The notes below the pieces were generated by a model. It saw only the letters and a list, made by a program, of their open reading frames with translations, searched no databases and had not been told where the DNA came from. Shown piece after piece: positions 1 through 64,000 of a stretch of DNA of 64,000 nt (positions within the stretch are counted from its first letter, which is position 1; each line of letters opens with the position of its first letter). The stretch is from NCBI RefSeq assembly GCF_900102795.1, contig NZ_FMWG01000010.1, forward strand, positions 62,001-126,000, in the 5' to 3' direction. This DNA comes from Epibacterium ulvae. GTDB taxonomy: Bacteria; Pseudomonadota; Alphaproteobacteria; Rhodobacterales; Rhodobacteraceae. The position numbers and the translations under genes are program-made.

Positions 1-403
1 CGTAAGTGCGCTTGATCCTGCAGAGATTCGCGAAATTGTTGAAATGCGCGTGTCGCTTGAACTGCTGGCCTTGTCTTATGCGGTTCCACAGGCACGTGCG
101 GCGGATCTTGAGGTGGCGCACCATCATATGGTGGCCTGCGATCGTGCGACAGATATGGCGACATGGGATGTAGAAAATCGTGCGTTTCACATGGCTATTT
201 TAGCCCCCTGCCAGATGCCGCGCCTGTTAAATTCTGTCGAAGATTTGCATCTTGCTGCCGCACGTCACCTTTTCGCGCATTGGCAGTCTCGATGGCGGCC
301 ACGGGTGGATCATGACCATGCCGCGATTTTCCAAGCGATTGAGCAGCGCGATACCGGTGCAGCTTGCGCAGCTCTTAAACGGCATCTGCGACGCGTGGGC
401 TAA
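1..403 (+). CDS. GntR-family regulator, FCD domain (5' partial)
   Basis: The reading frame is open from the left edge, so the start and the N-terminal winged helix lie outside the window. The visible 133 residues look like an FCD ligand-binding domain of the FadR subgroup: an EMR..LE..A helix near the edge, an E..FH..I motif near the middle, and a DH..I..AI...D...A....HL ending. These domains usually bind a small organic acid, often with a metal, and alter DNA binding. The effector cannot be read from the sequence. It ends 86 bp before dapD on the same strand, but nothing links it functionally to lysine synthesis. Confidence 0.8.
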
Positions 404-489
404 TTGTCCCTTGTGTGCATTCAGCACATGACGTCCCGTCGGTTTCCCGTTATGAAGCCTCGAAACCTTTTGACGCCGGAGACCGCATC

Positions 490-1317
490 ATGTCCAACGC
501 CCAGCTGGAAACCGCAATCGAAGCTGCCTGGGAGGCCCGTGATTCCATCACCCCTGCCACCACAGGCGAAACCCGTGAGGCCATTGAAAATACGCTAAAC
601 GCGCTGGACAGCGGTAGTCTGCGTGTCGCTGAAAAGCTGGAAAATGGCGATTGGCACGTCAATCAATGGGCTAAAAAAGCCGTTCTGTTGGGCTTCCGTA
701 TCAAAGACATGGAAGAGCAATCTGGCGGCCCGCAAGGCTCAGGCTGGTGGGACAAAGTTGACAGCAAATTCAAAGGCTGGGGCGAAGAGCAGTGGAAATC
801 TGCAGGCTTCCGCGCTGTGCCCAATGCTGTTGTTCGCAAGTCCGCATATATTGCGCCTGGCACCGTTTTGATGCCGTCTTTTGTGAACCTTGGTGCCTAT
901 GTGGATGAAGGCACAATGGTCGACACTTGGGCGACTGTTGGCTCTTGTGCGCAAATTGGTAAAAACGTGCACCTGTCTGGCGGTGTTGGTATCGGTGGCG
1001 TACTGGAGCCGATGCAGGCCGGGCCAACCATCATTGAAGACAACTGCTTTATCGGTGCACGCTCCGAGGTTGTTGAAGGCTGTATCGTACGCGAAGGTTC
1101 TGTGCTGGGCATGGGCGTCTTCATTGGCCAGTCGACCAAGATCGTTGATCGCGAAACTGGTGAGGTAATGTACGGTGAGGTTCCGCCTTATTCTGTAGTT
1201 GTTGCAGGCTCTATGCCCTCTAAGAACAACGTCAATCTCTACTGTGCTGTGATTGTGAAGCGTGTTGATGAAAAGACCCGTTCGAAAACAGGGATCAACG
1301 AGCTGTTGCGCGACTAA
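490..1317 (+). CDS. dapD: 2,3,4,5-tetrahydropyridine-2,6-dicarboxylate N-succinyltransferase
   Basis: Transfers succinyl from succinyl-CoA to tetrahydrodipicolinate in the succinylase branch of the DAP/lysine pathway. The 275-residue length matches DapD. The central part shows hexapeptide repeats of a left-handed beta helix (for example [20 protein letters not shown]), followed by the conserved [14 protein letters not shown] and [11 protein letters not shown]-like stretches. The ATG at 490 is chosen over an upstream GTG because GGAG at 478-481 sits 8 nt before it and the protein then begins at the usual position. dapE lies about 2 kb downstream, so two lysine genes are close but not in one operon. 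Confidence 0.97.
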
Positions 1318-1591
1318 CTTCGGTTTTCTCGCTGATTGGATAGGACGTGCCCCAAACCTTGGGCGCGTCCTTTTTTAATGTGCGCCTCTCGACATCGCTC
1401 AGAAATTTGACAGCGGCTTGCCGGTCACCACCTGTTTGGCGCAAAGCCTTGGACCACAGCCGTGTGACGGACCGTGCAGACCAAGGTAATTTTGCTTCAG
1501 TCAGCCAAAACCGTAGCTCTCGCGGGAGCTGGTCAAACTCCGACAGCGTGCTGTGCCGACGTTTCATAGAGGTGTTTAGGTTTTTAGACAT
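1295..1591 (-). CDS. DUF6525 family protein
   Basis: A 98-residue basic protein resembling the small DUF6525 family of Rhodobacterales. It has an Arg-rich N-terminus, then [21 protein letters not shown] and a Trp-containing helix (RLWSKAL). The function is unknown. Its 3' end overlaps the end of dapD by 23 bp in convergent orientation, and the dapD terminator is inside it. No clear ribosome site is seen; a second ATG eight codons in (1567) is an alternative start. The call rests on remembered family resemblance and is moderately sure. Confidence 0.65.
1342..1376 (+). terminator. Rho-independent terminator of dapD
   Basis: An 11-bp stem (1342-1352 with 1361-1371, one G-U pair) with an 8-nt loop is followed by six T at 1371-1376, 25 bp after the dapD stop. 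It lies inside the coding sequence of the convergent DUF6525 gene. Confidence 0.9.
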
Positions 1592-1687
1592 ATCAGGGCA
1601 TGATTCCAGACGTAGTGTGATGTTATTACGTTTTCGCCCTCACAAAGGCAACTTGACTTTTGCGCAGGCTCCTCGCAATGAGGCAGC

Positions 1688-2038
1688 ATGGAAAAGCAAA
1701 AGAAAAAGTCACGTCAGCAGGTCTATACTCTACTGGTCCAGATCGGCCGAAAAGAGGGAGACGGCTTGCCGGAAGGGGCAAGCGGAGCCGCATTGATGGT
1801 CTATGCTTCCGGTATTGATGAGGCTGAAGCGGTTCGTGAAACCGTTGCGATTCTAAAACAAGCTGATACTGCCCCGCTGGACGTGACAGGTTATGGCACG
1901 TTGGAAGAGCGCCTCGCTGAGGGGCACGAGATTGACACAGATGAACGCGATCTTATGCAACGTGCCTTGGACGAAAACGCCGTTATCGTCGCGCAGATGA
2001 CGCCATTTTTTGATGATGAGCCGCAAACCCTGCACTAG
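1688..2038 (+). CDS. conserved hypothetical protein
   Basis: A 116-residue cytoplasmic protein with no recognised domain. It has a Lys-rich start (MEKQKKKSRQQ), a short segment GLPEGASGAALMVYASG, and an acidic C-terminal half with EERLAEGHEIDTDERDLMQRAL. It has the look of a small fold with a beta-strand carrying the YASG turn followed by helices. There is no signal peptide or membrane segment. GAGG at 1679-1682 could serve as ribosome site. It is divergent from the DUF6525 gene and convergent with the receptor gene. Confidence 0.6.
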   Translation: MEKQKKKSRQQVYTLLVQIGRKEGDGLPEGASGAALMVYASGIDEAEAVRETVAILKQADTAPLDVTGYGTLEERLAEGHEIDTDERDLMQRALDENAVIVAQMTPFFDDEPQTLH

Positions 2039-2047
2039 CGGCTGTCG

Positions 2048-3097
2048 TCAGGGTGCGTGTCCAAACCACTTTTGATAGATTTCATCGTATCTGCCGTTTT
2101 CGCGCATACGCAAAATGACTTGGTTCGCTTGTTCTTTCAGGGGGGATCCTGTTGGGAAAGCCAGCCCGTAGTTTTCTTGTAAAAAGGGTTGCCCGACGGT
2201 GCGTCCAAACTCGCTGCCACCTTTGACGACGTAATAGTCAAGAATCGGTGCGTCAAAGACGACGATCCGAATACGCCTCTCTTCAAAGGCTTGTATCATC
2301 TCTTCCAGCCCGTCGTACCCTTTGTAATCCACGTCCCTGCGGTCGAGAAACCCTGCAGCGGTTGAGTTTTTGATGGTCCCAACTTGCTTCCCATAGAGAT
2401 CGTTGACGGAATTTACAGAGCCGCTGATGGCTTCCACGGTCATAACTGCGGTGATTTTTGCCACGAAAACAGAGACAACGAACAGTGATGAGATGACGAG
2501 GATGACCCCAAAAATCCGGCCTATTGGCGTGCGTGGGACCCGTTCTTCGAACCCACCATTTACGACCAAATTCAATGCCCACCAAAAAGAGGGAAACCAT
2601 GCTTCCTTCAAGGGGCGATCAAAGTAGGGCTGAGCGCGACGTTCAAAGGTCCACATTAGCATGCCGCCGCCAAACAATAGAACAAAGGCCACACAGATAG
2701 CGATCAACAGATCAAAGGACCATAATGCCTTGATGAGTGACGGCTCTCTGATGTCATCTGCGGCAATCATGATCTGTAAGCCGCTTTCAAAAATTGGATG
2801 GCTAAAGTCCATATTTATTTCACGGGTCGCCGTGATTGATATGTTTGCGGCAGCGATATCCGCCGTTTGCGCGGCGACCCCATCTAGCATATCCGCAAAA
2901 CTGTCTTCACGGTTTATATCAAGTTCCCAATCCAACTGATCACTTAGGGCGCGCAGCAATTCGATTGTGAAGCCTGTGTGCTCTCCGTTCTCTTCCATTG
3001 AAAAGGGCGGGCGTGTCACGGTGTTGACAGTGACAACCTCTGCCGCGACTGGGGCGGCAAGGAGTAAAAACATCAGAAAAGAGAGTGACCGAAGCAA
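2048..3097 (-). CDS. GluR0-like prokaryotic ionotropic receptor (ligand-binding domain split by a pore module)
   Basis: A 349-residue protein. Residues 1-19 are a signal peptide. A type-3 periplasmic solute-binding domain (about 20-120 and 226-349) is interrupted by a helix at about 126-149, a re-entrant Trp-rich segment at 165-186 and a second helix at 193-218. This S1-M1-P-M2-S2 order is that of prokaryotic glutamate receptors such as GluR0. Where GluR0 has a potassium-type TVGYGD filter, this protein has VVNGGFEERVP, so the ion selectivity is unclear. The ligand is probably an amino acid, but this cannot be read. The TTG start at 3097 has GAGG 8 nt upstream; an ATG at 3073 is less likely. 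It stands alone, with no transporter partners. Confidence 0.82.
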   Translation of the reverse strand: MLRSLSFLMFLLLAAPVAAEVVTVNTVTRPPFSMEENGEHTGFTIELLRALSDQLDWELDINREDSFADMLDGVAAQTADIAAANISITATREINMDFSHPIFESGLQIMIAADDIREPSLIKALWSFDLLIAICVAFVLLFGGGMLMWTFERRAQPYFDRPLKEAWFPSFWWALNLVVNGGFEERVPRTPIGRIFGVILVISSLFVVSVFVAKITAVMTVEAISGSVNSVNDLYGKQVGTIKNSTAAGFLDRRDVDYKGYDGLEEMIQAFEERRIRIVVFDAPILDYYVVKGGSEFGRTVGQPFLQENYGLAFPTGSPLKEQANQVILRMRENGRYDEIYQKWFGHAP

Positions 3098-3291
3098 GGT
3101 TTGAACCTCAAGTTACGTGATGCGAGCGTGAACGTGCTTTGTGTCATTAGGGAGGAGTACGTAAGTTCGCAAGTAGTGTAAGCCTTACGATTACAGGAGT
3201 GTGCGATAGGATGGCAGTGTTATTTTGTCTGCATTGCACCTAATCGCGTTCCACGGTAGGCCTTTTTCACCTCTCAGTTCAGGAGCCTATG

Positions 3292-4437
3292 ATGTCTACC
3301 ATCGATCCCGTGCAACTCACCGCTGATTTGATTCGTTGTCCTTCTGTTACGCCTGAGGAAGGAGGTGCATTGATTCTGCTTGAAAAAGTACTGAGCGCCG
3401 CGGGGTTTACATGTGAACGCGTCGATCGTGGCGGGATTTGCAATTTGTTTGCCCGTTGGGGCGACAAGGGCGCTGAACGTACTTTTGGGTTTAACGGACA
3501 CACCGATGTGGTTCCATTGGGGGACGAAACTGCTTGGACTATGTCGCCGTTTGGGGCTGAGGTGAAAGACGGTTTTATGTATGGGCGTGGGGCCACTGAT
3601 ATGAAATCGGGTGTTGCAGCTTTTGCTGCGGCCGCCATCGATTTCGTAAAAGATACACCACCCAATGGGGCCATTATCCTGACAATCACCGGTGATGAAG
3701 AGGCCGAGGCTTTACACGGTACGACGGCCCTGCTGGATTATATGCAGCGGGAAAATGAAAAAATGGATGTCTGCCTTGTGGGGGAACCGACCTGTCCAAA
3801 TGAGATGGGTGAGATGATCAAAATCGGTCGCCGGGGATCATTGAATGCATGGTTTACGGTGATAGGTGTGCAAGGACACGCAGCCTACCCACATCGCGCC
3901 AAAAACCCGCTGACTGCGATGGTGCGTTTGATGGATATCTTAGCGAGCTATGAACTGGACAATGGGACCGCGCATTTTGATGCGTCTACACTTGCCGTTG
4001 TCACTGTGGACACAGGAAACCCGGCAACGAATGTGATTCCGGAACGGTGCAGTTCGGCGGTGAACATCCGGTTCAATGATGCGCATAGCGGCGAAAGCCT
4101 TAGCCAGTGGTTGCAGGATGAGGCTGATAAGGTTGCGCAGGCCTATGGTTTGCAAATCGATGTGAAGATCAAGATCTCGGGTGAAAGTTTTATCACTCCC
4201 CCCGGTGAGTTGTCAGAGCTGGTGGCGACAGCGGTCGCAGCGGAAACCGGCGTTGTGCCTGCTTTATCCACCACAGGAGGCACGTCTGATGCGCGATTTG
4301 TAAAAAATCATTGCCCCGTGGTCGAATTTGGACTGGTTGGAAAAACCATGCACCAGGTGGATGAACGAGTTGAGGTCGCGCAGATTCCACAATTGAAAGC
4401 GATTTATACCCGTATCCTGCGAGATTATTTTGCATGA
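3292..4437 (+). CDS. dapE: succinyl-diaminopimelate desuccinylase
   Basis: M20-family metallohydrolase that removes succinate from N-succinyl-LL-DAP. The 381 residues carry the two-zinc motifs: GHTDVVP near residue 69, [10 protein letters not shown] near 99, GDEEAEA near 134, GEPT, and a late HQVDE. A dimerisation insert follows the GRRGS stretch. Two tandem ATGs exist (3289, 3292); AGGAG at 3281-3285 fits the second with a 6-nt gap. The stop overlaps the next gene's ATG (ATGA at 4434-4437), so the acetyltransferase is co-translated. Confidence 0.97.
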
Positions 4438-4859
4438 CTTGGATCATTGAAGAGACACGTGATTTTTCAGTCTGTCATGCTCTGCGACGTGCAATCTTTA
4501 TCGAAGAACAAGGTGTGCCCGAAGCAGATGAGTGGGACACTCTGGACGATGACGCGATACATTTAATTGCCACCATTGATGGCTCTCCGGTTGGAACAGC
4601 TCGTTTGCTCAGAAATGGTGAGACCGGCAAAATCGGTCGTATTTGTGTGGTAAAGAGCCAGCGAGGAACAGGTCTTGGCGCTGCAATCGTGCGGGCAGCG
4701 ATTGCGCGTTTGGAAAACGAACCCGAGCTGACACGATTGATGCTTGGCGCGCAAGAATACGCAATTGGCTTTTATGAAAAGCTTGGTTTTACCCTATGTG
4801 GTCCCGTTTATGATGATGGTGGTATCCCACATCGCGACATGGAACGGTTGATTAAATAA
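4434..4859 (+). CDS. GNAT family N-acetyltransferase
   Basis: A 141-residue single-domain acetyltransferase. The N-terminus ([20 protein letters not shown]) is that of the ElaA/YjcF-like subgroup. The acetyl-CoA motif A is [14 protein letters not shown], and motif B is [22 protein letters not shown]. The substrate is not evident. It overlaps dapE by 4 bp, suggesting an operon, yet no known step of the DAP pathway needs it. Confidence 0.85.
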
Positions 4860-4950
4860 ATTATAGCGCGCGTTATATTGGCGCATTTAGCTGTGTTGGC
4901 CTCACATTTTGTTCATGACCTCTATTGAGCAGCGTGATAGGCCCACACAT

Positions 4951-7227
4951 ATGAGCCGTATACCCTCCAAGGCCGAAATCCTCGATTGGATCAGCGCCCA
5001 CCCGACACAGACCTCAAAACGCGATATCGCCAAAGCCTTTGGTATCAAAGGGGCTGACCGCATAGATTTGAAGCGGATCTTAAAAGAGTTGGAGGCCGAA
5101 GGTCATCTGCAAAAACGCAGTAAAACCTATCGTGATCCTGAAGGTTTGCCACCAGTCAGCGTTTTGACTGTAAAAGCACCTAATGAGGATGGTGACCTTT
5201 TTGCGCATCCGATGGAGTGGCATGGGGAAGGCGAGGCCCCACGCGTATTGGTGATCACACGGGCGTCTGACCCAGCACTTGGGCGTGGCGATAAAATTCT
5301 AGCGCGGCTCACCAAAGTATCTGAAGCTGATTACGATTTCGAGGCTCGCCTGATACGTCGGATTGGTACAAACCCAAAGCGGATTTTGGGCCTTTATCGG
5401 CAAGGAGCAGAAGGCGGACGTATTGTTCCTATTGATAAAGCCAGCTCAAACGAGTGGTTTGTGCCACCAGAGGCCGCAGGTGGTGCAAAAGATGGAGAAT
5501 TGGTTGAGGCTGAGCAATCCGGTCCTAAAGGTCGCCTTGGCCTGCCACGGGCACGGATAGTCGAACGCCTAGGTGATCCGACTGCGCCAAAAGCGGTATC
5601 GCTGATTGCCATCTACCAGCATGGTATCCCTGACCAATTCCCTGACCGTGTGATAGCAGAAGCAGATCAGGCAAAGCCAATGGGGTTAAAAGGGCGTGAA
5701 GATCTGCGTGAATTACCCTTGGTCACAATCGATCCACCTGACGCACGTGATCACGATGACGCCTGTTATGCGCACGCGGATGATGATCCAAACAATCCCG
5801 GCGGTCATATCATCTGGGTCGCGATTGCTGATGTAGCTGCGTATGTGAAATCCGGATCTAATCTGGATCGAGAAGCCCGCAAGCGTGGCAATTCCAGCTA
5901 TTTTCCAGATCGGGTGGTACCGATGTTGCCGGATCGTTTGTCTGGTGATTTGTGCTCGCTGCATGAGGGGGTGCCGCGCCCATGTATTGCAGTTCGTATG
6001 CAAATCGATGCTGAAGGCAATAAGATAAGCCATCGCTTTGTCCGCGGGCTGATGAAATCAGCAGCCTCATTGCATTACGCTGAGGTGCAGGCGGCGATGG
6101 ATGGCCGTGTGTCAGATAAGACTGCGCCGTTTCTGATTAACGTGATTGAACCGCTTTACGCCGCCTATACCGCGCTTTTGCGTGCGCGGGCAGTGCGCCA
6201 GCCTTTGGAGTTGGATCTGCCAGAGAGAAAAATTGTTCTGGATGATCACGGTCAGGTCACGTCTGTTGCTTTCCGGGATCGCTTGGATGCGCACCGTTTG
6301 ATTGAAGAGTTCATGGTTCTGGCGAATGTGGCGGCGGCTGAAACATTGATCGAAAAGCGCGCACCACAGCTGTTCCGGGTGCATGAAGAGCCTGCAGACG
6401 ACAAATTGGATGCATTGCGCGAAACAGCACGTGCCGCTGGGTTGAACCTCGCAAAAGGACAGGTTTTGCAAACGCGCCACCTGAACGGTCTGTTGGATGC
6501 GGCAGCGGGGACGGATGATGCAGAGTTGATCAATATCTCAACCCTGCGTTCGATGCAGCAGGCGTATTATTCTCCTGAAAATTTTGGCCATTTTGGTTTG
6601 GCTCTCCGCAATTATGCACACTTTACCTCTCCGATACGGCGCTATGCGGATTTGATTGTTCATCGTTCGTTGATCAAATCTCATGTATGGGCAGAGGATG
6701 GACTGTCAGAGCAGGATGTTGAACAGCTTGAAGAGACTGCGAAGCAGATCTCAGATACAGAGCGCCGTTCAATGGTTGCCGAACGAGATACAACAGATCG
6801 CTATCTGGCGGCCTATTTGTCAGAACGTGTGGGGAATGAGTTTTCGGGCCGCATCAGTGGAGTTGCGCGATTTGGCGTGTTTGTAAAACTGGATGAAACC
6901 GGAGCGGATGGTTTGGTGCCTGTGCGAAGTATCGGGCGTGAATTTTTCCACTTTGATGCTGAAATAGGCGCATTGACTGGTGTCGATACAGGAATGACAC
7001 TTTCAGTGGGGCAACGGGTCACGGTGCGTTTGTCTGAAGCAACAGCGATCACAGGTGGCATTGAGCTTGAACTGTTGACCCTGGAAGATGCCAAATTGCC
7101 AGATAGCGGAAGAGGACGTGGGCGCGGTCGTCGCAGTCCCGCGGGACGTTCTCCTAAGCGCAAGGCGGCGAAATCAAAATTGAAAGCTGCAAAGACCAAA
7201 CGCAAGGTTGAACGCCGACGCAAGTAA
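4951..7227 (+). CDS. rnr: ribonuclease R
   Basis: A 3'-5' exoribonuclease that degrades structured RNA. In order: an N-terminal helix-turn-helix (about 1-60), cold-shock domains, the RNB catalytic domain with DPPDARDHDDACYA holding the metal-binding aspartates, and an S1 domain (NEFSGRISGVARFGVFVKL). The tail is strongly basic (GRGRGRGRR then many Lys). The length of 758 residues fits the family. In-frame TTG/ATG codons lie upstream (4909, 4915), but homologues begin at the MSRIP-type start used here. The ribosome site is weak. Confidence 0.96.
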   Translation: MSRIPSKAEILDWISAHPTQTSKRDIAKAFGIKGADRIDLKRILKELEAEGHLQKRSKTYRDPEGLPPVSVLTVKAPNEDGDLFAHPMEWHGEGEAPRVLVITRASDPALGRGDKILARLTKVSEADYDFEARLIRRIGTNPKRILGLYRQGAEGGRIVPIDKASSNEWFVPPEAAGGAKDGELVEAEQSGPKGRLGLPRARIVERLGDPTAPKAVSLIAIYQHGIPDQFPDRVIAEADQAKPMGLKGREDLRELPLVTIDPPDARDHDDACYAHADDDPNNPGGHIIWVAIADVAAYVKSGSNLDREARKRGNSSYFPDRVVPMLPDRLSGDLCSLHEGVPRPCIAVRMQIDAEGNKISHRFVRGLMKSAASLHYAEVQAAMDGRVSDKTAPFLINVIEPLYAAYTALLRARAVRQPLELDLPERKIVLDDHGQVTSVAFRDRLDAHRLIEEFMVLANVAAAETLIEKRAPQLFRVHEEPADDKLDALRETARAAGLNLAKGQVLQTRHLNGLLDAAAGTDDAELINISTLRSMQQAYYSPENFGHFGLALRNYAHFTSPIRRYADLIVHRSLIKSHVWAEDGLSEQDVEQLEETAKQISDTERRSMVAERDTTDRYLAAYLSERVGNEFSGRISGVARFGVFVKLDETGADGLVPVRSIGREFFHFDAEIGALTGVDTGMTLSVGQRVTVRLSEATAITGGIELELLTLEDAKLPDSGRGRGRGRRSPAGRSPKRKAAKSKLKAAKTKRKVERRRK

Positions 7228-7339
7228 ACTCTCGCGCTGTGTGATCCGGCGAAACTTCTCTCATGAGGGTTGCAAGGGCTTTTCTGATTGTCACAGTTGC
7301 GTGTACAATTGGGGAAAATAGAGCGTATTGAGGTGGATC

Positions 7340-8602
7340 ATGTATCGATTGATTGTCGCACTTTTAGTGAGTTTCGGATTTAGTCAGGCGACATTTGCAA
7401 CGACTTCAACGTCTTTGCGTCCGCTTGCTCGGCCAGACAGTCTTACGCTTTCTACACGTCCAGCCCAGCCGGTTGCGGTTAGAAACGATAGCCTAAGCGC
7501 TTGGGTTGCCGATTTTTATCCACGTGCCCGTGCCGCGGGCATTTCAGGTCGCACCTTAGACCGGGCATTTGCTGGCGTGACCTATGATGCAGATGTTATT
7601 CGGCGTGACAGCAACCAAGCTGAGTTTAGCAAAGCCATTTGGGAGTATCTGGACAGCGCAGCATCACAGACACGTATTCGCAACGGACGCACGGCCTTAG
7701 AAAAGCACAAGACCACGCTCCGCGAGATCGAAGCGCGATATGGTGTCGACAAAGAGATTGTCGTTGCGGTGTGGGGTTTGGAAAGTGCCTACGGTACCTT
7801 CAAAGGTAGCAATGATATCATTCAGTCCCTTGCCACCTTGGCTTATGATGGCCGTCGTGGCGCATTTTTCGAAGAACAGCTGATAGCTGCATTGAAAATC
7901 TTGCAGAGCGGGGATGTGGCGCCACGTCAGATGACCGGGAGTTGGGCTGGCGCGATGGGGCATACGCAGTTTATGCCAACCTCTTATCTGTCATATGCGG
8001 TTGATTTCACCGGCGACGGAAAACGGGATATCTGGTCAGACAATCCGACGGATGCTTTGGCATCAACTGCAGCATATCTGGCAAACTTTGGATGGGTTCC
8101 AGGGCAACCTTGGGGCATTGAGGTCAAACTACCGCAGAATTTTGACTATCGCCTCGCCAACCGGGAAATCACCAAATCACCGCGCGGCTGGGCTCGTCTG
8201 GGCGTTACAGATCTGAATGGGCGCGCAGTAAAAAATCATGGAGAAGCCTCTATTCTCTTGCCTGCAGGCAGCGGCGGTGTGGCCTTTATGATTTTCAAAA
8301 ATTTCGCAGTGATCGAACGGTACAACACTGCAGATGCCTATGTCATCGGAGTTGGCCATCTGGCAGATCGCATAAAAGGGCATTCTGCTTTTAAAACCGC
8401 ATGGCCACGTGGCGATCGAGCGTTGTCGTTCAAAGAGCGGCAAGAAATGCAGCGCCGCTTGACGCGTGCAGGGTTTGATACCCAGGGTGTAGATGGGCGC
8501 ATTGGTCCAAAGACCATTGCTGCTATTCGAGACTATCAAACTGCGAATAGGCTATTACCGGATGGCTACGCCTCACTACGGCTATTACAAAAACTGCGAT
8601 AG
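7340..8602 (+). CDS. lytic murein transglycosylase (MltB-type) with peptidoglycan-binding domain
   Basis: Cleaves peptidoglycan glycan strands with anhydro-muramyl ends, in the periplasm. The 420 residues include a signal peptide (about 1-20) and a linker. An SLT_2/MltB catalytic domain follows, with VWGLESAYGTFKG supplying the catalytic Glu, and FMPTSYLSYAVDF and DIWSDNPTDALAS. A C-terminal PG_binding_1 domain contains LTRAGFDTQGVDGRIGPKT. No lipobox is seen. GAGG at 7330-7333 sits 6 nt before the ATG. A second enzyme of this family is at 40271-41440. Confidence 0.93.
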   Translation: MYRLIVALLVSFGFSQATFATTSTSLRPLARPDSLTLSTRPAQPVAVRNDSLSAWVADFYPRARAAGISGRTLDRAFAGVTYDADVIRRDSNQAEFSKAIWEYLDSAASQTRIRNGRTALEKHKTTLREIEARYGVDKEIVVAVWGLESAYGTFKGSNDIIQSLATLAYDGRRGAFFEEQLIAALKILQSGDVAPRQMTGSWAGAMGHTQFMPTSYLSYAVDFTGDGKRDIWSDNPTDALASTAAYLANFGWVPGQPWGIEVKLPQNFDYRLANREITKSPRGWARLGVTDLNGRAVKNHGEASILLPAGSGGVAFMIFKNFAVIERYNTADAYVIGVGHLADRIKGHSAFKTAWPRGDRALSFKERQEMQRRLTRAGFDTQGVDGRIGPKTIAAIRDYQTANRLLPDGYASLRLLQKLR

Positions 8603-8606
8603 ATGC

Positions 8607-8634
8607 AAAGGGGCTAGATCAGCCCCTTTTCTTT
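8607..8634. terminator. bidirectional terminator between convergent genes
   Basis: A 9-bp stem (8607-8615 with 8621-8629) with a 5-nt loop has an A-run on the left and a T-rich right flank, so it can act in both directions. It overlaps the stop codon of the leftward aminotransferase gene. Confidence 0.85.
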
Positions 8635-9999
8635 TAGGATTTCATGGCACTCATCCAGTGATGTGCGCGCACGGGCAATAAGTGTATCGATTTCATCCGT
8701 GCTGATCACCAGTGGTGGTGCGATGATCATCCGGTCGCCCACATGGCGCATGACGAGGTTGTTTGCAAAGCAGCGCTCTCGGCAAATATAACCAACAGTT
8801 CCAACCTCTGCCTCAAAAGGTGCACGCGTTTCTTTGTTTGGAGTTAGCGCGATTGAACCCATGAGGCCGACTATCTTTGCCTCTCCCACCAGAGGATGGC
8901 CTACCAGCGCTTGCCATTTTTCGGCCAGATAGGGGGCTACAACATCCTTTACGTGGGTTATGATATTTTCATCTTCCAAAATGCGTAGATTTTCCAATGC
9001 GACGGCGGCCGCAACCGGATGGCCTGAATAGGTGTATCCGTGATTAAATTCACCCTTGGAGATGATTGATGCCACCTCATCACTGACAATCGATCCACCA
9101 ATGGGGGCATAGCCAGAACTCAGCCCTTTGGCGATTGTCATAATGTCTGGTCGAATGCCGAGCGTTTCAGAGCCAAACCATTGCCCTGTGCGGCCAAATC
9201 CGCAGATAACCTCATCTGCAATCAACAAGATTTCATATTTGTCGCAGATCCGTTGGATCTCTGGCCAATAGCTGTCAGGCGCCACAATGACACCACCGGC
9301 CCCCTGGACGGGTTCCGCAATAAAGGCCGCAACACGGTCTTCGCCGAGGTCTAAAATCGCTTTTTCCAGCTCTTGTGCCCGCTGCAGGCCAAACTCTTTA
9401 GGTGAAAGCTCTCCTCCATCTGCCCACCAGTCTGGTTGGTTGATGTGATGGATGTCTGGGATCGGCATGCCGCCTTGTGCATGCATGCCGCTCATCCCCC
9501 CCAAAGAACCGCTGCCTACGCTGGATCCATGATAGGCATTGTGCCGACTGATGATGATAGATTTGGATGGCTTATTTTTCATTGCCCAGTAGTGGCGCAC
9601 CATACGAATATTGGTGTCATTGGCTTCGGACCCTGAACCGGCGAAAAACACATTGTTCAAATCGCCGGGGGCAAGCTCTGCAATCTTTTGGGCCAGAGCA
9701 ATAGCGGGTACATGTGTGGTTTGGAAAAAGGTATTGTAATAGGGGAGTTCACGCATCTGGCGGGCTGCGACGTCCGCCAGCTCATCACGGCCATAGCCGA
9801 CATTGACACACCATAAGCCTGCCATCGCATCCAGAATTTCATGACCATCGCTATCTGTCAGCGTCACACCTTTGGCGCGCGTGATTACCCGTGCCCCTTT
9901 TTGAGACAGCTCACTATTGCAGGTAAATGGGTGCATATGATGCGCAGCATCCAAGGCCTGCAATTCAGCCGTGGGTAGGTGATTGGAGATCATGGACAT
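8614..9999 (-). CDS. spuC: class III aminotransferase, putrescine:pyruvate type (SpuC-like)
   Basis: PLP-dependent omega-aminotransferase of 461 residues. Motifs include FAGSGSEANDTNIRMVRHYW, AYHGSSVGSGSLGG, the PLP-binding DEVICGFGRTG and the Schiff-base lysine in MTIAKGLSSGY. The closest remembered relatives are SpuC/YgjG-like enzymes that convert putrescine to 4-aminobutanal. Substrate assignment is supported by context: the divergent locus is a PotFGHI-like importer, with a GntR regulator between them. Other diamines or beta-alanine are possible. AGGAG lies 8 nt before the ATG. Confidence 0.85.
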   Translation of the reverse strand: MSMISNHLPTAELQALDAAHHMHPFTCNSELSQKGARVITRAKGVTLTDSDGHEILDAMAGLWCVNVGYGRDELADVAARQMRELPYYNTFFQTTHVPAIALAQKIAELAPGDLNNVFFAGSGSEANDTNIRMVRHYWAMKNKPSKSIIISRHNAYHGSSVGSGSLGGMSGMHAQGGMPIPDIHHINQPDWWADGGELSPKEFGLQRAQELEKAILDLGEDRVAAFIAEPVQGAGGVIVAPDSYWPEIQRICDKYEILLIADEVICGFGRTGQWFGSETLGIRPDIMTIAKGLSSGYAPIGGSIVSDEVASIISKGEFNHGYTYSGHPVAAAVALENLRILEDENIITHVKDVVAPYLAEKWQALVGHPLVGEAKIVGLMGSIALTPNKETRAPFEAEVGTVGYICRERCFANNLVMRHVGDRMIIAPPLVISTDEIDTLIARARTSLDECHEILKEKGLI

Positions 10000-10030
10000 G
10001 AGACAGGCTCCTAAAACAATGCTGCTCTCA

Positions 10031-10044
10031 AAATATGATCAAAT
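10031..10044. promoter_or_regulatory. candidate operator, copy 1 of a 14-bp near-repeat
   Basis: AAATATGATCAAAT, 32 bp upstream of the aminotransferase start. Twelve of 14 bases match the copy at 10831-10844. A core TGATCA palindrome suits a dimeric GntR regulator. Binding by the adjacent regulator is inferred. Confidence 0.45.
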
Positions 10045-10062
10045 TATGCGCTGTCAATCGAA

Positions 10063-10752
10063 TCAGCTGGCTTCTGTGAGACCCTCCATGATTTGTTCCA
10101 TGCCCTGAACTACATCCCGTTCCATTGCCAATGCGGCCACTTCGCCGTCGTGTTTGTATAGCGCTGCAAGAATGTCTTTGTGGCGATCTGGAACGCTCTG
10201 GGTGCCAAGCCGTCCACAGACCATACGTAGGGACGGGCCAAAACGAAGCCAAAGGCGTTCTGCAAGATCCGCCAAAATAGGAGTCTCTGCGTGGCGATAA
10301 AGCGCATTGTGAAACGAATAGTTGTGGACCAAGTATCCCCGAATATCACCTTCGGCGATAGCCTGATCAAGCATCAGGTCGATATGTTCAAGGTTTGAAA
10401 TATCGTTGGTCTTAATGTTGATGGCGGCGCGGTGTGCCAGCTCACATTCGATTGATTTTCTTGCGTAAACAATCGCTTCGACATCAGATATTTTTAGTAT
10501 TGGTACAGAGATACGCCGGTTGTCTTTGAACACCAATGCGCCATCTGAAATCAGGCGTCGGATTGCTTCGCGTACAGGTGTCATACCAACTTCAAGCGCG
10601 TTCACAAGTCCCTGTATGGTTATGGGTTGGCCTGGCGCCAGCTCTCCAAACAATATCTGTGCGCGAAGTCGCTGATAAACAGCTTCGTGTGCGGGCTGTT
10701 TTTCGCTCCTGTCGGATGGAAGTGCCATCTCAATACCGGATTGTTTCAACAC
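10063..10752 (-). CDS. GntR-family regulator (FCD domain), probable polyamine regulator
   Basis: A 229-residue repressor-type protein. The N-terminal winged helix is at about 20-85 (EAVYQRLRAQILFGELAPGQ, then TPVREAIRRL). The FCD domain has the H/D/E/H pattern (YSFHNALYRHAE, later DRHKDILAAL). The GTG start at 10752 is preferred because AGGGG lies just upstream; an ATG at 10728 has no ribosome site. It sits between the aminotransferase and the importer operon. Regulation of both is inferred from position and the shared motif near 10036 and 10836. Confidence 0.88.
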   Translation of the reverse strand: MLKQSGIEMALPSDRSEKQPAHEAVYQRLRAQILFGELAPGQPITIQGLVNALEVGMTPVREAIRRLISDGALVFKDNRRISVPILKISDVEAIVYARKSIECELAHRAAINIKTNDISNLEHIDLMLDQAIAEGDIRGYLVHNYSFHNALYRHAETPILADLAERLWLRFGPSLRMVCGRLGTQSVPDRHKDILAALYKHDGEVAALAMERDVVQGMEQIMEGLTEAS

Positions 10753-10830
10753 GATTGCCCCTACTGATTTTTAGGCAGAGTGCACCAAGAATTGGAACCT
10801 GCAAACATAAAGATATTGCGGGCGAGAGTG

Positions 10831-10844
10831 AAACTTGATCAAAT
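10831..10844. promoter_or_regulatory. candidate operator, copy 2 of a 14-bp near-repeat
   Basis: AAACTTGATCAAAT, containing the perfect palindrome TTGATCAA. It lies between the divergent regulator gene and the potF-like gene, 45 bp before the latter's start and exactly 800 bp from copy 1. Confidence 0.45.
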
Positions 10845-10889
10845 CTCATTAGCCGGGCGTTGAAACCGGTGTATTCAGGGGAGAGACTG

Positions 10890-11975
10890 ATGTCGTTGAA
10901 ATCCGTCACACTGGCAGCTGTTGCTGCTGCTAGCGCCTCGGCTGCATTTGCCGAAGAAGTCCGTGTTTATAATTGGTCTGACTATATCGACGAAAGCCTT
11001 CTGGCAAAATTTGAAGAAGAGACAGGGATCAAGCTCATTTATGATGTGTTTGACAGCAATGAACTGCTCGAAACTAAAATGCTTGCTGGTGGATCGGGAT
11101 ACGACGTTGTTGTTCCAACGGGCTCTTTTATGGCGCGCCAGATCGAAGCAGGTGCGTTTCAGAAATTAGACCCGTCTAAGCTTAGCAATTTGGGCAATAT
11201 GTGGGATACGATTTCAACACGTACAGCGCTTTATGATCCCGGCAATGAGTATTCTATCAACTACATGTGGGGCACCACAGGGATTGGCAGTAATGCTGCA
11301 AAGGTCAAGGATGCATTGGGAGAGGATGCGCCCGTAGATTCTCTTGCATTGGTGTTTGATCCTGCGAATATGGAAAAGCTCGCGGAATGCGGGGTTTATT
11401 TCTTGGATGCGCCAGATGAAATCATCCCAGCGGCGCTGAAATACATAGGTGAAGATCCCAATAGTCAGGATGTGAAAATCATCGCAAAGGCCGAAGCAGT
11501 TTTGCAAGCTGTGCGCCCCTATGTGCAGAAATTCCACAGTTCCGAATACATCAATGCACTTGCAAATGGTGAGATTTGTGTAGCCGTTGGCTGGTCTGGA
11601 GACATCCTGCAAGCGCGCGATCGTGCAGCAGAGGCCGAAAACGGTGTAGAGATCAGCTATCACGCTCCAAAAGAAGGTGCGTTGATGTGGTTTGATCAGA
11701 TGGCTATTCCCGTAGATGCGCCAAATCCTGATGCTGCGCATAAGTTTCTGAATTTCATGATGGATGCACATAACATGGCGGCTGCATCAAACTACGTGTA
11801 TTACGCCAATGGTAACAAGGCGAGCCAAGAGTTCTTAGAAGCAGATGTGATCGAAGATCCGGCGATTTACCCAGACGCTGCCACGCTTGAAAATCTCTAC
11901 ATCAAAGAAGCTTACCCGATCAAAGCGCAGCGAACCGCCACGCGTCTTTGGACAAAGGTCAAATCTGGCACCTAG
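10890..11975 (+). CDS. potF: polyamine ABC transporter, periplasmic substrate-binding protein (PotF-like)
   Basis: Binds putrescine or spermidine in the periplasm and delivers it to PotH/PotI. A 361-residue protein: signal peptide about 1-22, then RVYNWSDYIDESLL, which is characteristic of PotD/PotF. The ligand-pocket segments YDVVVPTGSFM, AVGWSGDILQA and MWFDQMAIPVDAPN follow. AGGGGAGAG at 10877-10885 precedes the ATG. The ORF extends upstream to 10860, but the signal peptide marks the real start. First gene of a four-gene operon. Confidence 0.95.
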   Translation: MSLKSVTLAAVAAASASAAFAEEVRVYNWSDYIDESLLAKFEEETGIKLIYDVFDSNELLETKMLAGGSGYDVVVPTGSFMARQIEAGAFQKLDPSKLSNLGNMWDTISTRTALYDPGNEYSINYMWGTTGIGSNAAKVKDALGEDAPVDSLALVFDPANMEKLAECGVYFLDAPDEIIPAALKYIGEDPNSQDVKIIAKAEAVLQAVRPYVQKFHSSEYINALANGEICVAVGWSGDILQARDRAAEAENGVEISYHAPKEGALMWFDQMAIPVDAPNPDAAHKFLNFMMDAHNMAAASNYVYYANGNKASQEFLEADVIEDPAIYPDAATLENLYIKEAYPIKAQRTATRLWTKVKSGT

Positions 11976-11980
11976 GTGCC
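11967..11980 (+). other. palindrome spanning the potF stop codon
   Basis: GGCACCTAGGTGCC is a perfect 14-bp palindrome that includes the TAG stop. It has no loop or T-run, so a classical terminator is unlikely. It may act as a 3' RNA barrier that raises potF mRNA relative to the membrane genes; this is inference. Confidence 0.4.
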
Positions 11981-12049
11981 ATTTGCGAAAAGGCTAGGGG
12001 GGCTTTGTCCTTCTAGCTTTGCCTGCTCCCTGTTGTAGAAAGATTTGGC

Positions 12050-13177
12050 GTGTCCTCTCCTGAATTTGCTCCATGGGATGATCCCAGCGCGCAGCCGTTG
12101 ATCCAGTTTAAGAACGTGACCAAACGGTTTGGCTCGTTTACCGCAATTGATGATCTGGCTGTTGATATATACGAGCGCGAATTTTTTGCCCTGTTAGGCG
12201 CTTCCGGCTGTGGGAAAACAACGATGATGCGGATGTTGGCGGGGTTCGAAACGCCGACCTCAGGGCAAATCATGCTTGCGGGGCAAGAGATTGGAGCGGT
12301 TCCGCCCAACCTGCGTTCGGTGAATATGATGTTTCAGTCTTACGCGCTGTTTCCGCATCTGAGCGTCTGGGACAATATTGCTTTTGGTTTGCGGCGGGAA
12401 CGAATGGCCAAAGACTTGATCAAGGCTCGCGTTGAAGAGATGTTGCGCCTGACCCGACTTGAAAAATTTTCCGGTCGTAAACCCCATCAGATCTCGGGAG
12501 GACAACGACAGAGGGTCGCGCTGGCGCGCTCTTTGGCCAAAGCGCCGAAACTTTTGTTGTTGGATGAACCGTTGGGTGCACTGGATAAGAAGTTGCGCCA
12601 AGAGACGCAGTTTGAGCTGATGGATATTCAGGAAAAAACCGGTACAACCTTTGTGATTGTCACGCATGATCAGGAAGAGGCGATGACGGTTGCCTCGCGC
12701 GTTGCAGTTATGGATGAAGGTCAAATCATTCAGATCGCGACACCCGATAAAATCTACGAAGCGCCAAATTCGGTTTATGTTGCTGATTTTATTGGTGATG
12801 TGAATATTATAACCGGCACAGCCCGGCCAAATGGGGCACAGCAATACGATATTCACTGGTCTGAAGGGCATGCGCCTTTGTGCGCGCAGTCCGTGTCTAC
12901 TTTTTCAGATGGTCAAAGCTGTCATTTGGCGATCCGCCCGGAAGAAGTGCTGATTTCGGCTGAAAAGCCTGAAAACGCTGACAATACTATGCAAGGTAAA
13001 GTGTTGGATATTGCTTATCTCGGCAATATCTCCACCTATCATGTGGAATTGCCGAATGGCACGGTTGTGAAGGCACAGATTGCTAATACGCGGCGGATTT
13101 CGCGCCGCGCGTTTACATGGGAAGACCCCGTTTGGCTATCTTGGGCAGCCAGCGCTGGGGTGTTGTTGGCTAAGTGA
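12050..13177 (+). CDS. potG: polyamine ABC transporter ATP-binding protein (PotG/PotA-like)
   Basis: ATPase of the importer, 375 residues. Walker A is GASGCGKTT, the Q-loop MMFQSYALFPH, the ABC signature ISGGQRQRVALARSLA and Walker B LLLLDEPLGALD, followed by the H-loop TFVIVTHDQEEA. The C-terminal part is a TOBE domain (HLAIRPEEVLIS). The start is GTG with only a weak ribosome site, 74 bp after potF. The stop overlaps the next start (TGATG). Confidence 0.94.
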   Translation: MSSPEFAPWDDPSAQPLIQFKNVTKRFGSFTAIDDLAVDIYEREFFALLGASGCGKTTMMRMLAGFETPTSGQIMLAGQEIGAVPPNLRSVNMMFQSYALFPHLSVWDNIAFGLRRERMAKDLIKARVEEMLRLTRLEKFSGRKPHQISGGQRQRVALARSLAKAPKLLLLDEPLGALDKKLRQETQFELMDIQEKTGTTFVIVTHDQEEAMTVASRVAVMDEGQIIQIATPDKIYEAPNSVYVADFIGDVNIITGTARPNGAQQYDIHWSEGHAPLCAQSVSTFSDGQSCHLAIRPEEVLISAEKPENADNTMQGKVLDIAYLGNISTYHVELPNGTVVKAQIANTRRISRRAFTWEDPVWLSWAASAGVLLAK

Positions 13178-14058
13178 TGCGGCGCTTTTTGCTCATCCTG
13201 ATACCCTATGCATGGCTTCTTGCTTTGTTTTTGGTGCCTTTTGCCATTGTTTTTAAAATGGCCCTGTCAGATATCGCAGTGGCGCGCCCGCCTTACTTTC
13301 CCCAGTTTGATTGGGCGGAAGGCATTTGGGTATTTCTTGCTGAGCTTGATTTTGAAAATTTCGTTTGGCTGACAGAAGATGATCTGTATTGGAAAGCCTA
13401 TCTTAGCTCGTTGAAGATTGCGGCTATTTCTACTCTGCTTGCGCTTTTGGTGGGGTATCCCATGGCCTACGGTATGGCACGCGCGCCAGAACAATGGCGG
13501 CCCACCTTGATGATGTTGGTGATCTTGCCGTTTTGGACAAGTTTTCTGATCCGTGTTTATGCATGGATGGGGATCTTATCAAATGAGGGTTTTCTAAACC
13601 AATTTTTGCTGTGGACTGGCGTTATTTCAGCGCCCTTAACCATCCTGAACACGAATTGGGCGGTGTATATCGGGATCGTTTACACATACTTGCCTTTTAT
13701 GATTTTACCCATTTATGCTGCGCTTGAACGTATGGATGGAGCGTTGATCGAAGCCGCAGAAGATCTGGGCTGTTCGCGCCTGTCTGCGTTTTGGCTGGTC
13801 ACGTTTCCTCTGTCTCGCCCTGGGGTGATTGCCGGTAGTTTTTTGGTCTTTATTCCGGTTTTGGGTGAGTTTGTGATCCCGTCACTTCTTGGCGGCTCTG
13901 ATACGCTGATGATTGGTAAAGTGCTTTGGGAAGAGTTCTTTTCCAATCGAGACTGGCCCGTCGCCTCGGCCGTGGCGGTTGTTCTTTTGTTACTGCTTAT
14001 CGTGCCGATCGTTCTGTTTCAGCGCAATCAGCAAAAGCAACAGGAGGCAGATAGATGA
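13177..14058 (+). CDS. potH: polyamine ABC transporter permease (PotH/PotB-like)
   Basis: Inner-membrane permease of 293 residues with about six hydrophobic helices. The cytoplasmic EAA loop is EAAEDLGCSRLSAFWLVTFPLSRPG, which docks on the ATPase. The ATG at 13177 shares a base with the stop of potG; a GTG one codon upstream is also possible. It overlaps potI by 4 bp. Confidence 0.94.
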   Translation: MRRFLLILIPYAWLLALFLVPFAIVFKMALSDIAVARPPYFPQFDWAEGIWVFLAELDFENFVWLTEDDLYWKAYLSSLKIAAISTLLALLVGYPMAYGMARAPEQWRPTLMMLVILPFWTSFLIRVYAWMGILSNEGFLNQFLLWTGVISAPLTILNTNWAVYIGIVYTYLPFMILPIYAALERMDGALIEAAEDLGCSRLSAFWLVTFPLSRPGVIAGSFLVFIPVLGEFVIPSLLGGSDTLMIGKVLWEEFFSNRDWPVASAVAVVLLLLLIVPIVLFQRNQQKQQEADR

Positions 14059-14864
14059 TCCGTATGAGCTGGTTCAACACCGTATCGCTGACGCTTGGCT
14101 TTGCCTTTCTCTATATCCCCATGCTGATTTTGATCCTGTTCAGCTTCAATGAAAGCAAATTGGTCACGGTGTGGGCTGGGTTTTCGACCAAGTGGTATAA
14201 GGAGCTGTTTCAGAACGAAGCGTTTTTGTCAGCGGCTTGGGTCACACTTAAGGTTGCTGTGCTGTCGTCGACCTTTGCGACGGTGCTTGGAACGATGGCC
14301 GCGCTCGTGCTGGTGCGCGCTGGGCGGTTCTGGGGGCGCACGCTGTTTTCGGGGATGATATATGCGCCTTTGGTGATGCCCGAAGTGATCACCGGTCTGT
14401 CGCTGCTTTTGCTCTTTATCGGGATCGGTCTTGATCGTGGTGTGCTGACGATTGTCTTGGCTCACACTACGTTTGCTATGTGTTATGTCTCCGTCGTGGT
14501 GTCCTCTCGTCTGGTGAGCTTTGATCGTTCTTTGGAAGAAGCAGCATTAGACCTTGGCTGTACGCCCCTGGATGCGTTTCGACTGGTCACTTTGCCAATC
14601 ATTGCACCTGCAGTCATTTCTGGATGGCTTTTGGCGTTTACGCTGTCGCTTGATGATTTGGTGATCGCCTCGTTCACCTCTGGACCTGCGGCGACCACCT
14701 TACCGATCAAGATATTTTCGGCGGTACGTCTTGGAGTGAGCCCTGAAATCAACGCGTTGTCGACGCTGATGATTGCAATTGTCGCTGTTGGTGTGATCTC
14801 AGCCTCGCTTGTCACCAAGAGACAGGTCTTGCGCCGCCAGAGAGACGTGCAGGCAGCGCAATAG
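14055..14864 (+). CDS. potI: polyamine ABC transporter permease (PotI/PotC-like)
   Basis: Second permease, 269 residues, about six membrane helices. The EAA loop is EAALDLGCTPLDAFRLVTLP. The conserved SFTSGP segment and the AFTLSLDDLVIASF stretch are typical of PotC/PotI. AGGAGG at 14042-14047 is a strong ribosome site. Last gene of the importer operon; it ends 8 bp before the convergent cyclase gene, leaving no room for a separate terminator. Confidence 0.94.
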   Translation: MIRMSWFNTVSLTLGFAFLYIPMLILILFSFNESKLVTVWAGFSTKWYKELFQNEAFLSAAWVTLKVAVLSSTFATVLGTMAALVLVRAGRFWGRTLFSGMIYAPLVMPEVITGLSLLLLFIGIGLDRGVLTIVLAHTTFAMCYVSVVVSSRLVSFDRSLEEAALDLGCTPLDAFRLVTLPIIAPAVISGWLLAFTLSLDDLVIASFTSGPAATTLPIKIFSAVRLGVSPEINALSTLMIAIVAVGVISASLVTKRQVLRRQRDVQAAQ

Positions 14865-14872
14865 ATATGTCT

Positions 14873-16456
14873 CTATGACCGGATATCGCTACAGTCATTG
14901 TGCTCTGGTGGTATTGCGTAGCTGACAACTGATCGCGAGACGTTATGTAACTTGAGCGGCCCGAGTGGTTGAGCTGTGGCTGTACAGGTCTTACACAGAC
15001 TTTGATCATCAACAACGATTTGCGCATTGATGGATTTACCATAGTCCCCAAGGCGTGCCGCAATATTTGCAGCCTGCCCGATAACGGTGAAATCTAACCG
15101 CTCCCGTGATCCGATATTGCCATATGTCACGCTGCCAAAGGCAATTCCGATGGCACAATCCAAATCTGGCACGCCCATCTCAGCCCCAATCGGTTTGAGA
15201 GCCTGAACAATCAGGCGGGCCGCCTTGAGCGCGTTTTGCCTAGCAAGGTCAGGGTTTGAACCGGCAGGAAAGACGGCCAGCACCGCGTCACCAATGAATT
15301 TTAGAACTTCGCCGCCATTTTCCTCAATCAGGTCCGAGGTGCTTTCAAAAAACGTATTGAGCAGCGCAATATAGGCTTTGCGCCCCAGCAGGTCTTCTAA
15401 CAGCGTTGAACCGCGCAGGTCGCAGAACATAATGGCGGCATCAATTTCATCACCATCGCCGCGACGAATTTCCCCGCCTAAGACCCGTGCGCCAGATCGT
15501 TTGCCGACGTAAGTCTCTAGCAGCGATTTCGCATTTTCGCGTTGCATGAAGACTTCATAGAAGCGAGCAATAACCGCAGAACATTCAAAGATCAGGCCTA
15601 GGTGCTCTGTGCTAAACCCATCTGGGGTGTCGGTTGCAACGGTCATAACGTTGATCCGCCCGTCCGAAAAGGGCAGAGGCATTGCGACATAATCGGTGGC
15701 GCCTTCGTTTTGCAAATCCTCAAGGATCGGAAACGCAGTGATTTCGTTGCCCGCCGTCAAACGATGGCGGACCCCTCCCAACCCTTGTGATACATGCAAC
15801 ATAGGGCTGTTGCGATATTTGGGTTCGTCATAGATCGCATAAGAAGGCGCAAACACCTGCAACTCTTCTTTTGTTTTTGACCACAGGTAATGTTTACCTG
15901 CGATCATTGGATGTAAAGACCAAGCAAGAACCGAGAGACGTGATAAGGCGAAACCTTGTTCGATCATCTTATCAGCCAGTGCTTCCGTAAAGGCTTCGGG
16001 GGTTGCAATATAGGCCGCATCTCGCAGTAGCCAATCAACCAGAGGGCCGCTGATGCTCCGGTATTGTGGATCCAGAATTTCATTTCCGCCGGTGTCGATT
16101 TCCAGATCATCATGCGCGAGAAAGCTCACATGATTGCAGATCTCATGGGCATCGCTGAAGCTGCAATTATACTGCCAAGCGATATTTGAGAGTGTTCCCA
16201 TCGGCGACAGAAGATCACGATAATCCGCGGTACCTTTAAAAGGACAGAACGTTCGATGCGCAGTTGGCTCGGAAAGTCGTGCAATCATGTCTGCGACTGG
16301 AATATAGATCGCTGGTGAATGACGTGTTTCATACATCACCTTGGCGTTGGCGCTTTGCGCGATCAGCTGTCCTTTATGGCGTATGTAAACCGGCTGGTTC
16401 AACCGTTCGACAATGATTCCATAGCTTGTCGTCTGTTGGGGGGCATGCACGTTCAT
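14873..16456 (-). CDS. DUF427 domain fused to a class III adenylate/guanylate cyclase
   Basis: A 527-residue soluble protein. Residues about 12-85 match DUF427 (VMYETRHSPAIYIPVADM, then HRTFCPFKGTADY). About 100-310 is an unassigned region that may hold a GAF-like sensor (FPILEDLQNEGATDYVAMPL, later HLGLIFECSAVIARFYE). About 335-515 is the cyclase: D346 in MFCDLRGST and D390 in FIGDAVLAVF bind metal, K387 and D455 suit adenine recognition, and N464/R468 are the transition-state pair, so it should be active. The ATG at 16456 has AGAGGA 9 nt upstream. The locus continues upstream with a membrane winged-helix gene. Confidence 0.85.
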   Translation of the reverse strand: MNVHAPQQTTSYGIIVERLNQPVYIRHKGQLIAQSANAKVMYETRHSPAIYIPVADMIARLSEPTAHRTFCPFKGTADYRDLLSPMGTLSNIAWQYNCSFSDAHEICNHVSFLAHDDLEIDTGGNEILDPQYRSISGPLVDWLLRDAAYIATPEAFTEALADKMIEQGFALSRLSVLAWSLHPMIAGKHYLWSKTKEELQVFAPSYAIYDEPKYRNSPMLHVSQGLGGVRHRLTAGNEITAFPILEDLQNEGATDYVAMPLPFSDGRINVMTVATDTPDGFSTEHLGLIFECSAVIARFYEVFMQRENAKSLLETYVGKRSGARVLGGEIRRGDGDEIDAAIMFCDLRGSTLLEDLLGRKAYIALLNTFFESTSDLIEENGGEVLKFIGDAVLAVFPAGSNPDLARQNALKAARLIVQALKPIGAEMGVPDLDCAIGIAFGSVTYGNIGSRERLDFTVIGQAANIAARLGDYGKSINAQIVVDDQSLCKTCTATAQPLGPLKLHNVSRSVVSYAIPPEHNDCSDIRS

Positions 16457-16558
16457 GACAGCAGTTCCTCTCAGCAATGATGCCTGCTGGACCAGAATAT
16501 GGGAAGAATAGGTTAAATTTCTAGGCCTTTGCACCAAAAGGTGTGCAACTGTTCATAC

Positions 16559-17260
16559 CTAAATCATGCGAATGACGTCTTTCTGGATTGATAGCACATA
16601 ACCCCGTTTCGCGATATTCTTTACAAGCAGTTCGCTGACCAATTGATTGCCCAGCGTATCGCGCAGGCGTTTGATGCGTGTGGCACCGGCAGCCTCTTCG
16701 CAATCGGCGGCATCGCGTCCTGATATCACAGCCTCTATTTCCGCGCCTGAAAGAACGTCATCGTCAAGCCGGGCCTCTGCCAAAACGGCCAATGTCTCCA
16801 TTGCTGCGGGGGTCATTTTGAAACCCATATTGTTTAGATACACTGTGTTTTCATCGCGGCTGATCAAGAGCTCATTTACCTGAATGCCTGCGCGTTCGAT
16901 TTGTGCCATATGACGATTGAGCGTGACCAGCATCGCCAAAACCACAAGAGCTGCGATCATCATTGCGGTGGCAAACACCAGCAAAACAAAGATCACCATC
17001 CGGTAGCTGCCGAGCGTATCCGCAAAGGCGGTCCCTGATTGTGCCAGGATTTCCAGCAGTTTGATTTCTGCCTGGCCAGTCATATCGCTCTCAATAAAAA
17101 GCCGTTCGACCTGTGTGTTAAACGCATTGGCGTCTGGCAAGGTCAACAACAAGACTGTTCCAGCTAAAGCGAGCAGTAAGACGATGGTGACAATGCCAAA
17201 GGTGATGATGCGGCTGCCGACCGCGCGGGCCTCAGAAACGGAGATAATAGCGTCCGGCAT
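16559..17260 (-). CDS. membrane-anchored winged-helix (OmpR/CadC-type) regulator
   Basis: A 233-residue protein with two membrane helices (about 17-41 and 88-114) enclosing a short periplasmic loop. A cytoplasmic domain at about 130-226 resembles the OmpR/ToxR winged helix: a beta-hairpin LLISRDENTVYLNN, helices, then TRIKRLRDTLG, LLVKNIAKRGYVLS. The DNA-binding part is C-terminal, the reverse of CadC/ToxR. It probably couples an envelope signal to transcription. AAAGGA with a 7-nt gap precedes the ATG. It overlaps the upstream small periplasmic gene by 29 bp and lies 102 bp before the cyclase fusion, so the three may form an operon. Targets are unknown. Confidence 0.78.
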   Translation of the reverse strand: MPDAIISVSEARAVGSRIITFGIVTIVLLLALAGTVLLLTLPDANAFNTQVERLFIESDMTGQAEIKLLEILAQSGTAFADTLGSYRMVIFVLLVFATAMMIAALVVLAMLVTLNRHMAQIERAGIQVNELLISRDENTVYLNNMGFKMTPAAMETLAVLAEARLDDDVLSGAEIEAVISGRDAADCEEAAGATRIKRLRDTLGNQLVSELLVKNIAKRGYVLSIQKDVIRMI

Positions 17261-17525
17261 TGCCTTTCCTTTGCTTTAAACCTTCAGGTCCAAAAACCGT
17301 CATCACGTTCAGAAGGGTCCAGCCCTGCCCAGAGAGACGCGCGGCGATTTCCGACTTGGCAGAGCCCTTACTACAGGCTCCACGCAGCTCTACGACACCA
17401 TAGTGCAGCCGCAAAGGATTGTCTTTCTTGGCTTTATAGTCGGCATAACAATTCGCCGCCATAGCGGGTCCAGAGAGGCCGATGGAAAGCACGATAAAGA
17501 TTGGCAAAATTGTTTTGTACATCAT
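17232..17525 (-). CDS. small periplasmic protein, conserved hypothetical
   Basis: A 97-residue protein with a signal peptide (cleavage after about AMAA, residue 24). The mature part begins NCYADYKAKKDNPLRLHYGV and has two cysteines that could form a disulfide. A GWTLLNVMTVFGPEGLKQRK segment follows, with an aromatic end (YYLRF). I recall similar short proteins in other Rhodobacterales, without a function. Its 3' end overlaps the start of the membrane winged-helix gene, so the two are probably co-expressed, and it may be the partner sensed by that protein's periplasmic loop (inference). Confidence 0.75.
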   Translation of the reverse strand: MMYKTILPIFIVLSIGLSGPAMAANCYADYKAKKDNPLRLHYGVVELRGACSKGSAKSEIAARLSGQGWTLLNVMTVFGPEGLKQRKGNAGRYYLRF

Positions 17526-17703
17526 GCGGACATACTGCGCGGAACCTTGCTGATATTCAATAACGTCAGAGGGTTGGGGCCGGTGATATTGGATAACAAA
17601 GGCCTGATATTGCCTGTCTCAGGGGGGAGCTTCCATGTTGAGAGCAGCAAAGGGCCTATGGTTCACGGGCCTGTTCACTAAATACCTATGAAAGGCTCAT
17701 ATA

Positions 17704-18168
17704 ATGAAACGTCTTTTTTCTGCAAAACCTCATCGCGGCTTTATCGCACTTGTTCTTGCTTCAGCTGTCGCAATCAGCGGGTTTTCTGCGGCGCCGGCCC
17801 GAGCGGATAATGATGTTGCCAAATTTATAGCAGGTGCTGCACTGTTGGGGATCATCGGAGCTGCAATCCACGAGCACAAAGACGACAAACGTGAAAAACG
17901 TCGTCAAACTGTTCAGCACCCTCATAAGACGTACACGCCAAAACCTGTACCGTCACGTGTTTCACGCTATGACTTACCGATCAAATGCCAGCGTCACTTT
18001 CATGGGAAAAGCAGTGTCATATCGCGCGGCTGTCTGACTCGTCATCATACACGTGTGCAGAGCCTGCCCCATCGGTGTGGCCTGTCCTATTGGAACGGCA
18101 AGCGCTATCGTCAAGGGTTTGGTACGCATTGTCTGCGCAAACATGGGTATCGTCTGGTACATCGCTAA
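17704..18168 (+). CDS. secreted basic Cys/His-rich hypothetical protein
   Basis: A 154-residue protein. A Lys/Arg N-region and hydrophobic core end at about PARADN (residues 31-36), a likely signal peptidase site. A hydrophobic segment (FIAGAALLGIIGAAI) follows, then a basic, His-rich region, and a C-terminal part with four cysteines (KCQRH, RGCLTRHH, HRCGLSYWNGKRY, HCLRKHGYR). The cysteines would suit two disulfides in the periplasm. No family is recognised. It is divergent from the small periplasmic gene, with 178 bp between them. Confidence 0.65.
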   Translation: MKRLFSAKPHRGFIALVLASAVAISGFSAAPARADNDVAKFIAGAALLGIIGAAIHEHKDDKREKRRQTVQHPHKTYTPKPVPSRVSRYDLPIKCQRHFHGKSSVISRGCLTRHHTRVQSLPHRCGLSYWNGKRYRQGFGTHCLRKHGYRLVHR

Positions 18169-18266
18169 GCCTGCATAATAATCGAGTAGTAGGTGTGGGG
18201 GAGGGCTTGATCTTCTCCCAATGCCCCTGCCTTGTTTTGATCGGGAATTTGGCGCATGTCTCGGGC

Positions 18267-18884
18267 ATGGAACAGCCAGATTATAGTTTAGAAGCTGCTG
18301 CGCGAGAGCGTGGCTTTTTGTGTATCGCCGGGGTGGATGAGGTGGGGCGAGGGCCGCTTGCCGGACCTGTGACCGCGGCTGCGGTGATCCTAAACCCTGA
18401 CGACATTCCGATAGGGCTGAATGATTCAAAAAAATTGACCGCAAAGCGAAGGCTGGCGCTGAATGAGCAGATTCTACAACGCGCAGATTATGCGATTGCG
18501 CATGCCACTGTTTCTGAGATTGATGAAATCAATATCTTGAAGGCATCGCATTTGGCGATGGAACGTGCAGTGACTGCGCTGCCTAAGACGCCAGATTACC
18601 TGCTGATCGATGGAAATCTTATCCCCAATGGGGTGTCCATTTCGAGCGAAGCAGTTGTCAAAGGGGACGCGCTGTCTGTTTCGATTGCGGCTGCATCGAT
18701 CATTGCAAAGCAGGCACGGGATAAAATCATGGTTGATTTGGCGCAACAGTATCCGGGTTATGGATGGGAAACCAATGCAGGCTACCCGTCAAAAGCACAT
18801 CGCGAGGCCTTGATAGCCTTGGGGGTGACACCACATCACAGGGTTTCCTTTAAGCCGGTACACAATATATTGTATCAAGAGTAA
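18267..18884 (+). CDS. rnhB: ribonuclease HII
   Basis: Removes ribonucleotides from DNA and degrades RNA in hybrids. The 205 residues start with the DEDD signature GVDEVGRGPLAGPV and include LNDSKKLTAKRR, DYLLIDGN, KGDALSVSIAAASIIAKQARD and the end motif HRVSFKPV. The frame is open upstream to 17985, but homology begins at the ATG at 18267. ccrM follows on the same strand after 70 bp. RNase HI is also present (48908-49369). Confidence 0.96.
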   Translation: MEQPDYSLEAAARERGFLCIAGVDEVGRGPLAGPVTAAAVILNPDDIPIGLNDSKKLTAKRRLALNEQILQRADYAIAHATVSEIDEINILKASHLAMERAVTALPKTPDYLLIDGNLIPNGVSISSEAVVKGDALSVSIAAASIIAKQARDKIMVDLAQQYPGYGWETNAGYPSKAHREALIALGVTPHHRVSFKPVHNILYQE

Positions 18885-18888
18885 AGCG

Positions 18889-20097
<1,209 letters not shown>

Positions 20098-20122
20098 TCC
20101 TGCCTGCCCTTCTCGGTGACAG

Positions 20123-20143
20123 GCCCCGATTTTCGGGGGCTTT
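20123..20143 (+). terminator. first hairpin after ccrM
   Basis: A CCCCGA/TCGGGG stem (20124-20129 with 20133-20138) with a 3-nt loop is followed by a short T stretch. It forms a tandem pair with the hairpin at 20170-20196. Confidence 0.65.
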
Positions 20144-20169
20144 CATCTTGAGATATAGGGCACTAAACT

Positions 20170-20196
20170 CCCCGCCTTCTTTAGGCGGGGCTTTTT
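20170..20196 (+). terminator. Rho-independent terminator after ccrM
   Basis: CCCCGCC (20170-20176) pairs with GGCGGGG (20184-20190) across a 7-nt loop, followed by TTTTT at 20192-20196. It separates ccrM from the downstream cyclase gene. Confidence 0.88.
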
Positions 20197-20277
20197 GTCC
20201 TGGACAGATGGTTCAGGAAACACGTGCAGTCTCAGGATGTAGCACCTATATGTGATCGCGTTATGGAGGACCGCCTC

Positions 20278-21672
20278 ATGAGCGATACGGCATTGCACCC
20301 AACAACTGCAGAAGCGCTTGCGCGTCAGCCGGATCGGTTGGGAGATACTGAGCTGAGTGATAACGACTATGCGTTGAACTCGCTCAAAGCGCACAAACAG
20401 CGCGGATTAGAGCTGGCAGTGCGCGCGCGCTGGATCGCGATGGCAGCGACGGCAATTTTTCTGCTGTTTGTCTATCCCGATTGGGCTGTGATCTACTATC
20501 TCGCTATACTGGGCTTGATGTGCCTGAACGGCTATTTCATTCAAAAAGTTGGCCGTGTGGGACAGTCGCGACAAGAGCTATTCCTGATTTTCGTCGATTT
20601 GGCCCTACTGACATTTGCAATCGTGTGTCCCAACCCATTTGCAACCGTCGAGTTGCCAGTTGCCTTTCAATACAGGTTCGACAATTTCATGTATTTTTAT
20701 GTGATTTTGGCGGTGGGCACGCTTGCTTACTCGTGGCGTACCGTCGTTGCGATTGGCACATGGACCACTGGCATATGGATGTTTGGTCTTTTGTTAGCAT
20801 GGTGGTTTTCGACGCCGGATCTCGCGTTGCAAGCAGTGGTTTATGAGGCATTTAAAGATGCGCCCCGTATTTTGGAGATTCTGGATCCGAACAGTTTTAT
20901 GTTCTCCTTCCGCATTCAGGAGGTAATGGTGTTTCTGCTAACCGCAGTCACACTTGGCCTGTCTATCCGCCGGTTTGACGTATTGCTGTTATCAAACGCA
21001 GCGCTTGCCCGTGAAAGGGCTAATTTATCGCGCTACTTTTCACCCAATGTGGTGGAGCAGCTGTCAAAGAATGACGACCCTTTGAAACAGGTAAAACGGC
21101 AAAAAGTCGCGATCTTATTCGTTGATATTGTCGGGTTCACACAAATTTCTGAAACCAAAAGCCCCTACGCGGTGATTACAATGTTGCGAGAATTTCATGC
21201 CCGGATGGAGCGCGAGGTGTTCCGCCACAATGGGACTTTGGACAAATATCTGGGCGATGGACTGATGGCCACATTTGGCACGCCAATTGCGGGTGAACAT
21301 GATGCTGAACATGCGGTTTCTTGTGCATGCGCGATGCAGACCGCTATGGATCACTGGAACCAGGAACGCATGCGCCGTGGAGAAGAGCCAATCGAGATCG
21401 GCGTCGGCGTCCATTACGGTGATACGCTGTTAGGCGATATTGGCGCCAACCGCTTGGAATTCGCGGTTATTGGCACCGCAGTGAATGTAGCGTCGCGTCT
21501 TGAAGGTCTGACACGGGTTTTGCCTGCACGCATTGTGGTTAGCAAAGATGCCTTCGATCAGATTCCAGCCGGCACACGTGATCTGTACGAAGGGTTTCAG
21601 CGGAAAGATGATCAGACTGTGCGGGGTATTCGCGAGCCGATTTCGATTTATTACCGCACCTCTTCTGGTTGA
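20278..21672 (+). CDS. membrane-bound class III adenylate/guanylate cyclase
   Basis: A 464-residue protein with a cytoplasmic N-terminus (about 1-50), roughly six membrane helices (52-66, 69-87, 102-117, 138-155, 157-176, 213-230), a short linker and a catalytic domain at about 272-460. D283 in LFVDIVGFT and D327 in YLGDGLMATF are the metal ligands, K323 recognises base, and N403/R407 lie in GTAVNVASRLEG. The usual base-selecting Asp is Glu (RLEFAVIG). GGAGGA upstream fixes the ATG at 20278. It probably makes cAMP in response to a membrane signal. Its end overlaps convergent alkB by 22 bp. Confidence 0.9.
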   Translation: MSDTALHPTTAEALARQPDRLGDTELSDNDYALNSLKAHKQRGLELAVRARWIAMAATAIFLLFVYPDWAVIYYLAILGLMCLNGYFIQKVGRVGQSRQELFLIFVDLALLTFAIVCPNPFATVELPVAFQYRFDNFMYFYVILAVGTLAYSWRTVVAIGTWTTGIWMFGLLLAWWFSTPDLALQAVVYEAFKDAPRILEILDPNSFMFSFRIQEVMVFLLTAVTLGLSIRRFDVLLLSNAALARERANLSRYFSPNVVEQLSKNDDPLKQVKRQKVAILFVDIVGFTQISETKSPYAVITMLREFHARMEREVFRHNGTLDKYLGDGLMATFGTPIAGEHDAEHAVSCACAMQTAMDHWNQERMRRGEEPIEIGVGVHYGDTLLGDIGANRLEFAVIGTAVNVASRLEGLTRVLPARIVVSKDAFDQIPAGTRDLYEGFQRKDDQTVRGIREPISIYYRTSSG

Positions 21673-22787
21673 CGCCCTGCATTATAAGCGCTCCAATCGG
21701 TGATATCTGGATAGTATTTCTGCCGCCATGCGCGCACTTTGGGATTCATGATCCGCCGCCAAAGCGGAGGTATCATTGCTGCGACGGTCATAACAGCGTA
21801 GCCGTAGGGTAACTGGGGGGCGTCGTCCTCACTGTAGTTTTGTAATAAAGGAAACCGGCGATCAGGTTTATAGTGATGGTCTGAATGTCGTTGTAAATTA
21901 ATCAGCAGCCAATTTGATGCCATATGGGCGGAATTCCAAGAATGGCGTGGCTGCACATGTTCGTACTTTCCATTCCCTTTATAGCGCCGAGTAAGGCCAT
22001 AGTGTTCTACATAATTCACCAGTTCCAACTGCCAAATTGCGATACCTGCTTGTGTGATGAAGAGCACCACGCCTACGCCACCTCCGATGATGTATGCGAT
22101 GAGTAACGCCGTGAGCTGTAGGCCCCAATATCGAAAAAACGGGTTGCGCCGGTCATGCCATGGCAGTTTTTTACGCGCTAGCATGGCTTTTTCTGCGCGA
22201 AAGGACGAACGCAGACTTTGTGCCAGAACACGCGGATAAAACCGATGGAACCCTTCATTGTAGCGCGCTGTCACTGGGTCTTTGGGTGTGCCGACATGAA
22301 TATGATGCACAAGGAGGTGCTCGGACCGGAAGTGAGAATAGAGCACCATTGCCAATAGAAGGTCGCCAAGCCACCGTTCTAATTTGCCTTTTTGATGCAT
22401 TAATTCGTGGCTGTAGGTAATCCCAATTGTGCCGCTTAAAATCCCCATGCCAAAGAAGACACCGAACTTTTCGAAAGCAGTCAGATGCTCTGCTGGCGCA
22501 ATGTAGGCGATTAGCGCAAAAAGGTTGATCGCTTGTACAGGCACCCAAGCAGAGGTCAGCAGCGTGTATAGGCGCAGATCATGGTCCGCCCGTAGGGGAT
22601 CAGGGTTCTTTGTGTCTAAACCCAGTAGACCATCAAGCATGGAAAAGAGATACCAGGTCGCCGCAGGTGTTAGCAGAAGCCAAAGGCCCCCTTTCACCGC
22701 GCCAACCCAGACCAATGGAACCAAAGCAAATGAAAGCCAAAACGGTAAAGCGCCGCGCCAATTTAACGGGGTATCTTGAGTGGCCAT
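21651..22787 (-). CDS. alkB: alkane 1-monooxygenase (AlkB family)
   Basis: Non-haem di-iron membrane hydroxylase that oxidises the terminal carbon of medium-chain alkanes. The 378 residues have six hydrophobic helices and the histidine boxes HELMH (127-131), EHLLVHH (156-162) and LQRHSDHH (298-305), plus NYVEHYGL (258-265). No rubredoxin domain is fused and no rubredoxin gene is adjacent, so electron partners lie elsewhere. GGAG lies 6 nt before the ATG. Related fatty-acid or xylene hydroxylases share the fold, but the NYVEHYGL box supports alkane hydroxylase. Confidence 0.93.
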   Translation of the reverse strand: MATQDTPLNWRGALPFWLSFALVPLVWVGAVKGGLWLLLTPAATWYLFSMLDGLLGLDTKNPDPLRADHDLRLYTLLTSAWVPVQAINLFALIAYIAPAEHLTAFEKFGVFFGMGILSGTIGITYSHELMHQKGKLERWLGDLLLAMVLYSHFRSEHLLVHHIHVGTPKDPVTARYNEGFHRFYPRVLAQSLRSSFRAEKAMLARKKLPWHDRRNPFFRYWGLQLTALLIAYIIGGGVGVVLFITQAGIAIWQLELVNYVEHYGLTRRYKGNGKYEHVQPRHSWNSAHMASNWLLINLQRHSDHHYKPDRRFPLLQNYSEDDAPQLPYGYAVMTVAAMIPPLWRRIMNPKVRAWRQKYYPDITDWSAYNAGRQPEEVR

Positions 22788-22843
22788 CTGTACTCCAAGG
22801 CTGTGTATCCTTCTGTGGGGGCGAGACTACGTGGCTTTTACGG

Positions 22844-23920
22844 TCAGCCCAAGGCCTCTTTCTCTACCCACAGTTCGTAGGCTTTGCGCATAACAGTTGG
22901 TAAGTCATTTGATTTAAAATCATTTTTTCCAATAATCAGCTGCCCAACCTGTGGATTGTAACCTTGCGGCAAATCCGCCACCTCGACCCGCAGGTAAAGA
23001 TGAAAGTGGGTAAATGTATGACGGACCTCTGCGCCCAGGTCACGCCACTGCGCATGAAATGGGGGGGCAGGCGTGGGTGTATCGCTCCAATCACTTCCAG
23101 GCCAACCTAGCATACCTCCCAATAATCCTTTCTCTGGGCGTCGTTCTAACAACCACTCCCCAGCTGCGCTTCGTGCGAGGTAGGCGATTCCATGTCGCGT
23201 CGGTTTTGGTGTTTTTGGTGTTTTCTTTGGCAGTTCCGCCGCTGTGCCATTTCGCCGCGCCTGACAGGGATCACGCCAAGGACACAGCACGCAGGCGGGT
23301 GATTTGGGGGTACAAATTGTCGCGCCGAGATCCATAACAGCCTGAGCATAATCGCCGGGGCGTTCTTGCGGTGTAAGCGAGGCGGCATAGTCTTTCAGGG
23401 CGGATTTGGCTGCTGGTAAAGGCGCGTGATGATCAAAAAGCCGCGCCATGACGCGTTCTACATTCCCGTCAAGCACCGTTTCCGGCAAATCAAAGGCGAT
23501 AGAGGAAATTGCGGCTGCGGTATATGGGCCGATGCCAGGGAGTGCCAGCAAAGCATCATGGTTTTCAGGAAACACTCCACCGTGTTCTTGATGCACAACC
23601 CGTGCACATTTTAGCAGATTGCGCGCGCGCGCATAATAGCCAAGACCTGCCCACTCCGCCATGACATCTTCATCCCGCGCGCCTGCCAGCGCGCTGACTG
23701 TGGGCCAACGTTCTGTGAACCGCAGGAAATAGGCTTTTACAGCTGCAACAGTTGTTTGCTGCAACATGACTTCGCTCATCCAGACACGGTAAGGATCTGG
23801 CTTTACACCGTCTTTTCGATCTGCTGGAGATATACGCCAAGGCATTGTCCGGGCGTGACGATCATACCAATGTAAAAGGTCCGCAGAACGCGCATCTGAA
23901 AACGGGGTCTGATCACGCAT
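22844..23920 (-). CDS. mutY: A/G-specific adenine DNA glycosylase
   Basis: Removes adenine mispaired with 8-oxoguanine. The 358 residues have the helix-hairpin-helix LPGIGPYTAAAISSIAF, the VMLQQTTVAAVKAYF helix, and the iron-sulfur ligands in C-X6-C-X2-C-X5-C spacing (from ICTPKSPAC). A C-terminal NUDIX-like domain (about 235-345) reads 8-oxoG, with GGMLGWPGSDW and HTFTHFHLYL. AAGGA is 7 nt upstream of the ATG. It is divergent from the DUF721 gene, 84 bp apart. Confidence 0.96.
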   Translation of the reverse strand: MRDQTPFSDARSADLLHWYDRHARTMPWRISPADRKDGVKPDPYRVWMSEVMLQQTTVAAVKAYFLRFTERWPTVSALAGARDEDVMAEWAGLGYYARARNLLKCARVVHQEHGGVFPENHDALLALPGIGPYTAAAISSIAFDLPETVLDGNVERVMARLFDHHAPLPAAKSALKDYAASLTPQERPGDYAQAVMDLGATICTPKSPACVLCPWRDPCQARRNGTAAELPKKTPKTPKPTRHGIAYLARSAAGEWLLERRPEKGLLGGMLGWPGSDWSDTPTPAPPFHAQWRDLGAEVRHTFTHFHLYLRVEVADLPQGYNPQVGQLIIGKNDFKSNDLPTVMRKAYELWVEKEALG

Positions 23921-24004
23921 AGTTTATCCTTGGCCTTTGGGTTTTTCTGGTTCTACTCTACGGGGTCTTTACATTAGGGCGAAAGGTCACGCAAAACCAC
24001 AATC

Positions 24005-24532
24005 ATGGCAGTCCGACGATCATCTACTCGCGGTTTTAAACGCACAAGTTCGTTGTTGAACGAGCAGATCCGCAAGGCCGGGGAAACCCGTGGCTTTGCC
24101 GTATCACGTTTGTTGACGCATTGGGAAGAAACCGTAGGCGCGGATATTGCTGCCATTGCTCGGCCGGTGAACGTTGGCTATGGGCGCGGGTCTTTTGGAG
24201 CAACTTTGACCGTCCTCACAACCGGTGCCAATGCGCCGATGCTTGAAATGCAAAAAGAACATCTGCGCGAAAAGGTGAATGCGGTTTATGGTTACAACGC
24301 GATCTCTCGCGTGCGGCTCACTCAAACGGCGCCGACCGGGTTTTCAGACGGTCAAGTTGAGTTCAAATATACCCCTAAGACCCAAAAGGTGACACCGCCT
24401 GATCCACAGGTGAAATATGCTGCCGTACAGGTGGCTGAAGGGGCAGAAAACGACGAATTGCGCGCTGCATTGGAAAACCTGGCGCGCAGTTTTCTTAGTA
24501 AGCAGAAATCACAAAGGAAGGGGTATACATGA
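24005..24532 (+). CDS. DUF721 (DciA-like) domain protein
   Basis: A 175-residue protein. The N-terminal part (FAVSRLLTHWEETVGADIAAIARPVNVGYG) is the DUF721 signature W..vvG..ia..a.P. A beta-rich segment and the LEMQKEHLREKVNAVYGYNAISRVRL stretch follow. DUF721 proteins include DciA, a loader of the replicative helicase in bacteria lacking DnaC; that role here is family-based inference. The C-terminal half is low in recognisable features. It overlaps the DsbA-like gene by 4 bp (ATGA), indicating an operon. Confidence 0.88.
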   Translation: MAVRRSSTRGFKRTSSLLNEQIRKAGETRGFAVSRLLTHWEETVGADIAAIARPVNVGYGRGSFGATLTVLTTGANAPMLEMQKEHLREKVNAVYGYNAISRVRLTQTAPTGFSDGQVEFKYTPKTQKVTPPDPQVKYAAVQVAEGAENDELRAALENLARSFLSKQKSQRKGYT

Positions 24533-25191
24533 CCCGTCTTAAATCTGGTGTCTTTGCCGCGGTTGCGCTGGCAGCTGGTGCATTTGCCCTGGGCGGCTTT
24601 TCAACAACAAGCAGCACGCCCTTCATCTCTGCCGCACATGCGCAAGAGGCCGAAGTAGATACATCAACCATTGTCGAAATGGTTCAAGGTGCGGAAGATG
24701 CACCTGTTACACTTATTGAATATGCGTCTTATACTTGCCCGCATTGTGCACGGTTCCACGCTGACGGCTACAAGAAGCTGAAAGCGGAATTTATCGATAC
24801 GGGTAAGGTCAAATTTGTCTACCGTGAAGTGTATTTTGATCGCTACGGTTTATGGGCTTCAATGATTGCGCGGTGCGGTGGCACTGAGAAGTTCTTTGGT
24901 ATTACGGATCTGTTGTTCACGGACCAGTCACACTGGGCACGTGCGGGTGATCCTGCTGCAATCGTTGAAGAGCTGCGCAAGATTGGCAAATTGGCTGGTC
25001 TGGAAAACGCGCAATTGGACGCCTGCCTGCAAGACGGCACCAAAGCGCAGACTTTGGTGGCATGGTATCAGGAAAATGCAACTGCAGACAATGTTCAGGC
25101 GACCCCTTCTTTTGTGCTGAATGGCACGAAGGTGGACAACCAGCCTTATGCTGACATGAAAGCACTGATCGAAGCAGAGCTGGGCAGCTAA
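24529..25191 (+). CDS. DsbA-family thiol:disulfide oxidoreductase
   Basis: A 220-residue exported protein. A signal sequence precedes about AHAQEAEVD (residue 42). The thioredoxin-like domain has the active site YTCPHCARFH and a helical insertion, then QATPSFVLNGTKVDN with the cis-proline. The CPHC motif is the DsbA type. It is likely to catalyse disulfide formation in periplasmic proteins; several with paired cysteines are encoded nearby. It is translationally coupled to the DUF721 gene and convergent with lpxK after 17 bp. Confidence 0.92.
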   Translation: MTRLKSGVFAAVALAAGAFALGGFSTTSSTPFISAAHAQEAEVDTSTIVEMVQGAEDAPVTLIEYASYTCPHCARFHADGYKKLKAEFIDTGKVKFVYREVYFDRYGLWASMIARCGGTEKFFGITDLLFTDQSHWARAGDPAAIVEELRKIGKLAGLENAQLDACLQDGTKAQTLVAWYQENATADNVQATPSFVLNGTKVDNQPYADMKALIEAELGS

Positions 25192-25196
25192 TGTTT

Positions 25197-25228
25197 TTGC
25201 GCCGTTTCCTATGGGGGAGGCGGCGCAA
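25197..25228. terminator. hairpin between dsbA-like gene and lpxK
   Basis: TTGCGCCG (25197-25204) pairs with CGGCGCAA (25221-25228) around a 16-nt apex. There is no clean T-run directly after the stem, so its strength is uncertain. It overlaps the 3' end of lpxK. Confidence 0.5.
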
Positions 25229-26213
25229 TTTGGCGTATTTTTTCTATGATTATTTCAGCTTTTGGGAGGTGCAGGCGCACGGGCAACGTAATCACTTTGA
25301 AGCGATAGCTTTGGGGCAAACGAACCGCATCTTTTTCGGTGGTGACCAGTTGAGCGTTGTGCAGTTTGGCGTCTTGCTCCAACCGCGCAAGCAGTGTTTT
25401 TGAAAAGGGTTGATGATCGCTGAGCGCTTCGCAGCGCACCAGATCTGCGCCTAGGTCACGTAATGTGTCAAAAAACTTTTCAGGATGCCCTATCCCGGCA
25501 AATGCCAACACCCGCGCGCCCTGCCAAGGCATGCCTGTTTGCAAAGGCAGCACCTCGGCGGTGACATGAGTGCATGACTGCAATTGCCGAGACCAGAGGT
25601 CGTGAAACCTTTCCTGATCGCTCTCCTTGCCGAGTGAAATTACCAGATCACCGCGCTTCAGACCTTCAGTGACAGGCTCGCGGAGGGGGCCAGCAGGCAG
25701 ACAGCGCCCGTTTCCAAACCCTTTGGCGGCGTCCACAACAATGAGAGAGAAATCCTTGTAGAGGTCGGGGTTTTGAAAGCCGTCATCCATCACAATGACA
25801 GTGGCCCCCGCCTGCACCGCAGCTTTCGCACCTTCGGCGCGTGCCTTAGAAACCCAGACCTCAGCGAAGGCCGCGATTAATAAGGGCTCATCGCCAACTT
25901 GGTCTGCTTTGTGTGTTGAGGGATCGACTTGGACCGGCCCAGTTAAAGACCCACCATAGCCGCGTGATAGAACATGTGGCTCATGGCCCATGTTTCGTAG
26001 GGTATCGACCAGCCAGATCACCGTTGGTGTCTTTCCGGTGCCGCCGGCATTTAGATTGCCAACACAGATTACCGGGACGTCGACATGTACAGCCTCGTTT
26101 TGGGAGAGCCTGTTGCGTGTCACATGCGCATATAGTTTCCCCAGGGGATTTAGCAGACTTGCGCGCAGGTCAAACACACCAGGTGGTTTGTTCCAAAACT
26201 CAGGCGGTTTCAT
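25209..26213 (-). CDS. lpxK: tetraacyldisaccharide 4'-kinase
   Basis: Phosphorylates the 4' position of the lipid A disaccharide precursor at the inner membrane. The 334 residues begin with the membrane-associated N-terminal helix region ([24 protein letters not shown]). The P-loop [13 protein letters not shown] and the conserved [15 protein letters not shown] and DDGFQN motifs follow. AGGAGG lies 7 nt before the ATG. It overlaps the upstream kdtA-like gene by 14 bp; both act in lipid A-Kdo assembly, consistent with an operon. Confidence 0.96.
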
Positions 26214-27441
26214 GGCGTGCCTCCTGAAGGTCTAAAAGGTCTTGTGTGATTTCAAGAAGGTGATCTGTTGCTTCGGATCCTTCGGTGACGACTTTCCAAC
26301 CTGCCAGTGCCATTGCTGCAGCTTTATCTGGGGCAGAGAGACGCAGCACTTCGTCAGCCAGTTGCCCCATTGAACGTACTTTGATTGCCGCGCCTGCAGC
26401 CTCTAACTGAGCATAAAGATTGGCGTGATCCCGGTGGCCTTTGCCATAAAGAACAGCAGAACCAAGGGCAGCCGCATCAAGCGGGTTGTGCCCCGTAAAA
26501 CGTCTTTCCAGCGATCCAGCCATAAGACAGACGGGTGATAAACGATACCACAGGCCTAAATCATCGCCATCACAGAGCAACACTTGGGTGAGCTCTTCGG
26601 GATCTTCTCCAATGTCCCAATCAGCCATGTTTAAAGAACATCCACGAATAATGGCGCGTGCCGCTTCCAGATCGGCCCAATTGTCCAGCGAGACAATCAG
26701 TAAAAGGCGGTGTAGAAGCTTCAGGGCCTTGCGATGCGCGTTCAGAATGCTGGTCAACTCTTCCAATCGGGTATGGGTGGTCAGCCAAACTGGCCTGCCG
26801 CCCAGTTGTTTTTGCATATGTGCCAGGTCTTCTTCGGAACAGGGGGGCGGACAGGTTGAGACACGTAGAGCACCGGTTAGGGAGATTTTTTCTGCCTCCA
26901 GTCCCGAGCGCAGCAGTCGCTCTTGCACGACGTCTGATGAGGTCATGACACGTTCAAAACCATTCAAAGCGCGGATGCGCTGATCGGGGAGCCAGCGAGA
27001 GTTGCGCGCAGGAAATTCATCTGTCGTCATATCGACAAGCAGAGCTGGAGTATCAAAGTCTTTTAAATTGCGAATGATCGATCGCTGTGGTGTTCCACCC
27101 GCCCAGATGCACAAATCAGGCTGCCATGTTTCTAGGAAATCCTTTAGGTTTTCCGGCGTTTCCATGTGGATTTCATTACGCTCTTTTTGCATGTCTTTTG
27201 AGGGAGGAGCGCTCATGTCTTCATGATCGTAGCTGATGAGCAAAAAAAGATCGGGACGATTTTGGCGCAACCGAATCCCAAGATCACTTAGTACAAGATA
27301 GCGTTCCTGGCTGTTCACATGGACCCAGATCACTTCCCCTTGGGGGCGGGTCTGGTTTTGTACAAGACGGCCAATTTCAGGCGAACGCCAGTTCATTGAA
27401 AGCAGATCCTTTGTGAGATAGTGCTGTGTCAGACGGTGCAC
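26200..27441 (-). CDS. divergent Kdo transferase (KdtA/WaaA-like) glycosyltransferase
   Basis: A 413-residue GT-B-type protein related to KdtA, which adds Kdo to lipid IVA. A WxH segment followed by NSQE (E46) corresponds to the catalytic Glu region, which usually reads [21 protein letters not shown] corresponds to the donor-site motif GHNPLEPAA with E changed to D. The usual N-terminal membrane anchor is reduced. The GTG start at 27441 lacks a clear ribosome site; ATG at 27396 is an alternative. Overlap with lpxK supports a role in lipid A-core synthesis. Whether it is the main Kdo transferase is uncertain. Confidence 0.75.
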
Positions 27442-27488
27442 CCTAGGGGATCAAAGTTCTAGGTCAAGCTTGCCATTGTTTCAACACG

Positions 27489-28277
27489 CTACAAAGAGAC
27501 GTCTCGCAAGGCCTCTTGCAGATCTTGGTGTATCGTTTGGTTTGCGCCAAGAACCCCGTTTAGTTTTTTATCTGCTGTGTTGAACCGCAAGGCCTGTCCC
27601 GTGCGATCTGAAGTTACACCGCCTGCTTCACGGATCAGTAAATCTCCAGCCGCGATGTCCCATTCCCAGCTTGCGCGTAGTGTTATCATCGCATCAAATT
27701 TGCCCGAGGCGACCGAAGCAAGGCGATAGGCCAGAGAGGGGCGGAAATGGCGCTGAAAACTGGGGCTCTCATTTGTATGCCAGTGTTCGGGGGACAAATT
27801 GGGTTTGGGTGCCAGAATATTGGCGGTGTTCCAATCGTTATGTGCTGAAACCTCAAGTTGTCTACCATTGCAGAAACTACCGCCGCCACTGCTGGCGGTG
27901 AACATCAGGTCGCGTTGAGGCAGGTAAACGACTGCATGGGTAATATGCCCCTGTTGGGCGATGGCGAACGAATGCGCCCAGGTGCGTGATCCTTCGGCAA
28001 AACTGCGGGTTCCGTCGATGGGATCTATGATAAACACACAGTCTTTTGTGAGGCGTAGATCACTGTCGGCGCTTTCTTCAGACAACCACCCATAAGAGGG
28101 GCGTGCGTTCTGCAGGTGATCTTCCAAATAGGCATTCACCGCCAGATCTGCTTCGGTAACAGGGCCTGCGCCGTCTGGTTTGTCCCATCGTTTCGCGGTG
28201 GGGCCGGTGTAGCGACAGGCGATGTCACCTGCCTGTTCTGCAGCTTGAATTAAGAGATCAAGATCAGCTGCCTGCAA
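27489..28277 (-). CDS. inositol monophosphatase-family phosphatase (CysQ-like)
   Basis: A 262-residue metal-dependent phosphatase. The metal motifs are WLSEESAD, IIDPIDGTRSF and, near the end, WEWDIAAGDLLIREAGG. Similar proteins are annotated as 3'(2'),5'-bisphosphate nucleotidase (CysQ), which removes PAP from sulfate assimilation; myo-inositol phosphatase is the alternative. The TTG start at 28277 has AAGG 9 nt upstream. It overlaps the end of the PmbA-like gene by 14 bp. Confidence 0.86.
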   Translation of the reverse strand: MQAADLDLLIQAAEQAGDIACRYTGPTAKRWDKPDGAGPVTEADLAVNAYLEDHLQNARPSYGWLSEESADSDLRLTKDCVFIIDPIDGTRSFAEGSRTWAHSFAIAQQGHITHAVVYLPQRDLMFTASSGGGSFCNGRQLEVSAHNDWNTANILAPKPNLSPEHWHTNESPSFQRHFRPSLAYRLASVASGKFDAMITLRASWEWDIAAGDLLIREAGGVTSDRTGQALRFNTADKKLNGVLGANQTIHQDLQEALRDVSL

Positions 28278-29610
28278 CGGTCATGCCTTCAATCAAGAGC
28301 GAGGGGACGATGCGTGATAAGTAGCTGCGCGCGTCATTGGCGGAAATCATGGTGCGCAGCATGTCTTTTAGATTGCCTGCGATTGTGCACTCATTCACAG
28401 GATGTGAAATCTCGCCATCAATCACCCAGAAACCAGACGCTCCACGGGAATAATCTCCGGTGTTGGGGTTGATTGTTGAGCCAATCATAGAGGTCACAAG
28501 GAGCCCTGTGCCCATATCGCGTAGCAGATCACGACGGCTGTGCTCGCCTGGTGTCAGCGAAATATTCCAATTCGCCGGAGAGGGGATCGAGCCGATTCCA
28601 CGTGCGGCATTGCCTGTGCTTTGAAGACCCAGTTTGCGTGCAGACGCTAAATCTAACGTCCAGCCCGTCAAAACACCGTCTTCGATAATGGCGCGGCGCT
28701 GGGTTGCAAGCCCTTCACCATCAAAGGGGCGAGATCCCGCAACGCGTGGGCGTGTTGGGTCTTCGATCACGGACATCTGTGCTGGGAGCACCTGGTCTCC
28801 CAAAGAATCCTTTAACCAAGAGGCGCCCCGCGCAATCGCAGCTCCGTTTGATGCGGACAGGAGGTGACCGATCAATGATGCGGCGATGCGTTCGTCGAAT
28901 AAAATTGGAAAGCTGCCTGTTTCAGGTTTGCGCGCGCCAAAACGTGCGACGGCACGTTCGCCAGCAGTACGGCCAATTTCAGTGGCGTCGCGCAGATCGC
29001 TTTGAAAGGTTCTGGAATCGCCATCGTAATCGCGTTCCATTTCTGTTCCAGATCCTGCAATTGCGGTCGCAGACAGGGAACGCGTTGTGCGCGTGTAGCC
29101 GCCTGAAAACCCATTGCTATTGGCCAGATGTATGCGGTGATGCCCATATCCTGCACCCGCACCTTGCACCTGTGCGACATCAGTAACAGCCAGAGCTGCA
29201 GCTTCAGCCTCAAGCGCATCAGTTTTTAATGTGTCAGGAGATGGTTCTTCAGAAGGGTCGCAGAGCTCTAAGGCGTCAATGTCCCATGTTTTTGCCAATT
29301 GATCCGAAGACGCAAGGCCAGCGTAAGGGTCTTCAGGTGCTTCTTTTGCCATTGCCACCGCACGTTCTGCCATGGTTGTTAGAGTTTCTGGGCGTGCGTC
29401 GGATGTCGACACTACTGCTTGACGTTGACCGATCAAGACCCTCAAACCCAGATCCAGCCCCTCCGATCGCTCTGCATGTTCGAGCTTACCATTCCGCACC
29501 TCGATAGAAAGGGATTGCCCTGTGGCAACCATTGCATCAGCCGTATCAGCGCCAGCTGCCTTTGCTGCAGACAAAAGGGCATGGCTTAGAGCTTCGGGAG
29601 ATTGGGTCAT
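28264..29610 (-). CDS. TldD/PmbA-family protein
   Basis: A 448-residue member of the TldD/PmbA metallopeptidase family; TldD-TldE degrade unfolded or modified peptides. The N-terminal domain has the VRNGKLEHAERSE strand, and the C-terminal part has GSTINPNTGDYSRGASGFW and ISHPVNECTIAGNL, typical of PmbA (TldE). The HExxxH-type zinc motif of TldD is not seen, consistent with the TldE subunit. The ATG at 29610 is chosen (AGGTG 5 nt upstream, homologues start here); the ORF runs 35 codons further. No tldD is in this window. Confidence 0.9.
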   Translation of the reverse strand: MTQSPEALSHALLSAAKAAGADTADAMVATGQSLSIEVRNGKLEHAERSEGLDLGLRVLIGQRQAVVSTSDARPETLTTMAERAVAMAKEAPEDPYAGLASSDQLAKTWDIDALELCDPSEEPSPDTLKTDALEAEAAALAVTDVAQVQGAGAGYGHHRIHLANSNGFSGGYTRTTRSLSATAIAGSGTEMERDYDGDSRTFQSDLRDATEIGRTAGERAVARFGARKPETGSFPILFDERIAASLIGHLLSASNGAAIARGASWLKDSLGDQVLPAQMSVIEDPTRPRVAGSRPFDGEGLATQRRAIIEDGVLTGWTLDLASARKLGLQSTGNAARGIGSIPSPANWNISLTPGEHSRRDLLRDMGTGLLVTSMIGSTINPNTGDYSRGASGFWVIDGEISHPVNECTIAGNLKDMLRTMISANDARSYLSRIVPSLLIEGMTVAGS

Positions 29611-29683
29611 AGGCACCTGCAGATCATTATCGCTGAAACCAGAGCTATCCAGCCCTTGCTGGTCCTGCAAGAGTTGAGTGGAT

Positions 29684-29709
29684 AAAAAGGGGCCGTTGTT
29701 GCACGCCCC
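29684..29709 (-). terminator. Rho-independent terminator of the DUF2125 gene
   Basis: On the minus strand a GGGGC/GCCCC stem (29705-29709 with 29689-29693) is followed by five T (29684-29688 as A on the plus strand). It lies between the DUF2125 stop and the PmbA-like start, separating the two transcripts. Confidence 0.7.
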
Positions 29710-29734
29710 CTCCATGTGTCATGCGCATTTTGCT

Positions 29735-31261
29735 TTATTTTATGCGCTGGCCGTTGGCTTTGATCTGACCATTTTCGCTGATCTCAATTTCGGATTTTAG
29801 CGAATCTTCTCCGTCACCGGGCACAGCAAGCAAACCCATCATCAGACGTGCTCCTGTTGCATCGCTGTCGCTTAGAAGTCCCATTTGCACAAGACTGTCC
29901 AACAGGCCGTTTGCTCCATGTAATTGCAGATTTGCAGTACCAGATGGGGCCGGTAGACCATCAAACGTATCAAGGTCATCATTGTTAAAGGTGAAATCAC
30001 CTGTACCAGTGAGCGTGGCACCCGCCGCTGACACCAAAAGCTCGTTCAGGGAGAGTGCATTGATTTCGCCGGGCTCAGCGTCACCTTCTTCCAGTGCGAT
30101 GAGAGCTTCTGGATCGAAGATATCGGTGAGAACTTTGCCCTTTCCTGCAAGCTTCAGCACTAAAGAGGCTGGATCGCGGGGAAGGACATTGCCAGGATCA
30201 ACCATGCTCCAGAACAAATCGGGTACATTGAAGTCACGCAATGTCAGGCCAAAGGCAAAGTCCTGCTCTTCCTCGGACTGCGCAAGCGGTACCAGCACGT
30301 TAAAGCCAAGCTCGGCTAGTGACAGGCTGATTGGGAACGGGATATCTGAGCTGGTGACACTGATATCCGCTTCGCTTTGTATAACATCGTAGCTGATGGA
30401 CTGATTACTGACAGCAACATCGGCTTTGCCGCCATTGGATTGTCCGCTGAATTGAAAAGACTGCTCGCCATCGGTCATAGAGCCAGAGCCACTTGCGCTG
30501 CCCATAGAAGACGTGCCTTCAAAGGACAGTCCTGCGGCAAACAGGGCTTCAATATCAGTGCTATCTGTATCTGCTGGGACAGCGCTTGTGCCGGTAAATT
30601 TTAGATCGTTTACAGTGCCCGTAAAAGCTCCATTGGCATTTTCTTCGGGAATTTTGAACTGGATATCGTAGTTTAGCGCGGCGATAGAGTAGTCTTGGAC
30701 GTAATTGCGTATTTCGTCCAACTTCATATTGGTGCGCGATTGCACATCGTCCATTGCAATTGAAAGTGACAGCCAGTCTTCGGGAAGTTCCACTCCGTCA
30801 ACAACCAGAGAAGTTAGCTCTAGCAAAGCTTGCGAGGTGGCATAATCATAAACCATGTCATTTGGTTCGCCGGACACCAACATTGCGTTTGCATCCTGAC
30901 GATACACGATTTCGCCCTCAGCAGATTCACTCTCATCATCGACAACAAATCCGATCAGAGATTCTTCGGTCATGTTGACTGTAACAGTACCGTCGCCGTT
31001 TTCGATAAAGGAAACCGCAGGGAGGGTAACGGTTAGCATCGCTTCAGTATCGGGCAATGACAGTTCAACTGAGATATCGCTGACAGTTAGCGTGTCTCCA
31101 GAAGTGGTCTCGGTTGCCGTCAGCTCATACCCGGCGCCTGTTATATAAGATTTCCAGTCGCCCCACACATCCTGAGCATTGATGTCCGCTGCGGCTATCT
31201 GGGCAGAAAGAACCAGTAGCGCTGCTGCACTGCAGCTGTGCTTTAAAAAGGGAGTGGACAT
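29735..31261 (-). CDS. DUF2125 domain-containing periplasmic protein
   Basis: A 508-residue acidic protein with a signal peptide (residues 1-24, ending AQIAAA). The rest is rich in beta-strand-like, Ser/Thr/Asp/Gly-rich segments and looks like DUF2125, a large periplasmic family of alphaproteobacteria without known function. The repetitive beta pattern (for example GSASGSGSMTDGEQSFQFSGQSNGGK) resembles lipid- or envelope-associated beta proteins. The start at 31261 has AAAGG 8 nt upstream; the ORF reaches 31351. It is divergent from the SDR gene. Confidence 0.82.
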   Translation of the reverse strand: MSTPFLKHSCSAAALLVLSAQIAAADINAQDVWGDWKSYITGAGYELTATETTSGDTLTVSDISVELSLPDTEAMLTVTLPAVSFIENGDGTVTVNMTEESLIGFVVDDESESAEGEIVYRQDANAMLVSGEPNDMVYDYATSQALLELTSLVVDGVELPEDWLSLSIAMDDVQSRTNMKLDEIRNYVQDYSIAALNYDIQFKIPEENANGAFTGTVNDLKFTGTSAVPADTDSTDIEALFAAGLSFEGTSSMGSASGSGSMTDGEQSFQFSGQSNGGKADVAVSNQSISYDVIQSEADISVTSSDIPFPISLSLAELGFNVLVPLAQSEEEQDFAFGLTLRDFNVPDLFWSMVDPGNVLPRDPASLVLKLAGKGKVLTDIFDPEALIALEEGDAEPGEINALSLNELLVSAAGATLTGTGDFTFNNDDLDTFDGLPAPSGTANLQLHGANGLLDSLVQMGLLSDSDATGARLMMGLLAVPGDGEDSLKSEIEISENGQIKANGQRIK

Positions 31262-31394
31262 AGAAATACCTTTCTTCATGATCGGGTGGATCAGATTTAG
31301 TAAAGCTGTTGAATGCTTCAAGGTGCCAAAGACTGGACCGTTCCCCATCATCAGTTTATCACATTTATCAAGCCGAAACTTGGAGATTTATCCC

Positions 31395-32144
31395 ATGGAT
31401 TTCAATAACAAATATGTTGCTATAACGGGCGCAAGCCGCGGTATAGGGGCTGCAGCTGCGCGGGTTTTTGCCGATGCGGGGGCACATGTGGCGCTTTTGG
31501 CGCGTGATGGTGATGCACTTTTGGCGCTGGCTGAAGAAATTGGTGAAAATGCGATCCCTTTGCCGTGTGATGTTGCTGATTATGCTTCGGTTCAGCGTGC
31601 TATAGATCATGTCTGTGAAGCTTGGGGCAATATTGATGTCTTGATCAATAATGCGGGCATGATTGAACCGATTTCACGCCTCGAAGATGTTGACCCTGCA
31701 GCTTGGACACGGCTGGTAGATGTCAATATTGGCGGCGTTTTCAACGGTATGCGTGCTGTCTTACCCGTGATGAAAAAGGCTGGCAACGGTACTGTCATCA
31801 CGGTGTCATCTGGTGCAGCACATCGTCCTCTGGAAGGCTGGAGCGCCTATTGTACGTCAAAAGCCGGGGCTGCTATGCTCACAAGTGCTTTGGATCTGGA
31901 AGAGCGTGCAAACGGTTTGCGCGTTATGGGGCTTTCGCCGGGGACAGTTGCGACCCAAATGCAGCGCGAGATCAAAGCAAGTGGCATAAATCCGGTCAGC
32001 GCATTGGATTGGGATGATCATATTCCGGCTGATTGGCCTGCGCGAACGCTTTTGTGGATGTGTAGCCCGGATGCGGATGAATTCATTGGAGAGGAAATCT
32101 CCCTAAGAGAAGAAAGCATTCGTCGCCGTGTCGGCTTGATATGA
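31395..32144 (+). CDS. short-chain dehydrogenase/reductase
   Basis: A 249-residue NAD(P)-dependent oxidoreductase of the classical SDR family. The cofactor motif is TGASRGIG (about 11-18). NNAG (about 90) and the Ser-Tyr-Lys site follow, with VSSGAAH, then SAYCTSK. CDVADYASV agrees with an NAD(P)-binding Asp. The substrate is not evident. GGAGA lies 8 nt upstream of the ATG. The last codon overlaps the crotonase start (ATGA), so the two are translated together. Confidence 0.92.
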   Translation: MDFNNKYVAITGASRGIGAAAARVFADAGAHVALLARDGDALLALAEEIGENAIPLPCDVADYASVQRAIDHVCEAWGNIDVLINNAGMIEPISRLEDVDPAAWTRLVDVNIGGVFNGMRAVLPVMKKAGNGTVITVSSGAAHRPLEGWSAYCTSKAGAAMLTSALDLEERANGLRVMGLSPGTVATQMQREIKASGINPVSALDWDDHIPADWPARTLLWMCSPDADEFIGEEISLREESIRRRVGLI

Positions 32145-32752
32145 TCCACGTACAAAAAAGCGAAACTGATATCTGGACGGTGGTTTTGGATCGTCCAGAA
32201 AAAGCAAATGCATTAACAGCTGAGATGCTGGAAAGCATGATCAAGACAATGCATGAGGCTAAGGCGGCACGTGGATTGATTTTGACAGGTGCTGGCAAGG
32301 TGTTCAGCGCCGGTGCTGATCTTGATGCGGCGCATAACGGGCTTGCGATCTCGCCGCTTTGGGAAGAACTCTCATCTGCGGTGGCAGCACTACCGTGTTT
32401 GACGATTGCTGCGTTGAACGGTGCCATGGCTGGGGGGGCGAATGGTATGGCGCTGGCCTGTGATCTTCGGATCGCAGCGCATGAGGTGAAGATCTTTTAT
32501 CCTGTTATGAAACTTGGATTTCTGCCCCAGCCGTCTGATGTCAAACGCCTCAAAGCGCTGATCGGACCTGCGCGTACAAAAATGATTTTGGCTGCAGGTC
32601 AGAAAATACCCGCGGCTGAGGCACTCAGCTGGGGGCTGGTGGATCGTATTGTACCGCCTGAACAGTTGATAGATACAGCCCATGATCTGTTGCATGACGC
32701 TTCACACGCGCGCCCAGAACTCGCCCATGAGATCTTACAGGTTTGTCGTTGA
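32141..32752 (+). CDS. crotonase-superfamily protein lacking catalytic glutamates
   Basis: A 203-residue, short member of the enoyl-CoA hydratase/isomerase family. The fold signatures are VLDRPEKANAL, FSAGADLDA with the first oxyanion-hole residue, and NGAMAGGANGMALACDLRIAA. The two glutamates used for hydration (E144 and E164 in rat hydratase) align with G102 and V122, so it is unlikely to be a hydratase. It may catalyse another CoA-thioester reaction, or have lost activity. It is coupled to the SDR and followed by the flavoprotein gene. Confidence 0.85.
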   Translation: MIHVQKSETDIWTVVLDRPEKANALTAEMLESMIKTMHEAKAARGLILTGAGKVFSAGADLDAAHNGLAISPLWEELSSAVAALPCLTIAALNGAMAGGANGMALACDLRIAAHEVKIFYPVMKLGFLPQPSDVKRLKALIGPARTKMILAAGQKIPAAEALSWGLVDRIVPPEQLIDTAHDLLHDASHARPELAHEILQVCR

Positions 32753-32820
32753 TTGCATCTCTCGCAAAAGAGCGATCTCTGAGCTAGATGGGTCCAGGGC
32801 GAGTGTGACAGGAGAGATCA

Positions 32821-34008
32821 GTGGCAGAGAATTGGGATGTGATTGTGGTCGGGGCAGGTCCAGCGGGGCTGATGGCAGCTGATATCCTTAGTGCGTCTGG
32901 CCTGTCAGTGCTGGTTGCGGAAGCCAAGCCTTCTGTCGCACGAAAATTCTTGATGGCTGGAAAGTCTGGATTGAATTTGACCAAAGACGAACCGCTTGAG
33001 GCGTTCTTACCTCACTACGGTTCCGCGCGATCATGGTTGGATCCTATGCTGCAGGCCTTTGGTCCGGTAGAAGCGCAGGCTTGGGCCACGGGCTTAGGGC
33101 GGCAGGTGTTCAGCGGCTCCACTGGTCGTGTTTTCCCGACAGAAATGAAAGCGTCTCCTCTGTTGCGTGCTTGGCTCGCCCGATTAGAGGCACAAGGCGT
33201 GAGGGTCTCTACAAGGTGGCGTTGGACTGGATGGGAGGGCGAAGGGTTATTATTTCAGACCCCCGACGGGTTTCAAAAGAAAACAGCGCGCGCTACCATT
33301 CTTGCGCTGGGCGGTGCCAGTTGGGCGCGTTTGGGATCCGATGGTGTTTGGGCTGAAACATTGGCAACGGCCAATATCTCATTGGCTCCCTTCAAGCCTG
33401 CCAATGCCGGGCTGAGTATCACGTGGTCTGGTCATATACACCGTCATTTGGGTACCCCGTTAAAAGGGATCGCCCTTTGTGCAGGACATCTGACATCGCG
33501 TGGAGAGGCAGTTTTGTCGGAGCGAGGACTCGAGGGCGGAGGTATCTATAGTGTTTCGGCCGCAATACGTGACGGGGCTGCGCTGACGATAGATTTACTG
33601 CCAGATTTGACAGTAGATCAAATTGTGCAGCGTCTACAGCGTTCTCAAGGCAAAACGTCGTTTTCTAATCATATGCGAAAAACGCTTAAGCTGTCGCCCG
33701 CTGCCTTGGCTGTTTTGCAGGAGTTTGCGCGCCCCCTGCCGCAGGCCCCCTTTGATTTGGCCGTGCTTCTGAAATCTGTGACTGTGCTTCATGAAGGTCT
33801 GCGCCCCATGGATGAGGCAATCTCGACCGCAGGTGGTGTGCACGCAGCTGCGTTTGATAGCGGATTGATGTTGCGCGACCGCGCCGGCGTTTTCTGTGCG
33901 GGAGAGATGCTTGACTGGGAGGCGCCAACAGGGGGGTATTTGCTTACAGCGTGTCTCGCCACAGGGCGCTGGGCGGGTGTTGCAGCATTGCGCTATTTAA
34001 GTTGCTAG
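32821..34008 (+). CDS. BaiN/HI0933-type flavoprotein (NAD(P)/FAD-dependent oxidoreductase)
   Basis: A 395-residue Rossmann flavoprotein. FAD motif VVGAGPAGLMAA is at about 9-20. SVARKFLMAGKSGLNLT is the HI0933-type Lys/Ser motif, and the C-terminal GGVHAAAFDSGLML and GEMLDWEAPTGGYLLTACLATGR close the FAD site. It resembles the subgroup named after PP_4765 (TIGR03862). The reaction is unknown. The GTG start has AGGAGA 5 nt upstream. It ends 6 bp before the convergent GntR gene. Confidence 0.88.
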   Translation: MAENWDVIVVGAGPAGLMAADILSASGLSVLVAEAKPSVARKFLMAGKSGLNLTKDEPLEAFLPHYGSARSWLDPMLQAFGPVEAQAWATGLGRQVFSGSTGRVFPTEMKASPLLRAWLARLEAQGVRVSTRWRWTGWEGEGLLFQTPDGFQKKTARATILALGGASWARLGSDGVWAETLATANISLAPFKPANAGLSITWSGHIHRHLGTPLKGIALCAGHLTSRGEAVLSERGLEGGGIYSVSAAIRDGAALTIDLLPDLTVDQIVQRLQRSQGKTSFSNHMRKTLKLSPAALAVLQEFARPLPQAPFDLAVLLKSVTVLHEGLRPMDEAISTAGGVHAAAFDSGLMLRDRAGVFCAGEMLDWEAPTGGYLLTACLATGRWAGVAALRYLSC

Positions 34009-34014
34009 GCGGGA

Positions 34015-34785
34015 CTAATTGCGCGCATCTTCTTGTTCTAGTCGTTGACGTGCAACATGGGCATTGCGTTCGCTGCGTTGATGATCTGCCAGGGCTTGTT
34101 TGACATAATCCAAATGGTGTTCAACCGCGGCACGGGCTTTAACGGCATCACGCGCCTGTATCGCCATGTTGATGTCGCGATGTTGGGCAATCAACGCATC
34201 GCGGCTGGTGTGGCGTTGGAACATAATGCGGCGATTATAGAAAACACCTTCCCGCAGTAGTTCAAGCATAGAGCGCATGACATGTAACATGACCACATTG
34301 TGGCTCGCATCCATAATTGCAGCATGGAACTGCGCGTCCAGTCGCGCTGCTTCATCTGAATGCGCAGGCCCTCCTGCTGCGACCATTTTGTCAAATATGG
34401 CCTGTATGACTTTTAGATCATCTTCTGAGCCAAGCCGTGCAGCGCGTTCGGCAGCCAGCCCTTCGATTTCACGACGAAAAGTCAGGTAGTCAAAGACTGC
34501 TTCATCGTGATTGGCGAAGAGATCGACGAGCGCAGGTGAAAATGCAGAGCCCAATGCATCTGCCACGTAGACACCGGACCCCGGTTTCGCGCTGAGTAAT
34601 CCCCGGGCTTGCAGCTCTGCGATTGCGTCACGCAGGGAGGGGCGTGAAACACCGAGGCGTTCTGCCAAATCCCGTTCTGCTGGCAGGCGATCCCCTGGTG
34701 ATAAGACACCGCGCAAGATCAGTTGCTCTATTTGGCGCACGACAGAGGTCGAGAGTTTTTCGGGTGTCACTTTTTGAAAGGGCAT
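34015..34785 (-). CDS. GntR/FadR-family regulator
   Basis: A 256-residue regulator: winged helix at about 1-75 (SVVRQIEQLILRGVLSPGDRLPAERDLAERLGVSR) and FCD domain at about 95-235 (RREIEGLAAERAA, DAQFHAAIMDASHN, HRDINMAIQARD). It resembles the PdhR/LldR/GlcC group that senses small organic acids. It is divergent from an aminotransferase gene, and two inverted repeats lie between them, so it likely represses itself and the aminotransferase (inference). The effector is unknown. Confidence 0.92.
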   Translation of the reverse strand: MPFQKVTPEKLSTSVVRQIEQLILRGVLSPGDRLPAERDLAERLGVSRPSLRDAIAELQARGLLSAKPGSGVYVADALGSAFSPALVDLFANHDEAVFDYLTFRREIEGLAAERAARLGSEDDLKVIQAIFDKMVAAGGPAHSDEAARLDAQFHAAIMDASHNVVMLHVMRSMLELLREGVFYNRRIMFQRHTSRDALIAQHRDINMAIQARDAVKARAAVEHHLDYVKQALADHQRSERNAHVARQRLEQEDARN

Positions 34786-34807
34786 GGATTTTGGGTCTTC
34801 CAGAAAT

Positions 34808-34826
34808 TGGTCAACCTATATGACCA
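34808..34826. promoter_or_regulatory. inverted repeat TGGTCA-N7-TGACCA, candidate GntR operator
   Basis: Perfect 6-bp arms (34808-34813 and 34821-34826) with a 7-bp spacer, 23 bp upstream of the GntR start. FadR-type regulators typically bind TGGTnnnACCA-like sequences. Confidence 0.55.
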
Positions 34827-34855
34827 CGAGTAAGGGGTGGGCTCAAGTGCAGTAA

Positions 34856-34886
34856 AAATATATGTCAGCAATATTGACATATATTT
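34856..34886. promoter_or_regulatory. long perfect palindrome, candidate operator
   Basis: AAATATATGTCA (34856-34867) and TGACATATATTT (34875-34886) are perfect 12-bp inverted arms with a 7-bp spacer. The centre is 54 bp from the other palindrome's centre, about five helical turns, so both could be occupied on one DNA face. It lies 44 bp before the aminotransferase start. Confidence 0.6.
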
Positions 34887-34930
34887 CCATTCAAGTAAGT
34901 CTATCGAAGTATCAAGTGGAAAGATTTGAC

Positions 34931-36130
34931 ATGGAATTTGAAAGATTACTCGCATCTCGCCATCACTTTATGAAAGCTTCGGAAATTCGCGAGCTTTTGA
35001 AACTGTTGGATCAGCCAGAGGTGATTTCCTTTGCGGGGGGTATTCCGGATCCAGAATTCTTTCCAAGAGAGGCCTTTCAAAGAGCCTCGGCTGAGGTTCT
35101 GACACAGGCAGAGCCCTTGCAATATTCGATTAGCGAGGGCGATCTTGGTCTGCGCCAGCAGTTAAAGGCGCATATGGCGGATCTTGGCGTTCCTTGTGGT
35201 GTTGAAAATATTTTAATCACATCCGGGTCGCAGCAGGCGCTAGATTATATTGGCAAACTCTTCCTGTCGCCGGGGGATACGGCTTTGGTCGAATCTCCGA
35301 CCTATCTGGGCGCGCTTGCTGCTTTTAATGCCTACGAGCCGCGTTACGATCGGTTGCAGGTCCAAGGGAACCAGTCACCTGAAGTGTCGACTGCAGCCGC
35401 ACAAGCGGCAGGCAGCTGCGTAAAATTCGCCTATGTTGTTCCGGATTTTTCCAACCCAACGGGCGAAACGCTGGGATGTGGCGCACGTGAGGCGTTGTTG
35501 GATCGCGCAACAACGCTTGATTGTGCTGTGATTGAAGATGCTGCCTATCAGGCCTTGCGGTACGAAGGAGAGGCGATCCCCTCTATTCTGTCGTTAGAGC
35601 TGAAGCGTACTGGCGATATCAACAGGTGTCGAACGCTTTATTGTGGGTCTTTCTCCAAAACGCTTGCACCAGGTTTGCGTGTGGGATGGATTGTTGCTGC
35701 GAAACCGCTGATCGACCAGATGGTTCTGATCAAGCAGGCATCGGATCTTCATTCTCCAACGCTGAACCAAATGCTGGTTTCACATGTGTTGAGCGAGGGT
35801 TTCCCTGCGCATCTGGAGTATTTGCGGAAGAGTTACCGGGAGCGGCGAGATGTGATGTTGAATGCGCTGACGTCCTATATGCCTGATGGTGTGCATTGGA
35901 GCCAGCCAGAGGGCGGTATGTTTGTGTGGTTGACCTTGCCACCGCATATTGATGGCGCTGCGCTGTTAAAACGGGCGCTTGAGCAAGAAAAAATAGCTTT
36001 CGTACCGGGCCAAGCCTTTCATGCAGATGGCAGCGGCGCAAATACCGCCCGTTTGAGCTTTTCTTGTGGAAAGCCAGATAGCATTAGGGAAGGGGTGCAG
36101 CGCCTGGCGCGGGTGCTGACGGCTGTATAG
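34931..36130 (+). CDS. PLP-dependent aminotransferase, class I (2-aminoadipate/aromatic-like)
   Basis: A 399-residue fold-type I aminotransferase. SFAGGIPDPEFFP, GSQQALDYIGKLFLSPGD, VPDFSNPTGET, the PLP lysine in GSFSKTLAPGLRVGW and the late RLSFSCG are those of the MocR-related/LysN-type family. It lacks a GntR DNA-binding part of its own. A divergent GntR gene and palindromic sites suggest regulated expression. The substrate may be an aliphatic or aromatic amino acid. The ATG at 34931 follows a GGAAAG ribosome site; the ORF starts at 34862 inside the palindrome and is not used. Confidence 0.9.
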   Translation: MEFERLLASRHHFMKASEIRELLKLLDQPEVISFAGGIPDPEFFPREAFQRASAEVLTQAEPLQYSISEGDLGLRQQLKAHMADLGVPCGVENILITSGSQQALDYIGKLFLSPGDTALVESPTYLGALAAFNAYEPRYDRLQVQGNQSPEVSTAAAQAAGSCVKFAYVVPDFSNPTGETLGCGAREALLDRATTLDCAVIEDAAYQALRYEGEAIPSILSLELKRTGDINRCRTLYCGSFSKTLAPGLRVGWIVAAKPLIDQMVLIKQASDLHSPTLNQMLVSHVLSEGFPAHLEYLRKSYRERRDVMLNALTSYMPDGVHWSQPEGGMFVWLTLPPHIDGAALLKRALEQEKIAFVPGQAFHADGSGANTARLSFSCGKPDSIREGVQRLARVLTAV

Positions 36131-36395
36131 CGTTTTGGCGAAACCTTGCTGGCTGGGTGCTATCCAGTGGATCAAAGTATGGGGTTCGCGCCCATTGCCA
36201 TTGCAGGACTAAGGAAACAGCGTTACACGCGGTCAACCTGACATGATCGGTCTCATCCGGGTCTGAACGGCCTCTGTCATACCACTAGATGTAGCGGAAT
36301 ACAGCGTATTTGATGCTTAATACTGTGGTATTTTCATTGACAGCTTCTGTTGGACGGGGTGAAATCTGGCATTGCTGATAAAATGAGAGACCAAG

Positions 36396-39300
36396 TTGCG
36401 CTTTTCCAAACTTAAGCTGAACGGCTTCAAGAGTTTTGTGGACCCCACAGATCTTACTATTGCAGATGGTCTGACAGGTGTTGTTGGCCCCAATGGTTGT
36501 GGCAAATCCAATCTTTTGGAAGCATTGCGCTGGGTGATGGGCGAAACCCGCCCCAAGGCCATGCGCGGTGGCGGAATGGAAGATGTGATCTTTGCGGGGG
36601 CCAGTTCGCGGCCTGCGCGCAACTTTGCAGAAGTCTCTTTGACTATAGACAATCAGGATCGTCTGGCGCCAGCGGCGTTTAACGATCAGGATCAATTGGA
36701 AATCATTCGACGTATTACCCGTGATGTAGGTAGTGCGTTTAAGGCCAATGGCAAAGATACGCGCGCACGTGATGTGCAGATGCTATTTGCGGATGCCTCT
36801 ACGGGGGCGCATTCGCCGTCTTTGGTACGCCAGGGTCAGATTGCTGAGCTGATCAATGCAAAGCCCAAAGCACGTCGTCGCATTCTGGAAGAAGCCGCAG
36901 GTATTTCAGGTCTCTATCAGCGTCGTCACGAGGCCGAACTGAAGCTTAAGAACACCGAGCAAAACCTATTGCGTGTCGATGACGTGATCGAGCAACTGGC
37001 AAGCCAGCTTTCACAATTGGGCCGTCAAGCCAAACAGGCGATGCGCTATCGTAGCATTGGTGAAAACCTCCGCATGGCGGAAGGCACGTTATTGTATCGT
37101 CGTTGGCTTGAGGCAGATCAGGCATGCGTCGCGGCACAAGCGGCGTTGACAACCCGGTCTACTCAGGCGGCTAAGGCTGAAGCTTTGGCACGATTAGCTG
37201 GTGAAAAGCGTGGTGAAGCAGAAAATGCATTGCCCCCCCTTCGGGAGGAAGAGGCGATTGCGGTTGCTGTGCTTCAACGCCTTTTTGCCCAGCGAGATAC
37301 GTTAAGTGAGCAAGAAGCCCAAGCACGACAAACCATCGAGACGCTGAACAATCGCATTGGCCAACTGGGGCAGGATATTGACCGCGAAGGCGGTCTGAGC
37401 CGCGATGCCGGTGAAACGATTGAACGTCTGCAGTGGGAAGCACGTGAGCTGGATAAGGCTCGTGATGGTCAGGATGACCGCTTGCAGGAAGCCGAAGAAA
37501 CAGCAGAAGCTGCCACAGAGGTTCTGAAAGAGCGCGAAGACAATCTGGCACAGGTGACAGAAGATGTGGCGCGTCTTGCCGCGCGTCACCAATCTGCGCG
37601 GCGGCTTGTTGAAGATTGCCAGCGTGCTTTGACACGTGCGGCTGACGAAGGGGCAAGCGCGCGCGATGCGGCAGAAGCTGCGCGTGAGGCTTTGGAAAGT
37701 GCACAAGACCGTCTGGAACAAGCCGGTGAGGCCGAAGAACTGGCGCGCGACGCTGTGGAAGCTGCTGAAGAACAATTGATGTCCTCCGAAGAAACGCGTG
37801 CGGGTTGTGAAACCCAAGAGGCAGATGCGCGCAAAGCACGCGGCGAGGCCGAAGGTGAACTTGGCGCGCTGCAGGCTGAAGTTACCGCTCTTGCTAAATT
37901 GGTGGAGCGCGACACGGTTGAAGGCGGTCAAATTATTGATGATCTGCAGGTGCAGTCAGGTTTTGAAAAGGCGCTAGGGGCAGCGGTGGCTGATGATTTG
38001 CGCGCGCCTTTGGCACAGGCCGACGGCCCAAGCGGTTGGTTGGATCTCCCCCAATACGATAATGCCCTGGCTTTGCCTGAAGGTGTTACGCCACTTGCAG
38101 CCTATGTGAAGGCTCCCGCGGCCTTGGCACGGCGTTTGTCGCAAATCGGGGTTGTGGATGCTGAGACAGCACAGGCGTTGCAGGTCGATCTGCTCCCGGG
38201 TCAGCGTCTTGTGACAGTGACTGGCGATCTTTGGCGTTGGGATGGGTTCCGGGCCTGGGCTGAGGATGCGCCAAGTGCTGCGGCGTTGCGGTTAGAACAA
38301 ATGAACCGCCTTGCGCGTCTCAAACAGGACGCAGATGACTGTGCTACACGTACTGAAACTGTGCGACAAACCCACGAACAACAGCTCAGTCAGCTAGAGA
38401 CGGCAAAACAGGCCGAACAAGCAGCGCGTCAGGCGCGCCGGACAGCAGACCAACGTGTGGCAGAGGCGGCGCGCGCGTTAAGCCGTGCAGAAGCAGACCG
38501 CAATGTGGCGCAGGGCAAGGTGGAAACTTTGGGCGTTGCAGTTGCGCGTCATGAGAGTGACGCAGCTGAGGCCCAGTCACGTTTGACCGAAGCGCAGGCG
38601 GGACAATCTCATCTTGGCGATCTGGATGCTGCACGCGCCACGGTTGAAGATATCAAGCACACCGTAGAAGCGGCGCGGATCACGATGCTGACACATCGAT
38701 CTACTCATGATGAGCTGCGCCGCCAAGGAGCGGCCCGTTTGCGTCGCGCACAAGAGGTGACAAAAGAACTGTCTGGGTGGAAGCATCGTCAGGAAACGGC
38801 CGCTAAACGCGTCTCAGAACTGATCGCACGGCGTGAAACCGCCGAAGATGAATTGGAAGCGGCAATGGCGTTGCCCGCAGAGATCGCAGAAACACGTGAA
38901 GAGCTGGCAGAAACGATCACCGGAGCCGAACTGCGTAAGTCATCTGCTACCGAAGCTGTGGTTGCGGCTGAAGCTGTGCTACGTGATGCGGTTCAGGCAG
39001 AGCGCGACGCAGAACGCCTTGCATCTGACGCACGAGAGGAACGGGCGCGAACCGAGGCCTTGGCGGAAAGTGCAAAGGAAACACTCAACGCAGCTGCGGC
39101 CCGTATTCTGGAAGAGCAGCAAGTCACCCCGGAGGTGTTGTTAGAACAGCTCGATATCGCTGTCGATGATATGGAGAGCGCAGAAGTTCTTGAAGAACAA
39201 GTGGCTGTGTTGAAACGACAACGCGATAATTTAGGCGCGGTAAATCTGCGTGCGGAAGAAGACGCGCGTGAGGTTCAGGAAGAGCATGACCAGCTAGTCT

Positions 39301-39851
39301 CTGAGAAAAGCGATCTTGAAGAAGCGATTAAAACCTTGCGCGGAGGAATTGCAGGGCTCAACAAAGAAGGGCGAGAACGGCTTTTGACGGCCTTTGAACA
39401 GGTAAACAGCAGTTTCTCAATGCTGTTTCAACACCTGTTTGGTGGTGGGGAAGCAAAGCTGATGATGGTTGAAAGTGACGATCCTCTGGATGCAGGTCTG
39501 GAAATCATGTGTCAGCCGCCGGGCAAAAAACTATCAACGTTGTCGCTCTTGTCAGGGGGGGAGCAGACGTTGACAGCGCTTGCTTTGATCTTTGCTGTTT
39601 TCCTGTCAAATCCAGCGCCTATTTGTGTCTTGGACGAGGTCGACGCGCCGCTTGATGATGCCAATGTGACGCGGTTCTGCGATTTGCTGGATGAGATGAC
39701 ACGTCAGACAGACACCCGTTTTTTGATTATCACGCACCATGCAGTGACAATGTCGCGGATGGACCGTTTGTTTGGTGTCACGATGCAGGAGAAAGGTGTC
39801 AGCCAACTGGTATCGGTCGACCTGAAGAAAGCAGAAACCATGGTGGCCTGA
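36396..39851 (+). CDS. smc: chromosome segregation ATPase SMC
   Basis: A 1151-residue condensin-type protein. The N-terminal ATPase half has Walker A GPNGCGKSN at 31-39. Long Ala/Glu/Arg/Gln-rich coiled coils follow (about 170-500 and 660-1000), separated by a hinge near 510-640 (SGFEKALGAAVADDL, then GVVDAETAQALQVDLLPGQR). The C-terminal half has signature LSLLSGGEQTLTALA and Walker B PICVLDEVDAPLDD. The start is TTG at 36396 with GAGA upstream, matching homologues that begin MRF..L.L.GFKSF. It stands alone after a 265-bp intergenic region with no recognisable feature; the terminator follows at 39902. Confidence 0.96.
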   Translation: MRFSKLKLNGFKSFVDPTDLTIADGLTGVVGPNGCGKSNLLEALRWVMGETRPKAMRGGGMEDVIFAGASSRPARNFAEVSLTIDNQDRLAPAAFNDQDQLEIIRRITRDVGSAFKANGKDTRARDVQMLFADASTGAHSPSLVRQGQIAELINAKPKARRRILEEAAGISGLYQRRHEAELKLKNTEQNLLRVDDVIEQLASQLSQLGRQAKQAMRYRSIGENLRMAEGTLLYRRWLEADQACVAAQAALTTRSTQAAKAEALARLAGEKRGEAENALPPLREEEAIAVAVLQRLFAQRDTLSEQEAQARQTIETLNNRIGQLGQDIDREGGLSRDAGETIERLQWEARELDKARDGQDDRLQEAEETAEAATEVLKEREDNLAQVTEDVARLAARHQSARRLVEDCQRALTRAADEGASARDAAEAAREALESAQDRLEQAGEAEELARDAVEAAEEQLMSSEETRAGCETQEADARKARGEAEGELGALQAEVTALAKLVERDTVEGGQIIDDLQVQSGFEKALGAAVADDLRAPLAQADGPSGWLDLPQYDNALALPEGVTPLAAYVKAPAALARRLSQIGVVDAETAQALQVDLLPGQRLVTVTGDLWRWDGFRAWAEDAPSAAALRLEQMNRLARLKQDADDCATRTETVRQTHEQQLSQLETAKQAEQAARQARRTADQRVAEAARALSRAEADRNVAQGKVETLGVAVARHESDAAEAQSRLTEAQAGQSHLGDLDAARATVEDIKHTVEAARITMLTHRSTHDELRRQGAARLRRAQEVTKELSGWKHRQETAAKRVSELIARRETAEDELEAAMALPAEIAETREELAETITGAELRKSSATEAVVAAEAVLRDAVQAERDAERLASDAREERARTEALAESAKETLNAAAARILEEQQVTPEVLLEQLDIAVDDMESAEVLEEQVAVLKRQRDNLGAVNLRAEEDAREVQEEHDQLVSEKSDLEEAIKTLRGGIAGLNKEGRERLLTAFEQVNSSFSMLFQHLFGGGEAKLMMVESDDPLDAGLEIMCQPPGKKLSTLSLLSGGEQTLTALALIFAVFLSNPAPICVLDEVDAPLDDANVTRFCDLLDEMTRQTDTRFLIITHHAVTMSRMDRLFGVTMQEKGVSQLVSVDLKKAETMVA

Positions 39852-39901
39852 CGTGGTCACGGCAACGTGAAAGCCGTATCACCCCGTATTCAGTTATGAT
39901 G

Positions 39902-39932
39902 GGAGCATGAGACTAGTCATGCTCCTTTTTTT
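39902..39932 (+). terminator. smc terminator overlapping the next gene's start
   Basis: GGAGCATGA (39902-39910) and TCATGCTCC (39917-39925) form a perfect 9-bp stem with a 6-nt loop, followed by seven T (39926-39932). The ATG at 39907 and the nearest ribosome-site-like GGGAG (39901-39905) of the downstream gene are inside the stem. Confidence 0.85.
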
Positions 39933-40263
39933 CTATCTTTCTGCGGGCTTGCTTCATGCCGCAGATTGGCAATTGCGCCCAGGTGATCAGCCTTTCTCTC
40001 ATGATGAGCTGCAAGCTCTCCCGGGTCAGTCTCTTTTGTTCTTTGATGACGGAGAATCATTTTACGGAGCAGGCGGCGCTTATGCCTACACCTATGGTGT
40101 TGAAAATGGGTCCGGCACCGCTTGGGGCACTTACCATATCGCGCAAGATGGCAGCATTTGCGTCGACTTTATCAACGGAACCATGCGATGTGATCTCTTG
40201 GTGCGATCTGCGGGGCGTGTCGTTGTGATTACGGAAACCGGGGACCGGTTTCCGGTGCGCTAA
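39907..40263 (+). CDS. small secreted hypothetical protein
   Basis: A 118-residue protein with a signal peptide (residues 1-18, ending LLHA). The mature part starts ADWQLRPGDQPFS and has FFDDGESFYGAGGAYAYTYG, then GSICVDFINGTMRCDLLVRS with two cysteines that may pair, and ends GDRFPVR. I recall similar proteins in Rhodobacterales but no function. Its start is embedded in the smc terminator, with no well-spaced ribosome site; ATG at 39919 is an alternative. It is convergent with the transglycosylase gene after 7 bp. Confidence 0.68.
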   Translation: MRLVMLLFFYLSAGLLHAADWQLRPGDQPFSHDELQALPGQSLLFFDDGESFYGAGGAYAYTYGVENGSGTAWGTYHIAQDGSICVDFINGTMRCDLLVRSAGRVVVITETGDRFPVR

Positions 40264-40270
40264 GCCCGTT

Positions 40271-41440
40271 TTATAATTTCTGCAACAAAGCAGGCGTTGG
40301 CCATGCATCCGCAGGCAGACCAAGACGTTTTTGTTCTTTTTGAACGGCGATGCGGGTCTTTGCACCTAAGATGCCATCGACTTTACCGACGTCATGTCCT
40401 TTTGATTGCAATGCCTTCTGCAATTGCTTCATCTGTGCCCCGCTAAGTCCCTGTTCAGGGTTGCCAGCCTGATAAACGGGATCACCCTCCAACCGATTGG
40501 CGAAATATGCAGCGGTCAAAACATAAGTGAAGCTTTGGTTCCATTCAAAGTAAACGTCAAAATTTGGATAAGCGATAAAGGCTGGGCCTTTATGTCCCTG
40601 CGGCAGGATCAGTGAGGCCTCGGTGTCGCGTGCCTCCCATGTGCCTGAGCGAGGCACAACACCCATGGCCTGCCAGTCATTTATCGATAATTTTTGGTTG
40701 GACCCCGTTTTTGAAAGATCCATGTTGGCGGGTACTGTGACCTCTTGCAGCCATGGTTCGCTGGCTTTCCATCCAAAACTCGAAAGCATCTTGGCGCCAG
40801 ACATCAGCGCATCAGGGGCCGAGGTTTTCAAACGGACATGCCCGTCACCATCTGCATCGACACCGTTTTCCAGAATGTCGCCGGGCAGCATTTGCACCAT
40901 GCCAATTTCACCGGCCCAGGCGCCAGTGGTCGTATTGGGATCAAAGTCACCATTCTTGTACAATTCTAGGGCCGCAAAAACCTGTGGGCGAAAAAGATCA
41001 GGGCGGCGGCAATCATGTGCGAGTGTGACCAGCGCATTCAGGGTGTTAAAATCGCCTTGGAAGCTGCCATAGTCTGTTTCAAAGGCCCAGAACGCAAGCA
41101 AAACGCCACGGTCAATACCGTATGTGCTTTCAATCCGGCGAAAGATTGCATCGTATTTTTGCGACATGGTCTGGCCGCGATTGATACGATTTTGCGAAAT
41201 CAGATGGCGCGTGAAATCGATAAAGGGTTTTTGAAACACGCCCTGCGCGCGATCCGCTTTCAGAACCTTTGGGTCTTGGCGCACGTTTGCAAAGAAACGG
41301 CGGACCAGCGCGGGTTCATACCCTGCATTGACCGCTTCGTTTTTCATGGATTCGGTAAAACTGGAAAAATTTCCGCCACATTGCGCAAAAGCGGTGAGCG
41401 GTGCCAATGTCGTGGCAAATACAAGGGAAAGAAAACGCAT
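40271..41440 (-). CDS. lytic murein transglycosylase (MltB-type), second copy
   Basis: A 389-residue periplasmic enzyme: signal peptide (1-19), SLT_2 catalytic domain with FWAFETDYGSFQGDFNT supplying the catalytic Glu, then IGMVQMLPGDILENGVDADGDG and DALMSGAKMLSSFGWK, and a C-terminal PG_binding_1 domain (LQKALQSKGHDVGKVDGILGAKT). It differs clearly from the copy at 7340-8602, for example Ala for Gly/Leu near the catalytic Glu and shorter termini, so it is a paralogue, not a recent duplicate. Confidence 0.93.
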   Translation of the reverse strand: MRFLSLVFATTLAPLTAFAQCGGNFSSFTESMKNEAVNAGYEPALVRRFFANVRQDPKVLKADRAQGVFQKPFIDFTRHLISQNRINRGQTMSQKYDAIFRRIESTYGIDRGVLLAFWAFETDYGSFQGDFNTLNALVTLAHDCRRPDLFRPQVFAALELYKNGDFDPNTTTGAWAGEIGMVQMLPGDILENGVDADGDGHVRLKTSAPDALMSGAKMLSSFGWKASEPWLQEVTVPANMDLSKTGSNQKLSINDWQAMGVVPRSGTWEARDTEASLILPQGHKGPAFIAYPNFDVYFEWNQSFTYVLTAAYFANRLEGDPVYQAGNPEQGLSGAQMKQLQKALQSKGHDVGKVDGILGAKTRIAVQKEQKRLGLPADAWPTPALLQKL

Positions 41441-41480
41441 AGATCCGATCCAAATCGAAATGAAGTCTGGTCCTTGTTAT

Positions 41481-42392
41481 CTAGAACAGGAGGGCAAGCG
41501 CAACAGTTAGCACCAGAAAGCACCCCCATATCTTCCAAAGTGCCATCACACAGTGGTGAATGTCCTGTGCTGTTAAATCTTTGCGTCCGGCCTCATAGAC
41601 CCAAGGGAAAGACCGCATCTCTCCGTCATAAGAACGAGGACCGGCCAGTGAAACGCTCAGAAGACGTGCCATTGCAGCTTCGGGCCAGCCAGCATTGGGC
41701 GAGCGGTGCTTGCGCGCGTCGCGGCAGATATTGCTCCATTCTTTTGGCTGAAGGGAGACAAGCGTGATACATGCGGATGTAAGGCGGGCAGGCACCCAAT
41801 TGAGTACATCATCAAGACGTGCGGCAGCCCATCCAAACGCCTCATGTCGAGGAGTTCGGTAGCCGATCATACTGTCGGCTGTATTGATTATTTTGTAAGT
41901 GATTAGTCCCGGAAGGCCTGCAACCAGAAACCAAAATGCAGGCGCGATCACCCCGTCTGACAAGTTTTCGGCACCGCTTTCAATGGCAGAACGTGCAACT
42001 TGTGCCGTGGTCATATCTGCTGTGTCACGGCTCACGATCATGGACACGGCGTAGCGCCCACTTGCGAGGTCCTTTTGCAATCCCTCAGCGACAGCGTGAA
42101 CATGATCACAAAGCGACCGTTGCGCCAAAAGTATTGCTGCGGTCAAAACAGTTACAACTGCACCCAAGGTTTGTAAGGCAAAGCCAATGAAAAGCCCTAT
42201 GAAGAGTAGGGCGACAACGGTCGCTACCCCTTTGAGCCGTTGATGAGGGCCTTGATTTAAACGTGTGTCTAAGGCGTCGATCAGCCGCCCCATCAGTACA
42301 GCTGGGTGTGGTATGTGCGACCAAAGCCATTTCGGTTCACCTAATACCGCATCTAGGATCAAGGCAGGCACGAGGAGAATTGCGGTGATCAC
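41481..42392 (-). CDS. cbiB: adenosylcobinamide-phosphate synthase
   Basis: Membrane enzyme that attaches aminopropanol phosphate to adenosylcobyric acid in cobalamin synthesis (also called CobD in another nomenclature). The 303 residues start [25 protein letters not shown] and include [41 protein letters not shown] and [12 protein letters not shown], with several hydrophobic helices. The GTG start overlaps the stop of the upstream gene by 4 bp, so the two are coupled. Confidence 0.96.
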
Positions 42393-43351
42393 AGGGCAGC
42401 CTCTAGGCGGGACCAGTCATTTTGTGCAGGCAGGCCGAGACGCAGATACGTCTTGGAATAGGGGAAAACGCGGCTCCAGATATGTGCCTGTGCCAGACGA
42501 TCTTGCCAGGACGTACTATCATCAACTTCATATAGCCGGAACAGATCGGTGCCGCCCACAAGAGCACCACCTTTTGAACAAATAAGTTGATCAAGCCGTT
42601 GCGCATCTTGCGCCAAACGGACACGCGTTGTTTCTGCCCATGCGAGATCCCTTAACGCGCGTTCTCCGATCCGAAGGGCTGGGCCTGAAACAGCCCACGG
42701 TCCCTGCCATTCCGCGAGGCGCATAATGAGGTCAGAGTCCCCAATTGCAAAGCCAAGACGAAGGCCGGCTAGCCCCCAGAACTTGCCAAAGCTTTTGAGT
42801 ATGACCCGGCCTTTGATCGCGCTTTGTGCAATCAGGCTGTGTTCTGGGCAAACGTCGCAAAAGCTCTCGTCAATCACTGTGAGCGGCGCGGATGCATCTT
42901 GCGGTGCCCAAAGTCGCCCGTCGGGATTGTTTGGATGTACCAAAACACGCGCGGGACAGAGGCCTGTCTCTTTGACGTGCCAGCCGCGTGCCCGAAAGGC
43001 TGCAGCATGTTCGTTGTAGGTCGGTGGTGTGATCTCGACTTGCGCCGGTTCAGCAAGCGCCGGGATCGCGGCAATCAAAGCGGAAGCACCGGGGGCGGCT
43101 AAAATAGCAGCCTCATCTGGGACATTCCAAAATATACGGGCCGCTTGCAGCAGAGCTTCTTGTTCGGTGCGATCCGGCAGAGCGCTCCAATCTGAATGAG
43201 ATATGCCCTGCACCGGGTAGGGCACTGGATTGATGCCAGTGGACAGATCAATCCATGTGTCTCGTTGACCGCCATAAGTTTTCATGGCGGCAGACAGATT
43301 GCCACCGTGATCCCGTTTGGCGCTTGGGTTAGGGGCAGTCTCGATGCTCAT
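42389..43351 (-). CDS. cobD: L-threonine-O-3-phosphate decarboxylase (CobD/CobC)
   Basis: PLP enzyme that makes (R)-1-amino-2-propanol phosphate, the substrate joined by CbiB. The 320 residues show [38 protein letters not shown] and the PLP lysine in [19 protein letters not shown]. This is the aminotransferase-fold CobC type, not an enzyme with N-terminal histidines. No cobalamin riboswitch fits in the 99 bp upstream. It is coupled to cbiB. Confidence 0.93.
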
Positions 43352-43376
43352 CTGGGGCTTTGCTATCTCTTGCTAC

Positions 43377-43411
43377 GCCGCTTCATACGGCGATCCTATG
43401 CCATATGAAGC
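43377..43411. other. two mutually exclusive hairpins upstream of cobD
   Basis: GCTTCATA (43380-43387) can pair with TATGAAGC (43404-43411); alternatively GCCG (43377-43380) pairs with CGGC (43388-43391). The first is the stronger. The role is unknown; it could be the leader of cobD or simply an operator. Confidence 0.35.
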
Positions 43412-43450
43412 AGCAACAGCTATAAATCAAGCAATGCCGCAAAGAACGGA

Positions 43451-44425
43451 TCAGCCGCGCAGGTGAGGGGCCTGCCAGTCAATATTGGGATTGATTGGAA
43501 GGATGCGGTGCGGATTGATGGTTTCGTGGCTATAGTGATAATGCCGCTCGATATGGGCAAAATTCACGGTCTCTTTGATGCCGGGCAGTTGATAAAGCTC
43601 TCGTGTATAAGCCCAGAGATGCGGAAAGTCGACCAGCCGGTTGCGGTTGCATTTGAAATGTAGATGATACACTGGATCAAAGCGGACAAGAGTCGTGAAA
43701 AGGCGCCAATCTGCCTCGGTGATGCGCGTGCCTAGCAAGTATCGGTGCTGTGATAGTAGATCTTCAAGCCAGTCCAGCGTTTCAAACAGCGGTTTGACAG
43801 CTGCATCATAGGCCTGTTGTGTGGTGGCAAAGCCCGATTTGTAAACGCCGTTGTTCACCGTATGGTAGATGCGGTCATTGATTGCTTCAATCGGCTCGCG
43901 CAAGCTTTCAGGCCAATAGTCTGTCGAATTGCCTGTTACGTCATTAAAGGCCGAATTGAACATGCGGATGATTTCAGAGCTTTCGTTGGAAACGATCGTG
44001 TTCTGCTCTTTGTCCCATAAAATAGGAACAGTGACCCGTCCGCTGTAGTTTGGGTCAGCACGCGTGTAGATCTGATGTACACGGCTGAAGCCAAACAGGT
44101 TGTCGCCCGTTGCGCCGTTCTCATCGGTGTCAAAGGTCCACCCTTCGGTCAGCATGTCAGGATGTACAACAGAGACAGTAATATGGGCTTGCAGTGCTTT
44201 CAGTTCACGAAAGATCAGAGTGCGGTGTGCCCAGGGGCACGCATGTGAGACATAAAGATGATAGCGTCCACTTTCGGCCTTAAAACCGCTTTTGCCGGAG
44301 GGTCCTAGGCTTCCGTCTGGAGTGATCCAGTTGCGGAATTGCGCCTCAGATCGTTTGAATGCACCACCTTGGGATTTCGTATCGTACCATTTGTCGTGCC
44401 ATTGGCCGTCAATCAACAGTCCCAT
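43451..44425 (-). CDS. glutathionyl-hydroquinone reductase (YqjG/Xi-class GST)
   Basis: Reduces glutathionyl-hydroquinones to hydroquinones. The 324 residues have the thioredoxin-like N-domain with the catalytic Cys in HACPWAHRTLIFR, NESSEIIRMFN for glutathione binding, and a long helical C-domain (ADWRLFTTLVRFDPVYHLHFKCN). The length matches the Xi class. The ATG at 44425 has AGGAG 8 nt upstream, better placed than the GTG at 44434. It is a single gene; its leader faces the small hypothetical gene. Confidence 0.93.
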   Translation of the reverse strand: MGLLIDGQWHDKWYDTKSQGGAFKRSEAQFRNWITPDGSLGPSGKSGFKAESGRYHLYVSHACPWAHRTLIFRELKALQAHITVSVVHPDMLTEGWTFDTDENGATGDNLFGFSRVHQIYTRADPNYSGRVTVPILWDKEQNTIVSNESSEIIRMFNSAFNDVTGNSTDYWPESLREPIEAINDRIYHTVNNGVYKSGFATTQQAYDAAVKPLFETLDWLEDLLSQHRYLLGTRITEADWRLFTTLVRFDPVYHLHFKCNRNRLVDFPHLWAYTRELYQLPGIKETVNFAHIERHYHYSHETINPHRILPINPNIDWQAPHLRG

Positions 44426-44628
44426 AAATTGCACTCCTATGTTGTTTAAGATACAATAGGGCTTGAATGTACCTGCGAAAACGGCGTCTTGCGCGCATCG
44501 TATCTGCAGCTATGCACAAGCGATTTTACAGGCGCTTTGGGATCAACCACATAAAATCTTCACTTGATTTTAAGGTGGTTTGGCCAAGAGTCAGATGTAG
44601 GAAGATGCTGACCAGAAAGGTCCAAATC

Positions 44629-44982
44629 ATGACAACCTATATTCCCCAAGCTGTGCAGGATGCGCTTGATGAGGCCCGCATGAAACATATGCGTAAATCA
44701 AGCCGTATGCGTATCTATACAGACGGGGAGAGCTTTGCGGTCCTGCGCCTCTGGGAGACTGGGTTTTCAGTCGAAGCCGCGAACACACCTCAGCTGCGTG
44801 GGTTGGTCGACCTCTTTGATGGTGCGCGTTACGTATCGCAATGCCTGATCGTAGCCTCCGAAGAAGAGGCAGGTGAAATGCGCTATGAATTCAAACGGGC
44901 AACCCCAGCGACAGATGCTGCCCCCTTGGATTTTTATCGCGCGCCTGACGCCCCTGTTGGATTTATTGAAGGTCCAAGCTGA
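44629..44982 (+). CDS. conserved hypothetical protein
   Basis: A 117-residue cytoplasmic protein starting MTTYIPQAVQDALDEARMK. An SRMRIYTDGESFAVLRLWETGFSV beta segment, GLVDLFDGARYVSQCLI and an acidic turn (ASEEEAGEMRYEFKR) follow; the end is Pro/Ala-rich. The strand-rich arrangement suggests a PilZ-like small beta-barrel fold, but I cannot support it further. AAAGG lies 8 nt before the ATG; the ORF extends to 44467, without a ribosome site. I recall it as conserved in Rhodobacterales. Confidence 0.68.
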   Translation: MTTYIPQAVQDALDEARMKHMRKSSRMRIYTDGESFAVLRLWETGFSVEAANTPQLRGLVDLFDGARYVSQCLIVASEEEAGEMRYEFKRATPATDAAPLDFYRAPDAPVGFIEGPS

Positions 44983-45014
44983 TAGGTGGACGTCCGCCAT
45001 CCGCGTGTAGTAGT

Positions 45015-45035
45015 GAACCGGGCGTTGCCCGGTTC
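45015..45035. terminator. hairpin between convergent genes
   Basis: GAACCGGGC (45015-45023) and GCCCGGTTC (45027-45035) form a perfect 9-bp stem with a 3-nt loop. The T-rich downstream part is weak (CTGTTG), so termination may be Rho-assisted. Confidence 0.65.
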
Positions 45036-45057
45036 TGTTGATTGAGCGAAGCGAGGC

Positions 45058-46230
45058 TTATTGCAAATCTGAGAAGGCTGTCTTCAGGCGTGTGCCAGCG
45101 TCTTCGACACGTGTGCGTTGCGTGGCCAGGTTAAAACGCAGAAAGCTCTCGCCGCCGGTGCCAAAGGTCGTGCCATGATTGGCCGCAATTTTTGCACCCT
45201 GTTCCACGCGTTGGATGAACTCTTCATGCGCCATACCGGTGCCGGAAAAATCAATCCAGGACAGGTAGGTCGACTGCAGTCGCATTGGGGTCAGCCCGGG
45301 AATCTCGCTGATGGCTTGTTCGAAAATCTTTGTGTTTTCTTCGATATAGGCAATTTGCGCATCAGCCCAGGCGGCACCTTCGGGAGAATAGGCGGCGGTG
45401 GTTGCAAATTGACCGATTGAACTCACCTCAATGGAAAGGGCAGACATTTTTGCGGCAAAGCGCGCACGTAACGCTGGATCTGGGATGATCACCTGGCCTG
45501 TATGGAGCCCAGCGATGTTGAATGTTTTTGATGGGGCTGTCAGCATCAACAAACGATCTGTGATGTCTGGAGCCGCGTTTTGCATTGCGATGTGGCGATG
45601 TCCTTTGAAGACCAGATCCTGATGGATTTCATCTGAAACCAGAAGCAGATTGTGGCGCTTTGCAAAATCGGCGACCCCACGCAGTTCATCTTGGGTCCAG
45701 ACACGACCGCCTGGATTATGAGGAGAACAGAGAATGACCATCGTTTCTTTCCCGGTCATTTGCGCGTCATAGGCGTCAAAGTCCATTTCATACTGGCCTG
45801 ATGTGTTCACCAGCGGGCATTCAACGACATCTCGCCCGGCTGCACGTACAACACGGGCAAAGGCGTGATAGACGGGCGTAAATAGGACGATGCCATCTCC
45901 AGGCTGGGTGTAGGTGTCAAGGCAAAGACCGATCGCGTTACACAATCCCGTGGTGCTAAAGATCGAATCTGTATCGATTGTCCAGTTGTGTCGGCTCTGC
46001 ATCCACCATTGAACGGCCTCGCGATAAGGTCCTTCTGCGTCAGCATAGCCAAAGACTGCTTGATCTACGAGTTGTTGCAGCTTGTCACGGATCGGGCCTG
46101 CGACCTGAAAATCACTGTCTGCCACCCACATGGACAGCCCTTCATCGGGTGATACGCCATAAAGGCGTTCCATCTTGTCCCACTTGGTTGAATGGGTGTT
46201 GCGGCGGTCAATCAGCGTATCAAAATCCAA
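45058..46230 (-). CDS. patB: PatB/MalY-type cystathionine beta-lyase or aminotransferase
   Basis: A 390-residue PLP enzyme of the PatB/MalY group, C-S beta-lyases that split cystathionine to homocysteine. Conserved: MWVADSDFQVAGPI, the YHAF segment, LCSPHNPGGRVWT, LVSDEIHQDLVF and the PLP lysine in TAPSKTFNIAGLHTGQ. Related proteins act on DMSP-derived or other thiol substrates; the exact role is not readable. The start is TTG at 46230 with GGAG 8 nt upstream. It is divergent from def. Confidence 0.88.
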   Translation of the reverse strand: MDFDTLIDRRNTHSTKWDKMERLYGVSPDEGLSMWVADSDFQVAGPIRDKLQQLVDQAVFGYADAEGPYREAVQWWMQSRHNWTIDTDSIFSTTGLCNAIGLCLDTYTQPGDGIVLFTPVYHAFARVVRAAGRDVVECPLVNTSGQYEMDFDAYDAQMTGKETMVILCSPHNPGGRVWTQDELRGVADFAKRHNLLLVSDEIHQDLVFKGHRHIAMQNAAPDITDRLLMLTAPSKTFNIAGLHTGQVIIPDPALRARFAAKMSALSIEVSSIGQFATTAAYSPEGAAWADAQIAYIEENTKIFEQAISEIPGLTPMRLQSTYLSWIDFSGTGMAHEEFIQRVEQGAKIAANHGTTFGTGGESFLRFNLATQRTRVEDAGTRLKTAFSDLQ

Positions 46231-46308
46231 AGGGATGCTCCTTTTATCATTAGGGCGAAGCTATCGGCTTTGATCAGATCTGCAAGAGGCGTTGCGAGCA
46301 GGGGTACA

Positions 46309-46845
46309 ATGTCTTACATGCAAATCATGATACGTCCGATTTTGATCCATCCTGATCCCCGCCTGAAAAAGGTCTGTGAACCTGTTGAGGACATCACAGA
46401 CGCGTTGCGCACTTTGGCTGATGATATGTTGGCGACTATGTATGACGCACCTGGTGTCGGCCTTGCAGGCCCGCAGGTCGGCGTGTTGCAGCGGGTGATC
46501 GTGCTGGATTGCGTTAAGGAAGAAGGTGAGGTCTCGCGGCCGCTCGTGATGTTCAACCCGCGTATTGTGGCCGCCTCGGACGAGACGAACGTCTATGAAG
46601 AAGGGTGCTTGTCGATCCCGGATCAGTACGCAGAAGTCACCCGTCCTAAGGTTGTCGATGTGGAGTGGATGGACCGGGATGGGAATTTGCAGACCGAAAC
46701 CTTTGATGATCTGTGGGCGACCTGCGTTCAGCATGAAATCGACCATCTCGAAGGAAAACTGTTCATTGATTATCTCAAGCCTCTTAAGCGCCAGATGATT
46801 ACGCGCAAAATGCAAAAGCTAAAACGCGAGCGCGCGCGCGGTTGA
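46309..46845 (+). CDS. def: peptide deformylase
   Basis: Removes the formyl group from new proteins. The 178 residues have motif 1 GVGLAGPQVG (the usual second Ala is Gly), motif 2 EEGCLSIP with C100 and motif 3 QHEIDHLEGKLFIDYL with H142, E143 and H146, so metal site and catalytic Glu are intact. The C-terminus is basic. AGGGG at 46300-46304 places the ATG at 46309 as the likely start; ATG at 46318 is an alternative. It leads a run with a deformylase-like gene and fmt. Confidence 0.96.
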   Translation: MSYMQIMIRPILIHPDPRLKKVCEPVEDITDALRTLADDMLATMYDAPGVGLAGPQVGVLQRVIVLDCVKEEGEVSRPLVMFNPRIVAASDETNVYEEGCLSIPDQYAEVTRPKVVDVEWMDRDGNLQTETFDDLWATCVQHEIDHLEGKLFIDYLKPLKRQMITRKMQKLKRERARG

Positions 46846-46856
46846 AGGGAAGTGCC

Positions 46857-47372
46857 ATGACTGTTCGTAAATGCCTGCCATGGCCTCATCAGTGCTTGCG
46901 TAGCGTTGCTGATCCTGTGGTCGAGATCACAGAGGAAACGCGCCAGATTTGGCAGGATATGATTGATACGATGGAAGCCATGCCGGGGGTTGGTCTGGGG
47001 GCGAACCAGATCGGCGTCCTACAGCGTCTTGCAGTTGTGGATGGCTCAACCGAGCGTGGGAAGGCCGTGCGTATGGCCAACCCTGAGATTTTGCACAAAT
47101 CGATTGAGCTGCGCGAGCATGAAGAAGCCAGCCCAAACTTGCCAGGCGTTTCTGCTACGATTAAGCGCCCCCGGGCTGTCACGGTACGTTTCATGGATGA
47201 AACCGGTGCAGTGGTCGAGCGTGATTTTGTCGGTATTGAAGCCACCAGTGTTCAGCATCAAATCGATCATCTGAATGGCAAAATGTACTTTGACCACTTG
47301 TCAAAAATGAAGCGGGACATGTTGGTTAAAAAGTCCAAGAAATTCGCGAAACCCAGCTGTGGGTGCTGCTGA
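46857..47372 (+). CDS. peptide deformylase-like protein with altered active site
   Basis: A 171-residue deformylase homologue. Motif 1 is [10 protein letters not shown], so the fold is kept. At motif 2 the EGCLS sequence is replaced by EASPNL (residues 90-95), losing the metal-binding Cys, and at motif 3 HEIDH is HQIDH (134-138), losing the catalytic Glu. It is therefore unlikely to deformylate in the classical way. A CGCC tail (168-171) is unusual and could bind metal. It sits between def and fmt, 11 bp after def, and its TGA overlaps fmt's ATG, so it is made with both. I recall this form as conserved in Rhodobacterales. Confidence 0.9.
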
Positions 47373-48277
47373 TGCGTGTGGTATTTATGGGCACGCCGGA
47401 TTTTTCGGTTCCGGTTCTGGATGCGTTGGTTGCCGCGGGGCATGAAATTGCCGCTGTGTATTGCCAACCTCCACGGCCTGCCGGCCGCGGCAAAAAAGAC
47501 CGCCCCACCCCCGTTCACGCCCGCGCTGCGGCACTGGGGTTTGAGGTGCGACATCCGGTTTCTGTTAAGTCTTTAAAGGAACAGGAAGCCTTCGCAGCAC
47601 TCAATGCTGATGTTGCGGTTGTTGTGGCCTATGGGTTGATTTTACCACAAGCGCTGTTGGATGCGCCGAAATTTGGCTGTTTGAACATTCACGCAAGCCT
47701 TTTGCCTCGCTGGCGCGGGGCTGCTCCGATCCACCGTGCAATTATGGCTGGGGATGCGGAAACGGGCGTTTGCATTATGCAAATGGAGGCCGGGCTTGAT
47801 ACAGGGCCGGTGCTGTTGCGCGATGTCCTGATGATCGGCGCAGAAGAAACAACAGCAATCCTGCATGATCGCCTGTCTGAACAGGGGTCTGTATTGATTG
47901 TGAAAGCGCTTGCGCAATTGTCGTCCCTCACCCCAGAAACTCAGCCTGAACAGGGCGTGACCTATGCAGAAAAGATCGACAAAGCAGAGGCGCAGATCGA
48001 TTGGTCAAGGCCTGCGGAAGAGGTGGATCGCAAGATTCGCGGCTTGTCACCTTTCCCCGGTGCTTGGTGTGAAATCGACGGGCAGCGCGTGAAACTTTTG
48101 GTGTCGCGTTTGGCGAGCGGGGCAGGTAAACCGGGAACGGTTTTGGACGAGACGCTGACGGTTGCCTGTGGCAAAGGTGCAGTGGAGCTTTTACGCTTGC
48201 AACGGGCAGGCAAGGGCGCTCAGGACCGGGAGGTTTTCTTGCGCGGGTTTCCCATCGTCAAGGGCCAGCAGCTCTAA
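47372..48277 (+). CDS. fmt: methionyl-tRNA formyltransferase
   Basis: Formylates initiator Met-tRNA with 10-formyl-THF. The 301 residues begin [16 protein letters not shown] and include the catalytic [18 protein letters not shown] region with Asn-His, DTGPVLL, and the C-terminal OB-like domain from about 205 ([17 protein letters not shown]). The ATG at 47372 shares its first base with the previous stop; a GTG/TTG extension upstream is not needed. It is convergent with the TRIC-type channel gene. Confidence 0.97.
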
Positions 48278-48283
48278 GCGGTC

Positions 48284-48907
48284 TCATTGTCGCGGAGGGC
48301 GGCTTTTGTAGACTGGGATGTGCCACCCGAAGGTGATAGACCCTGCCCGAAGCGCCCATGTTGTTGCTGCGCAGACCAGCAGTGCCGTATTGATGGGCAG
48401 CCCAAATTGCAGGGTGATCAATCCAGCAATCGCGCCTGCCATAGCGCAAGAGATGTATAGTTCACCCTGTTTTAAGACCAAAGGCACCTCGTTGCAGACG
48501 ACGTCACGCATCAAGCCGCCCAAAGACCCGGTCGCCATCCCCATAAGAACGACAACGACGGGGTGTTGCTGCGTTTCCAAGGCTGCAGCCACCCCAGCCG
48601 GGACTGCAACGGCGAGCGCAAAACTGTCGAGCCAGATAACCCATTTCATACGGCTTTCAAGCAAATGCGCTGTGACAAAGATTCCGACTGCTGCTGCTGT
48701 CGCCCAAAGGATATAGGCAGGTTCTGCAACCCAAAATACCGGGTGGCGGTCTAATAAAAGATCGCGAATTGTGCCGCCGCCAACTGCAGTCAGACAGGCG
48801 ACAAAAGCAAAACCAACAATGTCCAACTGCGCGCGGCTGGCGACCAATGCACCTGTCAATGCAAAAACCACCACAGACGCTGTATCTAGGATCGTCGGCA
48901 GATCCAT
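48284..48907 (-). CDS. TRIC-type cation channel family (UPF0126)
   Basis: A 207-residue integral membrane protein with about six to seven helices in two pseudo-repeats. The signature AVGGGTIRDLLLDRHPVFW occurs in the first half and GSLGGLMRDVVCNEVPLVL in the second, giving the two Lys/Arg-Asp-rich repeats of the family. Bacterial members form trimeric, potassium-permeable channels; a transport role in this organism is inferred. Its ATG directly adjoins the stop of rnhA with no gap. Confidence 0.88.
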   Translation of the reverse strand: MDLPTILDTASVVVFALTGALVASRAQLDIVGFAFVACLTAVGGGTIRDLLLDRHPVFWVAEPAYILWATAAAVGIFVTAHLLESRMKWVIWLDSFALAVAVPAGVAAALETQQHPVVVVLMGMATGSLGGLMRDVVCNEVPLVLKQGELYISCAMAGAIAGLITLQFGLPINTALLVCAATTWALRAGSITFGWHIPVYKSRPPRQ

Positions 48908-49369
48908 TTAATTTTTGGATGCTTTGAATGGGGCCATGCCTGCGCGTGCCAATTCATCGGCCCGTTCGTTTTCAGGATGGCCTGCGTGGCCTTTGACCCA
49001 TTCCCAGGTTACCTGATGACGTGCTTGCGCTGCATCCAAACGCTGCCAGAGTTCGACGTTTTTTACAGGTTTCTTAGAGGCTGTTTTCCAGCCATTCTTT
49101 TTCCAACCGAAAATCCAGCCGGTGACGCCGTTTTTGACATAAGCGCTATCGGTGACCACTGTGATAGTTGATGGGCGCGACAGGCTTTCCAGTGCCTGAA
49201 TGGCAGCCATCAACTCCATTTTGTTGTTTGTGGTTTCAGCGTCGCCACCGCTGAGCTCGCGCTCTTTCACGATGTTGTCGCCGTCCATTGCACGCAATAG
49301 CGCGCCCCATCCGCCGGGGCCGGGATTCCCGGAGCAGGCGCCATCTGTATATGCAAAAAGTTGTGCCAT
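48908..49369 (-). CDS. rnhA: ribonuclease HI
   Basis: Degrades the RNA strand of RNA-DNA hybrids. The 153 residues show the catalytic DEDD residues: Asp in [15 protein letters not shown], Glu in [10 protein letters not shown], Asp in [14 protein letters not shown] and Asp in [11 protein letters not shown], with the basic handle [15 protein letters not shown]. The ATG at 49369 has AAGG 9 nt upstream; the ORF runs to 49405. Together with rnhB at 18267 the window encodes both RNase H types. Confidence 0.97.
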
Positions 49370-49466
49370 GTTTTGACCCTTAACGGGAAAGGAAGGGGAG
49401 CGCAAAGCGTGAAAACGAGCAGATCTGGCTTTTCTTGGTGTTTGTCAGATTTGAGATGATACAGAT

Positions 49467-50081
49467 TTAGCTGCGCTCTAGCGCCAGACGCCCTGCAAGC
49501 AACGCAAAAATGCCTGCAAAGCTGTAGTTAAGCCAACGCATCGCTTTCTCGCTGGTCAGCAATAAATCGCGTGCCTGCGCTGCAAAGAGGCCGTAGATGG
49601 TAAAGATTGCAAGTGTCAGCAGCATAAAGACACCACCCAATGATGTCATTTCGAGAGTGGCCGTTTCTGCATTGCCGGTCAAAAATGGTGGTATAAGGGC
49701 GAGAAAGAACAGTGAAAGTTTGGGGTTGAGAATGTTGATCAATGCGGCACGCCGCGCGATTGCGACGCCGTTTGCTCTGGGCTGTTGCCCATTGATCGCG
49801 AGTGCTCCACTGGTTTGCAGGCTTTTCAGTGCAAGCCACAAAAGATAAACAACACCGGCCCATTTGACAGCTTGAAACAAAAGGGCTGAACTGTGCAAAA
49901 TGGCAGCCAGCCCAAACGTTGCAGCAACCAGATGTGGGACAATCCCCAATGTGCAGCCCAGAGCCGCCCAAAGTGCAGCAATACGTCCCTGACTGAGGCC
50001 CATCGCAAGGGTAAAGATCACACCGGTGCCGGGGATTAGCACGACAACAAGTGTCGTAAACAGGAATTGTGCTGTGATCAT
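49467..50081 (-). CDS. LysE/RhtB family exporter
   Basis: A 204-residue inner-membrane protein with about six helices. The N-terminal motif VVVLIPGTGVIFTLAMGLSQG is that of the LysE/RhtB family, followed by GCTLGIVPHLVAATFGL and ALINILNPKLSLFFLALIPPF. It probably exports an amino acid or a homoserine-lactone-like molecule. A second member of the family at 56738-57358 is not closely similar. It lies 36 bp after ispH on the same strand. Confidence 0.93.
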   Translation of the reverse strand: MITAQFLFTTLVVVLIPGTGVIFTLAMGLSQGRIAALWAALGCTLGIVPHLVAATFGLAAILHSSALLFQAVKWAGVVYLLWLALKSLQTSGALAINGQQPRANGVAIARRAALINILNPKLSLFFLALIPPFLTGNAETATLEMTSLGGVFMLLTLAIFTIYGLFAAQARDLLLTSEKAMRWLNYSFAGIFALLAGRLALERS

Positions 50082-50117
50082 GAATGGATGTCCTGAAACA
50101 GTGGGAAATTTGAACGA

Positions 50118-51068
50118 TCAGGCCGGTTCGCGTAAGACGCGCGGTACTTTGAACTCCACTGTTTCCACGGCTGTTTCAACAAGCTCTACCGTGACGTCAA
50201 AACGGGCTTTGAACGCATCAATAACTTCGTTGACCAGCAGTTCAGGTGCAGATGCGCCTGCGGTAATCGCCACAGAGCGAATACCTTCAAGCGCGCGCCA
50301 GTCGATGTTTTCAGCGCGCTGAACCAGCTGCGCGTAGTCACAACCGGCTTTTGCGCCCACTTCGACCAGGCGGCGTGAATTGGAAGAGTTCGGAGCCCCA
50401 ACCACCAAAAGCGCATCGGCCTTTGGCGCCACAGCCTTAACCGCGTCTTGGCGATTGGTGGTGGCGTAGCAAATGTCTTCTTTATGTGGCCCGATGATAT
50501 TAGGGAACCGGATTTCAAGGGCGGCAATTATATCCTTGGTGTCATCAACGGACAGAGTCGTTTGTGTGACGAATGCGATTTTATCCGGGTCGCGGACATC
50601 GACAGCGGCAACATCGGCGACGGTTTCAACCAATAATACTTCACCATCAGGCAGCTGTCCCATGGTGCCGATCGTCTCGGGGTGGCCTTTGTGGCCAATC
50701 ATAATCATCTGCAGCCCATTTTCCGCATGACGCTGTGCTTCGATATGGACTTTGGAAACCAGCGGGCAGGTGGCATCAACATAGACCATATTGCGCTGCT
50801 CGGCAGCCGCAGGAACTGATTTTGGCACGCCATGCGCAGAGAAAATCACCGGACGATCATTTGGGCATTCGTCCAACTCTTCGACGAACACCGCACCTTT
50901 CTCTCTCAGGGAATCGACCACGAATTTATTATGTACGATCTCATGGCGTACATAGACAGGAGCGCCCCATTTTGTGAGCGCCATTTCAACAATCTTGATG
51001 GCCCGGTCTACGCCTGCGCAAAATCCACGAGGGGCAGCAAGATACAATGTCAGTTCGGGTGTTGTCAT
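50118..51068 (-). CDS. ispH: 4-hydroxy-3-methylbut-2-enyl diphosphate reductase
   Basis: Last step of the MEP pathway, giving IPP and DMAPP. The 316 residues have the three iron-sulfur Cys: C17 in [15 protein letters not shown]101 in [12 protein letters not shown] and C200 in [22 protein letters not shown] and SAHGVPKSV fix the substrate pocket. AAGGAGAG lies 8 nt before the ATG at 51068; the ORF extends to 51089. It precedes the LysE gene. Confidence 0.97.
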
Positions 51069-51159
51069 GATGTGGTCTCTCCTTGACATTGAGAGGTAAG
51101 CACTTTGGCGCGAGAGGTCCAGTGATCTGTGGATATGTTGCTTGTGCTTTTATCACAGC

Positions 51160-51184
51160 AAACAGGGCCCCCTATGGGAGCCCC
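51160..51184 (-). terminator. terminator of the NYN-domain gene
   Basis: On the minus strand an 8-bp stem (51176-51183 with 51165-51172, one G-U pair) with a 3-nt loop is followed by TGTTT (51160-51164). It lies between the NYN stop and ispH. Confidence 0.65.
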
Positions 51185-51207
51185 GTTGGTTTGGTTGTTT
51201 GAGGAGG

Positions 51208-51780
51208 TTACTCGCTACTTTCTACCGGATAGCCGACATCTCCAGAGCCTTCGCGCGGAGGACGGCCAATGACATCTCTGAGGCCATCAAGTTCAATGAA
51301 GTTGTCCGCTTGGCGGCGCAGTTCGTCTGAAATCATTGGTGGCTGGCTGCGGATCGTCGAGACGACCGAAACCCGGACCCCCTGACGTTGCAAGCTGGCA
51401 ATCAACGGGCGGAAATCCCCATCGCCCGAAAATAGCACGATATGATCCACACGTGGCGCAAGTTCCATAGCATCGACTGTCAGCTCGATATCCATGTTGC
51501 CTTTGACTTTCCGACGCCCCATGCTGTCGGTATATTCTTTGGCGGGTTTTGTGACCATGGTGAAGCCGTTGTAGTTCAACCAGTCCACCAGTGGGCGGAT
51601 TGGAGAGTATTCATCATTCTCCAAGAGAGCAGTGTAGTAGAATGCGCGCAGTAGCTTGCCACGACGCATAAATTCCTGTCGCAGCAGTTTATAGTCGATA
51701 TCAAATCCCAGCGCCTTCGCTGCGGCGTAAAGATTCGACCCGTCAATGAACAGCGCGAGCCGTTCGTCTTTGTAAAACAT
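51208..51780 (-). CDS. NYN domain protein (LabA/DUF88-like)
   Basis: A 190-residue protein with a PIN-like NYN domain. ALFIDGSNLYAAAKALG carries the first Asp, GNMDIELTVDAME the second acidic pair and VLFSGDGDFRPLIASLQRQG the third. NYN domains are putative ribonucleases acting on RNA or tRNA. The C-terminal tail (about 165-190) is hydrophilic. AAGGGA is 8 nt upstream of the ATG. It is divergent from folK. Confidence 0.92.
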   Translation of the reverse strand: MFYKDERLALFIDGSNLYAAAKALGFDIDYKLLRQEFMRRGKLLRAFYYTALLENDEYSPIRPLVDWLNYNGFTMVTKPAKEYTDSMGRRKVKGNMDIELTVDAMELAPRVDHIVLFSGDGDFRPLIASLQRQGVRVSVVSTIRSQPPMISDELRRQADNFIELDGLRDVIGRPPREGSGDVGYPVESSE

Positions 51781-51849
51781 AAATATGTCCCTTCGGTATA
51801 AATCTGCGACGCCGTTCCGTGAGTGGTGATTAAAATTCTGGCGATGCAG

Positions 51850-51859
51850 TTACATGTAA
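51850..51859. promoter_or_regulatory. palindrome TTACATGTAA between NYN gene and folK
   Basis: A perfect 10-bp palindrome about 70 bp from the NYN start and about 56 bp from folK, in an AT-rich stretch. No protein is known to match it; it could be a small operator. Confidence 0.3.
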
Positions 51860-51915
51860 TTTAAATCTATTAGCGTCTGCCGCAAGTGTATCATCGTTAT
51901 GAAATAAGGTCAAAA

Positions 51916-52485
51916 ATGCATGAAATTAGGACAACAGCATGGATTGCTTTAGGGGGAAACTTGCCACGAGGTGCAGAAAAACCTGAAAGAACGCTGTCTG
52001 AAGCAATTGAGATGATTGCGAGTCGTGATATTCAAATTTGTTCAATTTCAAAGTTTTACAGGACGCCTTGCTTCCCGAAAGGGGGCGGGCCTGACTATGT
52101 GAATGCTGCGATGTCGGTAAAAACGACGCTTTCTGCAGGGGCCTTGCTGACAGAGTTGCATCACGTTGAAACACATTTTTCACGTGTCCGCGAGGAACGT
52201 TGGGGGGGGCGAACATTAGATCTGGATTTGCTTTCTTTTGGAAATGCGATTCTTCCAAATTTGGATAAATATGCGAAATGGCGCGATTTGGACCTGCAAA
52301 CGCAAATAAAATCAGCACCAGATGAACTGATTCTTCCGCACCCTCGTTTGCAAGATCGTAGTTTTGTGTTGATTCCCTTATGTGACATCGGTGCTGACTG
52401 GAGCCACCCTGTGTCAGGCGAAACAGCGCTGAATTTACGGGATCGTTTGTCGTCGGAAGATATTTCTTCGGTTGAGGCGCTTTAA
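51916..52485 (+). CDS. folK: 2-amino-4-hydroxy-6-hydroxymethyldihydropteridine pyrophosphokinase
   Basis: Transfers pyrophosphate from ATP to the pterin in folate synthesis. The 189 residues have WIALGGNLPRG, then RWGGRTLDLDLLSFG (HPPK signature RWGPRTLDLDIL-like, with Gly for Pro) and LPHPRLQDRSFVLIPL. It is longer than the E. coli enzyme because of an insertion (FGNAILPNLDKYAKWRDLDL). AAGG with a 7-nt gap precedes the ATG at 51916; the upstream GTG at 51886 is less likely. Confidence 0.9.
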   Translation: MHEIRTTAWIALGGNLPRGAEKPERTLSEAIEMIASRDIQICSISKFYRTPCFPKGGGPDYVNAAMSVKTTLSAGALLTELHHVETHFSRVREERWGGRTLDLDLLSFGNAILPNLDKYAKWRDLDLQTQIKSAPDELILPHPRLQDRSFVLIPLCDIGADWSHPVSGETALNLRDRLSSEDISSVEAL

Positions 52486-52489
52486 ACGC

Positions 52490-52515
52490 TTGACACAGTT
52501 GCATTGAGTGCTTGC
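52490..52515 (+). promoter_or_regulatory. possible rpoZ promoter (-35)
   Basis: TTGACA at 52490-52495 matches a -35 consensus 83 bp before rpoZ. No good -10 box follows at 16-18 bp, so the assignment is weak. Confidence 0.3.
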
Positions 52516-52577
52516 CTCTGCAGCGTTTTAGCCTTACACGGGTCACCTCTGGATCCACATTCATTGGAGAGTCGCCC

Positions 52578-52931
52578 ATGGCCCGTGTAACGGTTGAAGA
52601 CTGCGTCGATAAAGTTCCCAACCGCTTTGAGCTGGTAATGCTGGCTGCACATCGTGCCCGTGAGATTTCGGCCGGTGCTGAACTGACAGTCGAGCGGGAC
52701 AATGACAAAAACCCAGTTGTCTCCCTGCGTGAGATCGCTGACGAAACCCAAAGCACCGATGCGTTGCGGGAACGTCTGATCGAAAGCAATCAAACCCAGA
52801 TCGAAGTGGACGAGCCTGAAGAGGATTCCATGGCGTTGCTGATGGGTTCTGAGACGGACAAACCTGAAGCAGATGATATGTCTGAAGAAAAACTACTTCG
52901 CGCACTGATGGAGGCCCAAAGCCAGGGCTAA
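52578..52931 (+). CDS. rpoZ: RNA polymerase omega subunit
   Basis: Small RNA polymerase subunit that helps beta-prime assembly and ppGpp response. The 117 residues start [31 protein letters not shown], the omega signature, then a variable acidic C-terminal tail ([10 protein letters not shown] and [11 protein letters not shown]). The ATG at 52578 has GGAGAG 7 nt upstream; the ORF reaches further. The rsh gene follows by 35 bp, as in many proteobacteria, which suits a joint role in the stringent response. Confidence 0.95.
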
Positions 52932-52966
52932 GTGGGCGTATTTGAAGACGAAGGTGCGGACTATTT

Positions 52967-55111
52967 ATGATTTCTGCTGATGATCTGATCGAACTGGTCC
53001 GTACCTATAATCCCAAAACAAATGCAGACAGGCTGATTGATGCTTTTGCTTTTGGGGAGCAAATGCACGAAGGACAGTTTCGCCACTCGGGTGAGCCTTA
53101 CTTTACGCATCCTGTAGCCGTAGCGGCAATTCTTTCAGAGCAACGGTTGGATGACGCATCCATTATCACTGCTCTGCTCCATGATACGATTGAAGACACC
53201 AAAACCTCTTACGAGGAAGTTGCTGAACGGTTTGGAGATGAAGTTGCAAAGCTGGTCGATGGTGTGACCAAGCTGACCAATCTGCAGCTCTCCTCCCGTG
53301 AAACCAAGCAGGCTGAAAATTTCCGCAAGTTGTTCATGGCGATGTCCAAAGATCTTCGGGTCATTTTGGTCAAGCTAGCCGATCGTTTGCACAATATGCG
53401 TACAATCAAGGCAATGCGCCCAGAAAAGCAGGCCCAGAAAGCCCGCGAAACCATGGACATCTATGCACCTCTTGCTGGTCGCATGGGGATGCAGTGGATG
53501 CGGGAAGAGCTTGAAGATCTCGCATTTCGGGTCCTCAACCCAGAAGGGCGGCAGTCCATTATTCGTCGCTTTGTAACCTTGCAGAGCGAAACAGGTGATG
53601 TGATCCACCGGATTACTGGCGATATGCGGCTTGAATTGGGCAAGGCCGGAATTCAGGCAGATGTCTTTGGCAGAGCCAAGAAACCCTATTCCATCTGGCG
53701 CAAGATGCAGGCTAAGGATCAGGGATTTTCGCGGCTCTCTGATATCTATGGTTTCCGGGTTATCACTCAAAGCGAGGAAGACTGTTATCGTGCGCTTGGC
53801 GCCATCCATCAGCGGTGGCGGGCCGTGCCTGGGCGCTTTAAAGATTATATCAGTCAGCCAAAATCCAACGGGTATCGTTCGATCCACACGACGGTTTCAG
53901 GTCGTGATGGCAAGCGGGTTGAAGTACAGATCCGAACCCGGCAGATGCATGATGTTGCTGAAACAGGTGTTGCAGCGCACTGGTCCTACAAAGATGGTGT
54001 GCGGTCACAAAACCCTTTTGCGGTTGATCCTGCCAAATGGATCGCATCGCTATCAGAGCAGTTCGATGCGGAAGAGGATCACGATGCTTTCCTCGAAGCG
54101 GTCAAGCTTGAGATGTATTCAGATCAAGTTTTCTGCTTTACCCCTAAAGGGGATGTGACCAAGTTGCCAAAAGGCGCAACGCCGATTGATTTTGCCTACG
54201 CCATTCACACGCGGATTGGGCACGCCTGCGTCGGGGCCAAAGTGGACGGCATTCGTGTGCCGCTGTGGACACGCCTTCGCAATGGTCAATCTGTGGATGT
54301 GATCACAGCGGAAGGTCAAACGCCTCAGGTCAGCTGGCTGGAGATTGCGACAACAGGTAAGGCGCGCACAGCTATTCGCCGTGCGTTGCGTGAAGCGGAT
54401 CGCGAACGATTTGTGAAGCTGGGGCATGAACTGGCCCGCTCGGCGTTTGAACATGTAGGGCGCAAAGCAACTGATAAAGCGCTTGAAACCGCCGCGCGGG
54501 CGTTGCGGGTTGGCACGGTTGAAGATCTCTTATCTCGCCTCGGTGCCGCAGAAATGACTGCACATGATGTTGTGCAGGCCGTTTATCCAGAAATTGTGGA
54601 TGGCACAGGGGATGAAATTTCGCCCCGCCGTGCCGTCATTGGCCTACAACCGGGGCAGAGCTTTGAACGCGCGCCCTGTTGCCAGCCGCTTCCTGGCGAA
54701 CGTATTATCGGAATTACGCATCGCGGGCGTGGCGTGGAAGTTCACGCCGCCGATTGTGATCGTTTGAGCGAATTTGATGAACAGCCGGACCGTTGGGTAG
54801 ATGTCAACTGGCATGGCGGCACTCACCCAGCTGCATATGGAACCACGTTTGAACTGACGATTGGCAATGATGCAGGTGTACTTGGGCGAATTTGCACATT
54901 GATTGGTGAGAAAAAGGCCAATATTTCTGATCTGAAATTCCTAGATCGGAAACCAGACTTTTACAGACTTATGGTCAATGTGGAATTGCGAGATGTTGAA
55001 CAGCTTCACTCGCTTATGTTGACCTTAGAAGCTGAAAGCGATGTCGCTGCTGTCGCCAGATTTCGGGCAAAACCCGAAACGTCGGGGTGGAAGGGATTGC
55101 AAAACAGCTGA
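52967..55111 (+). CDS. rsh: bifunctional (p)ppGpp synthetase/hydrolase (RelA/SpoT homologue)
   Basis: A 714-residue protein. The HD hydrolase domain has H48 in FTHPVAVAAIL and LLHDTIEDT (72-79). The synthetase domain follows (about 200-350) with GRAKKPYSIWRKM and PKSNGYRSIHTTV, then TGS (VFCFTPKGDVTKLPKGATPIDFAYAIHT) and a C-terminal ACT domain. Both active sites look intact, so it can make and degrade (p)ppGpp, the usual single long RSH of alphaproteobacteria. AAGG-like sequence upstream is weak. It follows rpoZ and precedes DUF2062. Confidence 0.95.
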   Translation: MISADDLIELVRTYNPKTNADRLIDAFAFGEQMHEGQFRHSGEPYFTHPVAVAAILSEQRLDDASIITALLHDTIEDTKTSYEEVAERFGDEVAKLVDGVTKLTNLQLSSRETKQAENFRKLFMAMSKDLRVILVKLADRLHNMRTIKAMRPEKQAQKARETMDIYAPLAGRMGMQWMREELEDLAFRVLNPEGRQSIIRRFVTLQSETGDVIHRITGDMRLELGKAGIQADVFGRAKKPYSIWRKMQAKDQGFSRLSDIYGFRVITQSEEDCYRALGAIHQRWRAVPGRFKDYISQPKSNGYRSIHTTVSGRDGKRVEVQIRTRQMHDVAETGVAAHWSYKDGVRSQNPFAVDPAKWIASLSEQFDAEEDHDAFLEAVKLEMYSDQVFCFTPKGDVTKLPKGATPIDFAYAIHTRIGHACVGAKVDGIRVPLWTRLRNGQSVDVITAEGQTPQVSWLEIATTGKARTAIRRALREADRERFVKLGHELARSAFEHVGRKATDKALETAARALRVGTVEDLLSRLGAAEMTAHDVVQAVYPEIVDGTGDEISPRRAVIGLQPGQSFERAPCCQPLPGERIIGITHRGRGVEVHAADCDRLSEFDEQPDRWVDVNWHGGTHPAAYGTTFELTIGNDAGVLGRICTLIGEKKANISDLKFLDRKPDFYRLMVNVELRDVEQLHSLMLTLEAESDVAAVARFRAKPETSGWKGLQNS

Positions 55112-55138
55112 GGTCTAAGTTGAAAAGGACGTCGACCG

Positions 55139-55843
55139 TTGGTCTTTAAACGCCGGGATAAGCGTTCGCTGCTTCGTGTCATTGCGGATTTCGTCTGGCC
55201 GCGCGGCGGTTGGGCTAGAGCTTTTCTGTATGTAAAATATAGAGTGCGGCGTTTGCCAGACTCCCCTGAACGCATCGCGCGGGGAGTTTGGGCTGGTATG
55301 TTCACCACTTTCACGCCGTTTTACGGGGTTCACTTTTTCATTGCAGCGTTTCTCGCACGCGCCATGAATGGCAATATTCTGGCGGCACTAAGCTCTACGT
55401 TTTTTGGTAACCCTCTCACTTATGTCCCTATTGGCGTGATCTCCCTTCAAACAGGTCATTGGATTTTAGGGACGGAATTCGACGATGAGGTGGACGCTTC
55501 ATTGGTGTCTAAATTCCTGGCAGCTGGACATGATTTAAAAAACAACCTGCTGTCGCTGTTTTCAGACCGACCGGTGGATTGGAGCGGATTGCGCCTTTTC
55601 TATGATGAGGTTTTTTTCCCTTACATGATTGGTGGGCTGATTCCCGGTGTTGTTGCCGGAACGGTTGGGTACCTTATTTGTCTGCCTTTGATCCGGGCCT
55701 ATCAGCAGCGCCGCCGGGCAAAGATCAAGGCTAAATTCGAAGCGATTAAACGTGCTGCAGCGTTGGTCGAATTGGAGCAGGGGGCGCAATCTATTGCAAA
55801 AGCTTCTGCACCAGATGCAGTATCACTGCGTAAGGCCAATTAG
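55139..55843 (+). CDS. DUF2062 membrane protein
   Basis: A 234-residue protein: basic N-terminus, then SPERIARGVWAGMFTTFTPFYGVHFFIAAFLARAMNGNI and FFGNPLTYVPIG, the DUF2062 signature. Two further hydrophobic stretches and a basic C-terminal tail (QQRRRAKIKAKFEAIKR) follow. Its function is unknown. The TTG start at 55139 has AAAGGA 8 nt upstream; 27 bp after rsh, likely the same operon. Confidence 0.88.
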   Translation: MVFKRRDKRSLLRVIADFVWPRGGWARAFLYVKYRVRRLPDSPERIARGVWAGMFTTFTPFYGVHFFIAAFLARAMNGNILAALSSTFFGNPLTYVPIGVISLQTGHWILGTEFDDEVDASLVSKFLAAGHDLKNNLLSLFSDRPVDWSGLRLFYDEVFFPYMIGGLIPGVVAGTVGYLICLPLIRAYQQRRRAKIKAKFEAIKRAAALVELEQGAQSIAKASAPDAVSLRKAN

Positions 55844-55883
55844 TATTCTTCTGAAGGTGATAACGGTATTGCTGTCAAAGCTT

Positions 55884-55907
55884 GAAACCCGCCTTTCCAC
55901 GGGTTTC
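55884..55907 (+). terminator. weak hairpin after DUF2062 gene
   Basis: GAAACCC (55884-55890) pairs with GGGTTTC (55901-55907) across a 10-nt loop; no T-run follows, so termination is uncertain. It lies before pdxJ, 37 bp after the DUF2062 stop. Confidence 0.4.
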
Positions 55908-55994
55908 ATGAATGTATCGTGGCAATTTCAACCTTGCTCTCAGCCGGTGTACAGGCCATGGATTATCTAAACGACATCGTACAAAGGGCTCCCC

Positions 55995-56741
55995 ATGGCT
56001 GATACGACCTTACGCCTTGGTGTGAATATTGACCACGTTGCAACTTTGCGAAACGCGCGTGGTGGTGCTGTGCCGGATCCGGTTCGCGCAGCGTTGATGG
56101 CACAAACAGCAGGTGCCGATGGGATCACTGCGCATCTGCGCGAGGATCGGCGCCACATTGTTGATGCAGATATTGAAGCCTTGATGGATCAGATCAGCAT
56201 TCCTCTCAATTTTGAGATGGCGGCAACGGAAGAAATGCAGAAAATTGCGCTGCATCATAAACCACATGCGGTTTGTATCGTGCCAGAAAAGCGGGAAGAG
56301 CGCACCACAGAAGGCGGGCTTGAAGTTGCGCGTGAGGAAAACAAGCTGGCACATTTCATTGCTCCCTTGCGAGATGCGGGCTGTCGGGTATCGATCTTTA
56401 TCGGGGCAGATGCAAAACAGATTGAGGCTGCCAACCGAATTGGTGCCGAAGTGATTGAACTGCACACAGGCGCCTATTGTGATGCCCACGCCGAAGGTGA
56501 TTTTGCAACGCGTGATCGCGAGCTGGTAGCGCTCTGCGAGATGGCAACTTACGCGCATAGCCTTGGTTTAGAAGTCCATGCAGGGCATGGTTTGACCTAT
56601 GAGACTGTTGAGCCCATTGCAGCCTTACCTGAAGTGAAAGAGCTGAATATTGGTCACTTTCTCATCGGGGAAGCTGTGTTTCGTGGGTTAGAATCGGCCA
56701 TTTCTGAAATGCGTCGCCTGATGGAGGCCGCTCGCTCGTGA
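55995..56741 (+). CDS. pdxJ: pyridoxine 5'-phosphate synthase
   Basis: Condenses 1-deoxyxylulose-5-phosphate and 3-amino-2-oxopropyl phosphate to pyridoxine phosphate. The 248 residues form a TIM barrel with [61 protein letters not shown] and [11 protein letters not shown]. It is coupled to the LysE gene (ATG at 56738 overlaps its TGA). Several PLP-dependent enzymes are encoded nearby. Confidence 0.97.
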
Positions 56742-57358
56742 TCGGTATTGAGTGGATTGCGGTCTGGGTGGCTTGGGTGCTTGCTGGTGGCAGCCCTGGC
56801 CCGGCGACGCTTTCCATTGCTGGAACCTCGATGAACACGGGACGCCAGGCTGGATTGTTTTTTTCTTTGGGTGTTCTCGCAGGATCGGCCACTTGGGGTC
56901 TGGCTGCCGCAGCCGGGTTGAGCGCGGTCATGCAGGCGAATGCGTGGGTGTTTGAGGTTCTGCGTTATTGTGGGGCGGGATATCTATTGTTTTTGGCGCT
57001 AAAATCCCTTCGCTCTGCGTTGTCATCAAACGCCGTGGTGCAGCAACGCGCTTATACGGGAAGCGCGTGGATGATTTTCACTAAGGGGGCATTGATTCAC
57101 CTGACCAATCCCAAAGCGATCTTATCTTGGGCTTCGATTTATTCACTTGTCCTTCAACCGGGAGCAGGCAGTGGGGCTGTGTTTGGGCTTTTTGCATTTC
57201 TATATAGCGGCTCGATTTTGGTATTTGTCGGATATGCGTTCCTATTTTCGTCTTCCAAAGTGGTCGCGGTCTATTCGCGCTTGCGCCGCTGGTTTGAATT
57301 TGTGTTTGCAGGTTTCTTTGGGGTGGCGAGCCTCAAGATCCTGACTGCAAGAGTGTGA
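56738..57358 (+). CDS. LysE/RhtB family exporter, second copy
   Basis: A 206-residue membrane protein with about six helices. [33 protein letters not shown] is the LysE/RhtB signature; [19 protein letters not shown] is the second conserved segment. The start is a GTG that overlaps pdxJ, so it is translated with it. The substrate is unknown. It differs from the exporter at 49467-50081 in most positions. Confidence 0.92.
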
Positions 57359-57368
57359 GGCGCGCGCT

Positions 57369-57767
57369 TTGATCTTGGGGATAGGCACAGATCTGGCGAA
57401 TATTGAACGTATTCAAAAGACCCTGGACCGTTTCGGAGATCGTTTCCGCAATCGCGTGTTTACAGATGTAGAACAGCGCAAGGCAGAGCGGCGTCTAGAC
57501 GTCGCAGGGACCTATGCAAAACGCTGGGCTGCAAAAGAAGCTTGCTCTAAGGCGCTGGGAACCGGGCTGCGCATGGGAATTGCGTGGAAAGATATGGCTG
57601 TCAGCAATCTGGAAACAGGACAGCCAGTAATGCAGGTCACAGGCTGGGCGGCGGATCGTTTATCCGCGATGACACCTGCCGGTCACGAAGCGATTATCCA
57701 TGTGACACTCACCGATGACCATCCTTGGGCTCAGGCCTTTGTGGTGATCGAAGCGCGTCCCAAATAG
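57369..57767 (+). CDS. acpS: holo-[acyl-carrier-protein] synthase
   Basis: Transfers phosphopantetheine to acyl-carrier protein. The 132 residues begin [14 protein letters not shown], with the metal-binding Asp, and contain [21 protein letters not shown], the signature helix with the Glu. TTG start at 57369, with GAGG 8 nt upstream, overlapping the preceding gene region. The downstream lepB has its own leader. Confidence 0.95.
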
Positions 57768-57883
57768 GACGCAGATTTCAGCTCAAAAGAGTGAAGGTGT
57801 CGCGCAATATAGCGTAAACCTTGACTTAGTTGGCTTGGCCCCGCATGTAGCCACGGACCTAGTTTTAGATCTTGGAGAGCCTG

Positions 57884-58720
57884 ATGGCCGCCAAAGCGAA
57901 AACCGGCAATTCGATTGTCGAGACAATTAAGACCATTGTGTACGCCCTGTTGATTGCAGGTGTTTTCCGCACTCTGTTTTTCCAGCCCTTCTGGATTCCC
58001 TCAGGATCGATGAAAGAAACGCTTTTGATCGGCGATTTCCTTTTCGTGAACAAAATGGCTTATGGCTATTCCCACGCCTCTTGTCCTTCGGTGCGCTTGC
58101 CGCAATTTGGCATTAACGTGGACGCAGAGCAGATCTGTCGCTTCTTGGATGGAGACAACACGCGCCTTTTGGGCTCTCAGCCTGAACGGGGTGATGTCGT
58201 CGTTTTCCGTCACCCTGTCCATGGTGCGGATTACATCAAGCGGCTCGTCGGTCTGCCCGGTGACAAAATCCAAGTGAAGAACGGTGTCTTGTTCATCAAT
58301 GACACTGCGGTGAAGCTGGAGAACGATGGCGCCTTTGAAGAGGTCTACGCACCACAAGGGCCGCAACGTTCCGCGCCCCGCTGTGAAAATGGCCCTGTTG
58401 GTGTCGGCGGCACCTGCAGCAAATCACGGCAGATCGAAACGCTGCCAGATGGACCATCTTATGCCGTGTTGAATATCGGCAATCAAACCATGGATCATAC
58501 CGGCGTTTATCAGGTTCCCGAAGGTCACTTCTTCTTTATGGGCGACAACCGCGACAATTCAACGGATAGTCGTTTGTCGCAATCCGCAGGCGGTGCGGGC
58601 TTTGTACCGTTCGAAAATCTGATTGGTCGCGCTGATCGTATCATGTTCTCCTCGGCAGGACGCTCAATGCTGTTCTTCTGGACGTGGCGCGGGGATCGTT
58701 TCTTTAAGGCGGTCGAGTGA
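57884..58720 (+). CDS. lepB: signal peptidase I
   Basis: Cleaves signal peptides at the inner membrane. The 278 residues have one N-terminal membrane helix (about 15-33), the catalytic Ser in [10 protein letters not shown] (S42) and the catalytic Lys in [11 protein letters not shown] (K117), then [14 protein letters not shown]. It would process the many exported proteins here. GGAGAG precedes the ATG by 4 nt. A TTGACT at 57821-57826 may be a -35 element. Overlaps rnc by 4 bp. Confidence 0.97.
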
Positions 58721-59394
58721 AACTTTCAAAAGAACTTCGCGCATTTGAGCAACGGATCGGGCATAAATTCACCGATCCGACTCTTTTGATGCGTTCCGTC
58801 ACCCATGCATCGATGTCTTCGCCAACGCGACAAGACAATCAAAGACTCGAGTTTCTAGGTGATCGTGTTTTGGGTCTGGTCATGGCGACTGCGCTGCTGG
58901 ATCAGGATCAAACTGCCAGCGAAGGCCAGCTTGCCCCGCGTTTTAACGCCTTGGTGCGCAAAGAGACCTGTGCCGAGGTCGCCCGCGAGATCGATTTAGG
59001 TGCGGTTCTTAAACTGGGCCGATCTGAGATGCTGTCGGGCGGGCGACGTAAGCAGGCCCTTTTGGGCGATGCCATGGAGGCGGTGATCGCGGCTGTCTAT
59101 AAAGATTCAGGGTTTGAAGCTGCGCAGAACCTGATTTTGCGCCTTTGGGGCGCGCGGATTTCCAATGTGGAAACGGATGCACGTGATTCCAAAACCTCAC
59201 TGCAGGAATGGGCACAGGCGCGGGGGCAAAAGCCACCAAGCTACGTCGAGATTTCGCGCAGCGGTCCAGATCATGCACCGGTTTTCACAATTGCAGCACG
59301 CCTGGAAACAGGGGCAGAAGCCCAAGCCACAGCTGGATCAAAGAGACAGGCGGAGCAAGCTGCGGCACGCGCGCTGTTGGCAGAGCTGTCATAG
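58717..59394 (+). CDS. rnc: ribonuclease III
   Basis: Double-strand RNA endonuclease for rRNA and mRNA processing. The 225 residues have the signature [16 protein letters not shown] (Arg where E. coli has Ser), [14 protein letters not shown] with the second acidic pair, and a dsRBD at about 155-223 ([19 protein letters not shown], then [14 protein letters not shown]). GTG start overlapping the lepB stop. A short TGGGG/CCCCA hairpin (59406-59421) lies between rnc and era, of unknown role. Confidence 0.96.
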
Positions 59395-59480
59395 CTGTTG
59401 CCGATTGGGGAGATTGCCCCACTGGTCCAATACATAAATTTCCTGTAGGGCTATGACCCTGCCAAGCGGGATCAAGAGAC

Positions 59481-60386
59481 ATGACAACACGCGCCGGATT
59501 TATTGCCCTTATCGGGGAGCCCAATGCAGGGAAATCCACCCTGACGAACTATATGGTCGGAGCCAAGGTTTCGATCGTGACGCATAAGGTGCAAACCACC
59601 CGTGCCCGTATTCGCGGCGTGGCTCTTGAAGGGGATGCGCAGCTGGTCTTTGTTGACACGCCGGGCCTGTTTCAGCCCCGTCGGCGTCTGGACCGTGCGA
59701 TGGTTGCTGCCGCTTGGGGCGGTGCTGCGGATGCTGATGTGATTGTCTTGATGGTTGAAGCTCATCGGGGTGTTACCGAAGGGGTAGAGCGTATCCTTGA
59801 GGGGCTGGGTGATATCGGGCAGGGGCGCACTGTCGCACTGGCGATCAACAAGATTGATAAAGTCCAAGCCGAAGATCTTTTGGCGCTGACCAAAGATCTG
59901 AACGAACGGTATTCTTTTGCCGAAACCTTTATGATTTCTGCGGAACGTGGCCACGGTGTAGATGCCTTGCGCGAATGGCTTGCAGGTGAGGTGCCTGAAG
60001 GTCCCTGGCTTTATCCCGAAGATCAGATTGCCGATCTGCCCATGCGCATGATTGCAGCAGAGATCACCCGTGAAAAACTGACCTTGCGCCTGCATCAAGA
60101 GCTGCCTTACCAGCTGACGGTTGAGACCGAAAACTGGGAAGAGCGCAAAGATGGATCCGCTAAAATTGATCAGGTGATTTATGTGGTACGGGACGGTCAC
60201 AAAGGGATCGTTCTGGGCAAACGTGGCGAGACGATCAAGGCAATCAGCCAAGCGGCTCGCTTAGAGCTGGAAGAGTTTCTGGATCGTAGAATCCACCTGT
60301 TCCTGCAGATCAAAGTGCGTCCAAACTGGTTAGAAGAATCAGAGCGCTATTCTGAAATGGGTCTTGATTTCAAAGACGGCAATTGA
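59481..60386 (+). CDS. era: GTPase Era
   Basis: Ras-like GTPase that helps assemble the 30S subunit and 16S rRNA. The 301 residues have P-loop GEPNAGKST (Ala for the usual Val), switch II DTPGLFQP, NKID and a C-terminal KH domain (VVRDGHKGIVLGKRGETIKAIS) that binds 16S rRNA. It is preceded by rnc, as in many bacteria. The last base of its stop is the first base of the DUF1491 start. Confidence 0.97.
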   Translation: MTTRAGFIALIGEPNAGKSTLTNYMVGAKVSIVTHKVQTTRARIRGVALEGDAQLVFVDTPGLFQPRRRLDRAMVAAAWGGAADADVIVLMVEAHRGVTEGVERILEGLGDIGQGRTVALAINKIDKVQAEDLLALTKDLNERYSFAETFMISAERGHGVDALREWLAGEVPEGPWLYPEDQIADLPMRMIAAEITREKLTLRLHQELPYQLTVETENWEERKDGSAKIDQVIYVVRDGHKGIVLGKRGETIKAISQAARLELEEFLDRRIHLFLQIKVRPNWLEESERYSEMGLDFKDGN

Positions 60387-60715
60387 TGGCTCGCCTGACT
60401 GCAGAGTTTTGGGTGCAAGCCTATCTCACGCGCCTGCGCCTGTATGATATCCCGGCTTTTGTCACGTCACATGGTGATGATACCGCGGGTGCTGTTTTGG
60501 TGAAGCTCAATACGCTGGATGGTGAGGCCGTCGCGTACCACCGGACTTATGATTTGTTGAGCGGTGAACGCATGTGGGATCAGCTGTCCTCTGGTGGTGA
60601 GGTCACGGTGGATCAGGCAATTGCACGGCAAAAAGAGTTTGATCCTGACCTTTGGGTGATCGAGGTCGAAGACCGGGCCGGGCGTCATCTTTTGGATGAG
60701 CCAGGGTTGGCGTAA
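60386..60715 (+). CDS. DUF1491 family protein
   Basis: A 109-residue protein of the DUF1491 family, of unknown function, common in alphaproteobacteria next to era and recO. It shows ARLTAEFWVQAYLTRLRLYDIPAFV and GDDTAGAVLVKLNTLDGEAVAYHRTYD. ATG at 60386, one base overlapping the era stop, is used over an upstream TTG. It is translated with era. Confidence 0.92.
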   Translation: MARLTAEFWVQAYLTRLRLYDIPAFVTSHGDDTAGAVLVKLNTLDGEAVAYHRTYDLLSGERMWDQLSSGGEVTVDQAIARQKEFDPDLWVIEVEDRAGRHLLDEPGLA

Positions 60716-60780
60716 CCTCTTTCCCTTGGGGCGCGAAACGGTCAAACTGTTGTTGGGTGTGAAAACGAATAGGCCTGCCG

Positions 60781-61506
60781 ATGGAGTGGCGCGATCAGGG
60801 AATTTTGTTACGTCGTCGTCGCCACGGCGAAAATGCCGCTATCATAGATGTGTTTACGCGCGCACATGGGCGGGTCTCAGGGTTGGTCCGTGGTGGCGCT
60901 GGTCGCAAGCTTGGCGCAATTCTGCAACCCGGCGCACAGCTTGATCTTGCATGGCGCGGGCGGTTGGAAACTCAACTGGGCGTTTTCCGTGTTGAGCCCG
61001 TTCGCAGCCGTACTGCTGCAGCGCTTTCAGATCGTGTTGCTTTGGCTGGATTGAATGCAGTGACCGGGTTGTTGCTGTTTTGCCTTCCAGAGCGGGCGCA
61101 GTATCTCAGCCTGTATGAAAACACTGAATTTATGCTTGATCTGTTGGAACACCCCGAAGTGTGGCCTCTTGCTTATATGAAATGGGAGGTTCAGCTTTTG
61201 GAGGAAATGGGCTTTGCTCTTGATCTTTCGGCTTGTGCTGTGACCGGAGCGACGCAGGAGTTGATCTATGTCTCTCCCAAAAGCGGCCGTGCGGTGTCAC
61301 GCCAGGGGGCTGGCGAATGGGCAGATCGCTTGTTGCCTTTGCCTTCGGTTCTGCGCGGTGTTGGCGATGGATCTGACCGTGATATTCTAGAAGCGCTCCA
61401 CACGACCGGCCATTTCGTGGCCCATCATTTGGCCCCTAACTTAGGGGATCGTCCGGTCCCCGAGGCGCGGGCGCGATTCGTGTCTGCGCTTACTCAGCGG
61501 CTGTAA
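60781..61506 (+). CDS. recO: DNA repair protein RecO
   Basis: Loads RecA with RecR at gaps and anneals strands. The 241 residues begin [39 protein letters not shown], the OB-fold start of RecO, then a helical domain with [23 protein letters not shown]. The zinc-site cysteines are largely absent, as in some members. Its 3' end overlaps the convergent META gene by 17 bp. Confidence 0.94.
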
Positions 61507-61882
61507 AGACCATTTCAGCAGTGTCATCGCCGCGCAGAATAAGTGTTTTATCCAAGACTTCCGCTTCGTTCATGCGCAGCAACAACTGCAACGCATAGGT
61601 TTCAGCGTCATAGTCTGGGCACTCCTGTGTGCCGCGCTTCAAATTGTTGAGACTAAACCAAGGATAGGGAGAGTTCACCCGACCCTCAAAACTGTTACAA
61701 GGTCCAACACCTTGCACAAATCCACCCTCCTCCATGAAGAGAGAGACCGGGGCCGCAAATGGGTTTTGGTTGATTTCAGTGAGGCTCCACAGGCGAGCGG
61801 CTGCGCCATGGCCTGTTAGGGTTTCATCACGGGTGCAGGCGGCAAGAGAAAGAAAAAACAAAGCAACAAAAAAACGGGTCAT
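61490..61882 (-). CDS. META-domain lipoprotein
   Basis: A 130-residue predicted lipoprotein: signal with lipobox LAAC (Cys16), then a META domain ([46 protein letters not shown]). META proteins resemble heat-shock protein HslJ and have no defined function. The GVGPCNSF segment is the typical Gly-Cys-Asn turn. Confidence 0.88.
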
Positions 61883-61989
61883 GGTCGTCTCGAATGATGG
61901 GGTTGTGATCGCCTGTGCATCCGAGTTTTACGGAATTTTGTCAATTCATACGCCAGCGCGCAGCAGAGTAACGATGTATTCATGCCACG

Positions 61990-62020
61990 AAAAAACGGCC
62001 CTCAGAGGTCTCTGGGGCCG
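61990..62020 (-). terminator. Rho-independent terminator of mcd
   Basis: On the minus strand an 11-bp stem (62010-62020 with 61996-62007, one bulge) is followed by six T (A-run 61990-61995 on the plus strand), 20 bp after the mcd stop. Confidence 0.85.
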
Positions 62021-62040
62021 TGAAGTCGAGGGTGATTGTT

Positions 62041-63729
62041 TTAGCCGAGCAGACGTCGCGCGATAACTTGTGCTTGGATTTCTGCGGCACCCTCAAAAAT
62101 GTTGAGAATACGCGCATCACAAAGAACACGAGAGATTTTGTATTCCATGGCAAACCCGTTGCCACCGTGGATCTGCAAACCGTTGTCGGCAGCAGCCCAG
62201 GCCACCCGCGCGCCCAGCAGTTTTGCCATACCTGCTTCAAGGTCACAGCGACGGTCATGATCCTTTTCCCATGCCGAGAAATAAGTGAGCTGACGTGCAA
62301 TCATAATTTCCACAGCCATCATCGCAAGCTTGCCCGAAACGCGTGGGAAGTTGATCAGGCTTTTGCCAAATTGTTTGCGGTCTTGGGCATATTGCATCCC
62401 GATATCCAGCGCAGATTGGGCGACGCCAATGGCGCGGGCCGCAGTCTGGATCCGGGCGCTTTCAAAGGTCTGCATCAGCTGTTTGAAACCTTTGCCTTCT
62501 TCTCCACCAAGCAGGTTCTCTGATTTCACGTGAAACCCGTCAAAGCCAAGTTCGTATTCTTTCATACCGCGATAGCCAAGAACCTCGATCTCACCACCCG
62601 TCATACCTGGGGTGGGGAACGGATCGTCATCGGTGCCAGGCGTTTTTTCAGCTAGGAACATCGACAGACCTTTGTGGTTGTCGGTATCTGGGTTTGTGCG
62701 TGCCAGCAGGGTCATCACATGGGTGCGCGCGGCATGGGTAATCCATGTTTTATTGCCTGTGATCTTATAATCCCCGTTTTCGTCCTTCACAGCACGGGTG
62801 CGCAGAGAGCCAAGATCGGAGCCGGTATTGGGTTCCGTGAACACCGCAGTGGGTAGGATTTCCGCGCTGGCCAATTTGGGCAACCATTGTGCCTTTTGGT
62901 CGTCTGTGCCGCCAGCAATGATAAGCTCAGCAGCGATTTCTGACCGGGTGCCAAGAGAGCCAACACCGATGTATCCGCGCGACAATTCTTCAGACACCAC
63001 GCACATCGAGGCTTTTGATAGGCCAAAACCACCGTGTTCTTCTGGAATTGTGAGGCCGAAAACCCCCATCTCTGCAAGCTCATCAATGATTTCGATTGGG
63101 ATCAATTCGTCCTTGAGGTGCCATTCGTGCGCAAAAGGCTCGACCTTTTCCTGCGCGTAGCGGCGGAACTGATCACGGATCATTTCCAGCTCTTCATCCA
63201 GACCAGAAGCGCCAAACATGGTCGCGGCTGCGCCCTGTTCTTCCATCAGCTCAACCAGTCGGCTGCGGGCGGCCTGTGTGTTTGCAGATTGACTTAAAGA
63301 CATGATCTCTGGGGTCATCATAACGCGCATGTCGTCTTGGCTGAGGCCCAGATCTTGAAGGCGAATGATCTCTCCCTGGTTCATGGGGATACCGCCATAG
63401 ATCTGCCAGAGGTATTCACCAAAGGCGATTTGATGGATCAGCTGTTCCATCTCACCAAACTTACCCTCGCACTGTAGCGCCTCTGCCCATCGTTGCATCT
63501 GGCGGAGCGCGTAAACATAGGTCGCAAGCCAAGACAGGCCATGCGCGGCCGTTTGGTTCTCTTCGATCAGTGCGCCCGAGATACGTCCTTCAGCGGTGAC
63601 TTGTGCTGCAACTTTTGCACGGGCAGTCTCCAAGAGGCCGTCCAACGGTGCAAGCGCTGCTTTGGTTTGGTTCAGCAGGTCGGGCATCAGCGTTGGTGTC
63701 ATTGCAATATCCTGTCCATCATGGGGCAT
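62041..63729 (-). CDS. mcd: long acyl-CoA dehydrogenase, probable (2S)-methylsuccinyl-CoA dehydrogenase
   Basis: A 562-residue FAD enzyme. About 1-170 is an N-terminal extension absent from ordinary acyl-CoA dehydrogenases but present in Mcd. From about 185 on come the ACAD domains, with the FAD motif TAVFTEPNTGSDLGSLRT, KTWITHAART, the C-terminal helical ARIQTAARAIGVAQSALDIG and HGGNGFAMEYKISRVLCDARILNIFEG. Mcd oxidises methylsuccinyl-CoA to mesaconyl-CoA in the ethylmalonyl-CoA pathway. GAGGAG lies 6 nt before the ATG. A close relative acting on another branched acyl-CoA is possible. Confidence 0.82.
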   Translation of the reverse strand: MPHDGQDIAMTPTLMPDLLNQTKAALAPLDGLLETARAKVAAQVTAEGRISGALIEENQTAAHGLSWLATYVYALRQMQRWAEALQCEGKFGEMEQLIHQIAFGEYLWQIYGGIPMNQGEIIRLQDLGLSQDDMRVMMTPEIMSLSQSANTQAARSRLVELMEEQGAAATMFGASGLDEELEMIRDQFRRYAQEKVEPFAHEWHLKDELIPIEIIDELAEMGVFGLTIPEEHGGFGLSKASMCVVSEELSRGYIGVGSLGTRSEIAAELIIAGGTDDQKAQWLPKLASAEILPTAVFTEPNTGSDLGSLRTRAVKDENGDYKITGNKTWITHAARTHVMTLLARTNPDTDNHKGLSMFLAEKTPGTDDDPFPTPGMTGGEIEVLGYRGMKEYELGFDGFHVKSENLLGGEEGKGFKQLMQTFESARIQTAARAIGVAQSALDIGMQYAQDRKQFGKSLINFPRVSGKLAMMAVEIMIARQLTYFSAWEKDHDRRCDLEAGMAKLLGARVAWAAADNGLQIHGGNGFAMEYKISRVLCDARILNIFEGAAEIQAQVIARRLLG

Positions 63730-63816
63730 GAATCACTCCTCTTTCCAGTCGTCACAGTGGTAATCATTTCGCAGTCGCAGCGCAACAAAAATTCAATGAA
63801 AAGTTCATTATTATCA

Positions 63817-63838
63817 CAAAATTACTCTGATAATTTTG
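63817..63838. promoter_or_regulatory. inverted repeat between mcd and the TauE/SafE gene
   Basis: CAAAATTA (63817-63824) and TAATTTTG (63831-63838) are perfect 8-bp arms with a 6-bp spacer. The position between two divergent genes suits an operator. Confidence 0.4.
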
Positions 63839-63875
63839 CACATGCAGCGTGGCTGGAATGTGTTAAAGCCAAAGG

Positions 63876-64000
63876 ATGGAATATTTTTTCACCGGAATGA
63901 CTCCGCTACAATTGCTTGCCGGGTTTTGTGTTGCTGTTGTTGCAGGAACCGTCAAAGGGACGGTTGGTTTTGGGATGCCGATGATCTTGATTTCGGGGCT
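63876..64000 (+). CDS. TauE/SafE-family permease (3' partial)
   Basis: The visible 41 residues read MEYFFTGMTPLQLLAGF, then a hydrophobic stretch with VKGTVGFGMPMILISG, the N-terminal signature of sulfite exporter TauE/SafE-type permeases. The gene runs off the right edge. Two ATGs (63876 and 63897) are possible, the first matching homologue starts; neither has a well-placed ribosome site. Confidence 0.72.
   Translation, partial: MEYFFTGMTPLQLLAGFCVAVVAGTVKGTVGFGMPMILISG

Follow-up and report, generated by a model that had tools for sequence, protein, structure and literature searches.

In regulators of the ToxR-like kind, by definition, the DNA-binding domain is N-terminal and cytoplasmic, a single helix crosses the membrane and the C-terminal domain is periplasmic. 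The described systems closest to the locus analyzed here are ToxR, CadC and TcpP, with their ToxS/TcpH-type partners, and the OmpR/PhoB response regulators, whose OmpR-type domains usually bind direct repeats. In the window, by which we mean the whole stretch of 64,000 nucleotides that was analyzed, the minus strand carries a gene for a small exported protein of 97 aa, here termed peri (17232..17525), followed by a gene termed wHTH (16559..17260), the 233-aa product of which is predicted to combine two transmembrane helices, a periplasmic loop and a C-terminal OmpR-type winged helix. This arrangement resembles ToxR, CadC and TcpP in that an OmpR-type winged helix would be tethered to the inner membrane, and in that the gene is paired with one for an exported partner, with the linkage of the genes observed and contact between their products predicted. 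It differs in that the topology is reversed, with the DNA-binding domain C-terminal to two membrane helices, and in that the sensor would be a short loop between the helices rather than a C-terminal periplasmic domain, such that a ToxR-like winged helix is present without the ToxR-like domain order of an N-terminal DNA-binding domain and a single helix. We know of no described reversed-topology membrane transcription factor with an overlapping secreted partner. The DNA-binding fold is likewise that of OmpR/PhoB response regulators such as CenR of Rhodobacter sphaeroides, but wHTH is membrane-anchored, is without a receiver domain, and has a predicted operator that is an inverted repeat, while the CenR operator is a direct repeat, TGA-N8-TGA, in the portion of the report consulted (PMC9275681).

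We propose, at a probability of roughly 0.6, that peri and wHTH constitute a membrane-anchored, autoregulated one-component regulator that would act at GTTAT-YSR-ATAAC sites, with peri as its periplasmic partner. The predicted helices of wHTH lie at about residues 18-42 and 86-112, flanking a conserved periplasmic loop at about 43-85, and the winged helix at about 128-228 would be cytoplasmic, a topology inferred from hydrophobicity and charge. Pfam detects only Trans_reg_C (residues 148-223, E 6e-4), at a score of 20.3 bits that does not reach the curated cut-off of 26.2, and the family is matched by 58 of 58 aligned wHTH relatives at E <= 1; residues 1-125 comprise the membrane helices and the loop, and there is no receiver domain with a phosphorylatable Asp. 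The structure model is modest (pLDDT 70.2, pTM 0.44), its C-terminal domain is predicted to have the full OmpR/PhoB-like fold including the wing, and its structural matches include 5ju7 (CadC) and 8b4b-8b4e (ToxR). The subthreshold Trans_reg_C score of the window protein, taken together with the conserved neighbors ccrM and rnhB, could also be read to mean that wHTH does not bind DNA and that a degenerate OmpR-like domain serves as a protein-interaction module, for example to place the ccrM or rnhB products or the chromosome at the membrane. We consider this improbable, as the predicted fold is complete with its wing, the recognition-helix region is nearly invariant in the alignment, and the locus has putative operators.

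The 29-bp overlap between peri and wHTH in the window (17232-17260) recurs in 76 of 80 named loci, and the other four have 35 bp, lengths that rest on our choice of start codons; such constancy exceeds what chance would give. In a set of 248 same-family genomes, one per genus, wHTH was detected in 197 and peri in 196; by-eye comparison of the genome lists gives a complete pair in 196 genera, wHTH alone in one (G064) and neither gene in 51. In 100 further genera, which are 100 of the 197 with wHTH and include some incomplete loci, peri lies upstream of wHTH on the same strand in 98, is inverted in one and is on another contig in one. A profile search over 289 genomes of the class returned four wHTH matches, all in the same family, and none in other families; wHTH was found in 110 of 121 genomes of an order sample of which every member belongs to that family, and was absent from six of six genomes of one genus (g24). 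The conserved unit, by these sequence comparisons, is the peri-wHTH pair, and it is specific to the Rhodobacteraceae in the broad sense, a reading of "same family" taken from the names of the nearest named relatives of the window genome (Leisingera, Tritonibacter, Epibacterium, Phaeobacter and Ruegeria). The locus, with a protein 85% identical to that of the window, also occurs in a genome labeled Nocardioides marinus (L074, JAHVJD010000003.1), which is probably mislabeled.

The peri protein begins with a signal peptide that ends in AMA, as read from the window translation, and has a single predicted β-β-α-β-α domain (model pLDDT 85.7). Its two cysteines, C26 and C51, are invariant in an alignment of 76 sequences. 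No Pfam family was matched by peri, and no sequence match to any known partner protein was found. Divergent from peri, and sharing its intergenic region, is a plus-strand gene for another secreted protein (17704..18168), with a glycine-rich stretch and a Cys-rich C-terminus, which tblastn found in 71 of the 100 further genera; because it shares the operator region with peri, it could be co-regulated. Beyond it on the plus strand are the conserved neighbors rnhB, encoding RNase HII (18276..18884), and a ccrM-type DNA methyltransferase gene (18955..20097), which lie divergently upstream of the pair in 85 and 84 of the 100 genera, respectively. Downstream of ccrM is a second class III cyclase gene, of membrane type (20224-21672, plus strand; Guanylate_cyc E 7.6e-27), which is present in most named relatives yet in only six of the 100 further genera. 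Within the same order, ccrM tends to sit near the origin, according to the part of the source consulted (PMC8116508).

An array of palindromes upstream of peri, newly found here, provides the predicted operator. Word counts over 98 genera showed strong enrichment of palindromic words in this region, and the fitted matrix is a 13-bp palindrome, GTTAT-YSR-ATAAC, mostly present as two or three copies set at fixed distances. The window supplied the seed of the matrix, and training used the same 98 peri upstream sequences on which it was scanned, these being 98 of the 100 fetched further genera, with L129 and L203 left out for having no plus-strand peri gene upstream. At 9 bits, at least one site precedes peri in 98 of 98 genera, compared with 2.7 of 98 in shuffled sequences; at 15 bits over the core, 95 of 98 genera have a site and 63 have two or more, and the corresponding figures for 80 named loci are one site in 79 and two in 71. 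In the window, all on the minus strand, O1 (GTTATTGAATATC, 17552..17564) ends 26 nt before the peri ATG and has aligned sites in other genera, O2 (GTTATCCAATATC, 17585..17597) is 33 bp upstream of O1, and a degenerate O3 (GACAGGCAATATC, 17606..17618), read by eye and of the same position and form in other genera, is 21 bp upstream of O2. The O3-O2 spacing is 21 bp in 43 genera, and the O2-O1 spacing is mostly 31-33 bp in 54 genera. An O1 was assigned in 93 of the 98 genera scanned, and in 53 of these its end is 26 or 27 nt from the peri ATG. Since the peri promoter region is covered by two to three sites, spaced by about two and three helical turns, the pair probably controls its own expression, and autorepression would be the likelier sign because in most genera O1 is placed where it is expected to overlap the core promoter.

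A strict tandem pattern of the palindrome occurs in 39 of 248 genomes, a single time per genome and in every case (39/39) beside the wHTH/peri pair, while its backwards control was found in none of the 248; the pattern is stringent and does not detect 158 of the 197 genera that have wHTH. The genome of the window has three exact single sites, of which two are O1 and O2. The single occurrence of the tandem pattern per genome and the scarcity of exact sites in this genome suggest that the operator array is essentially private to the peri-wHTH locus. The third exact site in the same genome (G000:C15:140547-140559, L213) is an operator-like sequence upstream of a gene for an MBL-fold hydrolase. 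These distributions bear on another explanation, that an unlinked regulator binds the palindrome and wHTH regulates something else. In three loci (L127, L129 and L203) a relocated wHTH has no site of its own and peri keeps its sites (L270 was read by eye), which would fit such a regulator and in any case indicates that strict autoregulation of wHTH is not universal. Conversely, in L128, where wHTH is 4.1 kb away from peri, sites precede both separated genes, as if the site had traveled with each, and a strict tandem site with a single occurrence per genome, always next to the pair, would be odd for a regulator encoded elsewhere.

A second predicted target bears on the same question. Among exact sites in same-genus genomes, five lie before the same gene of the complex I cluster, which encodes a secreted DUF5333 protein. 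In the genome of the window, nuoF is followed by a lipoprotein-like gene, then by the site (GTTATTGCATAAC) and DUF5333, with nuoG 3 nt further on. In 30 long DUF5333 loci, nuoG was found in all 30, and 22 have nuoF in the same orientation within the flank. The DUF5333 upstream regions were not among the sequences that made the matrix, and the test covered 95 loci, namely 90 of the 177 genera with a DUF5333 match and five same-genus genomes; four genera with DUF5333 and without wHTH (G028, G102, G226 and G227) were left out because no place was listed for them. A site of at least 15 bits, 42-108 nt before the DUF5333 gene, was present in 63 of 77 genera with wHTH versus 3 of 13 without it (Fisher p 5.8e-5, with kinship of the genera ignored), leaving 14 of the 77 wHTH-bearing genera without a site at this threshold, and none of the 95 upstream regions had a site after shuffling. 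These counts cover genera of established wHTH status and so omit the five same-genus loci, all of which have the site. The wHTH-less genera that keep the site are G008 (82% complete), G096 (77%) and G194 (98%), and among wHTH-less genera at least 90% complete the site is present in one of nine. That one genome, G194 (L311), has no wHTH or peri match and is an exception to the co-occurrence. In a separate observation, an operator-like site precedes meaB in L265 and L267 (G003 and G013; positions 1501-1513), but it is not conserved, as a scan of 30 loci recovered it in one, the seed itself.

The assignment of wHTH as the binder of these sites follows from its OmpR-type domain, the array beside its own operon and the tracking of wHTH by the DUF5333 site; against it stands the inverted-repeat form of the site, given that direct repeats are the usual OmpR-type target. 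That form, together with the retention of the DUF5333 site in G194, also favors an unlinked regulator for which peri-wHTH and DUF5333 are merely two targets, and the difference between genera with and without wHTH (63/77 versus 3/13) counts against it, and we regard this alternative as rather unlikely. With wHTH as the binder, the protein would be held in the inner membrane by its two helices, the short conserved periplasmic loop would receive the signal, and the cytoplasmic OmpR-type domain would bind GTTAT-YSR-ATAAC. Secreted peri, with its invariant Cys pair, would most likely modulate the loop, and a periplasmic signal, passed on by the loop and peri, would lift or enforce autorepression. 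As to what is sensed, the Cys pair, the complex I link and the secretion of the products point to the condition of the periplasm or of the inner membrane. As the palindrome copy precedes the secreted DUF5333 gene directly upstream of nuoG, wHTH is likely to adjust the DUF5333 protein and perhaps, within the complex I operon, its distal half as well. In its most specific and tentative form, which we find possible without favoring it, the proposal would be that a reversed-topology OmpR-type regulator, informed by a secreted, disulfide-bearing peri, senses the periplasm or inner membrane and sets the expression of DUF5333 and of the distal part of the nuo cluster that starts with nuoG, making it a dedicated complex I regulator encoded beside ccrM.

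A sequence-only reading of this stretch had joined peri, wHTH and the gene that follows into a single signal path from the periplasm through a membrane winged helix to cyclic-nucleotide output. Its description of three minus-strand reading frames is exact, including the 29-bp overlap and the 102-bp gap (16457-16558) between wHTH and the cyclase gene, and Pfam, topology and fold prediction bear out an exported protein, a membrane winged helix and a DUF427-cyclase fusion. The cyclase gene (14873..16456, minus strand) encodes 527 aa with DUF427 (residues 24-114, E 1.3e-20), a middle sensor-like region and a class III cyclase domain (340-503; Guanylate_cyc E 2.7e-11), making it a member of the alphaproteobacterial class III cyclases with a DUF427 N-terminus, here placed behind the pair. 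Alignment with solved cyclases gives a complete predicted class III residue set, in which we take D346 and D390 to be the metal-binding aspartates, K386 with D455 and T457 to bind adenine, and N464 and R468 to stabilize the transition state. Relatives at E <= 1e-60 occur in 22 of 248 genera, one of them partial (G141), leaving 21 full-length cyclases; 16 of these are within 800 bp downstream of wHTH on the same strand, and of the others one is 6.1 kb away (G213), three are on other contigs (G100, G139 and G245) and one is in a genome that lacks the pair (G078). In close named loci the cyclase is present in 57 of 80, at 70-782 bp downstream of wHTH, and in the 100 further genera, some with incomplete loci, it is downstream of the pair in three. 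Two relatives, G073:C3:153630-155177 and G078:C51:25723-27261, each contain one in-frame stop.

The cyclase gene is preceded by a predicted RpoH-like promoter, CTAGAAATTT-N10-TCCCATATTC (16495..16524, minus strand), 38 nt before its ATG. A two-block element between wHTH and the cyclase, CTTGGAATT-N11-CCCCATATA, scored at least 10 bits in 58 of 58 sequences, compared with 0, 0 and 2 of 58 in shuffled sequences, and when trained on 28 loci it was recovered in 28 of 29 held-out loci, in one of 29 peri upstream controls and in none of 29 rnhB upstream controls. RpoH-type promoters carry TTG in the -35 and a -10 rich in C. The -35/-10 shape of the element resembles that of R. sphaeroides RpoHI/RpoHII promoters in sequence, but the -35 TTG is TAG in the window copy (CTAGAAA) and CTG in several relatives, whereas TTG in the -35 is a feature common to RpoHI/RpoHII promoters in the part of the source consulted (PMC3441632). 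No palindrome operator site was found before the cyclase.

Adjacency to the pair and the retained catalytic residues speak for a cyclase output, but at least 175 of the 196 pair-bearing genera have no full-length cyclase relative at E <= 1e-60, the gap to wHTH varies from 70 to 782 bp, and the gene appears to have its own promoter and none of the operators. Other families, where the wHTH search found nothing, also have full-length DUF427-cyclase relatives (36-46% identity), in at least 11 genomes, and one more matches to residue 415. We therefore judge the cyclic-nucleotide path very improbable. The overlapping pair, kept far outside this strain, sustains the periplasm-to-DNA part of that path, while the cyclase is optional, and its predicted promoter of its own, present throughout the 58 sequences, is the kind of separate promoter that the sequence-only reading had named, together with uncorrelated expression, as counting against it. 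All three genes are real, yet they are not one system; the cyclase is a separate accessory gene with a predicted alternative-sigma-type promoter. Where present it usually adjoins the pair, and a regulatory link within that subclade is conceivable.

A limited search of partly accessible literature returned nothing on ccrM with a winged helix or on the peri-wHTH pair, nor on the operator, DUF5333 or the presumed Dinoroseobacter shibae tags next to ccrM, near which one tag, Dshi_0024, appears in the portion of PMC4046655 consulted. Of the 248 genera sampled, 197 have a protein of the wHTH kind. With a predicted operator and, in the complex I cluster, a predicted second target, the peri-wHTH pair would allow a possible connection of the periplasm to the expression of respiratory genes to be tested.
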